The translations under genes and the position numbers were made by a program. From contig JAMCRV010000064.1 of assembly GCA_023381555.1 (NCBI GenBank), positions 1 to 44,536 on the forward strand: 44,536 nucleotides of DNA, read 5' to 3'. Every line of letters starts with the position of its first letter. The stretch's first letter is position 1. This DNA comes from Chloroflexota bacterium. Its GTDB lineage: Bacteria > Chloroflexota > UBA4733. The notes under the pieces are model-generated. The model had not been told where the DNA came from. It worked only from the letters and a program-made list of their open reading frames with translations, and did no database searches. Below are positions 1 to 44,536 of the stretch, piece by piece.

Positions 1-21
1 TGAGTATGGTACTGTACTCGC

Positions 22-107
22 GGAGAGGTGTCCGAGTGGTTTATGGTGCCGCTCTCGAAAAGCGGTGTGCCCAAAAGGTACCGGGGGTTCGAATCCCTCC
101 CTCTCCG
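22..107 (+). tRNA. trnS-CGA: tRNA-Ser (anticodon CGA)
   Basis: This serine tRNA reads UCG codons. A 7-bp acceptor stem pairs GGAGAGG (22-28) with CCTCTCC (100-106), with discriminator G at 107. The anticodon stem CCGCT/AGCGG encloses the loop CTCGAAA, giving anticodon CGA. A long variable arm follows, as expected for a class II tRNA, and the T-loop is TTCGAAT. The 3' CCA is not encoded. A second serine tRNA lies 18 bases downstream, so the two are probably co-transcribed. Confidence 0.96.
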
Positions 108-125
108 CCCCGCGGACAGCCGTGG

Positions 126-213
126 GGAGGGGTCGCCTAGTTGGTCTATGGCGCCGACCTGGAAAGTCGGTATGCCCGTGAGGGCATCGTGGGTTCGAAT
201 CCCACCCCCTCCG
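126..213 (+). tRNA. trnS-GGA: tRNA-Ser (anticodon GGA)
   Basis: This serine tRNA reads UCC/UCU codons. The acceptor stem pairs GGAGGGG (126-132) with CCCCTCC (206-212), with discriminator G at 213. The anticodon stem CCGAC/GTCGG encloses CTGGAAA, giving anticodon GGA. A long variable arm (TGCCCGTGAGGGCA region) and a TTCGAAT T-loop are visible. No CCA is encoded. Confidence 0.96.
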
Positions 214-224
214 CTCACCTCAGT

Positions 225-518
225 CTATGTCAGCATGGTCAGGACTTCTGTCTGGACGTCGGTGACGAGCCCTTCTGTGAGATGCGCCTCAATGAGTGCC
301 ACAGCGGACGCAAGAAGCCGGTGCGCTTGAGCGCCGTCATTGGTCACTGTGGTGATTCCCAGCGTGATGAGCTGCCACTGGTCAAGGGTGTCTACTTCGG
401 CGGCAGCATAGTGCGCCTGCTGAAGCTTGTTGACCATCGCACGTACGGTGGAGCGCTTATCCTTGAGCGAGCGGCTGGCAGGAAGATGGATCGTGATGCG
501 AGCTGCCCCGACGTGCAT
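225..518 (-). CDS. DUF503 family protein (YlxP-like)
   Basis: A 97-residue protein of the DUF503 family. The family signature is visible near the N-terminus (IHLPASRSLKDKRSTVR), followed by the usual short alpha/beta fold. In many bacteria this family sits next to nusA-infB-rbfA and is suspected to act in translation or ribosome maturation; that role is not established. Here it lies directly downstream of a methyltransferase gene, with 3 bases between that stop and this start, so the two are very probably translated from one mRNA. Confidence 0.85.
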   Translation of the reverse strand: MHVGAARITIHLPASRSLKDKRSTVRAMVNKLQQAHYAAAEVDTLDQWQLITLGITTVTNDGAQAHRLLASAVALIEAHLTEGLVTDVQTEVLTMLT

Positions 519-521
519 CAG

Positions 522-1043
522 CTAGCCCACTGGAGCCTCATCTTCGGTGGCAGTCTCGGAATGGTCGTTGGATTGGGCAAGAGCGCTTAGAGAGCGCCAG
601 GGGCGGCACAGCGTTGCGAACTGCTTGAGTGCACCGCTCTTGATGACAATGGCCTCAGGCTGGAAGATGGTGGCATACATCGTCAGCAGGGAGATGACGT
701 CGAGTAAGGCACGATAGCCCGAAAACCCGGAGAGGTCGACGTAGATCTTCGTGAAGGGATGTCCAAAGCCGAGGGCGGAACGCACGTCAAAGGCGTCGAG
801 CACCTCGAAGCGGATGTCGGGGTGCAGCTGGCGAGCTCGGGCGATGCAGTCGGGGCTGATGTCTGTGCCAATGACGGCCCCACAGTGCTGGGCAAGGATG
901 GCAGTGGTTGTGCCCCACTCGCACCCGATCTCAAGTACTTGGTCAGAGCTCTTGATCAGAGAGGGGATTGTTTCCCGATATTCGCGCACACCTCGAGTGG
1001 CAATGAAGTGCGTGCGCAGCTTGAACTGGCGCTCGTTTGCCAT
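522..1043 (-). CDS. class I SAM-dependent methyltransferase
   Basis: A 173-residue protein with a Rossmann-type methyltransferase core. The SAM-binding glycine loop is VLEIGCEWGTTTAIL (about residues 36-50), followed by the acidic end of strand 2 (IGTDIS, about 58-63). After motif IV the protein ends in a short acidic tail. The substrate cannot be told from the sequence. It is the first gene of a two-gene unit with DUF503. The two-gene unit is convergent with the tRNA pair and divergent from the SRP RNA gene. Confidence 0.75.
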   Translation of the reverse strand: MANERQFKLRTHFIATRGVREYRETIPSLIKSSDQVLEIGCEWGTTTAILAQHCGAVIGTDISPDCIARARQLHPDIRFEVLDAFDVRSALGFGHPFTKIYVDLSGFSGYRALLDVISLLTMYATIFQPEAIVIKSGALKQFATLCRPWRSLSALAQSNDHSETATEDEAPVG

Positions 1044-1103
1044 AGGCGTATCCTCTCGGCGTGCGTGTGAAGGGTACCATTGACGGCGGGGTCGACCGTG
1101 CCG

Positions 1104-1132
1104 TTGAGTATTTCTTCTGGCAGTGGTAACCT
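1104..1132 (+). promoter_or_regulatory. sigma-70-type promoter of the SRP RNA gene
   Basis: A -35-like TTGAGT (1104-1109) and a -10-like TAACCT (1127-1132) are separated by exactly 17 bases. The predicted start about 7 bases after the -10 box coincides with the 5' end of the SRP RNA terminal stem at 1139. The agreement between spacing and the independently placed RNA end is the main support. Confidence 0.6.
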
Positions 1133-1138
1133 GCTAGT

Positions 1139-1410
1139 GGGTCGTGCTACACGGGGTGCTGGTGGTACCCTCAACCCGAAATCCACCATAAGGCGGGGTG
1201 GAAGTCCCTCTTGAGGCCGTGCTCCCGCCGATTCTGACCTTTGAGTGTGGCGTGGATGGTTGGGTCCTGCGCGGCGAAGTCCCACGAACCCCGTCAGGTC
1301 GGGAACGAAGCAGCGGTAAGTGGTTCACTTCGGGTGCCGCAGGGAAGCCTACCGGAGCCACTTCTTGGGCATGGCGGTGAGGTCGCCGGTCGAGAGCGGG
1401 TGCACGACCC
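1139..1410 (+). ncRNA. ffs: signal recognition particle RNA, large bacterial type
   Basis: This is the RNA scaffold of the signal recognition particle; with Ffh it targets nascent membrane proteins to the translocase. The diagnostic domain IV hairpin lies at about 1289-1320 (CCCCGTCAGG, then GGGAAC, then GAAGCAGCGG), containing the Ffh-binding symmetric loop and a GGAA tetraloop. The two ends pair: GGGTCGTGC (1139-1147) with GCACGACCC (1402-1410), giving about 272 nt followed by TTTT. That length means the RNA carries the Alu-type 5' domain, as in Bacillus, rather than the short 4.5S form. The tetraloop closing pair is G-C here instead of the usual C-G, a compensatory change that keeps the stem. 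Confidence 0.9.
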
Positions 1411-1583
1411 TTTTCCCCGTCAAGAATGCTCGAGTGGCGTAGACGTCGTACCGCTCGATGTAACGGATCGCTCTTCCCCAGCACCGGCGCGCGTGTCCCT
1501 GTACCTCTTGTTGCGTCTGACGGAGAGATATAGAGCAGTGACTATCGGTGATTGTGCCCTCTCGCTGGAGCGAACAATCAGAC
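1411..1583. other. spacer downstream of the SRP RNA
   Basis: After the SRP RNA terminal stem there is a short T-run (1411-1414), which may be part of its terminator. The rest, up to the end of the convergent flippase-like gene, shows no ORF or structure that I can support. Confidence 0.4.
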
Positions 1584-2627
1584 TCACGGTCCCGCCGGAG
1601 GACCAATGCGCTCCATGTTGCCGCTGCGGGCCGCCACTGTCAGCTTGGCAAGGCTGATCTGTTCGAACGATAGCAGCACCAGTCCGATCACCACGATGGG
1701 CAGCACGAGTGTTCCCCATAGCACCCAGGAGATGCTGAAGGCGACGGCATTAGTGAGACCGGCAACACCTGCGAGCACAGCGATCACTGCTGCTTGGAAG
1801 GGGCCGATGTACCCCGGTGCGCTGGGAATCATGATGCCAAAGTTCAAGACGACGAGGAGCAGCAACACTGTGTGCAATGGCACTGGGTGCCCCAGCTCGT
1901 GGAAGATGGGGGCAGAAAAGGCGGCGAGCACTCGTGTGTAGACAGCGAACTCGATCGACCAGATCAAGACTGACAGACCGAGCACAGCAAGTGCATCCCA
2001 AGGGGAGCGCAACAGATGCAAGCCACGATCGACCTCGTCAAGGGCGCCAAGCAGTCGTGTCCGCAGGATCGGTGGCAAGGGACGCAGCGCTACGCCAGCA
2101 ATGCGCTCCGCCCAGGTGCGGCGGTAGGCGAGAAGAACGAGGAACGCGACGATCCCAAGAAACAATACTGCGGCGACAAGCCCGAGCCGCTTGACCCACA
2201 GAGGAAAGGGATAGAACGAGGAGACGATCGCCAGTGCGAGCACCAGGGTCAGACCATCACAGGCCCGCTCGACTACGATGGTCGCGAAAGCCGTCGTGGC
2301 CGAGATGCGCTCCTTCCGGCCGAGGACGTACGCGCGGACAAACTCTCCCAGGCGTAGCGGAAGTGCATTGTTGGCCATGAAGCCGATGGCGAGTACCTCA
2401 CAGAGCGCGGCGAGTCGGATTGTGCGTGCTCCTTTGAGGAGTCGCTGCCAGCGAAGCCCACGTGGAACGAAGCTGCACAGATAGAGTGCCGCTGCGGCTA
2501 CAACCCAGCGGTAGTCTGCACTCGCCAGTGCTTGCTTGACTTCTCCCAGGTTCTGCACCTTGTGAAGTAAGAACACCACGAGCGCGAGGCTAAGCACAAG
2601 GCCGATCCAGCGTCCTACCCGTCGCAC
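1584..2627 (-). CDS. flippase-like integral membrane protein (LPG synthase TM-region family)
   Basis: A polytopic membrane protein of about 347 residues of the UPF0104/AglD-like family, related to the membrane half of lysylphosphatidylglycerol synthase (MprF). Family hallmarks include the RGLRWQRLL segment after the second helix and the NNALPLRLGEFVRAYVLG stretch (about residues 90-110). About eight hydrophobic helices follow. The start used is a GTG at 2627, where the reading begins VRRVGRWIG just before the first helix. A longer frame upstream would overlap the divergent glycosyltransferase gene and does not look like protein. Pairing with that glycosyltransferase suggests work on lipid-linked sugars or phospholipid, but the substrate is unknown. 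Confidence 0.75.
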   Translation of the reverse strand: MRRVGRWIGLVLSLALVVFLLHKVQNLGEVKQALASADYRWVVAAAALYLCSFVPRGLRWQRLLKGARTIRLAALCEVLAIGFMANNALPLRLGEFVRAYVLGRKERISATTAFATIVVERACDGLTLVLALAIVSSFYPFPLWVKRLGLVAAVLFLGIVAFLVLLAYRRTWAERIAGVALRPLPPILRTRLLGALDEVDRGLHLLRSPWDALAVLGLSVLIWSIEFAVYTRVLAAFSAPIFHELGHPVPLHTVLLLLVVLNFGIMIPSAPGYIGPFQAAVIAVLAGVAGLTNAVAFSISWVLWGTLVLPIVVIGLVLLSFEQISLAKLTVAARSGNMERIGPPAGP

Positions 2628-2761
2628 ATTACAGCCCGCGTTTCTCTTTGTGGCTGTGCGCGGCAGGTGCTCGTTGACCTTAGTAGCTTGACCGCTACAG
2701 CGTATGTCATAGTGGTAGTGTACCGATTTAGACTTCGGGTGAAGAAAGCGACTCTCCAGTT

Positions 2762-3823
2762 GTGTCTCTCTCCATCGTTGCACCCGTCTTCAATGAGGCG
2801 GAGACGCTTCCAGTATTCTTCGAGCGTATCCGAGCGGTTCTCAATGAGCTGGGCGAGCCGTATGAGCTCATCTTCGTCGATGATGGTAGCCGTGACCAGT
2901 CGCTGTACCTGCTGAGAGAATTTCGCGCCGCCGATGCCCGCGTGAAGATCCTGAGCTTTGCTCGCAACTTTGGCCACCAAATTGCCATCACTGCCGGTCT
3001 GGACGTCGCGGATGGCGATGCGGTAGTGATCATCGATTCGGACCTGCAAGATCCTCCGGAAGTCATCACCCACCTGGTCGCTGAATGGCGGAAGGGTTAT
3101 GAAGTCGTCTTCGCCATTCGGGCAGCGCGCACTGGAGAGACGGCTTTCAAGCTTGCAACGGCGAAGCTCTTCTATCGGTTGCTCTCGCGCATCGCTGCGG
3201 TTCAGATTCCCCATGATACCGGTGACTTCCGATTGATGGATCGACGTGCTGTGCTCGCGTTGCGCCGTCTCCGTGAGCACTACCGATTTATGCGCGGTCT
3301 GTCCTCGTGGGTCGGCTTCCGTCAGACCGGCGTGCGCTACCAGCGACAGGAGCGCTACGCTGGTGCCACGCACTATCCCTTTCGCAAGATGCTGCGCCTT
3401 GCAATCGATGCCATGACGAGCTTTTCCTACCTGCCTCTCCAGCTTGCCACCACGCTAGGCTTCTCAATCGCTGGCCTGAGCCTCGTGGGCATCGTGCTCG
3501 CGGTCATTCTCCGGCTTGCCAACCACACCGTTGCTGGTCAGGCTACAACGCTTGTCGCCGTGCTTTTCATCGGCGGCATCCAGCTCATGTCATTGGGCAT
3601 CATCGGGGAGTATCTTGGTCGCATCTACGACGAGGTCAAGGATCGGCCACTCTACCTCTTGCGAGAAGTGATCGGATTTGAGGATCTCGACGCCAGCGCA
3701 ACAAGGCTGGGAGATGCTCACCGGAGCAGTGTCACGTTGCCTCGCCGCTCGTTTCCTGGATCACTACACACGATATCCTCCGACGATCCATCAAGCGAGC
3801 CGGTTCAATCGTCTGCCCCGTAG
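2762..3823 (+). CDS. GT2 family polyprenyl-phosphate glycosyltransferase (GtrB/DPM1-like)
   Basis: A 353-residue enzyme that probably moves a sugar from a nucleotide donor to a polyprenyl phosphate on the inner face of the membrane. The GT-A domain shows DDGSRD (about 41-46) and the DxD-type metal site DSDLQDPPE (about 89-97), then the acceptor-side motif [12 protein letters not shown]. Two hydrophobic helices near residues 225-290 are the usual GtrB/ArnC-type membrane anchor. Translation probably starts at GTG 2762; the ribosome-binding site is weak. It is divergent from the flippase-like gene. Confidence 0.85.
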
Positions 3824-3840
3824 CTCTCTCGGAGAGAGCT
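3822..3840 (+). terminator. possible terminator hairpin at the end of the glycosyltransferase gene
   Basis: A perfect 8-bp stem AGCTCTCT/AGAGAGCT with a 3-base loop begins within the stop codon region of the glycosyltransferase gene. No strong T-run follows, so it may be a weak or Rho-assisted terminator. Confidence 0.35.
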
Positions 3841-3917
3841 TGCTTGCCGCTGAATGATCCACCGGCCGCTTCGCGCGCCTGTTGAGCTCATCATCACACG
3901 CTGATCCAGCCGTGCAT

Positions 3918-3955
3918 CACGTCGTCGGTGCCATCGTGACGCTCGCGACGACGTG
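3918..3955. terminator. inverted repeat between convergent genes
   Basis: CACGTCGTCG (3918-3927) and CGACGACGTG (3946-3955) form a perfect 10-bp stem with an 18-base loop. It sits between the ends of two convergent genes (the glycosyltransferase and the FAD oxidoreductase), where a bidirectional terminator is expected. No T-run is present. Confidence 0.4.
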
Positions 3956-3957
3956 AG

Positions 3958-5259
3958 CTACCCCTCGTTGCCTGACGTAGCGAGGAGGCGCCGGGCGAGC
4001 GAGTTGGCGAGGGCGATGCTGTAGTTCTGCCCCCGATCCTGAGGATAGACCTGGAACATGTTCGCTAGGTAGAGTCTAGGGATCGGGGTCTCGTGCGGCG
4101 GGATGTGCGCTGCGTACCCTGGAGTGACGATGGGTTGTGCATAGGGCGCCTGGAACGTGTGGACTCCGAGGATCCAGCTAGATTCAAATCGTGGGTTGAT
4201 GCTCTTCAGTGCGGCGCTGAACTCGGCGACGATGTCCTGCTCTGACCGGTTGAAGAGCGGATGGTCGTGAGGGAGGTAGTTTCCTAGATAGAGCAGGTGT
4301 TTCCCGGCATAGTCGCTGCGTGGCATCAAGCGGGTGTGCTCCACTACGGCCAGGAAGGGGAAGCCCGGATCATTGATGCAGAGCCAGTATGCGGGCATGA
4401 GTGAGTGCGCGAGCTCGAGAATGACGCAGTGCGCACCGAATGCCTTGTTCCAGCTGTACCGTTCAACAAACTCTTCTGGCAGTCCCTCAACGATATGCAT
4501 CGTTCGCGCGAGAGGCGCCGTGGAGACGACGCGTGCAAAGTGGGCGCTGCGGACAGCAGTGTAGACCTCGAACCCTTGGCTTGAGGAAGAAGTGATACGA
4601 TTGACAGCCTCACCGAAGCGCAGTGATCCTCCGAATTGCTCGATGCGCTCGACGAGACGGTCATAGAAGTGCTGGAAGCCTCCGCGGAGATAGCCGAGCT
4701 TTGTGGTCCGGCAGGAGAAGCGGGCCCACATCCACGACATGAGTATCTCATCAGCATAGGAGCCGAACTTTGCACGCAGGAGCGGCTCCCACACCACTTC
4801 GTAAGCACGGTTCCCCATCCATCGTGACAGCCAGGCCTTCGCTGTCGTCGTCTCAAACGGCTGATGGTGGTGTTGGAGCTTCAGATAGGCAATGGCCGCC
4901 CCCATACGCAAGCGATCAAACAGTGGTAATGCACCGAACCGGAGGACCGATGCTGGAGAATCCAGCTCCCAGATCTTTCCTTCATGGAGCACGGCAGAAA
5001 TCGGCGCCTGCCAGGTCAGGCGGTCACCGAGTCCGAGCTCTTGAATTAGCGCGATGGCAGCACGGTCGGTACCAAAGAGATGATGATAGAACTTCTCGAG
5101 ATAGCTGTCGCTGATGCGGAATCCAGCAGCAAGCCCGCCAGGCTCATTCCCTTGCTCGAACACCGTACAGGAGATGCCGCGTTGCGCCAAGCGATAGGCG
5201 AGGGTGAGGCCAAGAGCGCCCGCACCGAGAATCGCAACAGGTCCGGTATCCTCACGCAT
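3958..5259 (-). CDS. FAD-dependent NAD(P)-binding oxidoreductase (protoporphyrinogen-oxidase/amine-oxidase-like)
   Basis: A 433-residue flavoprotein. The N-terminus carries the Rossmann dinucleotide motif VAILGAGALGLTLAYRLAQR followed by the GG-doublet-containing EQGNEPGGLAAGF, typical of the amine oxidase/UDP-galactopyranose mutase/protoporphyrinogen oxidase superfamily. The middle has the WEPLLRAKFG segment seen in sugar-cluster members of this group, and the C-terminus closes the FAD site (RGQNYSIALANSLARR). Such genes often accompany GT2 glycosyltransferases, as here, in lipid-linked sugar clusters. The substrate is not determined. Confidence 0.75.
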   Translation of the reverse strand: MREDTGPVAILGAGALGLTLAYRLAQRGISCTVFEQGNEPGGLAAGFRISDSYLEKFYHHLFGTDRAAIALIQELGLGDRLTWQAPISAVLHEGKIWELDSPASVLRFGALPLFDRLRMGAAIAYLKLQHHHQPFETTTAKAWLSRWMGNRAYEVVWEPLLRAKFGSYADEILMSWMWARFSCRTTKLGYLRGGFQHFYDRLVERIEQFGGSLRFGEAVNRITSSSSQGFEVYTAVRSAHFARVVSTAPLARTMHIVEGLPEEFVERYSWNKAFGAHCVILELAHSLMPAYWLCINDPGFPFLAVVEHTRLMPRSDYAGKHLLYLGNYLPHDHPLFNRSEQDIVAEFSAALKSINPRFESSWILGVHTFQAPYAQPIVTPGYAAHIPPHETPIPRLYLANMFQVYPQDRGQNYSIALANSLARRLLATSGNEG

Positions 5260-5317
5260 CCAGCAATGTCTTTCGGCTGTGAGCAGGGCACTTCTTATGG
5301 TAAGAGATGCCAGGATG

Positions 5318-5558
5318 CTAGTGCGACCAGCGCAATGCCAGCACGTCGAGTCGCCGGGCTAGTTCCAGGAGTCCGCGCCGAGTGTGGACTTTGTGGCGCT
5401 CGAACGTGGTCGCTGGCGAGGATACAGATGCCATCCACGTTCGTATTGATGAGATAGTCGATGATGCGTAACTGGCTCGTGAGGTCCAGCTCGCCACTGG
5501 TGGTGAACGCCGTTGGAACCACAGGGAAGACGCCCCGGTATGCTGTTGGTGCTGCCAC
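5318..5558 (-). pseudogene. internally deleted dihydrodipicolinate synthase/KDG aldolase family gene
   Basis: The 5' end is intact, with a GTG start at 5558, an AAGAGGAG ribosome-binding site, and the family N-terminus YRGVFPVVPTAFTTSGELDL leading to IDYLINTNVDGICILAS (about 47 codons). The frame then jumps directly to a C-terminal-looking segment, RRGLLELARRLDVLALRW, read one frame over and ending in TAG at 5318-5320. Family members are about 300 residues, so roughly the central 230 codons are missing. I infer a single internal deletion with a frameshift at the joint near 5405. The gene cannot encode a TIM barrel. Confidence 0.7.
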
Positions 5559-5560
5559 AT

Positions 5561-5750
5561 CGTACTCCTCTTGCTGTCGCGGGTGAAGGTAACACGCAGC
5601 TTCCTGCGAGCGTAAATGCTGCCACAGGCGTGGGTCAGACCGCCCAGTGCTGACGCGCGTTATGGGCTGATCGCTCGTACGCCCATGGAATACTCAGAGT
5701 CAGGCCCAGAGTGGCCCGTGCTCCGCATGTGACGAGGGGTTGGACGTAGT
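5561..5750. other. intergenic region with no recognised feature
   Basis: This spacer separates the deleted aldolase-family gene from the divergent histidine phosphatase gene and probably holds the promoters of both. I see no clear promoter boxes or hairpins in it. Confidence 0.3.
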
Positions 5751-6440
5751 GTGAGAGATGGAACCATACGGGCACAGGTCACTGGCTCGCGCCCGGCACG
5801 CCTCTTGCTCTTGCGCCACGGACAGACTACCTGGAACGTTCAGGAGCGTCTTGCCGGCCTGCGTGATGACGTCCTTACCGTGAAAGGGCAGGAACAGGCG
5901 AAAGCTCTTGGTCGCTGGCTTGCGACGCAGCCGCCTCCAGACGTCTTCTACGTGAGTGGGCTTCGCCGCACCCATGAGACAGCCCGCTTTATTCAGGAGC
6001 AGCTCTCCCGAGTTATAGACGTACGTGTCGACCCCCATCTCAATGAGATCCACTTCGGCGAAGCTGAGGGGCTTTCGATCGCCGAGGTGCTGCAACGCTT
6101 CCCCTACCTCTCCCCCTTTCTGCGGTCGGTGGAGGCGGATCATCCCGATTGGAGCTGGCCAGGTGGTGAGTCTCGCGTCGCCTACTATAAGCGCATAATT
6201 ACGAGAATCCAGGATCTGCTTAACAGGCACCAAGGGCAGACTGTTGCGCTTGTCACACATGGAGGTGTCATCAACGGTTTCTTGACCTGGTGGCAACGTG
6301 GTCTACTTGGCTATACAGAGCACTTCACTATCCCCAACTGCAGCATCACGGAAATCGTGACACACGGCAACGGGCTGAGCGTGGTCCGCATTGCCGAGAC
6401 GCCGTGGTCACTCACCACCGCATCTTCCGGAACGGAGTAG
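5751..6440 (+). CDS. histidine phosphatase family protein (phosphoglycerate mutase-like)
   Basis: A 229-residue cytoplasmic phosphatase or mutase of the branch-1 histidine phosphatase superfamily. The catalytic motif is LLLLRHGQTTWN (about residues 18-29, with the phospho-accepting His in RHG). The second catalytic His is in LVTHGGVINGF, and the acidic residue in LNEIHFGEAEGLS fits the usual E. The substrate cannot be predicted; relatives include cobalamin, sugar and nucleotide phosphatases. The start is a GTG at 5751; an ATG slightly downstream is out of frame. Confidence 0.85.
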   Translation: MRDGTIRAQVTGSRPARLLLLRHGQTTWNVQERLAGLRDDVLTVKGQEQAKALGRWLATQPPPDVFYVSGLRRTHETARFIQEQLSRVIDVRVDPHLNEIHFGEAEGLSIAEVLQRFPYLSPFLRSVEADHPDWSWPGGESRVAYYKRIITRIQDLLNRHQGQTVALVTHGGVINGFLTWWQRGLLGYTEHFTIPNCSITEIVTHGNGLSVVRIAETPWSLTTASSGTE

Positions 6441-6470
6441 TGCTCTCGCGGAGCGCCAAGGGGTGCTGTG

Positions 6471-7808
6471 TTAGCCTTTGCTGGCCTTGTTGAGAGCAGC
6501 GTTCTGCTTCAATATCTGCTCGCCCTGGCGTTCGGCGGTCGCGATCGCTGCCTTGGCGCCACTGCCTTGTAAGAGCGCGCGATTGACTGCATTGTCGAGA
6601 TCGCTGGCGATTTCTTGGGCAGAGAGGAATTTCTGAGGGAAGCGTCCGGCCGTCATTGCCTTTAGCATCGCTTGCGCAGAGGCGTCGCTGACAATGGAGG
6701 ACGACTGTTGTGCGCTCTGTAGCGCCGGAATTGTGCCGGCCTGATAGATCAGCGCCTGCGCCTCCGGGTCAGTCGCGAGCCACTTGATGAACTGCCACGA
6801 GGCATCAGGATATGGGTGGGAGCTCTGCTGAGGTGAGAAGGCATAGATGGCGTCGAGCTCGGTGCTCGGCTTTCCACCAGGAAGTGTTGGCAGTGTCGCA
6901 ATGCCCATTGGCAACTGTGGTGTCTGACTCCGTAGTCGCCGGAACTGACTGAACGTTGTTGGCATGGCGCCCAGCTTGCCATGCGTAAAAAGCCCTGTAA
7001 CGCCTTCGGTCAGCGTCGTCAGGCTTACGAGGCGCCCAATCTCCTGAGCGCCTCCATTGAGCTGTTCATTGTTCAGTAGCCATCTGAGAGCTTGCACTGC
7101 AGCTGGACCTGTGAAACCCAAGTCCTTCCCGTCTGGAGACAAGATGTCGGTACCGAACTGCCACAACCAGATCTCGAACGGGAGTCCTTGGAGCACAGCT
7201 CCCGTTTGGATGAGGTGTCCGGTGGTATCACGCTGCACGAGTCTCTGGCAAGCTTCATTGAAGGCCCCGGCCGGCCAGAAGGCGGTGGGCTGGACGTGGA
7301 TGCTCCCCAGGAGCTTCTCGTTGTAGACGAGGACGCGGGCATCGGTTGCGATGGGGAGGCCCCACAGTACTGTGCCGTTCTGACCACCCTCCCAGAGTGT
7401 TTGGGAAAAGAGCGCGGACGTTACGCTGTCGCGGTGCGCGAAACCCGTCAGGGGGATGGCGGCACCTCGGGAGGCGAGTGGCCACGCCCGAGAGCGCGGA
7501 TAGAGCACGACGTTCGGAGCATCGTGTGCGCCGATCACCACGAGCAGTTTGATAGATAGGTCCGGCTGCGGCTGAGCGAGCACAGTACGAGTAGGCTTAG
7601 TTGCATTGAACTTGGCTACCAGCTGAGGGAGGATCGGGGCGATGGGGAGACCGGACTCGTACCAGAGCACGACCTGCTTGCTCGCACTCTCACTCCCACT
7701 TGAGCACCCGGCGAGCATCAAGGCAGCAATAGCCCCTAAGAGCTGTCGCCGCGTCACTCCCTTGAGCCGATTCACCGTGCTCCGTATGCTTGTGCTACTG
7801 TTCGTCAT
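6471..7808 (-). CDS. extracellular sugar-binding lipoprotein of an ABC importer
   Basis: A 445-residue family 1 (MalE-like) solute-binding protein. A basic N-terminus (RLKGVTRRQLLG) precedes a hydrophobic stretch and the lipobox LAGC at about residues 32-35, so it is lipid-anchored on the outer side of the membrane. The double-arginine just before the hydrophobic segment could also allow Tat export. The mature part reads as a typical binding protein (VVLWYESGLP..., and ...PYPDASWQFIKWLATDPEAQ near the C-terminus). No permease or ATPase is adjacent; the nearest permeases are about 14 kb away. A sugar-isomerase-like gene is divergent next to it. Confidence 0.85.
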   Translation of the reverse strand: MTNSSTSIRSTVNRLKGVTRRQLLGAIAALMLAGCSSGSESASKQVVLWYESGLPIAPILPQLVAKFNATKPTRTVLAQPQPDLSIKLLVVIGAHDAPNVVLYPRSRAWPLASRGAAIPLTGFAHRDSVTSALFSQTLWEGGQNGTVLWGLPIATDARVLVYNEKLLGSIHVQPTAFWPAGAFNEACQRLVQRDTTGHLIQTGAVLQGLPFEIWLWQFGTDILSPDGKDLGFTGPAAVQALRWLLNNEQLNGGAQEIGRLVSLTTLTEGVTGLFTHGKLGAMPTTFSQFRRLRSQTPQLPMGIATLPTLPGGKPSTELDAIYAFSPQQSSHPYPDASWQFIKWLATDPEAQALIYQAGTIPALQSAQQSSSIVSDASAQAMLKAMTAGRFPQKFLSAQEIASDLDNAVNRALLQGSGAKAAIATAERQGEQILKQNAALNKASKG

Positions 7809-7903
7809 TACTGCGTAAGGTGCTCTTTCTCTCTGGGCAATGATAGAGCATGAACGTGGAACTGTTGGTCGATGGTGGTGGCATTTCTGGAAAGGACGGG
7901 ACC

Positions 7904-8677
7904 GTGCTGCGTCTATCGGCGTGCATTGAAATGATTTTTCGGGATCTACCGGTGGAGGAGCGAATCGCCCGTGTTGCGGATGCTGGTCTCCCTGCGGTTG
8001 AGTTTTGGGGTTGGGCAGATAAAGACCTCCCTAGTATAGCCCATGCTACCGAGAGGCGCGGCCTCGTTGTATCCAGCTTCGCTTATCGTAGCCCTGGGGA
8101 CATCGTCGACCGCGCCAATCATGGTGCATTTCTTGCGCACTTCGATGGCGTACGGAAGGCCGCAGATATACTGCACTGCCGAACCGTCATTGTTACGGTG
8201 GGACAGGAGCTCCCTGGTGTGCCCCGGGCTGAACAGCACGCAGCGATCGTCGAGGCTCTCCAGAAGCTTGCGCCCACCGCGGAGGCTGCGGACGTGACTA
8301 TTGTAGTCGAACCGCTCAACGTGCTCATCAACCACAAGGGCTATTATCTGTCGACCTCAGATGAGACGTTCCAGATCCTCGACGAGATCGGTAGTCCTGC
8401 GATCAAGGCCCTCTACGACGTGTATCACCAGCAGATCACGGAGGGCAACATTATCCACAACATTACACAACATTTCGGACACATCGGGCACTTCCACATT
8501 GCCGATAATCCAGGTAGACACGAGCCGGGAAGCGGTGAGATCAACTATGTAAACGTTCTGCGAGCAATCGAACGTCTAGGCTATGGTGGCTATGTGGGTT
8601 TGGAGTACCGCCCCAGCGGAGATGACCTCGAGTCACTGCGACAGACGGTGACTATTGCTCAGCGGGCCAGCGCGTAG
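7904..8677 (+). CDS. hyi: hydroxypyruvate isomerase-like TIM-barrel protein
   Basis: A protein of about 257 residues in the xylose-isomerase-like TIM barrel superfamily, closest in style to hydroxypyruvate isomerase. It begins LRLSACIEMIFRDLPVEERI, and the metal-ligand acidic/His residues appear in IVVEPLN, YDVYHQQ, HFHIADNPGRHEPGSGEINY and GLEYRPSGD. The GTG start at 7904 is preferred because an AAAGGA ribosome-binding site precedes it and the length then matches the family. An upstream ATG at 7850 would add 18 residues that look non-native. The enzyme may interconvert hydroxypyruvate and tartronate semialdehyde, but related sugar epimerases cannot be excluded. Confidence 0.75.
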   Translation: MLRLSACIEMIFRDLPVEERIARVADAGLPAVEFWGWADKDLPSIAHATERRGLVVSSFAYRSPGDIVDRANHGAFLAHFDGVRKAADILHCRTVIVTVGQELPGVPRAEQHAAIVEALQKLAPTAEAADVTIVVEPLNVLINHKGYYLSTSDETFQILDEIGSPAIKALYDVYHQQITEGNIIHNITQHFGHIGHFHIADNPGRHEPGSGEINYVNVLRAIERLGYGGYVGLEYRPSGDDLESLRQTVTIAQRASA

Positions 8678-8693
8678 ATACCAGAGAGTGATC

Positions 8694-8723
8694 GAGTCTG
8701 GAAGCGCACGTGCTTCCAGACTC
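8694..8723. terminator. strong inverted repeat, probable bidirectional terminator
   Basis: GAGTCTGGAAGC (8694-8705) and GCTTCCAGACTC (8712-8723) form a perfect 12-bp stem with a 6-base loop. It lies 17 bases after the isomerase stop and before the convergent PRC-like gene. No T-run follows on either side. Confidence 0.6.
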
Positions 8724-8787
8724 TCGGCATTGTCGTGCCTCTAAGGATCCAACCCTGATCGCGCAGTGTGGATCCTCTGGCTGGCGG

Positions 8788-9078
8788 CTAGATTGCGGCA
8801 GTCTGGGAAACAGGGGACAGTAGCGACCTTGCCGCTACTACTGCCAAGGGCTCGCGGTTGCGCACGTCCCACCGACTGATGCGCAGGAGAACCGTAGCGC
8901 CGGAGACGTCAGAGACATCGTAGGTGGTGAGAGCCACCTGGCGGCGGCGCAGGCCCAAGAACACAGGCATGTCGAGGATAAGGCCAGGAGCAAAGGCGTC
9001 GCTGTCGCCCACCAGCTTATTCACGGTGCCCACTACGTGACCGTCGCGGCTGATCACTTCCATCCCCGTGTTGATCAT
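8788..9078 (-). CDS. small PRC-barrel-like protein
   Basis: A 96-residue protein with an all-beta N-terminus resembling PRC-barrel domains: GMEVISRDGHVVGTVNKLVGD, then a basic RRRQVALTTYDVSDV segment. PRC barrels mediate protein or RNA contacts, so a small adaptor role is possible. I cannot assign a function. No signal peptide or membrane segment is visible. Confidence 0.55.
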   Translation of the reverse strand: MINTGMEVISRDGHVVGTVNKLVGDSDAFAPGLILDMPVFLGLRRRQVALTTYDVSDVSGATVLLRISRWDVRNREPLAVVAARSLLSPVSQTAAI

Positions 9079-9313
9079 CTGGCTTCTCCCCTTCTGCTTA
9101 AAGCTGAGAGTAGAGGAGTTTCGTTACGTGCAACATTACTGTCATGGAGCCCGCGCGGTAACAGTGCCTGCCCGCCTCTTTGGCACAGTCCCGACAGTGG
9201 ACCAAGTCGTTCTCACTGCGACGCAGCGTCCCCAACTGCTCCGTATACTCGTGATCAGTCCGGCCTTGAGGGCAGCTTCGCAGTGCTGGAGACAACAGAA
9301 GGGAGGAGCACGC

Positions 9314-9931
9314 GTGACGACCACCACAGTGATCGCAGCACTCGGAGCTACCAGTGCAGTGCTGGCTTTACTACTGTTGGGGACACTCATCGCGCTGACT
9401 CGGATGCGCAGTGCCCTCAGTGCAGTCCGGCTACCGCAAATGCTCGTTCAGTCTGGCGAGCTGGCCAGTCTCGACCCTGTGGTTGTGCCATTACTGGAGC
9501 GTTTGGCGCGACTCGAAGAGCGACAAGCAACGCAAGAGGAACGTCTCATCGAGATGAGCCAGCGTACTTCAGGGCAGGAAGAGCTAGGTAAGCGGCTGCA
9601 AGAAGACCTCAGACGGACGGAAGCACACATCAGCGAGCTCGAAGATCGGGCCCACGAACACGACGGCCGGTTGCAGAGCGCAACCCGTGCTCTGGCACTC
9701 CGACGCTATAATCCCTATCCGGATACTGGTGGAGATTATAGCTTTGTCCTTGCCCTCCTCAATGAGCATCACCAGGGCGTCTTGCTGACGAGCTTGCACG
9801 CCCGTCAGTCCACGCGCGTCTACGCAAAGGCCGTCAAGAACGGCGTCACGGAGAGCAAGCTGACTCCCGATGAGGCAGCTGCGCTCGCGGATGCTCTTGC
9901 AGCAGTCGGGTCGAGGCAGGGCTCTTCATAG
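9314..9931 (+). CDS. DUF4446 family membrane-anchored coiled-coil protein
   Basis: A 205-residue protein with one N-terminal hydrophobic helix (VIAALGATSAVLALLLLGTL), a long charged coiled-coil region (about residues 50-120), and the conserved DUF4446 C-terminus (RYNPYPDTGGDYSFVLALL... then a VYAKAVKNG stretch). The function of the family is unknown; in other bacteria members occur near chromosome-partitioning genes. The GTG start at 9314 follows a GGGAGGAG ribosome-binding site. A longer upstream frame lacks protein character. The selA start lies 2 bases after the stop. Confidence 0.8.
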   Translation: MTTTTVIAALGATSAVLALLLLGTLIALTRMRSALSAVRLPQMLVQSGELASLDPVVVPLLERLARLEERQATQEERLIEMSQRTSGQEELGKRLQEDLRRTEAHISELEDRAHEHDGRLQSATRALALRRYNPYPDTGGDYSFVLALLNEHHQGVLLTSLHARQSTRVYAKAVKNGVTESKLTPDEAAALADALAAVGSRQGSS

Positions 9932-9932
9932 A

Positions 9933-11309
9933 GTGTCTGAAGTTTTCCGCTCGTTGCCGTCGGTGGATATCGTGCTCCGGCGACTTGGTGGTACAGGAGA
10001 GGGGGCCGCGCCGCCGCGCTCTGTCGCCGTCCGTGCTACCCGTGAGGTGCTAGCCACTGCTCGGGAAGCCGTGCGCCGCGGCGAGCTGCCACCCCCACCA
10101 GACGAGATCGAGCGTAGGGTTCGCCGCCGGCTCGAGGAATGGCGCCACCCGCAGCTCAGGCGTGTCATCAACGCAACGGGAGTGGTGCTCCACACGAATC
10201 TCGGCAGAGCTCCCCTCTCTAAAGCTGCTCTCGAAGCGATGCTCACACTCGCCAGTGGCTACTCGAACCTTGAGTTTGATCTCGCACGCGGCGAGCGCGG
10301 TAGCCGCCAGAGCATCCTCGCGACGCTCCTGCGTGATCTCCTCGGAGTTGAGGGAGCGATCGTTGTCAACAATAATGCTTCCGCAGTGCTCTTGGCCCTC
10401 GCTGCGCTAGCTCGCGGTCGTGACGTCCTCGTTTCTCGGGGACAGCTGGTGGAGATCGGCGGCGGATTCCGGATCCCGGACGTGCTGAATCAGAGTGGCG
10501 CGCGGCTCGTCGAGGTTGGCACAACCAATCGCACGTATGCTGAAGACTATGATGCGGCCTGCACTCCTGAGACCGCCGCAATTCTGCGTGTGCACCCGAG
10601 CAACTTCGCCCAGCAGGGCTTTGTCCACCAACCGTCGCTCGTTGAGCTCGTAGACATCGCCCGGCGGCGCAACGTTCTCATCATCGATGATCTCGGCAGT
10701 GGCGCCCTGCTCGACACGGCTCGCTATGGATTGGCCCACGAGCCAATGGTCCAAGAAAGTCTGGCAGCAGGCGTCGACGCGGTGTGTTTTTCCGGGGACA
10801 AGCTGCTTGGAGGTCCGCAGTGTGGAGTGGTGGTAGGGGCGCGCTCACCCGTGCAAGAGATGCGCCGCCATCCCCTTGCCAGGGCGGTGCGTATCGACAA
10901 AGCGAGCCTCGCTGCGCTTGAAGTGACGCTCCGCCACTATCTTTGGGACGAAGCTGAGATGCTCGTGCCAGTCTGGTGGATGATAAGCAGGAGCTTAGAA
11001 GAGCTCACGACGCGTGCGCGCGCCTGGCAGCAGATACTGCTCGGCCAGGGTGTGCCAGCAGAGCTCTTACCCGGCCGCTCGACCATCGGCGGTGGCTCAC
11101 TTCCCGGGGAGACTCTACCCACCACGCTTGTTGCGCTCACCGGAACTCGAGTCGACGTGCTGGCTGCGGCGCTCCGTGGCGGCTCTCCGGCAGTAGCGGC
11201 ACGAATTCAGGACGAGCGTCTGCTCATCGATCCGCGCACCGTGCTCCCAGAGGAAAATGGCGCTCTGGTGGCGTGTGTCGTTGCCGCCTGGCAGCAGACG
11301 CTCGAGTGA
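9933..11309 (+). CDS. selA: L-seryl-tRNA(Sec) selenium transferase
   Basis: A 458-residue PLP enzyme that converts Ser-tRNA(Sec) to Sec-tRNA(Sec) using selenophosphate. The N-terminal domain begins VSEVFRSLPSVD, followed by the characteristic RRVINATGVVLHTNLGRAPL. The PLP lysine is in CFSGDKLLGGPQCG (about residue 290). Length matches the family. The start is a GTG at 9933, one base past the DUF4446 stop codon. No selB, selD or selC is visible in the window, so other parts of a selenocysteine pathway, if present, lie elsewhere. Related SelA-like proteins with other roles exist, but the motifs here are those of true SelA. Confidence 0.9.
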   Translation: MSEVFRSLPSVDIVLRRLGGTGEGAAPPRSVAVRATREVLATAREAVRRGELPPPPDEIERRVRRRLEEWRHPQLRRVINATGVVLHTNLGRAPLSKAALEAMLTLASGYSNLEFDLARGERGSRQSILATLLRDLLGVEGAIVVNNNASAVLLALAALARGRDVLVSRGQLVEIGGGFRIPDVLNQSGARLVEVGTTNRTYAEDYDAACTPETAAILRVHPSNFAQQGFVHQPSLVELVDIARRRNVLIIDDLGSGALLDTARYGLAHEPMVQESLAAGVDAVCFSGDKLLGGPQCGVVVGARSPVQEMRRHPLARAVRIDKASLAALEVTLRHYLWDEAEMLVPVWWMISRSLEELTTRARAWQQILLGQGVPAELLPGRSTIGGGSLPGETLPTTLVALTGTRVDVLAAALRGGSPAVAARIQDERLLIDPRTVLPEENGALVACVVAAWQQTLE

Positions 11310-11453
11310 TGCTGGTCACCGTCGTGTGGGAGCCGCGCCGGCAATACGAGAGCACATCATTAACTGAGAGTAGGCTCACTGGAACAGGACAGTGGTAGAG
11401 TGCACCGTGTGCTCAGGGTCACGCAGTCAGAGAGAATGGGAGAGCTGGTAAGG

Positions 11454-12573
11454 ATGGTCGAAGTCAGCACACTGCTCAAGGGGCTTGCCGAACGTACTGA
11501 AGAGTTTCAGGTGCGTCTTTGACCTAGCCGGCAAGAGGCAACAAATTGCTGAGCTCGAGCAGAGAGCCGCTGCCCCCACCTTCTGGGATGACCCGCGGGA
11601 CGCTCAGAGGGTCCTCCAGAGCCTGACTGCTCTGCGAGAGCAGACTGAGCGCTGGCTCACGCTCGGTCAGGAGATTGCTGAGCTACGCGAGCTCGCTGAG
11701 CTTGCTGATGGCGATCCTGATCTCCTCGCAGAGATTGAGGCACAAGCGAGCTCACTGACTTCGCGCCTGGGTAAGATGGAGTTCGATCTACTCCTCAACG
11801 GCAAGTATGACGTAAACCATGCCATCGTCGAGGTGACGCCGGGTGCGGGCGGAGTCGAGGCGCAGGATTGGGCACAGATGCTCGTGAGGATGTATCTGCG
11901 CTGGGCCCAGCAGCGGAACTTCGAGGCCGAGATGCTCGATGAGCAGCCAGGAGAAGAGGCCGGCATCAAGAGCGCGACGTTCATGATCCGCGGCCGCTAT
12001 GCCTACGGCTACCTCTCGGCAGAACGGGGAACCCACCGTCTCGTGCGACTGTCGCCATTTGACTCAGCGCACCGACGCCACACTTCGTTTGCCTTGGTAC
12101 AAGTGATGCCTGAAGTGGAGCAGGACGTCGAGGTGCACATCGATCCCAACGATCTCCGGGTCGACACCTATCGCTCTACAGGAGCCGGTGGGCAGCACAT
12201 CAATAAGACCGATTCAGCCGTACGCCTTACCCACCTGCCCACAGGTATTGTAGTGACCTGTCAGAATGAGCGCTCACAGATCCAGAACCGTGAGGTGGCG
12301 ATGAATATCTTGCGGGCCCGTCTGCTTGAGCGCCGTCTCGAAGAGCAGGCGGCGGAGCAGGCACGCCTGCGCGGAGAAGTCCAGTCTGCAGAGTTTGGCT
12401 CACAGATCCGCAACTACGTCTTGCACCCCTACAACCTGGTCAAGGATCTGCGGAGCGGGGCCGAGACAAGCAACGTGTTGGCCGTGCTCGATGGCGATCT
12501 CGATGCATTCATGGAGGCCTACTTGCGGTGGAAAGTGGGGCCGGCAAGCGTATCGAGTGGCAACACGCGCTGA
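11454..12573 (+). CDS. prfB: peptide chain release factor 2, expressed by +1 programmed frameshift
   Basis: Release factor 2 terminates translation at UGA and UAA. The gene is in two frames: an ATG at 11454 opens a 22-codon frame ending CGT-CTT-TGA, and the ribosome shifts +1 onto GAC (11521) to continue for 350 codons, giving about 372 residues. The catalytic GGQ is in STGAGGQHINKTDSAVRLT and the codon-recognition SPF is in RLSPFDSAHRRHT. An in-frame ATG at 11436 is an alternative start. The frameshift is autoregulatory: low RF2 leaves the UGA unread and favours shifting. Confidence 0.96.
11508..11523 (+). promoter_or_regulatory. prfB +1 programmed frameshift site
   Basis: The site reads CAGGTGCGTCTTTGAC. 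It contains an internal Shine-Dalgarno-like AGGTG, exactly 3 bases, the slippery CTT codon, then the UGA stop followed by C, a poor termination context. This arrangement and spacing are those of the E. coli prfB frameshift signal. Confidence 0.93.
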
Positions 12574-12715
12574 GTAGCAGACCTGCAGCAGCGCTCAACG
12601 TTTCTCCTACGCGAGGGAAAGAGCATATTCCTTCTCTAAGTTGAGCACGGTATAGTGTTGTCACGCAAGGGTCTGAGCGTTCATTTTGCTGTCTGCACTC
12701 CGCGGAAGGAGTTCC

Positions 12716-13183
12716 ATGCGAACTTTCCGCAACCTCATCCTCCTTAGTCTTGGCATCGTGCTTCTCTCGAGTTGTGGCGTGCAGATGATCACCGCCAAGC
12801 CTGGTCAGGGAGTGGTGTTGGCTCCTGACATGAAGATTCGATTGTGGGCTCTCCGCCCAACACTGGCCCAGCTCCAGCTCCAGATTGCTGTGATCCCCAC
12901 GGGAAAGACTTCCCTCTCTTCCCTAGTGCCTCAGGTTGTGGTCATCCCTTCTGGTGGTCAGGAGACCAGCGCGTCACTGAATTTGAGTGATGGTCAGGCC
13001 ATCATCAATATGCTGCTCGGCGACGCGCAGCACGTGACTTCAGTCCTTATCAAGGACGCTCGCTCGGGCCAGTCGGTGGAATGGTATATTCCTGGCCCTG
13101 AGCCTCTGCTCGGTTGCCAGACCGGTGACGAGTGCCAGCTTATCGGTGTGCCTCATACTGGCACCGTGCCGCTGCGCCCGTGA
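12716..13183 (+). CDS. hypothetical lipoprotein
   Basis: A 155-residue exported protein. The signal peptide MRTFRNLILLSLGIVLLSSC ends in a lipobox (LSSC), so the protein is probably membrane-anchored outside. The mature part is rich in short beta-like repeats with no recognised domain; two cysteines near the C-terminus (LLGCQTGDECQL) could form a disulfide. The ATG at 12716 follows AAGGAG at good spacing. It lies upstream of the CtaG-like gene, but no functional link is evident. Confidence 0.7.
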   Translation: MRTFRNLILLSLGIVLLSSCGVQMITAKPGQGVVLAPDMKIRLWALRPTLAQLQLQIAVIPTGKTSLSSLVPQVVVIPSGGQETSASLNLSDGQAIINMLLGDAQHVTSVLIKDARSGQSVEWYIPGPEPLLGCQTGDECQLIGVPHTGTVPLRP

Positions 13184-13289
13184 GATCGAGTCGCTGGGGA
13201 AAGGCCTGGCGCGGCCGTGCCCGCAGCTTCCTCGATTGATGCCGCCATCGGCGTCCTCTCAGTGTATTGAGGCATTTCTGGTTGGTACT

Positions 13290-14150
13290 ATGAGAATATG
13301 GGAGAGTCCAGGACAAGCATTCCTGAAGTCAACACCCGATTGGGTCATGAGTGCCATGCGTCCAGACGACTGGGTAATCCTCGCAGCATCCGGAGTACTC
13401 ACCTGTGGCATCTTCGTGCTCATCTTGGCAGCACTCGCCCACGCGCGGCGCACGCACCGTCCCCTTCCCCGATTCAGCAAGGCCCGGTTGGTGTTGCTCA
13501 CCCTGGGGTTACTCAGCCTCTTTGTAGGGTTTGCTGTTCCCACGCACAGCGTGCTTCCCGAGATGATTTCGCACGTGCTTCTGGCCTTCGCCGCCGCCCC
13601 GCTGTTGCTACTCGGAGTGCCACGGGCGGCTTTGTTGCCACTGTTCAGTCATCCCCACTTACGCCGGCTTGCCTGGGCGCTGACACAGCCTCCTCGGGCA
13701 GTCACGATGTTCGTGCTCGCTATCTCTGTGTGCTATCTACCGCGCCTCCTCAACGTCGCGCTCCAGAATGCGAGTTTACGATTCCTTGAGGGTGCGGTTG
13801 TAACAGCCACTGCCTTGCTCTTTTGGTGGCCCGTCATCGAGCCGTGGCCCGCGTGGCCAGCCGAGTTCGCCGAAATGGGCAAGCTCCTCTATCTCTTCAT
13901 CGGAAGCACCGCGTTGAAGGTTCCCGGCTTTATTCTGGCCATCGTGCCCCACACGCTCTACATCCTACCGAGTGACGCACGCCCCTTGTTCGGCTTGAAG
14001 CCGCTTGCTGATCAGCAGCTCGCTGGCTGGCTCATGGTGCTCGCAGGGACTTTCGTGCTGTTCGCTGCTGCGACCGTCGTCTGCTTCCAGCTGTTCCATG
14101 AGCCACGAAAATCTTCTGGTGTACGAATTCGGGACCACGCTGGTCACTAG
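13290..14150 (+). CDS. CtaG-like (caa3-type) cytochrome c oxidase assembly membrane protein
   Basis: A 286-residue protein with about seven hydrophobic helices, of the caa3-type CtaG family that assists assembly of heme-copper oxidases. Typical features are the SHVLLAFAAAPLLLLGVP segment, LLFWWPVIEPWP, and the PGFILAIVPHTLY motif with a conserved His. No oxidase genes are in the window. The ATG at 13290 is chosen as the first start giving the family length; the frame upstream overlaps the lipoprotein gene. Confidence 0.8.
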   Translation: MRIWESPGQAFLKSTPDWVMSAMRPDDWVILAASGVLTCGIFVLILAALAHARRTHRPLPRFSKARLVLLTLGLLSLFVGFAVPTHSVLPEMISHVLLAFAAAPLLLLGVPRAALLPLFSHPHLRRLAWALTQPPRAVTMFVLAISVCYLPRLLNVALQNASLRFLEGAVVTATALLFWWPVIEPWPAWPAEFAEMGKLLYLFIGSTALKVPGFILAIVPHTLYILPSDARPLFGLKPLADQQLAGWLMVLAGTFVLFAAATVVCFQLFHEPRKSSGVRIRDHAGH

Positions 14151-14228
14151 CTTTCCCTGTCACGGACACTTCACGCATTGTCGCTGCAATGAGTGCGACC
14201 GTGCTTGATGGGAGAGATGGGGAAACGA

Positions 14229-15155
14229 ATGGTGTGTTGGATTGAAGTAACAGTAGAGGCGGATCCAGAAACGGCGGAGGAGCTCACTGGCGTGCTCCGC
14301 CCCCTTTGCCCTGATGGCATCGTGGCCCTCCAACACATGCAGCCTGCTGAAGAAGGTGCTGATGCAGACTGGGCGGGGGCTATCCCAGCGGGACCAGTAG
14401 TGCTCCGTGGCTATCTCCCCGCGGCCGGTACCGCTGACACGCAGCGGCGAATCGAAGAGGCGGTGTGGCACCTCTCGCGCATCGCACCAGCCCCCATTTC
14501 CGGACCGGCATTCCGAGAAGTGACTGAAGAAGACTGGGCCAACGCATGGAAACAGCACTACCACGCCCAGCGCATCGGTGAGCATCTGATAGTAGTCCCT
14601 TCGTGGGAAGATTTTGAAGGTGACTCGGGAGATAAGATCATCCGCTTGGATCCAGGGGGCGCCTTTGGCACGGGGCTGCATCCGACGACGCGCCTGGCGC
14701 TCCGTCTTCTCGAGCACGCGGCAGTCACAGGTAGTCACGTGCTCGATGCTGGCGCCGGCTCGGGTATCTTGGCGATTGCGGCCGCTCTCCTCGGTGCAGA
14801 CCGTGTCACAGCAGTCGATGTCAGCGACGTAGCTGTGGAAGTGGCACGCCAAAATGTGGCCGCGAACCACCTGTCTGACCGTATCCAGGTCGAGGTAGGG
14901 TCGGTTGCGGTGGGTGTTCGCGCTGGAGGCGGTCGATTCTCTGTCGTGGTGGCCAACATCATTGCGCGCGTGCTTCTCGAGCTCGCGGATGATCTCGTGG
15001 AGGCGCTCCCGCCTGGAGGCACGCTGATTCTCTCTGGCATCATCGATTCGGCCGAGCTAGAGGTGCTCATAGGATTCGCGGCGCGTGGACTCGATCCCGT
15101 GGAGCGGCTCCAAGAAGGGGAGTGGCGTGCAATCAAGTTTGTGCGGGTACCGTAA
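14229..15155 (+). CDS. prmA: ribosomal protein L11 methyltransferase
   Basis: A 308-residue SAM-dependent enzyme that trimethylates ribosomal protein L11. The N-terminal substrate-recognition domain starts VCWIEVTVEADPETAEEL; the catalytic domain has DPGGAFGTGLHPTTRLAL, the SAM loop VLDAGAGSGILAIAAA, and the NIIARVLLELAD motif (NPPY-like NI of PrmA). An ATG at 14229 with a GGGGA ribosome-binding site is preferred over in-frame ATGs at 14208 and 14217. It is followed, with a one-base overlap, by rsmE, a common pairing. Confidence 0.93.
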   Translation: MVCWIEVTVEADPETAEELTGVLRPLCPDGIVALQHMQPAEEGADADWAGAIPAGPVVLRGYLPAAGTADTQRRIEEAVWHLSRIAPAPISGPAFREVTEEDWANAWKQHYHAQRIGEHLIVVPSWEDFEGDSGDKIIRLDPGGAFGTGLHPTTRLALRLLEHAAVTGSHVLDAGAGSGILAIAAALLGADRVTAVDVSDVAVEVARQNVAANHLSDRIQVEVGSVAVGVRAGGGRFSVVVANIIARVLLELADDLVEALPPGGTLILSGIIDSAELEVLIGFAARGLDPVERLQEGEWRAIKFVRVP

Positions 15156-15907
15156 TGCATCGCTTTCTTGTCCCGTCTTCGGCGCTTCGCGGATCGGGTA
15201 CAACACTTGCCGGCCCCCTCGCGCATCAGATAGGGCATGTGCTGCGGCTCCGCCCTGGAGAACAGATCGTGCTGTTTGATGGCAGCGGGTCAGAGGTTGT
15301 CAGCGAGGTCTCCACCGTACAAGGATCTACGGTGACCGTGCGCTTCCAGGAGTGGCGGGAGAACTCCGTCGATGCTGGGGTAGAGGTCTGGCTCTTTCCC
15401 GCACTCATCCGGACAGCCCGCTTCGAAGTGATGCTGCAGAAGGTTACAGAGCTCGGCGTGGCGCGGATCACACCAATGGTGACGCATCATACCGTCGTAC
15501 GGCCGGATGGGAGTGCTCAGAAGGGCATGCTGTCCCGCTGGGGCAGCATCGTGCGAGAGGCTACAGAGCAATCGGGTCGAGCGCGTTTGCCCATCGTTAT
15601 TCCTCCGTTATCGTTTGCTCAGGCACTCAACGTAGCCCTGCAGGCTGATCTCGTCTGCTGCTGCGCACTCGATCAAGCGAACGACTTCCGCCCTCTCTTT
15701 GGTACGGAGCCGCTACAGACCGTCGCGCTCCTGATCGGGCCCGAAGGTGGTTGGAGCCAGCAAGAAGTCGAACAGGTCCAAGGGGTTGGGGTGCATCTCG
15801 TATCGTTAGGGAGGCGCACACTGCGCGCGGAGACTGCCGCTATCGCGGCATGTGCCGCTGTGTTTTGTCTGGCGGGAGCGTGGAACAGTGGTGGATCAGT
15901 TGACTGA
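15155..15907 (+). CDS. rsmE: 16S rRNA m3U1498 methyltransferase
   Basis: A 250-residue SPOUT-class methyltransferase that modifies U1498 of 16S rRNA. The N-terminal PUA-like part begins MHRFLVPSSALRG; the C-terminal trefoil-knot SAM site is visible as LLIGPEGGWSQQEV and LVSLGRRTLRAETAAI. Its ATG (15155-15157) overlaps the prmA stop by one base, and mtaB begins inside its 3' end, so the genes are translationally coupled. Confidence 0.93.
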   Translation: MHRFLVPSSALRGSGTTLAGPLAHQIGHVLRLRPGEQIVLFDGSGSEVVSEVSTVQGSTVTVRFQEWRENSVDAGVEVWLFPALIRTARFEVMLQKVTELGVARITPMVTHHTVVRPDGSAQKGMLSRWGSIVREATEQSGRARLPIVIPPLSFAQALNVALQADLVCCCALDQANDFRPLFGTEPLQTVALLIGPEGGWSQQEVEQVQGVGVHLVSLGRRTLRAETAAIAACAAVFCLAGAWNSGGSVD

Positions 15908-17252
15908 ACACCCCTCGGTAGCTATTGAGACACTTGGCTGCCGGCTCAATCAGGCCGATTCCGAGGAGTTGGCGCGCCGCTTTCTTCACGAAGGCTACCG
16001 TGTCATCAACGACCTAGAGCGTGCCGACGTCGTCATTGTCAATTCCTGCACCGTGACGCACATTGCTGACCGGCAGTCGCGGCAGGCAGTACGGTGCGCT
16101 GCGCGCACCAACCCCAATGCCGTCGTCGTTCTCACCGGATGCTATCCATCCGTCGCCCCTGTGGAAGCAGCAAGAGTAGTAGGCGCGACGCTCGTGCTGA
16201 GTAACCGTGAGAAGAGTGGACTCATTCACCGGGTCAGCGAGTTGCTGCGCGGCCGCGGCCAGGTGCTGGCTCCGGCCATAGACGATCTCCCTGCACCGTT
16301 ACCCGGCTGGCTGGGACGGACACGCGTGCAGCTCAAGGTCGAAGAAGGGTGCAACAACCGCTGCAGCTTCTGTATCGTTCCTAGCGCCAGAGGTCGACAG
16401 GTGAGCCGTCCCATCGGGGAGTGTATCCGGATGGTGCACCAGTTTGTGGCGGAAGGCTACAAGGAAGTCGTCTTGACGGGCACTCATCTTGGCGGCTACG
16501 GACGCGACCTCACGCTGCAGCGACCAGAAGGGGGGAACCGGCCAGCCAGCCTTGCGGACCTCATCGGCGCTATTCTGGAGCAGACCGGCATCGCACGTCT
16601 CCGTCTCTCATCTGTCGAGCCGCAGGATTTTCCAGTGAGCCATCTTGACTTGTGGCAAGATCGTCGCCTTTGCCGTCACTTTCATCTCCCGGCTCAAAGT
16701 GGGAGCAATCCCGTGTTACGTCGAATGCGCCGGGGATATACACGAGAGCGGTACCAGGCACTCACCGAAGCAATTCGGGCGTTCGTTCCAGGCGCAGCAA
16801 TCACGACTGATCTCATCGTGGGGTTCCCAGGAGAAACGGATGGTGACTTCGCTGCTACCTGTCAGTTCGTCGACGAAGTGTCCTTTGCTAAAGTCCATCT
16901 TTTCCCTTACTCGGTACGTGAAGGAACGGAAGCAGCTACTCTGACTGACCAGGTCGCTCCCCGTGAAGCCCGCCGGCGCCTGGTGCGGCTTGCTCAGCTC
17001 GCCGATTACCATGCACGCCGCTTTCACGATGCTCAGCGGGGAGCCACGATGGACGTATTGTGGGAGGAGGAAGTCCAGCCCGGGGTATGGCAGGGGCTGA
17101 CAGATAACTATCTCCGGGTTCAGATGTGCCATCACCTACCATTGCACAACCAGATGACGGCAGTGACACTCACGGATACCACGGACTTCGGGTTTGCCGT
17201 CAGGGCTGTGGCGGAGGCAGGTGAGCCGCTCGCTCCGCGAGTCAGCGAGTGA
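15888..17252 (+). CDS. mtaB: tRNA t6A37 methylthiotransferase
   Basis: A 454-residue radical-SAM enzyme that adds a methylthio group to N6-threonylcarbamoyladenosine-37 of tRNA. The N-terminal UPF0004 domain has IETLGCRLNQADSEE, VNSCTVTHIADRQSR and LTGCYPS, supplying the three auxiliary-cluster cysteines. The radical-SAM cluster motif is EEGCNNRCSFCIVPSARG. A TRAM domain ends the protein. The GTG at 15888 (or 15891) follows a GGGAG site and overlaps the rsmE 3' end by 20 bases. Confidence 0.93.
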   Translation: MVDQLTEHPSVAIETLGCRLNQADSEELARRFLHEGYRVINDLERADVVIVNSCTVTHIADRQSRQAVRCAARTNPNAVVVLTGCYPSVAPVEAARVVGATLVLSNREKSGLIHRVSELLRGRGQVLAPAIDDLPAPLPGWLGRTRVQLKVEEGCNNRCSFCIVPSARGRQVSRPIGECIRMVHQFVAEGYKEVVLTGTHLGGYGRDLTLQRPEGGNRPASLADLIGAILEQTGIARLRLSSVEPQDFPVSHLDLWQDRRLCRHFHLPAQSGSNPVLRRMRRGYTRERYQALTEAIRAFVPGAAITTDLIVGFPGETDGDFAATCQFVDEVSFAKVHLFPYSVREGTEAATLTDQVAPREARRRLVRLAQLADYHARRFHDAQRGATMDVLWEEEVQPGVWQGLTDNYLRVQMCHHLPLHNQMTAVTLTDTTDFGFAVRAVAEAGEPLAPRVSE

Positions 17253-18037
17253 TGGCGCACACGGCGACGGATGCTACCCCCAGTCGCGTTGCCGTGCTCG
17301 GTGTGCCGGTCGACTGCCTCTCGCTTTCGGAGACCGTTGATCGCATCGAGCACCTCATGGCTTCCGGGCGGCAGCATCAGATTGTTACGGTCAATCCAGA
17401 GTTCCTCGTCGCAGCGCGTTACCATCGGGCATTTCGGGCCGTGCTGAGGCGGGCAAGCTTGGCGACGGCTGACGGGGCAGGGGTTGTGCTGGCAGCGCGG
17501 CTGCTGGGTAGACCGGTACGTGGTAGGGTGACAGGAGCGGACCTGCTGCCGCTCCTTGCCGAGCGCTGTGCTCTCCGTGGCTGGGGTGTCTTCTTCCTCG
17601 GGGCAGCACCTGGTGTTGCTGCGCTGGCGGCAGCGGCGTTGCAACAACACGCCCCGGGCTTGCGCGTTGCGGGGGTCTGGTCGGGTTCTCCCGTACTAGC
17701 CGATGAACCCGCAATCTTGGAGCATCTACGTCTTGCTCGACCCGAAGTACTACTCGTTGCCTATGGAGCGCCACAGCAGGATCTTTGGATCGCCCGCAAT
17801 CTTACGCGCACCTCGGTACAGGTTGCGATGGGGGTTGGAGGCGCATTCGATTTCCTTGCCGGTCGTAAGCCTCGCGCTCCGCGCTTGCTGCGGCAAGCAG
17901 GCCTCGAGTGGATCTATCGCCTCTGGCTTGAGCCCTGGCGTTACAAGCGAATGCTGGCCCTACCCGCTTTTGTCATCCTGCTGGCTCGCGATCTCTTGGC
18001 ACAACGTGTGCTATACCGACACGGTGGGCACTATTGA
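17252..18037 (+). CDS. WecG/TagA/CpsF family glycosyltransferase
   Basis: A 261-residue GT26 enzyme that adds a ManNAc-type sugar to a lipid-linked acceptor in cell-surface polymer synthesis. Visible motifs: VTVNPEFLVAARYHRAF, the catalytic TADGAGVVLAARLLG, GADLLPLLAERCALRGWGVFFLG, and GVGGAFDFLAGRKPRAPRL with the C-terminal basic/hydrophobic end. The ATG at 17252 overlaps the mtaB TGA by one base, extending the prmA-rsmE-mtaB operon. Its surface-polymer role is unrelated to the RNA-modification genes. Confidence 0.88.
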   Translation: MAHTATDATPSRVAVLGVPVDCLSLSETVDRIEHLMASGRQHQIVTVNPEFLVAARYHRAFRAVLRRASLATADGAGVVLAARLLGRPVRGRVTGADLLPLLAERCALRGWGVFFLGAAPGVAALAAAALQQHAPGLRVAGVWSGSPVLADEPAILEHLRLARPEVLLVAYGAPQQDLWIARNLTRTSVQVAMGVGGAFDFLAGRKPRAPRLLRQAGLEWIYRLWLEPWRYKRMLALPAFVILLARDLLAQRVLYRHGGHY

Positions 18038-18085
18038 CCACCCTCGAGCATTACCGTATAGTGGAGCAGTGTCGGAAGGGACGAC

Positions 18086-18577
18086 ATGCGAAACCTCAGC
18101 GTCACTCGGCGGTTACCCCCTCTTGAAGAGGTTCCGGACGAGCAGCATCTCCCAGTCAGTGGTGGCCTCGATTCAGCGAGTCTTCTGCAGTTGGTTGACG
18201 AGCAAGAAACGCTCATTGAGCAGCGCTCTCGTGACCTCGCTGTTGCCCGGCGCAGCCTCGACCGGGCGCGTACCCAGTGGCTTGTGCTGGAAAACTACGA
18301 TGCGACGGCTTCATCGCGCGAGCGGGAGGAAGCGGCAATGCACTTGGAGGGGATTGCCGCCTATGTCCAACAGCTCGAGGAGGGTATCGAGGCGTCCCGA
18401 GCGCTTATTCGCGCCTACAAGAGAGCGCGCTTCGACAACTTGCCGTGGGTGCGCGCCTATCGCTTCGTACGGAAGCAGGTGAACAAGCAGATCGGAGCAT
18501 ATAGCGCTCCCGCTCTCGAACCCCGTGGGGAGCATCCGGCACTGCAGCCGCCGCGCGAGGGTGAGCGCCGTGTCTAA
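18086..18577 (+). CDS. hypothetical coiled-coil protein
   Basis: A 163-residue protein of unknown function. The central part (about residues 35-110) is a charged heptad-like helix (LVDEQETLIEQRSRDLAVARR... and AAYVQQLEEGIEASRALIRA), then a basic segment (FVRKQVNKQIG) and a proline-rich tail. No membrane segment or signal peptide. It is 48 bases after the WecG-like gene and probably ends that operon. Confidence 0.6.
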   Translation: MRNLSVTRRLPPLEEVPDEQHLPVSGGLDSASLLQLVDEQETLIEQRSRDLAVARRSLDRARTQWLVLENYDATASSREREEAAMHLEGIAAYVQQLEEGIEASRALIRAYKRARFDNLPWVRAYRFVRKQVNKQIGAYSAPALEPRGEHPALQPPREGERRV

Positions 18578-18613
18578 TGCCTCCCGGCTGGCGCCTCGAG
18601 AGGCGTTCTCCGC

Positions 18614-19327
18614 TCAGCGTATGAGTCCCATCAGGAGTACGAGCAGCGCTACTGTGTTGTTGACGCTGTGAAGCAACATCGATGCAAACAGACTCTTCGT
18701 CACCTGAAAGGTCACAGCGAGCACACACCCCATGACGAACAACACGGGGGTAAGTAGTAGGATGAAGTGCGCTCCCCCAAACAGTGCTGCGCTGAGGATG
18801 ACCGCTGCCGGAGTACCGGCGAAGCTGTGCAGCCACTGATAGAGCACCCCGCGGAAGAGCGTCTCTTCCACGAGTGGTGCCAGGATGGAAACCACGAGCA
18901 CAGCAAGCGCTATGTCGATGGCTCCAACGTGTGCAGGTGCTTTGTTCCCGAAAATAGAGGTGACGTTCGAAGGTATGGACGTTCCGTGGTTGAAGAGGAT
19001 GGCTGCGACATAGCCGGTACCAGCAAGCAGGAGATACCACGCCGGGATGCACGCAAGCACGATGAGGAGGGGGCGCCAGCCCGGGAAGTGAAACCCGAGC
19101 CTGCTGAGGCCGCCTGTGCTCCCAATGACGGTAAGGATGACCAGGAAGAGCGTCAGGTAGAGCGCGGCTGTAACCCCCAGCGCTTCCATTGTCGGATCGT
19201 GAAGGTGCGAGAGCAGCTGCGTGAAGTGCACGATGTAGAGGACGATCCCCCAGCAGACAGCCGTGAGCAGGATGATCAGCAGAATGTGCGGAAGTCCCCA
19301 CGGCAACGGCTGGCGGGTGCGGCTCAC
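18614..19327 (-). CDS. CPBP family intramembrane metalloprotease
   Basis: A 237-residue membrane protein of the CPBP (Abi/Rce1-like) family. The three active-site motifs are present: LVEETLFRGVLYQ (EExxxxR), FGGAHFILLL (FxxxH), and LLHSVNNTVALL (HxxxN). Members cleave CAAX-like peptides or serve in bacteriocin self-immunity; the substrate here is unknown. The start GTG overlaps the upstream SDR stop as GTGA, so it is coupled to the dehydrogenase gene. Confidence 0.88.
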   Translation of the reverse strand: MSRTRQPLPWGLPHILLIILLTAVCWGIVLYIVHFTQLLSHLHDPTMEALGVTAALYLTLFLVILTVIGSTGGLSRLGFHFPGWRPLLIVLACIPAWYLLLAGTGYVAAILFNHGTSIPSNVTSIFGNKAPAHVGAIDIALAVLVVSILAPLVEETLFRGVLYQWLHSFAGTPAAVILSAALFGGAHFILLLTPVLFVMGCVLAVTFQVTKSLFASMLLHSVNNTVALLVLLMGLIR

Positions 19328-20085
19328 CGAGCTGTGAGACCTCCATCAATGACGAGGGTCGATCCAGTCACAAAAGCGCTGTCATCACAGGCCAGGTAGA
19401 GGACGGCCCTGGCGACCTCATCTGGCCGCCCCATGCGACCCATAGGTTGACGCTCAACCATCCGCTGGCGCTCCGCTACTGGGTCAGGCTGCTGGCTCAG
19501 GATCCTCTGAATCCAGGGTGAGTCTACGGTTCCAGGGCAGACGGCATTGCAGCGGATATTCTGGCTCACGTAGTCCACCGCGATCGACTTCGTCAGACCG
19601 ACCACTCCGGCCTTTGCGGCGCAGTAGGCAGCACGATTGAGCACACCAACCATACCGGCAACGGAGGCAGTGTTGACGATGACTCCGCCGCCTTGGCGAA
19701 GCATCACCGGGATGGTGTATTTGCAACCGAGATAGACACCCTTCAGATCAACGGCAAGCACACGATCCCAATCTTCCTCAGTAGTTTCGGTGACTGTCGC
19801 CGCAACACCAATACCCGCGTTATTGCACAGGATATCGATCCTCCCGTAACGCTCCACCACGGCCTTGACGTAGCGCTCTACATCGCTCCTATGGGAAACA
19901 TCCGCTTGCACGAAGAAGGCTTCGCCCCCTTGTTCCGTGATCAAGCGGACGGTTTCCTGTCCGCCGGTCTCTGAGAAGTCGACAACGGCTATACGGGCAC
20001 CTGCGGCGGCCAAGGTCTGCGCAATCGCTTGACCGATGCCGGAGCCGGCGCCCGTGACAACAGTGATTTTCCCCGCCAGTTTCAT
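19324..20085 (-). CDS. short-chain dehydrogenase/reductase
   Basis: A 253-residue classical SDR. The cofactor motif is VVTGAGSGIGQAIAQ at the N-terminus, followed by NNAGIG, the active-site Ser in VNTASVAG, and YCAAKAGV (YxxxK). The D in VVDFSE after strand 2 favours NAD(H). The substrate is not determined; glucose dehydrogenase-like and 3-oxoacyl-reductase-like enzymes look alike. It is the first gene of a two-gene unit with the CPBP protease. Confidence 0.9.
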   Translation of the reverse strand: MKLAGKITVVTGAGSGIGQAIAQTLAAAGARIAVVDFSETGGQETVRLITEQGGEAFFVQADVSHRSDVERYVKAVVERYGRIDILCNNAGIGVAATVTETTEEDWDRVLAVDLKGVYLGCKYTIPVMLRQGGGVIVNTASVAGMVGVLNRAAYCAAKAGVVGLTKSIAVDYVSQNIRCNAVCPGTVDSPWIQRILSQQPDPVAERQRMVERQPMGRMGRPDEVARAVLYLACDDSAFVTGSTLVIDGGLTAR

Positions 20086-20179
20086 GGGATCGCTGCCCTT
20101 CCTCCCTACTGCTACTAGCTCAAGCGTATGTGGCGGGGAGATGGAGCGTCAATACTGACCATCTCGCTTCCTTCCTTGA

Positions 20180-21415
20180 TCACCCTTGAATGGCTCCGAG
20201 CGTGACCGTGCGACTGAGCGTAGCACCACGAGGGTTCACCCAGGTGACATTGACTTTCTGTCCTGGCTTCAGCTCTTGTAGAGCGGCGAGGAGCTCCGAC
20301 GTACTGGTGATCCCGTGGGTATCGATCTTCGTGATCACATCACCACGCCGGATACCAGCTTGTTCCGCGGGCGCTGAAGGATTGACACTCACTACGAGAG
20401 CTCCCGGCGTATTCGCGAAGCCGAACTGGGCGGCGATACCAGCAGAGTTGGTGGTCACGGTGACGCCGAGGTATGCGTAGGTAACGTGTCCGTCCTTGAT
20501 GAGCTCCTGTGCGATGCGGTTGGCAGTGTTGATCGCGATGGCAAAGCCGATACCTTGGGCTTGGGGTCCTCCTGGTTCAGACTGCCCTGCTTGGAGCGTG
20601 TTGATTCCTATGACACGCCCTTGCAGGTCAACCAGTGGGCCACCACTGTTCCCAGGATTGATGGGAGCACTGGTCTGGATCACATCGAAGAGGAAGGTGC
20701 CCGGAGTACTGGCCGTAGCTGGTTCCTGGACCGTACGACCGAGGGCGCTCACGACCCCCGTTGTCACGGTTGGACCACCGCGCAGGGCAAGGGCATTGCC
20801 GATAGCGACAACCCACTGACCGACTTGAAGCTTGTCAGAGTCGCCAAGGGGTAAAGGGGTGAGATTGGCCCCCTGCACCTGCACTACAGCGAGGTCTGTT
20901 CGCGGGTCTGCGCCGACGAGTCGTGCGGGATACTGCTTGGCTCCGTCCGCCGTTGTAACAAGGAGACGCTGCGCGCCCCGGATGACGTGGTCATTCGTTA
21001 AGATGTGACCTTCATGATCGATAACGATGCCGGTGCCGGCACCGGCCGGGACGATGTCTCCGCCGAAGGATGAGAGCTGAACTTGCTCGTTGGTGATCTG
21101 TACGACACCGGGTGTGTCAAGCTGGGCGACAAGGGCAAACGCATCTTGTGCCAGCGTGCTAGCCGTGTTGATCGTAGTTATTGCGCGTGCAGCACGTGGG
21201 CTTGACGTTGAGGTTGATGTTGCCAGCGACGTCGCGGGCGTCCGGGTGGTCGTCGCTGGCGATGATACGGACCGGGTCGTCTGGGGTGTTGTGATAGTTG
21301 CTGCTGATAGTGCTGCAGTTGCAGTTCCTGATGCTGCCTGTCCGAACGCGGAGCAGCCAGACAGAACCACCAATACGGTGAGATAGGGAGCTAGGCGCAA
21401 GAGCTTCATCATCAC
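20180..21415 (-). CDS. HtrA/DegP-type serine protease lipoprotein with PDZ domain
   Basis: A 411-residue secreted serine protease of the S1C family, for envelope protein quality control. The signal peptide ends in a lipobox (VVLSGC), followed by a Ser/Thr-rich linker of about 60 residues. The catalytic triad is His in LTNDHVIRG, Asp in DPRTDLAVVQV and Ser in PGNSGGPLVDL. A single PDZ domain (GALVVSVNPSAPAEQAGI...) ends the protein. The long Thr/Ser linker is common in surface-anchored Chloroflexota and Actinobacteria proteins. Confidence 0.92.
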   Translation of the reverse strand: MMMKLLRLAPYLTVLVVLSGCSAFGQAASGTATAALSAATITTPQTTRSVSSPATTTRTPATSLATSTSTSSPRAARAITTINTASTLAQDAFALVAQLDTPGVVQITNEQVQLSSFGGDIVPAGAGTGIVIDHEGHILTNDHVIRGAQRLLVTTADGAKQYPARLVGADPRTDLAVVQVQGANLTPLPLGDSDKLQVGQWVVAIGNALALRGGPTVTTGVVSALGRTVQEPATASTPGTFLFDVIQTSAPINPGNSGGPLVDLQGRVIGINTLQAGQSEPGGPQAQGIGFAIAINTANRIAQELIKDGHVTYAYLGVTVTTNSAGIAAQFGFANTPGALVVSVNPSAPAEQAGIRRGDVITKIDTHGITSTSELLAALQELKPGQKVNVTWVNPRGATLSRTVTLGAIQG

Positions 21416-21484
21416 TCCTCTACGCTGAACAGGGCCGCGCTAGCTTTGGGAGAAGCACAAATAGGGCCGAATGTCGCCTCTCGG

Positions 21485-22384
21485 TCAGCCTTTGATACCG
21501 GTGATGCTGATTCCCTCCACCAGAATTCGCTGGGTCGCGTAGAAGAGAATGATGATTGGCAGGATCGTCACGGTCGTAGCGGCCATTAGGTAGGGCCAGG
21601 CCAGCTTTTCCACGAAGTTGCTCTGGAACAGTTGCAGACCGAGGGCGACCGGGTACTTGTGCTGGCTGTTGAGGTAGATGAGTGGCCCGAGGTAGTTATC
21701 CCAGGCCCCCATGAATTGGAACAGGCCGACCACTGCCAGTGCCGGCTTTGCCAGCGGCAGGATAATGCGCACGAGAATACCGAGGTCTGATGCACCGTCG
21801 ATGCGCGCCGCTTCGGACAGTTCCTGGGGAATACTCAGAAAGAACTGGCGCAGCAGAAAGATAAAGTAGGCGCTGCCGAAGAAAGCCGGCACGATGAGCG
21901 GCTTGTAGCTGTTGATCCAGCCGAGGTGCTTGAAAGTGATGAAGAGGGGCACCATGGTCACCTGGAAGGGGATCATCATGGTGGCGAGACAGATGGCGAA
22001 CAGGACGTTGCGGCCCTTCCAGCGCAGCCTGGCAAAGCCGTACGCTGCCAGCGCGCAGGACAGCAACTGGCCGATGACGGTCAACAAGGCGTAGCGGAAG
22101 GAGTTCAGGAAGAACAGACCGAAAGGCTGGGCGCGCATGGCTTCCGGATAGTTGGCGAAGCGCATCGGCCAGGGCAGCCAGATCGGCGGCACGTGGTAGG
22201 TTTGCACATCGTTCTTGAGCGACGTCGAGAGCATCCAGATCAGCGGCAGGACGAAGATGAGGGCAAGGGCGAGCATGCCTAGGTAGAACAGGCCACTGCG
22301 CAGGATGGAACCAGCGTCAAACTCCGTCCGCGCACCCCGCGCGGCGGCGGGAGTGTACGCTTTGGGCAACACCGCTTGACTCAT
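21485..22384 (-). CDS. carbohydrate ABC transporter permease (MalG-like)
   Basis: A 299-residue inner-membrane permease with about six helices and the EAA motif SEAARIDGASDLGILVRIIL (about residues 197-216), which docks the ATPase. It is the last of three importer genes (binding protein, MalF-like, MalG-like); the gap to the MalF-like gene is 17 bases. No ATPase gene is present, so a shared MsmK/UgpC-type ATPase is probably encoded elsewhere. It is closely similar to the permease at 25054-26007. Confidence 0.92.
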   Translation of the reverse strand: MSQAVLPKAYTPAAARGARTEFDAGSILRSGLFYLGMLALALIFVLPLIWMLSTSLKNDVQTYHVPPIWLPWPMRFANYPEAMRAQPFGLFFLNSFRYALLTVIGQLLSCALAAYGFARLRWKGRNVLFAICLATMMIPFQVTMVPLFITFKHLGWINSYKPLIVPAFFGSAYFIFLLRQFFLSIPQELSEAARIDGASDLGILVRIILPLAKPALAVVGLFQFMGAWDNYLGPLIYLNSQHKYPVALGLQLFQSNFVEKLAWPYLMAATTVTILPIIILFYATQRILVEGISITGIKG

Positions 22385-22401
22385 ACGATACCCCTCCCAG
22401 C

Positions 22402-23337
22402 CTAGTCCACTTGGCCGCCATAGTACACCTTGGCGCCTCCGGTGCGGAAAATCAGTACGGTGAAGACGACGATGATGACGAAGAGCACCCAGGCCATTGC
22501 CGAGGCGTAGCCCATCTTAAAGAACTGGAAGGCGTTCTGATACAGATATACGGCGTAGAGGTTCGTGGCGTTATCTGGTCCACCCTGCGTGAGTAGCCAG
22601 GGCAGGGTGAAGTATTGGAAGGTGCCGATCATACTGGTAATGGCGACGAAGAGGATAGCAGGGGATGACATCGGCACCGTGACGTTCCAGAAGCGCTGCC
22701 AGCGGTTGGCGCCATCGACCACCGCCGCGTCGTAGAGGCTGCGGGGAACATCCTGCAAGGCGCCCAGGAAGATGAGGATGGCGCTGCCGCTGGCCCAGAC
22801 GTTGATGAAGATAAGCGATAGCTTCGCGAGCCGCAGGGAAGAAAGCCACGGTACGGCTGGAATATTGAAGGTGGCGAGGATGTTGTCGATCAGCCCGTAG
22901 TTGGGGTTATACATCCAGAGCCAGACCATCGCCGACGCGACGGCTGGTACGATGGAAGGCACGAAGAAGGCTGTGCGGAACAGCGCCCGAAAGCGCATTT
23001 CCTTGTTGAGCAGGTTCGCCATCAGGAAGGAGATGATCAGAACGGCCGGCACGCCGACGACGACAAAGTAGATGGTGTTCCCCAGCACGGTCTGGAAGAG
23101 GTTATCGTGCTGGAATAAGTTGACGTAGTTGGCCCAGCCGATGAAGCGCGGTGGGTTGAGCACGTCATAGGCCGTGAAGCTGTAGTACAACGAAGCCAGA
23201 ATCGGATAGGCGGTCCAGAAGATGAAGCCCAACAGCCAGGGCATCACAAAGAGCATGCCTATCACGAAGCGCCGCCACTCCCGCCTAGTTGCTGCCTGCC
23301 GGTGAGATCGCGAAGCCGCTGTCGATAGCACTGCCAT
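22402..23337 (-). CDS. carbohydrate ABC transporter permease (MalF-like)
   Basis: A 311-residue membrane protein with about six helices. The EAA loop is in VPRSLYDAAVVDGANRWQRF. The N-terminus before the first helix is short and basic, as usual for the MalF-like partner of sugar importers. It lies between the binding protein and the MalG-like permease genes, with short gaps, and should be in one operon with them. Confidence 0.92.
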   Translation of the reverse strand: MAVLSTAASRSHRQAATRREWRRFVIGMLFVMPWLLGFIFWTAYPILASLYYSFTAYDVLNPPRFIGWANYVNLFQHDNLFQTVLGNTIYFVVVGVPAVLIISFLMANLLNKEMRFRALFRTAFFVPSIVPAVASAMVWLWMYNPNYGLIDNILATFNIPAVPWLSSLRLAKLSLIFINVWASGSAILIFLGALQDVPRSLYDAAVVDGANRWQRFWNVTVPMSSPAILFVAITSMIGTFQYFTLPWLLTQGGPDNATNLYAVYLYQNAFQFFKMGYASAMAWVLFVIIVVFTVLIFRTGGAKVYYGGQVD

Positions 23338-23370
23338 AGTTCTTCGTACCTTCCGCAGCCGATCGGGCTG

Positions 23371-24843
23371 CTACCCGTTCGGAAACTGCTGTTGCATCTG
23401 GCTGGTCACTGTCTGCTGCAACTGCTTCAACGCCTCCGCAGGTTGCGCCTTACCGTAGAGCACGTTCTGCAGCGCCGTGTTCCACTGCGTGGCCGTGAAG
23501 CTCTCGATCGGATTGGAGGGGATGTCGTAGAGCTTGTCATTCTTCTTCGCCGAGTTGATATAAAAGTCCAGTCCCTTGTACTTGCTGGCATCCACCTTGT
23601 CAAGGAAAGAGATGCGCGCCCCCAGCCAGCCTGTTCCATCGAAGATCGTCTGCTCAGCGGTATCACCGACCAGGAACTCGATCACCTGGAAGGCTTCATT
23701 CGTATTCTTGGCGCCCTTGGGGATGAAGGCGTTATGCCCTCCGGTGGACTGGAACATGAAACCCTTCCGCGAGGCCGGCACCGGCGCCCACGTGTAGGCA
23801 AACTCCCGGCTCGGAGAACTGTGCGCCAGCTCACCAGGGGCCCAGTAACCGTTGACATTCATATCTTCCACGCCGGAGGGGAAGGCAGCCGTCGGGCTTT
23901 CCGTCCAAGTGCCGTAGCTGTTGTGGAAGCCGGCCACTGTCCGGGCGCCACCCGCGATGTCGTAGATCTTCTTGACCGTTGTCATGGCCTCCGCCAGTTG
24001 ATCGTTGGCGAAGTTGAACTTTCCGGTGTTCTCGTCGAAGTACTGGATGCCCCATGCCTGGCCCCAGTAGAAGGGGTTGCCGCCGCCGAATGCCCCACCC
24101 ATCGCATCCAGTGGATCGATTCCAAGCACGCTGATACTGCCATTCGAAGCCTTCTTGGTGAGCTCCTGCTGCATCTGGGTAAGCGTGCCCCAATCCCAGG
24201 AGAGCTTCGTGGGATCGATGTTGAGCGCTTTGAGGTTGGTCATGTCCAGACAGAGTGCGTAGCGCACGAAAGCTTCCACCGCTGGCACGCCGAAGGTCTT
24301 GCCTTTGTAGCTGGCATAGGACCAGGAGGAGGCGGGGATGTCCGTCTTGTTGATGACTTTGCTCTGGGCAATCATGCTGTCCAGCGGGATGGCGGCGCCA
24401 CGCGCCCAGAATTCCGGGTAGGGCGCGTTGCCTACGGCGACGTTCGGCGGGCTGCCACCAGCAATGGCGGTCAGCAGCTTGGTGTTGTTGTTGGCCGTCA
24501 GCCAGTGGACATTGAAGTTGGGCAGCGCGGACGCCATCTTGCTATTCAGCGCATGCCAGGTTTGGATCGCCGTGGCGCCGCCCCAGCCGTACCAGAGATC
24601 GAGCGTCGTCGTCGCTCCTTTGTGCGTCTCGCCTGCCGCCGGCGTGGGAGTGGGTTTCGGGGCAGCGGCCGCCGCTTTTTGACTCGTCGATGTTGTCTTC
24701 GCAGCTGCCGTGGAACTTGTAGACGTGCTCGCCTGGGTTGCCGCCGTGCTGCTTGTACCGCACGCGGCGAGGAGCACCGCTCCAACTGGCAAGAAAGCTG
24801 CTGCACGCAAGACTTCGCGACGGGACCGTACTGGTTGTGTCAT
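23371..24843 (-). CDS. sugar-binding lipoprotein of the ABC importer
   Basis: A 490-residue extracellular solute-binding protein (family 1). The N-terminus is RSRREVLRAAAFLPVG followed by a lipobox (LLAAC), so lipid-anchored, and the arginine pair suggests possible Tat export. A long Ser/Thr/Ala linker follows, then the binding domain (TTLDLWYGWGGATAIQTWHA). AAGGAGG precedes the ATG. The ligand is a sugar or sugar-like compound by family; not more specific. Confidence 0.9.
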   Translation of the reverse strand: MTQPVRSRREVLRAAAFLPVGAVLLAACGTSSTAATQASTSTSSTAAAKTTSTSQKAAAAAPKPTPTPAAGETHKGATTTLDLWYGWGGATAIQTWHALNSKMASALPNFNVHWLTANNNTKLLTAIAGGSPPNVAVGNAPYPEFWARGAAIPLDSMIAQSKVINKTDIPASSWSYASYKGKTFGVPAVEAFVRYALCLDMTNLKALNIDPTKLSWDWGTLTQMQQELTKKASNGSISVLGIDPLDAMGGAFGGGNPFYWGQAWGIQYFDENTGKFNFANDQLAEAMTTVKKIYDIAGGARTVAGFHNSYGTWTESPTAAFPSGVEDMNVNGYWAPGELAHSSPSREFAYTWAPVPASRKGFMFQSTGGHNAFIPKGAKNTNEAFQVIEFLVGDTAEQTIFDGTGWLGARISFLDKVDASKYKGLDFYINSAKKNDKLYDIPSNPIESFTATQWNTALQNVLYGKAQPAEALKQLQQTVTSQMQQQFPNG

Positions 24844-25053
24844 CGAACAATCCTCCTTGACGTATCTATCTCACGCTGTGATGCCGAAGACTGTGAGCTG
24901 TGCTGACCGCGATCCCCAGCAGTGCTGCCGGGGAATGGGCTGGAGGGGAGCGCAGATCAGCCAGGCGCGCTCCTGTAGCCTTACCAACTGGTGCTGGAAT
25001 CGTCGATGGTATGTTCCTCCTTCCACTCTTGCGAGGTTCCGTGAGCCGAACGG

Positions 25054-26007
25054 TCACCCTCGCAGCCCCGAGATCGCGATACCCTGTACGAACACTCGCT
25101 GGGTCAGCAGGAAGAGCACGATGAGCGGGACGATGGAGACCATAGTGGCGCTCATGAGGTAAGGCCAGATGAGCTTCTCCACAAAGGAGCTCTGCATGAG
25201 CTGTAGACCGAGAGCAACTGGGTACAGGTGCGTGGAATCGAGGTAGATGAGGGGTCCAAGATAGTTATCCCAGGTGAAGAAGAACTCGAAGAGAGCCAGA
25301 ACGGCGAGCGCCGGCTTCGCTAGTGGGAGCACGATGTCGAGGAAGATCCGTAGCTCAGTGGCGCCATCGATATGCGCTGCCTCAGAGAACTCGGTCGGAA
25401 TTGTGAGAAAGAACTGGCGCAGGAGGAAGATGAAGTAGCCGCTGCCGAAGAAAGTGGGAATGATCAGAGGGCGGTAGGTGTTGATCCACCCAAGTGCGCG
25501 GAAGATCAGGAAGAGTGGAATCATTGTCACCTGGTCAGGCAGCATCATGGTTGCCAGGCATAGGGCAAAGAGCACGTCTCGACCGCGCCAGCGCAGACGG
25601 CTAAAGCCGTAGGCAGCAAGGGAGCACGAGACGAGCTCACCAAGAACGGCGGCGCCGGAATACTGCAGGCTATTGAGAAAGAAGAGCCCGAAGGGTTGAA
25701 CGCGCAATGCCTCAAGATAGTTCTGTGGCCGGACCGGCCAGGGAAGCCAGACGGGAGGCACGTGGTACACCTGGGCATCGTTCTTGACCGAGGTGGATAT
25801 CATCCAGAGTAACGGTAGGACGAAGAGCAGAGCGAGCGTCCACCACAACGCGGTGAGAGCAACGCGGCTGAGCCAGCGCTTGTGGGCGCCGGTAGGATCG
25901 CCAGTGATCTTGACCCGGCGATTGTGACGGATCGAGGGTTGGTGCTGCACGACCCGAGGATACCCAACGTGCGCGAGGTCACGACTACTCAGGTAGGATG
26001 TAGCCAT
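25054..26007 (-). CDS. second MalG-like carbohydrate ABC permease (paralogue)
   Basis: A permease of about 317 residues, start taken at ATG 26007. It closely resembles the 21485-22384 permease along its length: both share KND-(A/V)-Q-x-YHVPP, PFGLFFLNS, SCxLAAYGF and an IDGA EAA loop. Its partners (binding protein, MalF-like) are not next to it on the 5' side; 210 bases separate it from the binding-protein gene downstream. It may be the survivor of a duplicated importer operon, or it may give the importer a second permease choice. The gene reads intact. Confidence 0.88.
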   Translation of the reverse strand: MATSYLSSRDLAHVGYPRVVQHQPSIRHNRRVKITGDPTGAHKRWLSRVALTALWWTLALLFVLPLLWMISTSVKNDAQVYHVPPVWLPWPVRPQNYLEALRVQPFGLFFLNSLQYSGAAVLGELVSCSLAAYGFSRLRWRGRDVLFALCLATMMLPDQVTMIPLFLIFRALGWINTYRPLIIPTFFGSGYFIFLLRQFFLTIPTEFSEAAHIDGATELRIFLDIVLPLAKPALAVLALFEFFFTWDNYLGPLIYLDSTHLYPVALGLQLMQSSFVEKLIWPYLMSATMVSIVPLIVLFLLTQRVFVQGIAISGLRG

Positions 26008-26166
26008 GCGTGCGAGTACGCTTCTCTCTTCCCAGATCACTGTCGTAGGGATGGCTACGAGCTGACACCGGCGATGGTCGGAGGTTGGCATCGCTGCGGA
26101 GAGCGTGCCGATTCCTGCTGAGTAGCGTACAGCGATCGCTGGCTACGAGACAAGACAAGAAGTAGC

Positions 26167-27465
26167 ATGAGAGTGTCACACTACTCCCACAGTGATGTCA
26201 CGTTTGAGATGAGCGACGTGGAATCCGAGTCCAGTTCCCCGCCCGAGGAGTTCGTCGATGCCGTGCGCGATGCGTTGCTGCACCTCTACGATCCCATGCG
26301 TCTCCACCACCACCCGCTCAAGGCCTACCTGGTGGAGCAAGGCGAGGGCCTCCAGGTGCGGGGCAAAGAGCTGCGACAGGCGCTCCTCGATGCTATTGAG
26401 GCATTGCGTCCGACTCCAGACACTCCACCGGACTCCCGTGCTTGGAGAGCACACACGATCCTCGAGCTACGCTACATCGAGGGGCTCGAGGCGGTCGAGG
26501 TCAGCGATCACGTGGCCCTCAGCAAGAGTCAGTACCATCGAGAGCATCAGCGGGCGCTTCAGGGCGTCGCTGCTGAGCTGTGGGAGCGGTGGACGCTGAG
26601 GCAGCACGCAGCGAGAGGCGTTGTCGGTGTTGCTCCACTCGCGAAGTCAGAGGTGGCGCTTTTCTCTGAGCAAGAGTCTGCCGGGATCATCACAGTGATA
26701 GAGGAAGTGCAAGGCCTCATCCCCCTGCTCCATTCGCTCCTGGTACGGAAGGGCTTGATCCTGGATGTAGTCCTTGGAGCGAACCTCGGGTACGTCATAG
26801 GCGACCGAGTCATTTTCCGGCAGGCTCTGCTCACTTTGCTCACCGGTATCGCAAGCGTTGCCCCAGCGGGCCGGATCGTCCTCGAGGCGGAGCGGCCAGC
26901 TCGAGAGCTGTCACTGAGCGTGCGGGTCATCGAGGCGCCGGATCGCTCGCCTGGACTCGACACGTCTTCTACGCTGCCCTTCATCGAGGCGCTGCAAGGC
27001 ACCGTGGTATCGCCTGAGCCGTGGCACTGGGCGGTGAGGTTCCCTACTCTTGCGCGGAGGTTGCTACTCGTTGTTGACAACAACGACGACTTCCGGATGC
27101 TGATGAGCCGTTACCTGGAAGGATCGACCTGGAGAGTGCAGGGCACTGGTGATGTCGAGCAGGCGCTCATCCTCACGAAGCAGCTCCGCCCATCTCTGGT
27201 GCTCCTCGATGTGGTGATTCCCGGACGAGATGGCTGGGAGCTGTTACAGGATCTACGCCACGACCCAGATACCGCCCACACGCCTGTCGTCGTCTGCTCG
27301 GTACTCCATGAGCCTGAGATCGCCTTGACACTGGGTGCTGCCGGCTATTTGCAGAAGCCTGTCAGTCAAGAGCAGCTCCTCCAAGCACTACAGCACTATG
27401 GTCACGAGGACGCGGTGCCGTGCTCTAGTGACCCGGCAGCTCCATTGAGGTCAGGCTCCGGATGA
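26167..27465 (+). CDS. response regulator with N-terminal helix-turn-helix-like region, degenerate ATPase-like middle and C-terminal receiver
   Basis: A 432-residue protein. The N-terminal third (about residues 15-145) holds a helical segment ending in LELRYIEGLEAVEVSDHVAL then SKSQYHREHQRALQGV, which resembles the sigma-70 region 4-type helix-turn-helix. The middle (about 175-285) looks like a histidine-kinase ATPase fold that has lost its nucleotide motifs (no clear N or G boxes). The C-terminal receiver has the acidic pair in VVDNNDDF, the phospho-Asp in LVLLDVVIPGRDGW, and the Lys in GYLQKPVS. An ATG at 26209 is an alternative start. It is convergent with, and overlaps by 64 bases, a hybrid kinase gene. 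Confidence 0.75.
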   Translation: MRVSHYSHSDVTFEMSDVESESSSPPEEFVDAVRDALLHLYDPMRLHHHPLKAYLVEQGEGLQVRGKELRQALLDAIEALRPTPDTPPDSRAWRAHTILELRYIEGLEAVEVSDHVALSKSQYHREHQRALQGVAAELWERWTLRQHAARGVVGVAPLAKSEVALFSEQESAGIITVIEEVQGLIPLLHSLLVRKGLILDVVLGANLGYVIGDRVIFRQALLTLLTGIASVAPAGRIVLEAERPARELSLSVRVIEAPDRSPGLDTSSTLPFIEALQGTVVSPEPWHWAVRFPTLARRLLLVVDNNDDFRMLMSRYLEGSTWRVQGTGDVEQALILTKQLRPSLVLLDVVIPGRDGWELLQDLRHDPDTAHTPVVVCSVLHEPEIALTLGAAGYLQKPVSQEQLLQALQHYGHEDAVPCSSDPAAPLRSGSG

Positions 27466-29702
27466 TGTACCGGCGGATCGAGCGTGCCTAAGACCGCCTC
27501 GAGTATGCACAGAAGCTCTTCGAAACGGAAGCCGTCACCCTTCGTCACCGTCAGCTGCGTTCCAAGGGGACCGTCTTCCTGTGTGCCTTCGTGAGCTGAG
27601 ATGATGATGACAGGTGTAGTGCGGTGCACCGCGAGTGTCCGCAGGGAGGTCAGGAGCTCGCGACCAGTGCTGTCTGGTAGGAGTAGATCAAGAATGATTG
27701 CATCGAATGGCTGTCGAGCAATCTCAAGGGCTGAGGCTGCTGTGTAGGCAGCAACGACGGCGACGCTATCCACGCCTGCCCCGGGAGCTTGCAAATAGCG
27801 GCGGATCAGGCGTACGAATTGGGTGTCATCGTCGATGACGAGCACACGTTTGAGTGGACCGGGGATTCGCCGCAGTTCCTGCAGGAGGTCGGCGCGCCGC
27901 ACAGGCTTCGTGAGATAGGAGCTTACTCCCATCTCGGTCGCGTGGCGCTCTCGCTGAGGAAGCGGTAGTGCCACGATGACCTGGCCAGACGGTGGCTGCG
28001 AAGGGAGCTCGCGTGCGCTGTCGGCCAGGATGGCAGCAGCGTGCAGGGCAGCTGCACGGTCGCATGCATCGTTCCAAGAGGAAGTAGGAACCACACGAAA
28101 CCCGCGTAAGTGGCGTTGAAGCAGATCAGCGGTGCTGGCGTCCGCTTCTGACAGGACTAGGACACGCTCACCGGATCGGGCTAGCCACGAGAGGTCCGTG
28201 GGTCGCAGTTGTTCGGACGCGTGAGACGTTACATTGGTGCTGGGCAGCGTGAACCAGAAGGTTGTGCCCGTGCCTGGCGTGCTTGCCCCGATCTGCCCAC
28301 CGTGGAGCTCAATGAGCCGCTTACTGATGGCAAGCCCGAGACCGTAGCCGCGGTGCCGCCTTGCCCCTGGTGTGTTCTGCTCCCCGCGCTCGTACTCGTC
28401 GAAGATCCTCGAGAGGTCCTGCGGTGGGATCCCTGGGCCGGTGTCGATCACTTCGACGAGCACCCCCCGAGGATCCGTATTTGCACGGATGGTGATCCCA
28501 CCGTGCTCAGTAAAGCGTGCGGCATTGGTGAGGAAATTGAGGAGCACCTGCCGGATGCGCAGGCGGTCGAAGTACAGCTCCTGGAGCGCCGGTGCGATCT
28601 CTATGTGCAGAGCAAGCCCCTTGGCAGTAAGATACTCGCGCACTACCGCGGCAGCTTCCTCGATCACGTCGCTTAAGTTGAGGGGCTCCTTTGCTAGGGC
28701 AAGTCGACCGATGCCGATGCGCGCAAGATCGAGCACGTCCTCCGTCAAGGTGAGGAGATGCTGAGCACTGCGATAGATCGCGTGGGCATCGCCTCGATAC
28801 TCTGGTGGCAGTGGAATACGGTAGCTCTCTGGTGAGACCACCATCATCTCGCTGAACCCAGCAATGAGATTGAGAGGAGTCCGGAGTTCGTGACTGATGT
28901 TTGTGACGAACTCAGACTTCGAGCGCTCCGCAGCATCTGCAGCGCGCCAAGCAACCTCGAGCGCCGCATTGGCCTGACGGAGACGGTAGTAGGCATCATC
29001 AAGCTGCTGGAGGGTGCGCACGAGTTCTCCGCGGTGCTGGAGCGCGTCTGCGGCACTGCGAGAAGCTTTCTCCAGACTCGCAACGGACCATTCCACCGCA
29101 GTGACGAGCACGTGGCCGAAACCAGCGCCAAGGATAACTGCCACCGGCAGTGCGACGAGCAGGAACGGCCCGGCGGTAGCAGAGGCGGAGGAGATGACGC
29201 CAGCGTTGTCGAGGAGAAGGAACATTGCTCCCTGGAGGCCAGCACAGCAGAGCGCTGCTAGTGGATGAAGGAGCACTACCGCGGCAAAGCAGAGTAGCGC
29301 GCCGATGAGAGGCAGCCAGCTGGCAGGGGTGAGCGCTTGAGCGATTTCGATGACGGCAGCACCGCTCAAGACGAACATCCAAGCCGCGAGACGTGGAAAA
29401 CGTGATTGAGTGATCCAACTGCCGAGGAGAACAGCAAGCACGAGTGGGAAGAGGGCCCAGCGGTGCGCGAGGTCCGTAGCGGAATGCTCGAGGCGGAGGT
29501 CGACGAGTGGTGCACCAAAGTGCCAGGCCAGATAGATAGTGAGAGCAAGTACAAGCAGCTGCTGCAGTAAGCTGGCGCGCACCGAGGCGAACGTGGAGCG
29601 AATCTCGGGGTGATCGAGATCCGACCACGTGAGCCACCGCCAGAGAGGCTGCTGGCAGAGCGTAGTAGGGAGTGACACAGGCTGTGCCTCCTGTTCTGTC
29701 AA
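27402..29702 (-). CDS. hybrid sensor histidine kinase with two receiver domains
   Basis: A 766-residue membrane kinase. About six N-terminal helices (about residues 40-215) form a membrane sensor. Then a coiled coil, the H-box FVTNISHELRTPLNLIAGF (about 268), N-box LNFLTNAARFTEHG, G1 DTGPGIPP and G2 GYGLGLAISKRL. Receiver 1 (about 510-625) lacks the phospho-Asp (the segment reads AAILADSARELP) yet keeps the TKP lysine; receiver 2 is canonical (VLVIDDDTQ, IILDLLLPDSTG). The 3' end overlaps the convergent receiver gene. Confidence 0.9.
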   Translation of the reverse strand: MTEQEAQPVSLPTTLCQQPLWRWLTWSDLDHPEIRSTFASVRASLLQQLLVLALTIYLAWHFGAPLVDLRLEHSATDLAHRWALFPLVLAVLLGSWITQSRFPRLAAWMFVLSGAAVIEIAQALTPASWLPLIGALLCFAAVVLLHPLAALCCAGLQGAMFLLLDNAGVISSASATAGPFLLVALPVAVILGAGFGHVLVTAVEWSVASLEKASRSAADALQHRGELVRTLQQLDDAYYRLRQANAALEVAWRAADAAERSKSEFVTNISHELRTPLNLIAGFSEMMVVSPESYRIPLPPEYRGDAHAIYRSAQHLLTLTEDVLDLARIGIGRLALAKEPLNLSDVIEEAAAVVREYLTAKGLALHIEIAPALQELYFDRLRIRQVLLNFLTNAARFTEHGGITIRANTDPRGVLVEVIDTGPGIPPQDLSRIFDEYERGEQNTPGARRHRGYGLGLAISKRLIELHGGQIGASTPGTGTTFWFTLPSTNVTSHASEQLRPTDLSWLARSGERVLVLSEADASTADLLQRHLRGFRVVPTSSWNDACDRAAALHAAAILADSARELPSQPPSGQVIVALPLPQRERHATEMGVSSYLTKPVRRADLLQELRRIPGPLKRVLVIDDDTQFVRLIRRYLQAPGAGVDSVAVVAAYTAASALEIARQPFDAIILDLLLPDSTGRELLTSLRTLAVHRTTPVIIISAHEGTQEDGPLGTQLTVTKGDGFRFEELLCILEAVLGTLDPPVHHPEPDLNGAAGSLEHGTASS

Positions 29703-29750
29703 GGTGAGCCGGAGTTGGTGATTCCTGAGAAATCACCAACGACCCCCTCC

Positions 29751-30200
29751 TCAAACGCCTGTCGGGACGCCGTAATCACTGGGCGTGGTCCCTCGCTCGT
29801 GACGGGCCACAGAGAAGCCGACGAGGATCGGGACGTTGAGGGCTGTCAATACGAGAACAATCGCCAGAACGGTGAGTGTGACTCCATTGGTACCATCAAC
29901 AGTGAAGACGTAGACAGACAAGACAACGAAAACCGCTGTCAGCACCAAGATCCAGCGAGCAACCGCAAAGAACAGCGGCCACGCGAACTGGCGCAGCCGC
30001 AGCAGACAAACGATCGCTGTGGCTAACAGCACCCCGGAAGCTGCAAGAAAAGCTAGAGGCCACACTAGCGGCACCGCTTGAGGAAGGTAGGCCGCGATGA
30101 TACCGATAGCGAGAAAGGAACAGACGATCGAGCCGATGGTACAGGCTACGATAGGCGACCGCGTCGTATCTCCGCTGTAGGGCTCAGGAGTACCTACCAT
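29751..30200 (-). CDS. small membrane protein of unknown function
   Basis: A 149-residue protein with about four hydrophobic helices, starting MVGTPEPYSGDTTRSP. No recognised domain. Its start overlaps the end of the membrane protein gene upstream by 7 bases, and it precedes the hybrid kinase by 48 bases on the same strand, so the three may be co-transcribed. I cannot give a function. Confidence 0.65.
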   Translation of the reverse strand: MVGTPEPYSGDTTRSPIVACTIGSIVCSFLAIGIIAAYLPQAVPLVWPLAFLAASGVLLATAIVCLLRLRQFAWPLFFAVARWILVLTAVFVVLSVYVFTVDGTNGVTLTVLAIVLVLTALNVPILVGFSVARHERGTTPSDYGVPTGV

Positions 30201-30793
30201 GTGGCGATCCTCGACATGATGATGAGGGTGGCTACCTGCATACAGCCGGTGATTCCCGCAGTATAGGTGAAGCGTCGCATCAACCGGCCAATCAGCGCAC
30301 CATTAGGGGTGGGTTTGTGGAGTTCCAATAGGACGGTGATATTGGCCGGTTCTAGAATCCCATAGGCAATGATGGCCATGACCCCGACGACGAGGAAGGA
30401 CGCCACGAGCCACCAGTGTTGCGGATAGGGAATGGTCAAGTACCCCAGGTAGCGGGCAAGCTGCCACCCCGATGTCAACGTCACCAGCACGAGTGTCGGC
30501 ATGATCAGCAACAGTTGCGGCATCAAGCGCCGCGTCAAGGCCAGGCGCGCCGGAACCTCCAGACGCCGCAACAGCGGACCCAGGACAAAGCCCATAAATA
30601 GGTCAATACTCGTCCACAAGCTCCCTGCTGCGACGTGGAAGAAGTTGAGGGCCCAGAGCCAGTTGCCGGCGATGGTGACCACTAATCCAGCAAGCACAAC
30701 ACCAACGATCCAGAGCCCCTTCAGCGGGATGATGGACTTCGCTCCGGCAACGGCCGGCCGTGGTGCTGCTGCTACCCCGATATGAACATCCAT
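30194..30793 (-). CDS. membrane protein, CopD/DUF2269-like
   Basis: A protein of about 199 residues with about four helices, starting at ATG 30793 after GGAGGAGGGG. The segment FFHVAAGSLWTSIDLFMGFVLG recalls the helix with a conserved His found in CopD/DUF2269-type membrane proteins; the match is by eye and weak. It overlaps the next small membrane gene by 7 bases. Confidence 0.6.
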   Translation of the reverse strand: MDVHIGVAAAPRPAVAGAKSIIPLKGLWIVGVVLAGLVVTIAGNWLWALNFFHVAAGSLWTSIDLFMGFVLGPLLRRLEVPARLALTRRLMPQLLLIMPTLVLVTLTSGWQLARYLGYLTIPYPQHWWLVASFLVVGVMAIIAYGILEPANITVLLELHKPTPNGALIGRLMRRFTYTAGITGCMQVATLIIMSRIATW

Positions 30794-30927
30794 GACGACC
30801 CCTCCTCCTGCTCTTAAGGAAGCTGCCGTACTGAGGAGGAGCACCGCGCACCTCCTCAGTAATGGGGACACAACGCAACGTCAAGCAGCCTCGCACAATC
30901 CATACTCGAAGCTGACCAACCGGCGAC

Positions 30928-31932
30928 TTAGCGCAACCGCACGGTGACGAAACCTATGCCACATACCGATGGTCCAACCGGCGACTTCGCTCCTCTAACT
31001 CTTTGAATCCCGGTGTAAAACAGTGTGAACGTGTCACTGGCCTCGGGGATGAGCCCCAAAGGGGTCCGGATGCGGCGTGCCCAACTCGACGGATCGTCCG
31101 GTCGAACGGCTATCGGTTCCCCCCGCGTCCAGTGCACACCATCGTCAGAGAAGGCACAGCCAATGTGTTCGCCACCTGCGTCATAGACGGTAACGTAACA
31201 CCCGTCCGCGAGTTGGGTCACGATGGGGTTTTCGATGAAGACCGGCTCGATCAGCAGCGGATTCAGATCTGAGCATCGTTTCCACGGGCCGCCCAGGCTC
31301 GGTGCCGCTGCCAACCCAACGCGCCAGGATCGGACAGGCTTTTTCTCGGTATTGGCGCTTCCATACAAGGCGTACCACGTCTCCTTCACCTGGTACGGGA
31401 AGAATGAGTCGGTCCCTTGCAAGCCTTCCCAGGGGTCGGACGCAACCCCCGGCTCAAGAATCACCCCAACATCCTCATAGGGTCCGCCGATACCCCCGGG
31501 GCCTTTGATCGCCGACATGGCCCGCCAGATCCGGCCCTCGTGGTTAGTTCGATAAGCAGTCTCGGTATCGGGGGCCGACCGGTAGGCCACGTAAAACAGA
31601 TTCCAGCAACCTTCTTCGTCGTTGTAGATGGGCATCGGTGCCCATAATGACGCCCGCGGATCTTTCCCGTCGAACTCGCCGCTGGATGTATAGAGGGAGG
31701 ATACGCGCGTCCAGGATCGACGATCGTCGCTGGTCCAGTGTGCCAATGTCATCTTGACTGTATGGGGATCGCCGGCCATCTCCGACGTAAACAAGTGGTA
31801 GACGCTTCCCAGTTTCAGCACCCTTCCACCCTCAAAGCCGTACTGGTTCCCCTCCGCGCCGGGCGACTCCACGGTCAGGACCGGTGTGCTACTCTGCTCG
31901 ACGACTGAAAAATGACGCTGGTTTGGGCCCAT
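30928..31932 (-). CDS. glycosidase-like beta-propeller protein (GH43/GH130 type)
   Basis: A 334-residue protein with the repeated short blade pattern of five-bladed propeller glycosidases: GRVLKLGSVYHLFTSEM, then ASLWAPMPIYND, FFPYQVKETWYALYG and VQ/TQLADGCYVTVYDA, and a FSDDGVHWTRG repeat. Acidic residues fit a catalytic role but cannot be assigned. No signal peptide, so probably cytoplasmic. It might process sugar taken up by a nearby importer. The subfamily is not certain. Confidence 0.65.
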   Translation of the reverse strand: MGPNQRHFSVVEQSSTPVLTVESPGAEGNQYGFEGGRVLKLGSVYHLFTSEMAGDPHTVKMTLAHWTSDDRRSWTRVSSLYTSSGEFDGKDPRASLWAPMPIYNDEEGCWNLFYVAYRSAPDTETAYRTNHEGRIWRAMSAIKGPGGIGGPYEDVGVILEPGVASDPWEGLQGTDSFFPYQVKETWYALYGSANTEKKPVRSWRVGLAAAPSLGGPWKRCSDLNPLLIEPVFIENPIVTQLADGCYVTVYDAGGEHIGCAFSDDGVHWTRGEPIAVRPDDPSSWARRIRTPLGLIPEASDTFTLFYTGIQRVRGAKSPVGPSVCGIGFVTVRLR

Positions 31933-32361
31933 CTCGCCGAAGCCTCCTCGTAGGTCCCCGCAGCCTTACAGGACCACTCATGGTATCCGAATCACGGCCC
32001 CTGCCGTGGGTGACTGCTTTGTGACTTGACGAGATGGTCTGGGGAGTGCCGTCTTTAGTGCTCACGGTACTCCTCTCTCAAAGCCATCCGAGTGCTGCTT
32101 GACTGGGGAGGAACCGGCCTCTGGAAGCACTCGCACCGCCGGCACCCAAAGTCCTTTCCTCAACCCGCAACATCCCCGTATCACAGACAGGGCGCCCGCC
32201 TGCGCCGCCTGTTGATCCCCGGCTATGGATCGAGCTGGATAAAGCCGTCAATCTACGGCAAGAAGCCGGGGCATAGCCTGACGGCGAAACTGCTCGCGGA
32301 CGATCTCGATGAGGAGACGAAAGAGCTCTTAGGCGTCAGTGGTCTGGATGTAACCCAGGGC
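31933..32361. other. spacer with an unrecognised possible gene remnant
   Basis: This stretch lies between the propeller gene and the PIN toxin gene. A plus-strand frame opens at GTG 32092 and runs into the antisense of the toxin. Its middle (IPGYGSSWIKPSIYGKKPG, then LADDLDEETKELLG) looks protein-like, but the start and the end do not. It may be a decayed gene. I do not recognise it. Confidence 0.25.
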
Positions 32362-32775
32362 TCAGGGTGCCAGCGTGAAGGCGGAAACGTGCCGGGGACG
32401 GAGCATGCGAAAGTGGCGCCGGTCCAACGTGAGGACGTGGCCGATGTGTAACCGTTCGGCTATTGCAACGATTGAAGCGTCGACAAGTCCGATTGGAGTA
32501 TCGGAATACGCTTCCATGAGCTCCAAACACCGCGCCAGATCAGCGTGGCCCAGCCCTTCCACCCGGAACTCGCCGGACACGACAGATCGCAAAAGCGCAG
32601 CGGCAACATGCGATCCCAGATGGGTGGAGATCAGATAGCCGGCTTCAGGGAGAACAGTGACGGGCAAGACCAGAAGGTCGGTGCTGGATTGCACGTACGA
32701 GCGCACACGGCCGTGCTCCACTGTTTTCACGTCGGCCAGAGCATAGAGTGCGCTGGTATCAACGAGAACCGGCAC
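32362..32775 (-). CDS. PIN-domain ribonuclease toxin (VapC-like)
   Basis: A 137-residue protein of the PIN family. The four acidic residues are visible: the first in MPVLVDTSALYALAD, Glu in PVTVLPEAGYL, and Asp residues in PIGLVDASIVAIAERL and VLTLDRRHFRML. VapC toxins cut specific RNAs such as tRNA or rRNA. The gene starts 5 bases after the antitoxin gene ends, in standard VapBC order. Confidence 0.85.
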   Translation of the reverse strand: MPVLVDTSALYALADVKTVEHGRVRSYVQSSTDLLVLPVTVLPEAGYLISTHLGSHVAAALLRSVVSGEFRVEGLGHADLARCLELMEAYSDTPIGLVDASIVAIAERLHIGHVLTLDRRHFRMLRPRHVSAFTLAP

Positions 32776-32780
32776 GGTGC

Positions 32781-33077
32781 TTACGACCGAGTGCCGGCGC
32801 CATCACGACGTACGGAGGCTCCAGGCGACCATCCCGCTACGGGATCGGCAGCAGCAGCCAGAATCTCCTCATCCCACCCGTCGGCGACGGAAAAACTTGG
32901 GCCGCTACTGCTACCCATGTCGATGAATTCCATTCGACGTGGAGGCCGATGTACTTCAAGATACTCGCGGAGTGCCGTCTCAACGAGTTTAGTGAAACTC
33001 GTCCCATTGCGCGCGGCAAACTGCTGCGCCTCCACGAGCAAGGCCTCATCCGCCAGAATTGTGGTTCGCTTGGTCAT
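32781..33077 (-). CDS. ribbon-helix-helix antitoxin (VapB-like)
   Basis: A protein of about 98 residues. The N-terminus MTKRTTILADEALLVEAQQF then GTSFTKLVETALREYLE is a ribbon-helix-helix DNA-binding domain. The C-terminal half is acidic and Gly/Ser-rich and should bind the toxin. GGAGGGA precedes the start. It should repress its own operon by binding the palindrome just upstream. Confidence 0.8.
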   Translation of the reverse strand: MTKRTTILADEALLVEAQQFAARNGTSFTKLVETALREYLEVHRPPRRMEFIDMGSSSGPSFSVADGWDEEILAAAADPVAGWSPGASVRRDGAGTRS

Positions 33078-33102
33078 TGCCACGGATCTCCCTCCTTGCT
33101 CG

Positions 33103-33127
33103 GTATGTATGCATATGTATAACATAC
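33103..33127 (-). promoter_or_regulatory. possible promoter/operator of the VapBC-like pair
   Basis: An AT-rich, imperfectly palindromic stretch whose ends are GTATGT and ACATAC, centred on a CATATG-like core, about 26-50 bases upstream of the antitoxin start. The minus strand includes a TTATAC -10-like box. RHH antitoxins usually bind such short palindromes over their own promoter. Confidence 0.35.
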
Positions 33128-33200
33128 GGAACCCTCAACAGTCTCTGCGGATTGATGGATGGACAGGTCGTGACGTAACCGTTGGATCACATTTTGGCGC

Positions 33201-33431
33201 TTACGCCATCACACCTACGCCCCAGCCGCTTACCGCTCCCCGCGAGGCACCTCGTCGACGTTGGTCGCGGATCTTGCGGATAGCATCCAGAATGCAGTCC
33301 ATGTCCGACTGGGGGCCGAGGAAGAGGCGGTGCGACAGCACCACGGCCTCGTCACGGTAGATACGTTCGGCCTGGGGGCAATGGACGGTCGCGTAGTCGA
33401 CCTCCTTAGCCTGCGACTGGGGTACCTCCAC
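33201..33431 (-). pseudogene. C-terminal stump of a DegT/DnrJ/EryC1-type aminotransferase
   Basis: The reading KEVDYATVHCPQAERIYRDE then LSHRLFLGPQSDMDCILDAI and a final basic tail matches the C-terminal about 60 residues of sugar-aminotransferase-family proteins. The PLP-binding core and the rest of the gene are absent. The upstream sequence, up to the dead IS, contains stops. It is a relic and cannot act as an enzyme. Confidence 0.6.
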
Positions 33432-33685
33432 TTTTGGGTGTCCAACATCGTCCTTCCCGTTGCCGCCGTCCTGGATGTGTGGCTCGCTTTTGCCTACCAG
33501 TCGGTGCTCAACAGCCCCTCGTTCACGGCGACGTCGCCGAAACCGGCAGGGTTCATTCGGACCCTCTCTCCCTACCCCTCTTTAAAAGGTAGATTTTCTG
33601 GAGAGCAAGGTGGGAGTGAAGGGGGAGCCCTCCAGCGGGGAAGCTGTAGATATGGAGATATCGCAGCGAGCGAAGGAGGGGTCCC

Positions 33686-34812
33686 ATGGCATGCCAGGAA
33701 GTAGTGTACCCGTGGACGCAAACGATCCGGCGCCAGTTCCCCGCGTTGAGCAGGCCGCAGGCGGCGGTGCTTGGGTTGTGGAGTCTGGGGATGGTGCTGG
33801 GGCGCAGTGGTGCGCTGACGGCGGTGACGGTGTTTTTGGCAGCCTGGCAAGGGCGAGCGGAGAACAGCGTGCGCCAGCAGTTGCGGGAATGGTGCTACCC
33901 GGCGGACAAGAAGCGCGGCAACCAGCGGCAGGCACGGGACGTCACCACCTGCTTTGCACCCTTGTTGCGCTGGGTGCTGGCCGGCTACACCGGGACGCCA
34001 CCAGCCTGGGCGAGCGCTTTGTCGTCTTGACGCTCAGCGTGGTCTATCGAGGCTGCGCTATCCCGGTCGCCTGGCACGTGTTGCCAGCGAACCAGCCCGA
34101 CGCCTGGCGACCCCACTGGTTGCGCTTGCTGCGCCTGGTGCGACCGGCCATTCCCACCCAGATGACCGTGATTGTGCTGGCCGGCCGTGGTCTCTATGTC
34201 CGCTGGCTGTTTTGTCGCATCCGGCGGCTCGGCTGGCATCCGTTCCTGCGCGTCAATGCCCAGGGCCGCTTCCGTCCTGCCTGCGCCCGCGCCGGTCGGC
34301 GGCTGTCCACGTTCGTGCCCCGGCCGGGGACGACCGGGCAGGGGTTGGGGGTGGCCTTCACCGGCAAACACCGTCGCCTCTCCTGCACCCTGCTGGCCTG
34401 CTGGTAGGCGGGCTGCAAGGATCCCTGGCTGATCCTGACCGACCTGCCACCCGAAGCAGCAGAGGTCGGTTGGTACGGCATGCGCGCCTGGATCGAGGTC
34501 ATGTTCCACGACGCCAAGCAATACCTCGGCCTGGAAGATTCCCCCGCCCAGGCTGCCCAAGCCGTCGAACGCACCGCCCCCATGGCCGCCCTCGTCCTGC
34601 TCTGGTACGCCGGCCGCTCCCAAGAGCAGCGTGGCGCACCTTGGCCCCTGCGTCCCTGGTATCGCCAGAAGACCACTTCCTCATTCCCTGATATGCTCGC
34701 CGCTGTGCGTCGGGAAAGTTGGCGCCTCTATTTATCTTCGCCGCCGTCGCCACAACGGCTCCCCAACAATTCCACCACCCCCTGGCCCGATGCCCTCCTC
34801 GCTACGGCATAA
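33686..34812 (+). mobile_element. inactivated IS4-type transposase (pseudogene)
   Basis: An insertion-sequence transposase in pieces. Part 1 runs from 33686 (MACQEVVYPWTQTIRRQF...) to about 33975; there the frame shifts into the second frame, which runs through RDATSLGERFVV to an in-frame TAG at 34405-34407. Past the stop the same frame continues to 34812 with WYGMRAWIEVMFHDAK, the exact IS4 Y-(2)-R-(3)-E-(6)-K signature. The second Asp is replaced by Gly (VIVLAGRGLY where VLADRGLY is usual). With a frameshift, an amber stop and a lost catalytic residue, the transposase is dead. I found no terminal inverted repeats. Confidence 0.8.
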
Positions 34813-34914
34813 TGGCGGAACACGAGGCTAGTGGTGGCGGACGGCGCCGGTCACGAGACGATCCGCACAATCGTGGGCGGCAGGGACTGAGGATGGCGCT
34901 GGCCAACCCATGTC

Positions 34915-36939
34915 TTACTCGACCATCGTCGGTACAATCGAATTGTTGCCCTCGTGCTCGTCGTCTGGGCTTTCTATCTGCGCGATCAACCTGGTGAGGC
35001 GGCCCGCCTCCGAGCTGCGATCCATGTATTCTTGATACGCCTGGTATGCCCGATTGATCAGTTCCTGGTACATGATCACTCGTGCATCGTAGGCACTCAA
35101 TGCCTTTTCGGAGGTGCTACGATCATCAAGTGTCTGCCAGTCGCTCAGTTCACGCCCCACGATGCATATGATCTCGATCGGTTCGGTTGGCCGCCCGTCA
35201 GCTACCAAGAGTTTGCGCAGCGCGCTCCGATACTTCATGACCTGGTCCTGAAGAATGGGAGTACTGAGCACCCTGTCAGCCTTCTTCAATTCGACAATGA
35301 TGTGCTTACCGGAAGCGGTGCGATACTTGATGTCCACGCGGCCAGCCCGCTCATCGTCGGATAGCCCGGCATCAATCTTCTCGAATTCGTTCTGCAGCCT
35401 GCTCTCCATGTACTCGGATGTGGCGGCGCGCTCCCAGGAAGGATCGAGCAGCCACAAATGGTCGAAAAGGTACTGCTGGATGGCCTTCTCCCTGGCGCTC
35501 TGCTCGACTTTCTCCCGAAGCGTCTTGATCACCTGGACCCTCTCCCTGACGATCTGGTGATATAGGGTAGCTTCGATGTCGTCCAGATTCGTGAATACCT
35601 GAGCGAGGGCTTGGAGGTTTTCCGTGGAGATCTGGTCGAGCGCGTCCAGATTCTCCTTATAGCGCAGGCTCTCGAACGCCAGAACCCCGTGAACGAACAA
35701 GCGACGCCGATCATCTTCCCGCTCCACGGCGATCTGGTTGATCCTGCCGAACAGCCGCTCCGCGCGCCGGCGAGTGTCCCCGTTCAATTCGTTCAACCAT
35801 TCTCTGATTGCGGGGAGCTCCTGCGCCTTCTCCGCTCCTTGGCGATTCCGTAGCTCGGTCCACCGACTTTCGATGTGCTTCAGTTCACGGTGGACGAGGG
35901 CCTTGAGTTCTTCGTAGCGCGGGTCATCTTCGATCACCCGCTGGCGGCTGGTGGTAGCGATGTCTTCCTGATCATCCACGTCCAAGAAGTTCGCATTGAT
36001 CTCACCCATGAGGTACTTCGTGTACATTCCGCCTTCCGAGAAGGCCTCCAGAATGTCCTCTTGAGCCAACTTCCCTCTGACAAGCACGGTGATCTTGTTC
36101 AGATTCTCATCAGCGTCCCGAAGAGAACCTGATTCCCCAACCGTGCCTATCCACCCGCTAATGTGATTGGGCGACCCGTCCAGACTATCCGGCCTGCACT
36201 CATTGTGCTCGAGCTTCGGGCACGCCTCGGCATACTGCTGACCGGTCTCCCCGTACCACCAGACGTACTGGAGTTTGCTGAAGTACTCCCTATCAGCCAA
36301 GGTGATCGGGGATCCATTGATGCGAACGTTGAAGTGATACTTCTTACCTATGATGCTAAACCGCCTGGCTAGGCGCTTGCGGAGCGCCGCCTCCGCCTGG
36401 TAGATCGCCTTCTTGAGCTCGGTCAGGACGACGCGAGTACCCCGCTCCAACTCTACGGTTTCCGCTGGCAACGGCTCCGGATAATAGGTGCCCTCACCCC
36501 CCGCTTTGATCTTCTCCTCGATGTCACCCAACACCATCCGGAATGCGCTCCGGTTGCCGTCCTTGGCGGTCTCTACCTCTATGACGCGAGCGACGGAGAA
36601 CAGTGACAGCTTGCCGATCCCTTTGCGCCCCATGACGGGTCGCTGCCATTTGGGGGTCACCGCCCCATCCTTCTGTGCACGTCTCTGGAAGCCGACGTTG
36701 AGGTACTTGTAGTTGACGTCGGCGTGGTCCATCCCGTGGCCGTCGTCCGTGATCTTGACCCAACCACCCTGTGGATCGAGATCGATGTCGACGTTCTCCG
36801 CGTCAGCGTCCCAGGAGTTCGCCACGACTTCGGCAAGCACCGCCGGAACGTTGCTGTAGAGATTGATGCCGAGGTGATTGAGGATGTTGAGGCTGAGAGT
36901 CAGCGAGTACGGGTGTGCAGGAGGCGCATCAGGCACCAT
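34915..36939 (-). CDS. GHKL ATPase (MutL/MORC/Hsp90-like) with C-terminal PD-(D/E)XK-like domain
   Basis: A 674-residue protein. The N-terminal GHKL ATPase shows AEVVANSWDADAENVDI (N box), ITDDGHGMDHAD (G1) and GRKGIGKLSLFSVA (G2). A long helical middle follows (about residues 330-500). Near the C-terminus, GRVDIKYRTASGKHIIVELK (about 533-552) followed by ILQDQVMKY has the D-(x)n-E-x-K layout of PD-(D/E)XK nucleases. GHKL ATPases beside DNA methylases are known in restriction-like systems, where they may sense DNA and license cutting. Its start overlaps the dcm-type stop by 11 bases, so the two are coupled. Confidence 0.8.
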   Translation of the reverse strand: MVPDAPPAHPYSLTLSLNILNHLGINLYSNVPAVLAEVVANSWDADAENVDIDLDPQGGWVKITDDGHGMDHADVNYKYLNVGFQRRAQKDGAVTPKWQRPVMGRKGIGKLSLFSVARVIEVETAKDGNRSAFRMVLGDIEEKIKAGGEGTYYPEPLPAETVELERGTRVVLTELKKAIYQAEAALRKRLARRFSIIGKKYHFNVRINGSPITLADREYFSKLQYVWWYGETGQQYAEACPKLEHNECRPDSLDGSPNHISGWIGTVGESGSLRDADENLNKITVLVRGKLAQEDILEAFSEGGMYTKYLMGEINANFLDVDDQEDIATTSRQRVIEDDPRYEELKALVHRELKHIESRWTELRNRQGAEKAQELPAIREWLNELNGDTRRRAERLFGRINQIAVEREDDRRRLFVHGVLAFESLRYKENLDALDQISTENLQALAQVFTNLDDIEATLYHQIVRERVQVIKTLREKVEQSAREKAIQQYLFDHLWLLDPSWERAATSEYMESRLQNEFEKIDAGLSDDERAGRVDIKYRTASGKHIIVELKKADRVLSTPILQDQVMKYRSALRKLLVADGRPTEPIEIICIVGRELSDWQTLDDRSTSEKALSAYDARVIMYQELINRAYQAYQEYMDRSSEAGRLTRLIAQIESPDDEHEGNNSIVPTMVE

Positions 36940-37972
36940 GCTGCTCCACGTGTCCTTTCAGCGACCTCGCCACTGCCCGGGCCAAGAGCACAGGCACAGC
37001 GTTTCCAATCAGACGCCCGACGCGTTTGAAGTGGACTTGTTCTTTCGGTGGCACGAACTCGTAGGTCGGTGGAAAGGTCTGGAGCAGCGCTCCCTCGCGG
37101 AGCGACAGACCGCGGTCCTGGTCGGGATGACCGAAGCGACCGTTGCCAAAACCGTAGAACTGGGTGGTGATCGTCGGTCCCGGCTTGCCCCATTCCATTC
37201 GTCCGTACACCGATGGATAGGTCTTGCCGGTCTTTGCCTTATGGCAGGCCGCAACCAAGTCGTCGTCCCAATCGCGCCATGTGCCTCCGGGCTGCGACTT
37301 TCGGATGCGCTTCAAGTTGATCCCGGCCAATCGGGATGCGACGTGCAGCCGATCGTGTGGATCGACGCCTCCGGCTGCTAGCGATGGCAGACGACCAATT
37401 ATATGCCTGACCGTCGGGCGGCTTTCCTCGCAATAGGTGGGAGCAATGAGCTCGACCGGACCGAATACCGAGGCGAACCCTACCAGCCTGGTCCGGGTTT
37501 GCGGGACGCCATAAAGGCGGCACTTCACCTCGAATTCGGTCCAGTGATACCCCCACTCCTTAAGCGTTTTCACCAATTCGGCATACGACGGGTGCTTTCG
37601 CAACTGGAGCACATTCTCGATCGTCGCCAGTTCCGGGCGCACGTGCTCGACGATCCGACGATAAGCATCGATCAGGTGCCACCGGTCTTCGTACACCGGC
37701 TTGCGGCCCCTCGAGTAGTTCGAGTAGGGCTGGCACGGCGCACAGCCAGCGATAGTCCGAATCACGCCTTTGGGGAACAGCCCTGCCACTTCGGCAGGGT
37801 CTAGCCCACTTACATCCTGCTCGACGAATGGGACTCCGTTATTGTGCTCATACGGGTACCGGCACGCCGGGTCAAGGTCGTAGCCCGCCAGAACGCGCAC
37901 TCCTTCATCGAGCAGGCCGCGGGTAAGCCCGCCCGCGCCGCAGAAGAGATCCACGGCGCAAAGAGACGTCAC
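36929..37972 (-). CDS. dcm: DNA cytosine-C5 methyltransferase
   Basis: A 347-residue enzyme that methylates C5 of cytosine in a specific DNA site. Motif I is DLFCGAGGLTRGLLDEG, the catalytic Cys is in GCAPCQPYSNYSR, then the Glu of motif VI (ATIENVLQL), QTRTRLVGF (motif VIII) and RLIGNAVPVLLARAV (motif X). The target-recognition region is between motifs VIII and IX and cannot be read for specificity. A GTG start at 37972 follows GGGAGA. A vsr gene is divergent, as expected for a C5 methylase that raises T:G mismatches. Confidence 0.95.
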   Translation of the reverse strand: MTSLCAVDLFCGAGGLTRGLLDEGVRVLAGYDLDPACRYPYEHNNGVPFVEQDVSGLDPAEVAGLFPKGVIRTIAGCAPCQPYSNYSRGRKPVYEDRWHLIDAYRRIVEHVRPELATIENVLQLRKHPSYAELVKTLKEWGYHWTEFEVKCRLYGVPQTRTRLVGFASVFGPVELIAPTYCEESRPTVRHIIGRLPSLAAGGVDPHDRLHVASRLAGINLKRIRKSQPGGTWRDWDDDLVAACHKAKTGKTYPSVYGRMEWGKPGPTITTQFYGFGNGRFGHPDQDRGLSLREGALLQTFPPTYEFVPPKEQVHFKRVGRLIGNAVPVLLARAVARSLKGHVEQHGA

Positions 37973-38000
37973 TTCGGTTCTCCCATCTAGAACTGTTAGG

Positions 38001-38006
38001 ATTATA
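38001..38006 (-). promoter_or_regulatory. -10 box of the dcm-GHKL operon
   Basis: On the minus strand the sequence TATAAT is a perfect consensus -10 box about 30 bases before the dcm start codon, in the 190-base divergent gap between dcm and vsr. No good -35 hexamer is seen, so the promoter may be activator-dependent or the -35 is degenerate. Confidence 0.45.
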
Positions 38007-38162
38007 CTGTGCGGTAGCCATCAGGTAGGGGAGGCGTAAGAGCGTGCCCCCGAATGTATCGCACTGGTCCACCCTTCGGAAGTTGACGAAGGCGGTAGGG
38101 AAGCCGATCGTGGCTGGTCGTCCAGACACAAGCGATTCGAAGGCGATCCAAGGGATAAAGGA

Positions 38163-38621
38163 GTGGTGTCGCTGAAAGCCGGGATTAGGCAGGAGCCGAG
38201 GCCCCTCGGTCACCGCCCTCTGAGCCGCTCGGAGCACATGGGCAGGGTGAAAAGCAAGAACTCCGTGGCCGAGCGTACGCTCCGCTCAGCGCTTCATGCA
38301 GAGGGACTTCGGTTCCGTCTCCACCGACGCATCGAAGGTGTGACGGTCGACGTCGTGTTCCCCGGACCGAAGGTCGGCATCTTCGTCGATGGCTGTTTCT
38401 GGCATGGTTGCCCGGAGCACGCGACGTTTCCCAAGTCGAACACGGACTATTGGCTGCCGAAATTGGCGGAGAACAAGGAGCGCGACAGACGGCAATCCGA
38501 CCATCTGCGCGCCGCAGGCTGGACAGTAATCCGGGTATGGGAACATGATTGCTCGCCACCCGCGACGGAAGTCCTAGCCGGCATCGTGAAGGCCTGCCGC
38601 ACGGGCGGTGACGATCGATGA
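38163..38621 (+). CDS. vsr: very short patch repair endonuclease
   Basis: A 152-residue Vsr nuclease, which nicks T:G mismatches arising from deamination of 5-methylcytosine at the partner methylase's site. SEHMGRVKSKNSVAERTLRS and VDVVFPGPKVGIFVDGCFWHGCPEH carry the catalytic Asp and zinc-binding Cys/His, with WTVIRVWEHD near the C-terminus. The GTG at 38163 gives a slightly long N-terminus; a start nearer the SEHMGRVK segment is possible. The stop overlaps the next gene's ATG as ATGA. Confidence 0.92.
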   Translation: MVSLKAGIRQEPRPLGHRPLSRSEHMGRVKSKNSVAERTLRSALHAEGLRFRLHRRIEGVTVDVVFPGPKVGIFVDGCFWHGCPEHATFPKSNTDYWLPKLAENKERDRRQSDHLRAAGWTVIRVWEHDCSPPATEVLAGIVKACRTGGDDR

Positions 38622-38938
38622 GCATCGCTCCCCCGGAGTCGAGCCAACTCGTCGAGGTCCGCAGACGACAATGGGTCGTTGCGGAGGTGCAGGCCTCCAC
38701 CCCGGGCGGAGCAGATGTCTCGCATCCGCAGCACTTTGTTACGCTCACATCCCTCGACGAGGATGCGCTGAACGAATCCCTGGCGGTGGTCTGGGAACTC
38801 GAGCCCGGTGCTCGGGTCCTCGAAACGGCCGGCCTTCCTACCATCGACGGATGGGACTCGTGCGAACGCCTCGAGGCGTTTCTGGACGCCGTTCGCTGGG
38901 GGGCTGCCACGAACGCCGACCGATCCCTGCTCCAGGCG
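38618..38938 (+). pseudogene. N-terminal fragment of a DrmD-like SNF2 helicase
   Basis: The first about 107 codons match, from memory, the N-terminus of DISARM-type SNF2 helicases (DrmD): QLVEVRRRQWVVAEVQ, LAVVWELEPGARVLETAGLP and ERLEAFLDAVRWGA. The match then stops at SLLQA, where the intact protein would continue into the helicase core with its ATP-binding loop. What follows is antisense of another gene. The start overlaps vsr (ATGA), so in the intact ancestor vsr and this helicase were in one operon. The fragment lacks all helicase motifs. Confidence 0.7.
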
Positions 38939-39657
38939 ACGACGAGGACCTGCCAGTCGAGCGGCGCCGGGTACAAGCGACCCCCAGGGGTCGAATGCCC
39001 CCCACAGCCGATTGATGATCTCGGCAAGATCATGGATCGTTCGTGCGGCATCCGGTGGCATTCTCAGGTGGTAGGTCGGGTGCGCAACGTGATTCCGAAT
39101 GCGCCGATACACCTCCTCGGTTCTCCTATTGCGCTGGCCGTGGAGCAAGCCCTCCTCCCTCGCCCACTTCAGGAGGTGGGCGAACGTCGCCCGGAACTCC
39201 AGCGGCTGCCCAGTCGAGCGGAGCTTTAGCTGCCACGCCGATTTCGCATAAGAGCCGCCACGAGTGACCGCTTGGAACACATCCTCGAAGGACTGCACGG
39301 TCATGGAGTCTTCGTCTCCCGTTTTCACGTTGACGAAGGAGATCATTCCGTCGAAGTAGGTCACAAACCGCTTCCGGAACGCCTGCTCCATGACTAACCA
39401 AGAGAGATCGTCAGCAACGGTGAACGCTTCGAGCGGGTGAGGATGCTCCACAGCTACGGCATCCTCACCCGCTCGAAGCTGTTTCGCGTGTCGTCGGGGA
39501 CATCGGGATGGAGGTCGCAGCTCGCAATCACTTCTTGCTAGAACTCGGCTGCATACTCCGGCTTGAGAATGCTGCCGGTGCTCAGTCCTAGCGGCGTGAA
39601 CTGAAGGGTTCGCTCGTCAGGAGTGATTAGATCAGCGAACGTCTTGATTGGTGCCAT
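38939..39657 (-). pseudogene. broken unrecognised protein with RN-x3-H (HEPN-like) motif
   Basis: A gene downstream of the UvrD helicase. It starts MAPIKTFADLITPDERTLQF at 39657, 18 bases after the helicase stop. Lesions: (1) amber TAG at 39538-39540 in place of a likely CAG; (2) a hairpin at 39426-39479 whose loop is inverted, with a lost base; (3) a shift in a run of six C at 38998-39003; (4) loss of the 3' end at the junction with the helicase fragment. The body, read through the lesions, holds EAFTVADDLSWLVMEQAF and ends RRIRNHVAHPT then IHDLAEIINRLWG; the RN-x3-H is typical of HEPN RNases. I do not recognise the family. Confidence 0.65.
39426..39479. repeat. perfect 21-bp inverted repeat with 12-nt loop inside the broken gene
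   Basis: The arms GCTTCGAGCGGGTGAGGATG plus C (39426-39446) and its exact reverse complement (39459-39479) enclose the loop TCCACAGCTACG. The minus-strand frame of the broken gene reads NSFERVRM and then meets a stop in the loop. With the loop flipped, it reads on as LHSYGILTR, so the loop is inverted relative to the ancestral gene. Confidence 0.85.
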
Positions 39658-39675
39658 TGTTCGCAGTGTCCCAAA

Positions 39676-41622
39676 TCACGATCCCACGAGGTACGAGTCC
39701 AACCAGTCGGGACCCGCAGACGGATGAAGAGCGCCCGTCCCCAACTCTCTGAGATATCTACTCGCGATCGTCGGGGCGGCTTTGATGTCGCCCACTTTCC
39801 GAATCTTGCTCTTCATAACCTGAACCCGCAGGCTCATGGCCAGTCCGAGTTCCATCTTGCTCGAATAGGTCAGCACCAACTGGGAAGAAGCACGGGTGAT
39901 CGCGACGTACAAGAGTCGTCGCTGTTCCTCGACCGCTGCCGCAATCTGCGCCTCGGTCGCGCGGTCAGGGGTCGGGAGCGTCGGGACGATCCCATCGACC
40001 ATTCCGACGACGTAGACCACCGGGCTCGTCAAACCCTTTGACTTGTGGAGGCTCATGATGCGCACGTATTCCGGGCTCGGCGGAACGTCAACCTGGGTGA
40101 TCCCCGTGATGAGTGCGTTAAGGAGTTCTCTCGGTGAAGTCGCTACCTCGACCGCCTTAAGCGCAAGTGCCCGAAGATCAGAAACGGCCTCGACGTTTCC
40201 TGGAAACAGGGAATCGACAAGAAGCGGCAGGTCGTCGAGCGGCAGTTTCTCGATGAACCCAAGGGCATGGTTGTACTGATCGAGAAAGGCTCGGCAGTTG
40301 ACCGGGAGCTTCGATCCAGCCCGTGCGGCTTCCAGCGCTTTCCTCTCCGTGATCCCGCTGGATCGGCAGTACTCCATGAGCTTCTGGTACGCAGGCGCCC
40401 GAGCGTTCTGGTCGCCATAGCCGAGGATGACCCGGAGGGAGACGGAGTCGTCCTTCACCGCGAGCCAGAGGAGCGCGAGGGCGCGCTGGGCGTCTGGCGT
40501 GCGGACCGCCTCTTCCGTGAAGAACGAGTGCGCTGCGACGTCAAGGGAAGTCAGAGCCTTCCGTATCGCTTCGCCAATCTTGTGGCGACCCGTCAGCACG
40601 AGGATGTCTCCCGGCTGGCGCCGTTCATTCTGGACATCCGAAACGATCGCGGCGACGACACCTTCGATTTCGTCATCCAGCTCCGGCCACTGAACGATCG
40701 CCACGTCACCGTCCGTGTCTGCGTGGAGACAGTCCAGCGCGGGCTTGTCCCGGCCCATGGCATGCGAGATAAGGGAGTTCGCCATCGAGAGGATGCGTCG
40801 GGGACATCGGCCACAGACGTTGATGACGTGACTCTCGACGTCTGCACGCTCCCAGAACTGCTGAATGCCTATGGGATTCGCATGGCGGAAGCCGTAGATC
40901 GACTGGTCATCATCCCCGGCGACGCAAAGCGCCGTCGAACCTGATTCAGCCAGAAGGTTCAGAAGATGCTGCTCCAAGAAGTTGAGGTCCTGGTATTCGT
41001 CCACGATGACGTGATCGAACGCTTGGAGGTCGTCGGCGAGGGGATTGTGCCTCAGGTAGTCGTACGCCAGCGGTACGACCTCGCCGATCAGCATGGCGTG
41101 ATGGTGGATCAGCCACTGGATGACCTGCGCCTCAAATGCCTTATCCGTCGAACCAACGGCGAGCCCAGGGTGGTCCTTTTTACCCCGTGCCCAGCCAGCT
41201 TCGAAGGCTTCGAGAAGGTCCCTCCGCTTGAAGATGTTGTCGAAGTCGCCTTCGAGATCACGGAGCATGAGATCGGCTTCGTGATTCATCAGCGGTCGTG
41301 GCGTCCGCCCGGTGATCGCGAGGACGGCGTCTCGTTGGAGCAGGCTGAAGCAGTACGAGTGGAGAGTCGTCGCTCGCACGTCGTCAGCGCCCTCGACGCC
41401 GAGTGCTGCCACCTTCCTACGCAGATCGTGAGCTGCCGTCCGAGTGAAGGACAGTAGAAGGATCCGCTCACCTGGCACACCTTCACTGAGAAGACGAACG
41501 ACCCGACGCATTAGGCCGTAACTCGTCTTGCCGGTGCCCGGGCCTGCTAGGACGCCGATCCGACGCTCAGTAGAGCCAGCGAATGCTCGATGAGGACCAG
41601 CGATACCGTCGTCCCAGATCAC
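39676..41622 (-). CDS. UvrD/Rep-family superfamily 1 DNA helicase
   Basis: A 648-residue helicase. Walker A is VLAGPGTGKTSYGLM, motif II is VDEYQDLN, motif III is GDDDQSIYGFR, motif V is IMSLHKSKGLTSPV and motif VI is LLYVAITRA. The GTG at 41622 is preferred; it overlaps the Res stop as GTGA, showing coupling, and removes about 49 junk residues. In defence islands, such helicases often work with a nuclease partner. It has no nuclease domain itself. Confidence 0.9.
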   Translation of the reverse strand: MIWDDGIAGPHRAFAGSTERRIGVLAGPGTGKTSYGLMRRVVRLLSEGVPGERILLLSFTRTAAHDLRRKVAALGVEGADDVRATTLHSYCFSLLQRDAVLAITGRTPRPLMNHEADLMLRDLEGDFDNIFKRRDLLEAFEAGWARGKKDHPGLAVGSTDKAFEAQVIQWLIHHHAMLIGEVVPLAYDYLRHNPLADDLQAFDHVIVDEYQDLNFLEQHLLNLLAESGSTALCVAGDDDQSIYGFRHANPIGIQQFWERADVESHVINVCGRCPRRILSMANSLISHAMGRDKPALDCLHADTDGDVAIVQWPELDDEIEGVVAAIVSDVQNERRQPGDILVLTGRHKIGEAIRKALTSLDVAAHSFFTEEAVRTPDAQRALALLWLAVKDDSVSLRVILGYGDQNARAPAYQKLMEYCRSSGITERKALEAARAGSKLPVNCRAFLDQYNHALGFIEKLPLDDLPLLVDSLFPGNVEAVSDLRALALKAVEVATSPRELLNALITGITQVDVPPSPEYVRIMSLHKSKGLTSPVVYVVGMVDGIVPTLPTPDRATEAQIAAAVEEQRRLLYVAITRASSQLVLTYSSKMELGLAMSLRVQVMKSKIRKVGDIKAAPTIASRYLRELGTGALHPSAGPDWLDSYLVGS

Positions 41623-44216
41623 GTCTCGGCACCGTCGAGCGTCAGCCGGACTCCGCCGAACATGACGACGGCGTCGCTCCACACCGTCGGTTGCAGCTTG
41701 CCGAACTCGGCTTGCGGTACCTTCACGTACGCCCACGTAACGTCGGTCAGCAAGGTCGCATTCTCGCACCAGATCGTCGCCGCTCGGTCTTTATGCGCAA
41801 CGTCGATATTCTCCTGCCCCTTCGTCTCGATGACATAGTGGACGCCGTCCAGATCGACGGCGACGAAGTCGGGCTCGTAGTACCGGAGGTTCGTGGCGCT
41901 GTCCGCGTACTCGATCGTGAACCCGAATCGCCGTGGCAGCTTGGCGAACGACCTGATGTCGGTCGCGTCCTGGAGGTAGTGTGCGAACTCCCGCTCGAAG
42001 TCGTTGTCCGCAGCGACGAGATTGAAGACCGTCTTGCTCGCCTCGAACGTCGGGCGAGAGAACGGGAACGGCTCCGTCTCTGACAACGGACGACCCGCGT
42101 GCTCCAGTTGAGGAGACAGCTCCTCGACGACGAGCGCCCGCAGGATTGTGGCAAAGGTCTTGACCGTAAGGTACTGGGCGACACTCGTCGCGATCGCCCG
42201 GATGATCGTCTTATCTGCGAGATCGACGGTTTCACCGAATGCCCGGTCCCGGAGGAACTGGCGCACCTTCGGCACGAGATTCGCGAACTGCGCAGGCAGC
42301 TTCACATCCTGCGCGATCCGCTTGGCGTAGTAGGAGATGACCTCCTCCGCCGTCTGGGGCTCCGGGATCGTGTACTCCCGCTCCACGAGCTTCTGGAGGC
42401 TGATGATGTCGTACCCCTCGAAGTGAAACTGGCTCGCCGCCAGGTCGTCCTCCTTCTTCGGGAGCTTCGGGCACGTGAGCTTCGCAACGTCGATGGCGGC
42501 GATCTCCTCGGCAAGCGTCTTCTTCCGTGCGAGGATCGGACTGAGGACCGGAACCGTGATGTCTTGCGCCATCTTCTCCGGGTCCGGGGCGATGGTCGTG
42601 ATGACCACCGGGTCCTTGAGGTCGAAGGTGTCGAGGGTGATATCCTCGTCCTTCTCCAACTGCTCAACGAACTTCAGGAACGCCGGGTTTCCGATGACGT
42701 CCACTCGCTCGACATAGGACGACTGGCGCGCTCCAAACATGAGACGAAGCCCTCGCCCGATCGTCTGCTCGGGAAGGATGTTTGCCTTCGCCGTGTACGG
42801 GCGAAGGCCGACGATGACCGTGACGTTTTGCACGTCCCAGCCTTCCCGGAGCATCAACACGCTCACAATGGCGTTGACCGGGCTGTCGCCCTCGTCCACC
42901 CGCCGGGCCACGTTCCGTGCGGCGTCGAGGTCCTTCTTCGAGACGTCCCCGCTCCGGTCCGTATGGATCACGAGGAGTTGTGCATCCCCATTGTCGGTCG
43001 CTCCGAACTCCGCTGGGTACTTGACCCGCAGGTAGTCCCCGACGTCGTCGGCTTCAGCCGTGCTGTTGAGCATGATGAATAGCACCGGCTTCTTCGCGAG
43101 CGGCTTGAGCTGCTCCCGGTACTCACGCCAACGCTCGACGCCTGCCGTGATGTACCCCTGGTACTTCACGCTCGCTACGTCCGACCGGGCCTCGTCGAGC
43201 CCTGCCGTGATCCCCTTCATGGGGCGCTTCACGACGTTGTCGATGATCGCCTGCTTGAGCGGGTAGTCGTACACCGTCCAGGTGAACAGGCCGCCCTTCT
43301 GGTATCGGGGCGTCGCCGAGAAGTCGAGCTGGCCGAGGAGTCCATCGGCGCTGTCGCTGTGGATGCGCTGGATGATCCGATTCCACTCGCTCTCCTCGTC
43401 GTGGACGTGATGGCCCTCGTCGTTGATGACGAGGCACCGACCCTCCCGGCGAGCGATGCGTTCGTCGAAGTCCTCAATGGTCGTCGTGGACGTCGGAGGG
43501 ACCGGGCCAAGCACGTCGGTCATCTCATCCGGCTCATCCGACTCCCCGGCCGAGCGGCGCTCGTAGAACTGCTGGACGTTCGTCAGGTAGAGCGCGCCCT
43601 GCGAGCTGGCCCGTTCGGGGTCACCGCGCATGTAGAAGTCCATCTCCCAGAAGATGCGAAGCTCCGGTGGGATGATCGGGTCGGTGCGGAATACCCGACC
43701 GCCTCCGAAGTCCGAGCGCAGCCGCTCGAACACGATCACGTTCGGGGCCACGACGAGGAACGTCTTGGCGAAGTCGTCCCGTCCCTCAGCGACAGCATTG
43801 AAGTACTGCCACGCGATCGTAAGCGCCATGACTTTCGTTTTCCCGCTCCCAGTCGCCATCTTGACCGCGTACCGGGCGAAGTCGTCGTACTGGAGGACGT
43901 GGACGCCGGGAACCTTGGCGAACCGCTCGACAAGGTCTCGGTGGCGTCGTACCTTCTCGACCTCGTACAGCCAGGCGAGCGTCTCCAGCGCTTCACGCTG
44001 CGAGTAATAGAACTGGAAGAGCCCGCCCCCCGGCGTCCGGTGGTCCGTGACGAACCAGTAGTTGAACAGTGCCTTCGTCGTGTCGCTCGCGCCCTTGTAC
44101 TTCGCCTGCCGCCACTCCTTGACGGCCTTGCGAATCTCCGGCACGCACGGCGCTGTCGTCACCCGAGCCTGGAGGAGGTCGAGTTGGTCTCCCTGCGATT
44201 GACGCTTCCTAGGCAC
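41619..44216 (-). CDS. type III restriction-like Res subunit (SF2 helicase with PD-(D/E)XK nuclease)
   Basis: An 865-residue protein. The helicase core has MATGSGKTKVMALTIAW (motif I, about residue 120), a motif II reading INDEGHHVHDE, DFSATPRY (motif III) and QTIGRGLRLM (motif VI). The C-terminal part has RYYEPDFVAVDL then HYVIETKGQ (about residues 800-822), the PD-(D/E)XK active site. This matches Res of type III restriction systems; its partner is the modification methylase just upstream, with which it overlaps by 8 bases. A GTG at 44216 is the start. Confidence 0.9.
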   Translation of the reverse strand: MPRKRQSQGDQLDLLQARVTTAPCVPEIRKAVKEWRQAKYKGASDTTKALFNYWFVTDHRTPGGGLFQFYYSQREALETLAWLYEVEKVRRHRDLVERFAKVPGVHVLQYDDFARYAVKMATGSGKTKVMALTIAWQYFNAVAEGRDDFAKTFLVVAPNVIVFERLRSDFGGGRVFRTDPIIPPELRIFWEMDFYMRGDPERASSQGALYLTNVQQFYERRSAGESDEPDEMTDVLGPVPPTSTTTIEDFDERIARREGRCLVINDEGHHVHDEESEWNRIIQRIHSDSADGLLGQLDFSATPRYQKGGLFTWTVYDYPLKQAIIDNVVKRPMKGITAGLDEARSDVASVKYQGYITAGVERWREYREQLKPLAKKPVLFIMLNSTAEADDVGDYLRVKYPAEFGATDNGDAQLLVIHTDRSGDVSKKDLDAARNVARRVDEGDSPVNAIVSVLMLREGWDVQNVTVIVGLRPYTAKANILPEQTIGRGLRLMFGARQSSYVERVDVIGNPAFLKFVEQLEKDEDITLDTFDLKDPVVITTIAPDPEKMAQDITVPVLSPILARKKTLAEEIAAIDVAKLTCPKLPKKEDDLAASQFHFEGYDIISLQKLVEREYTIPEPQTAEEVISYYAKRIAQDVKLPAQFANLVPKVRQFLRDRAFGETVDLADKTIIRAIATSVAQYLTVKTFATILRALVVEELSPQLEHAGRPLSETEPFPFSRPTFEASKTVFNLVAADNDFEREFAHYLQDATDIRSFAKLPRRFGFTIEYADSATNLRYYEPDFVAVDLDGVHYVIETKGQENIDVAHKDRAATIWCENATLLTDVTWAYVKVPQAEFGKLQPTVWSDAVVMFGGVRLTLDGAET

Positions 44217-44536
44217 GGCCGCTGACCTTGAGCTGGATGACCTTCGTCGTGTCGTTGCCGAGGATGTCGATGACCTTCACAACGACCGTGTACTCGCCTG
44301 GCTCGGCATACTCGTGTTCTACGGCGAGCGCGAGCTTGTTCGACCGCCTCGTCCGGTACGACTGCCACTCGTTGTGGAAGGTGTCGCCCTTGTTGTCCCA
44401 GTCCACTGCCCAGTAGTCGATCCACTGCGACCAGTGGGTCACTACCTTCTGAATGTCCGCAGGGACGTCGTCGAGCGGGATGACAAAATCCTCAAGCGTG
44501 AGCGCGACCTTCCGGCCCGTCTGCTTCTTGCTCACC
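44209..44536 (-). CDS. C-terminal end of a modification DNA methyltransferase (type III Mod-like), cut by the window edge
   Basis: Only the last about 109 residues are visible; the gene continues past the window end. The sequence has FVIPLDDVPADIQKVVTHWS, YWAVDWDNKGDTFHNEWQSY and YTVVVKVIDILGNDTTKVIQ, a tail that I associate with adenine-specific methylases paired with Res-like genes. No catalytic motif is in view, so the assignment rests on the tail and on the adjacent res gene. Confidence 0.65.
   Translation of the reverse strand, partial: VSKKQTGRKVALTLEDFVIPLDDVPADIQKVVTHWSQWIDYWAVDWDNKGDTFHNEWQSYRTRRSNKLALAVEHEYAEPGEYTVVVKVIDILGNDTTKVIQLKVSGRA

Follow-up and report, generated by a model that had tools for sequence, protein, structure and literature searches.

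A partly decayed defence island in a Chloroflexota bacterium with a changing gene behind a type III-like Mod-Res pair

The window analysed here, a whole 44,536-bp contig (G000:C26) of a metagenome-assembled genome (MAG) that ends inside a mod gene, carries two unrelated anti-phage gene sets joined end to end. We read it, with a probability of about three in four, as a defence island that has grown by accretion and has partly decayed, in which res is followed by an exchangeable add-on, here a UvrD-like helicase that replaces the usual SIR2. A preliminary description from the sequence alone had proposed a composite defence island of two sets, and this was borne out: a type II restriction-modification (RM) system with a stump of drmD stands opposite a type III-like Mod-Res group. 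Res, UvrD and the C5 methylase all retain their catalytic motifs, and the GHKL motifs of the type II restriction enzyme are likewise intact. The first set is known, and the modestly new part is the changing third gene behind res.

The first set is an HgiDII/BbrUII-type RM system with a Vsr endonuclease, bordering a lost DISARM operon. Its type II restriction enzyme (34915-36939, minus strand) comprises a GHKL ATPase (HATPase_c_3; motifs NSWDAD, DDGHGM and GRKGIGK) and a PD-(D/E)xK-like C-terminal region, and it scores 812.7 bits with the BbrUII/HgiDII family model NF050001, whose cut-off is 550. An 11-bp overlap links its gene to that of the C5-cytosine DNA methylase of the same system (36929-37972, minus strand; PF00145, 6.6e-41; PADLOC DrmMII/MTase_II), with the motifs FCGAGG, PCQP and ENV. 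Divergent from the methylase gene lies the gene of the very-short-patch mismatch endonuclease Vsr (38163-38621, plus strand; TIGR00632, 125.5 bits for a cut-off of 97.85; PF03852), which the start of drmD overlaps by 4 bp. The two divergent coupled pairs are therefore arranged as first described. We considered whether this set might be a new system and rejected the idea, as it belongs to the known HgiDII family, and GHKL 'paraMORC' RM operons have been described (Iyer et al. 2008, PMC2292703). As in those operons, the genes of a GHKL-ATPase enzyme and a C5 methylase overlap, and genes for Vsr and an SNF2 helicase lie close by; there is no essential difference, except that the SNF2 helicase of the window is a drmD stump only. 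The recognition sequence of M.HgiDII is GTCGAC (PMC5867850), which, judged by homology only, is the likely target here too.

As for the 'DrmD-like helicase' reported as coupled to Vsr, its start does overlap vsr, but no whole helicase follows. The stump of this DISARM class 1 SNF2 helicase gene (38618-38938, plus strand; NF038317, 1.9e-32) matches profile positions 2-102 of 1021, and the homology ends after about 107 of the approximately 1030-1070 residues of DrmD. Up to 'LLQA', the stump is 59% identical to DrmD of the Deinococcus plasmid p96k. Neither the remainder of drmD nor another drmD was found in the genome bin, which is 67% complete. Of the DISARM class 1 set (full drmD, drmMI, drmA, drmB and drmC), the window harbours the first approximately 107 codons of drmD and, unlike a class 1 locus, the contig has no DISARM sequence beyond them. 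On the Deinococcus plasmid p96k, the same HgiDII-type set of restriction enzyme, methylase and Vsr adjoins a complete DISARM. The RM system and its Vsr repair nuclease would thus once have adjoined a DISARM class 1 operon that was lost from the island, with the drmD codons left over.

The end of the stump is also where the two sets meet. Over 38929-38938, drmD on the plus strand and gene X on the minus strand both lose their 3' ends, and their homologies overlap by at most about 10 bp, as judged from blastp and tblastn end points. Because both genes end at the same spot, we take the meeting point for a deletion or rearrangement junction, an assembly join being less likely. No match spanning the junction region was found in the relatives of the window genome. 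Alternatively, the contig might be a metagenomic chimera, in which an assembler joined sequences of two different organisms near 38,935. That one point cuts two genes would fit such an accident, and the bin is incomplete. Nevertheless, we consider a chimera quite unlikely: the G+C content is rather even over the join (0.67, 0.60 and 0.59 per 500 bp), the approximately 10 bp or fewer common to both homologies are below the usual assembly k-mers, and the decay of X starts well away from the join, as in a dying island. It is extremely unlikely that the first set belongs instead to a system resembling DISARM class 2, in which the methylase would be DrmMII. DrmMII is indeed the top PADLOC model for this protein (286 bits, against 248.5 for MTase_II), and the drmD stump is close by. 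However, the methylase gene overlaps that of an HgiDII-family restriction enzyme scoring far above the family cut-off, and the same enzyme-methylase pair is found in Halobaculum and Rhizobium with no annotated DISARM gene within 7 kb. Moreover, drmD is a gene of DISARM class 1, and the class 1 operon of Deinococcus carries an MmeI-like methylase gene.

The second set has a type III-like core. Res (41619-44216, minus strand; PF04851, PF19778) combines an SF2 helicase with a C-terminal PD-ExK endonuclease, as expected of a type III enzyme, and its motifs GSGKT, DEGHH, IGRGLR and PDF...ETKG are intact; a sequence comparison with solved structures gave no match. Upstream, overlapping res by 8 bp, are the last 108 codons of a type III-like DNA methylase gene, mod, with a PKD-like tail (44209-44536, minus strand; C-terminus of PADLOC MTase_III, 4.6e-12). 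The coupled Mod-Res-UvrD row of the preliminary description holds as far as both overlaps are concerned, that of res with uvrD being a GTGA, but the contig breaks off within mod. Its tail is 81% identical in one related locus (L006). In another (L007), as in others, a full-length mod directly precedes res, and its product is an N6/N4 methylase (N6_N4_Mtase, 2.9e-32; DPPF motif). Type III RM enzymes require two head-to-head sites and cleave 25-27 bp away. The pair resembles the type III systems of the EcoP1I/EcoP15I type and BPTD_3080 in that a Mod with an N-terminal DPPF motif overlaps a Res with SF2 and PD-ExK (RE_endonuc) parts. Unlike in those systems, Mod has a PKD-like tail, Res is far below the BPTD_3080 equivalog cut-off (NF046055, 285.2 bits against 800), and the gene behind res varies among near relatives of the window. 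Mod would methylate host DNA, and Res, as a translocase and nuclease, would cut unmethylated incoming DNA.

We compared 35 related res loci from elsewhere, several of them on short MAG contigs. Of these, 27 have mod upstream, and four of the remaining eight have less than 320 bp of upstream sequence. What recurs is thus the Mod-Res core, whereas the gene directly behind res varies from locus to locus. It is a SIR2 gene in three loci (L005, L007 and L028), in each case with an ATGA overlap, and a decayed SIR2 start in a fourth (L008). In L006 the third gene looks cyclase-like, as suggested by a weak, sub-threshold Pfam match (E = 0.27) and a reading of its motifs; its single-sequence structure model is poor (pLDDT 34). 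Two more distant Res relatives (L010 and L012) have TIR genes in this place, and the majority of the related loci have no such third gene. In the Res tree, the window groups with L005, L006, L007, L008 and L028 in a single, well-supported clade (100/100), in which its neighbour is the SIR2-bearing L028 (99/94). The UvrD of the window has probably taken a position formerly held by SIR2, and we infer exchange rather than independent gain as the source of the pattern. The SIR2 of L007 matches PDC-S65, a SIR2 defence candidate of PADLOC, with 421 bits, and those of L005 and L028 are 91% and 78% identical to it. Related SIR2 genes are lone genes on the four plasmids inspected; behind res, in contrast, the SIR2 start overlaps the res stop. 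As SIR2 occurs alone on plasmids and UvrD relatives are found elsewhere either alone or with a NOV_C or RM gene, both kinds of add-on look as though free-living genes had been captured. What is translated immediately after res would be exchangeable, with SIR2 usual in the clade and UvrD its replacement in the window.

The third gene of the window (39676-41622, minus strand) encodes a UvrD/PcrA-like SF1 helicase (PF00580, 4.3e-35; PF13361, 1.6e-22; structure match to PcrA 1pjr, 2.7e-31) with the motifs GPGTGKT, DEYQD, DDDQSIY and VAITR. Its GTG start, at 41622, shares 4 bp with the res stop. This GTGA overlap looks like selection for co-expression, and because of it and of the intact helicase the pairing may exceed chance. 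The best match of UvrD in the PADLOC defence library is GajB of Gabija (171 bits), but its neighbours are Res and X, without a match to the ATPase-TOPRIM nuclease GajA that adjoins GajB in Gabija, and the similarity is that of SF1A helicases generally, PcrA and UvrD among them. The most probable reading is that UvrD, expressed together with Res, works on Res-made ends or nicks, which it would unwind for host exonucleases, or that it is an independent Gabija-like helicase. Viral contigs were scanned with UvrD, X and Res, and no viral carriage was found.

Behind uvrD, gene X (38929-39657, minus strand) is a broken member of a family of about 434 residues with a HEPN-type RNxxAH motif, as delineated from its relatives (L040-L043), an alignment (A1) and frame analysis. 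The decay noticed earlier is real: the gene has an in-frame TAG stop (39540-39538) and two frame changes, and its 3' half, encoding the C-terminal part, is missing from about 38,929. One frame change coincides with a perfect inverted repeat (39426-39479; two 21-bp arms, 39426-39446 and 39459-39479, and a 12-nt loop) and the other is near 39,000. X had been called HEPN-like and coupled to uvrD. The motif, RN(H/R)xAH, is indeed kept in all five family members aligned, but neither Pfam and PADLOC profiles nor structures give a HEPN match, and the single-sequence structure model of the X piece is poor (mean pLDDT 52). X and uvrD share a strand but do not overlap, 18 nt lying between them. The earlier hint that X may be dispensable for the unit finds support. 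Relatives of X, in three other genomes, are never beside uvrD or res. X would be a captured RNase-like gene that is now dead.

The preliminary description took Mod-Res-UvrD-X for a functional unit, perhaps an undescribed variant, that would be a chance assembly if Res, UvrD and X failed to recur together. In the neighbourhood search that it proposed, UvrD and X stood behind Res in 0 of the 35 related loci, and, with UvrD relatives sampled thinly, none of 301 genomes of the phylum (that of the window excluded) held relatives of X and of UvrD together. We therefore reject the row as a recurring unit and regard it as a local assembly. A two-gene UvrD-X module was likewise rejected: X is not behind UvrD in L049, L052 and L053, nor is UvrD beside X in L040-L043. 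The row might still be a real and very rare system, in which Mod and Res recognise and cut, UvrD processes, and X, decayed here, kills the cell by RNA cleavage after restriction failure. The common strand, the GTGA overlap, the short gap before X, the intact UvrD and the HEPN-type motif would suit it. We find it very unlikely, as neither UvrD nor X is behind Res in any related locus, one X relative adjoins an ApeA-like gene near DISARM, a UvrD with 81% identity to that of the window (G301:C663) has no X behind it, and the genomes tested that carry UvrD or near Res relatives lack X. Somewhat less doubtful is a standing, rare partnership of UvrD with this Mod-Res clade, in which UvrD alternates with SIR2 by lineage and has a dedicated job for Res. 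UvrD overlaps res exactly where SIR2 stands in relatives, and the 81% identical UvrD is in the same bin as the Mod-Res-SIR2 locus L005, on a contig whose end cuts the upstream side, so that a second Mod-Res-UvrD locus is possible there. Nevertheless, the pairing was seen at one locus only, and UvrD relatives of 60% (G514), 51% (G558) and 40% (G136) identity have no Res of this family alongside within contig reach, in a thin sampling with no more than four scored candidates from any one genome (phylum and class scans). We thus still prefer UvrD as an exchangeable add-on in a partly decayed island.

It is tempting to speculate further that Mod-Res is a sensor-restriction core with a plug-in abortive-infection effector behind Res, be it SIR2 or TIR (NAD depletion), the nucleotide-cyclase-like protein or UvrD, triggered when Res engages foreign DNA; we offer this tentatively, as a possible but not a probable reading. 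PrrC is a suicide nuclease linked to a type I RM system. The idea of a toxic back-up effector next to a restriction system is the same, whereas the Mod-Res loci have differing putative effector families, whose link to restriction is hypothetical. In the open-access literature, we found no paper linking type III Mod-Res with SIR2, TIR, UvrD or HEPN genes.

As to the window itself, the analysis serves as a correction: what had been taken for a four-gene system is a local patchwork, and the 'DrmD helicase' and 'X' are stumps. Long-B Argonautes have one recognition core and exchangeable killing arms (PMC10620215). If the position behind Res is a functional effector slot, type III-like restriction would join such systems, and the close relatives among the loci, with Res proteins 85-89% identical, are a natural experiment on this idea. 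If restriction operons merely capture neighbours, the pattern would still show how fast defence islands are re-assembled.

The window is the whole of contig C26, part of a metagenome bin that is 67% complete (129 contigs totalling 1.64 Mb) and belongs to a class represented by only three genomes in the collection used. Two gene groups occupy the right end of the contig. One, on the minus strand throughout, runs from the 3' end of a type III-like Mod gene (108 codons, 44209-44536) through Res (41619-44216) and UvrD (39676-41622) to X (38929-39657), a broken gene. Mod and Res overlap by 8 bp and Res and UvrD by 4 bp (GTGA), while X follows UvrD after 18 nt. In the other, a minus-strand restriction enzyme gene (34915-36939) overlaps a C5 methylase gene on the same strand (36929-37972). 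A Vsr gene (38163-38621) is oriented divergently from this pair, and its stop overlaps the start of a drmD stump (38618-38938) on the plus strand. Res, UvrD and the methylase have intact catalytic motifs, and the restriction enzyme has intact GHKL motifs. A gene pair for a PIN-domain toxin and a VapB-like antitoxin (32362-33125) adjoins the island. Between this pair and the restriction enzyme gene (33261-34812), overlapping ORFs resemble pieces of a decayed mobile-element gene, perhaps a transposase; Pfam gave no match for them.

The preliminary description took Mod-Res-UvrD-X for a likely functional unit, perhaps an undescribed variant, and for a chance assembly if Res, UvrD and X did not co-occur elsewhere. 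A Res scan of 84,980 species genomes yielded 27 loci (57-88% identity) in Actinomycetota, Chloroflexota, Acidobacteriota, Armatimonadota and Bacteroidota, and 35 relatives were analysed after the addition of two plasmid loci (34%) and further Chloroflexota loci. Mod lies upstream of Res in 27 of them; of the remaining eight, four extend less than 320 bp upstream of Res. In none of the 35 is UvrD or X next to Res, and the idea of a recurring row is abandoned. A survey of 301 genomes of the phylum found X relatives in three genomes and a close UvrD relative in one (G136), not counting the window's genome, which is the only one with both. X was not found in the tested genomes with UvrD or with near Res relatives. 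In the genomes covered, the window's gene combination is a one-off patchwork.

What does recur is a variable gene directly behind Res, whose start usually overlaps Res by 4 bp in the nearest relatives. L005, L007 and L028 have SIR2 as this third gene (78-91% identity to the copy in L007), and L008 has a decayed SIR2 start. In L006 (3246-4262) it is cyclase-like, with a weak match to PF00211 (E = 0.27) below all library thresholds; its motifs (FLDIRSFS, FKPTGDG, DYTGRCLNLAARL) suggest a class III nucleotide cyclase. A seventh near relative, L027, has a Res remnant only. In more distant relatives, the third gene is TIR (L010, L012) or PNPOx-like (L011, n=1), and most have none. In the Res tree, the window groups with L005, L006, L007, L008 and L028 in a clade with full support. 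As it adjoins L028 (99/94) inside that clade, UvrD would most simply have taken the place of SIR2, although it is possible that the two were gained independently. Since the SIR2 family (PDC-S65 type) is elsewhere a lone plasmid gene, in four of four cases viewed, the third genes look like captured single-gene defences.

Three overlapping genes (288, 268 with an HTH, and 258 aa) directly precede Mod in L007 (767-3209), and the same three precede the Mod/Res remnant of L027 (7566-9930); two of them have no Pfam match. Possibly they are further parts of the Mod-Res operon, lying beyond the contig end in the window. In six loci (L013, L014, L015, L018, L021, L025), the Mod-Res interval or the position immediately ahead of Res holds additional genes that differ from one locus to the next; among them are a 175-178 aa family with no Pfam match, an ORF6N gene (PDC-S05) and a DUF3800-like gene. 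The site before Res is a second exchangeable position of the operon.

The restriction enzyme belongs to the HgiDII/BbrUII family (812.7 bits vs a cut-off of 550), and M.HgiDII recognizes GTCGAC (PMC5867850). A 2008 paper (PMC2292703) described operons that combine GHKL proteins with methylases, Vsr and SNF2 helicases, and this gene group is already known. The restriction enzyme/methylase pair is also present on plasmids of Halobaculum and Rhizobium, where no nearby gene is annotated as DISARM. On Deinococcus p96k, a complete class 1 DISARM has this restriction enzyme, methylase and Vsr as its neighbours, whereas the window has the drmD start only; the supposed helicase is therefore best read as the leftover of a lost DISARM operon.

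The drmD homology (59% identity to Deinococcus DrmD) ends after about 107 codons ('...NADRSLLQA'). X retains the first ~239 positions of a family of ~434 aa with a conserved RN(H/R)xAH motif, and its homology runs out at about 38,929. The two homologies abut from opposite sides, sharing at most about 10 bp, and the remainder of neither gene was found elsewhere in the incomplete bin. This junction is most simply explained by a deletion or rearrangement; an assembly artefact is possible. X also carries an in-frame stop (TAG) and two frame changes, one at a perfect inverted repeat (21-bp arms, 12-nt loop; 39426-39479) and the other near 39,000. The plus strand of the repeat stretch, ERVRMLHSYGIL (read by eye), resembles the sense sequence of an X relative, DRIRLFHSYGVL; the loop thus seems to have been inverted, one arm copying the other, and we infer that a near-palindrome here underwent a template-switch mutation.

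Elsewhere, an intact X relative lies directly behind an ApeA-like HEPN gene (G078 contig C6; L040, L078), with a DISARM-type operon, starting with drmD, some 7 kb away. In L046 (G136 contig C529, 2101-4878), a gene for NOV_C (NO VEIN C-terminal, nuclease-like) directly precedes a UvrD relative 40% identical to that of the window; the two are a possible helicase-nuclease defence pair. Other UvrD relatives stand alone (G514) or face a type IIG enzyme (G558); that of G301, 81% identical, lies at the start of its contig and is not followed by X.

In this family, Mod protects host DNA, and Res translocates on unprotected DNA and cuts it; the predicted Mod and Res would do likewise, the third gene probably being co-translated with Res. 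The established activity of SIR2 and TIR defence proteins is NAD destruction, which in the third position would provide a suicide back-up. UvrD likely unwinds cut or nicked DNA, speeding its destruction, or else likely acts as a helicase defence independent of Res. X, dead in the window, would when intact have been an RNase-type effector. The Mod-Res core is a type III-like subfamily scoring below the BPTD_3080 cut-off. What is new, and can be tested, is the exchange of the gene behind Res, and this pattern is of more interest than the window itself.
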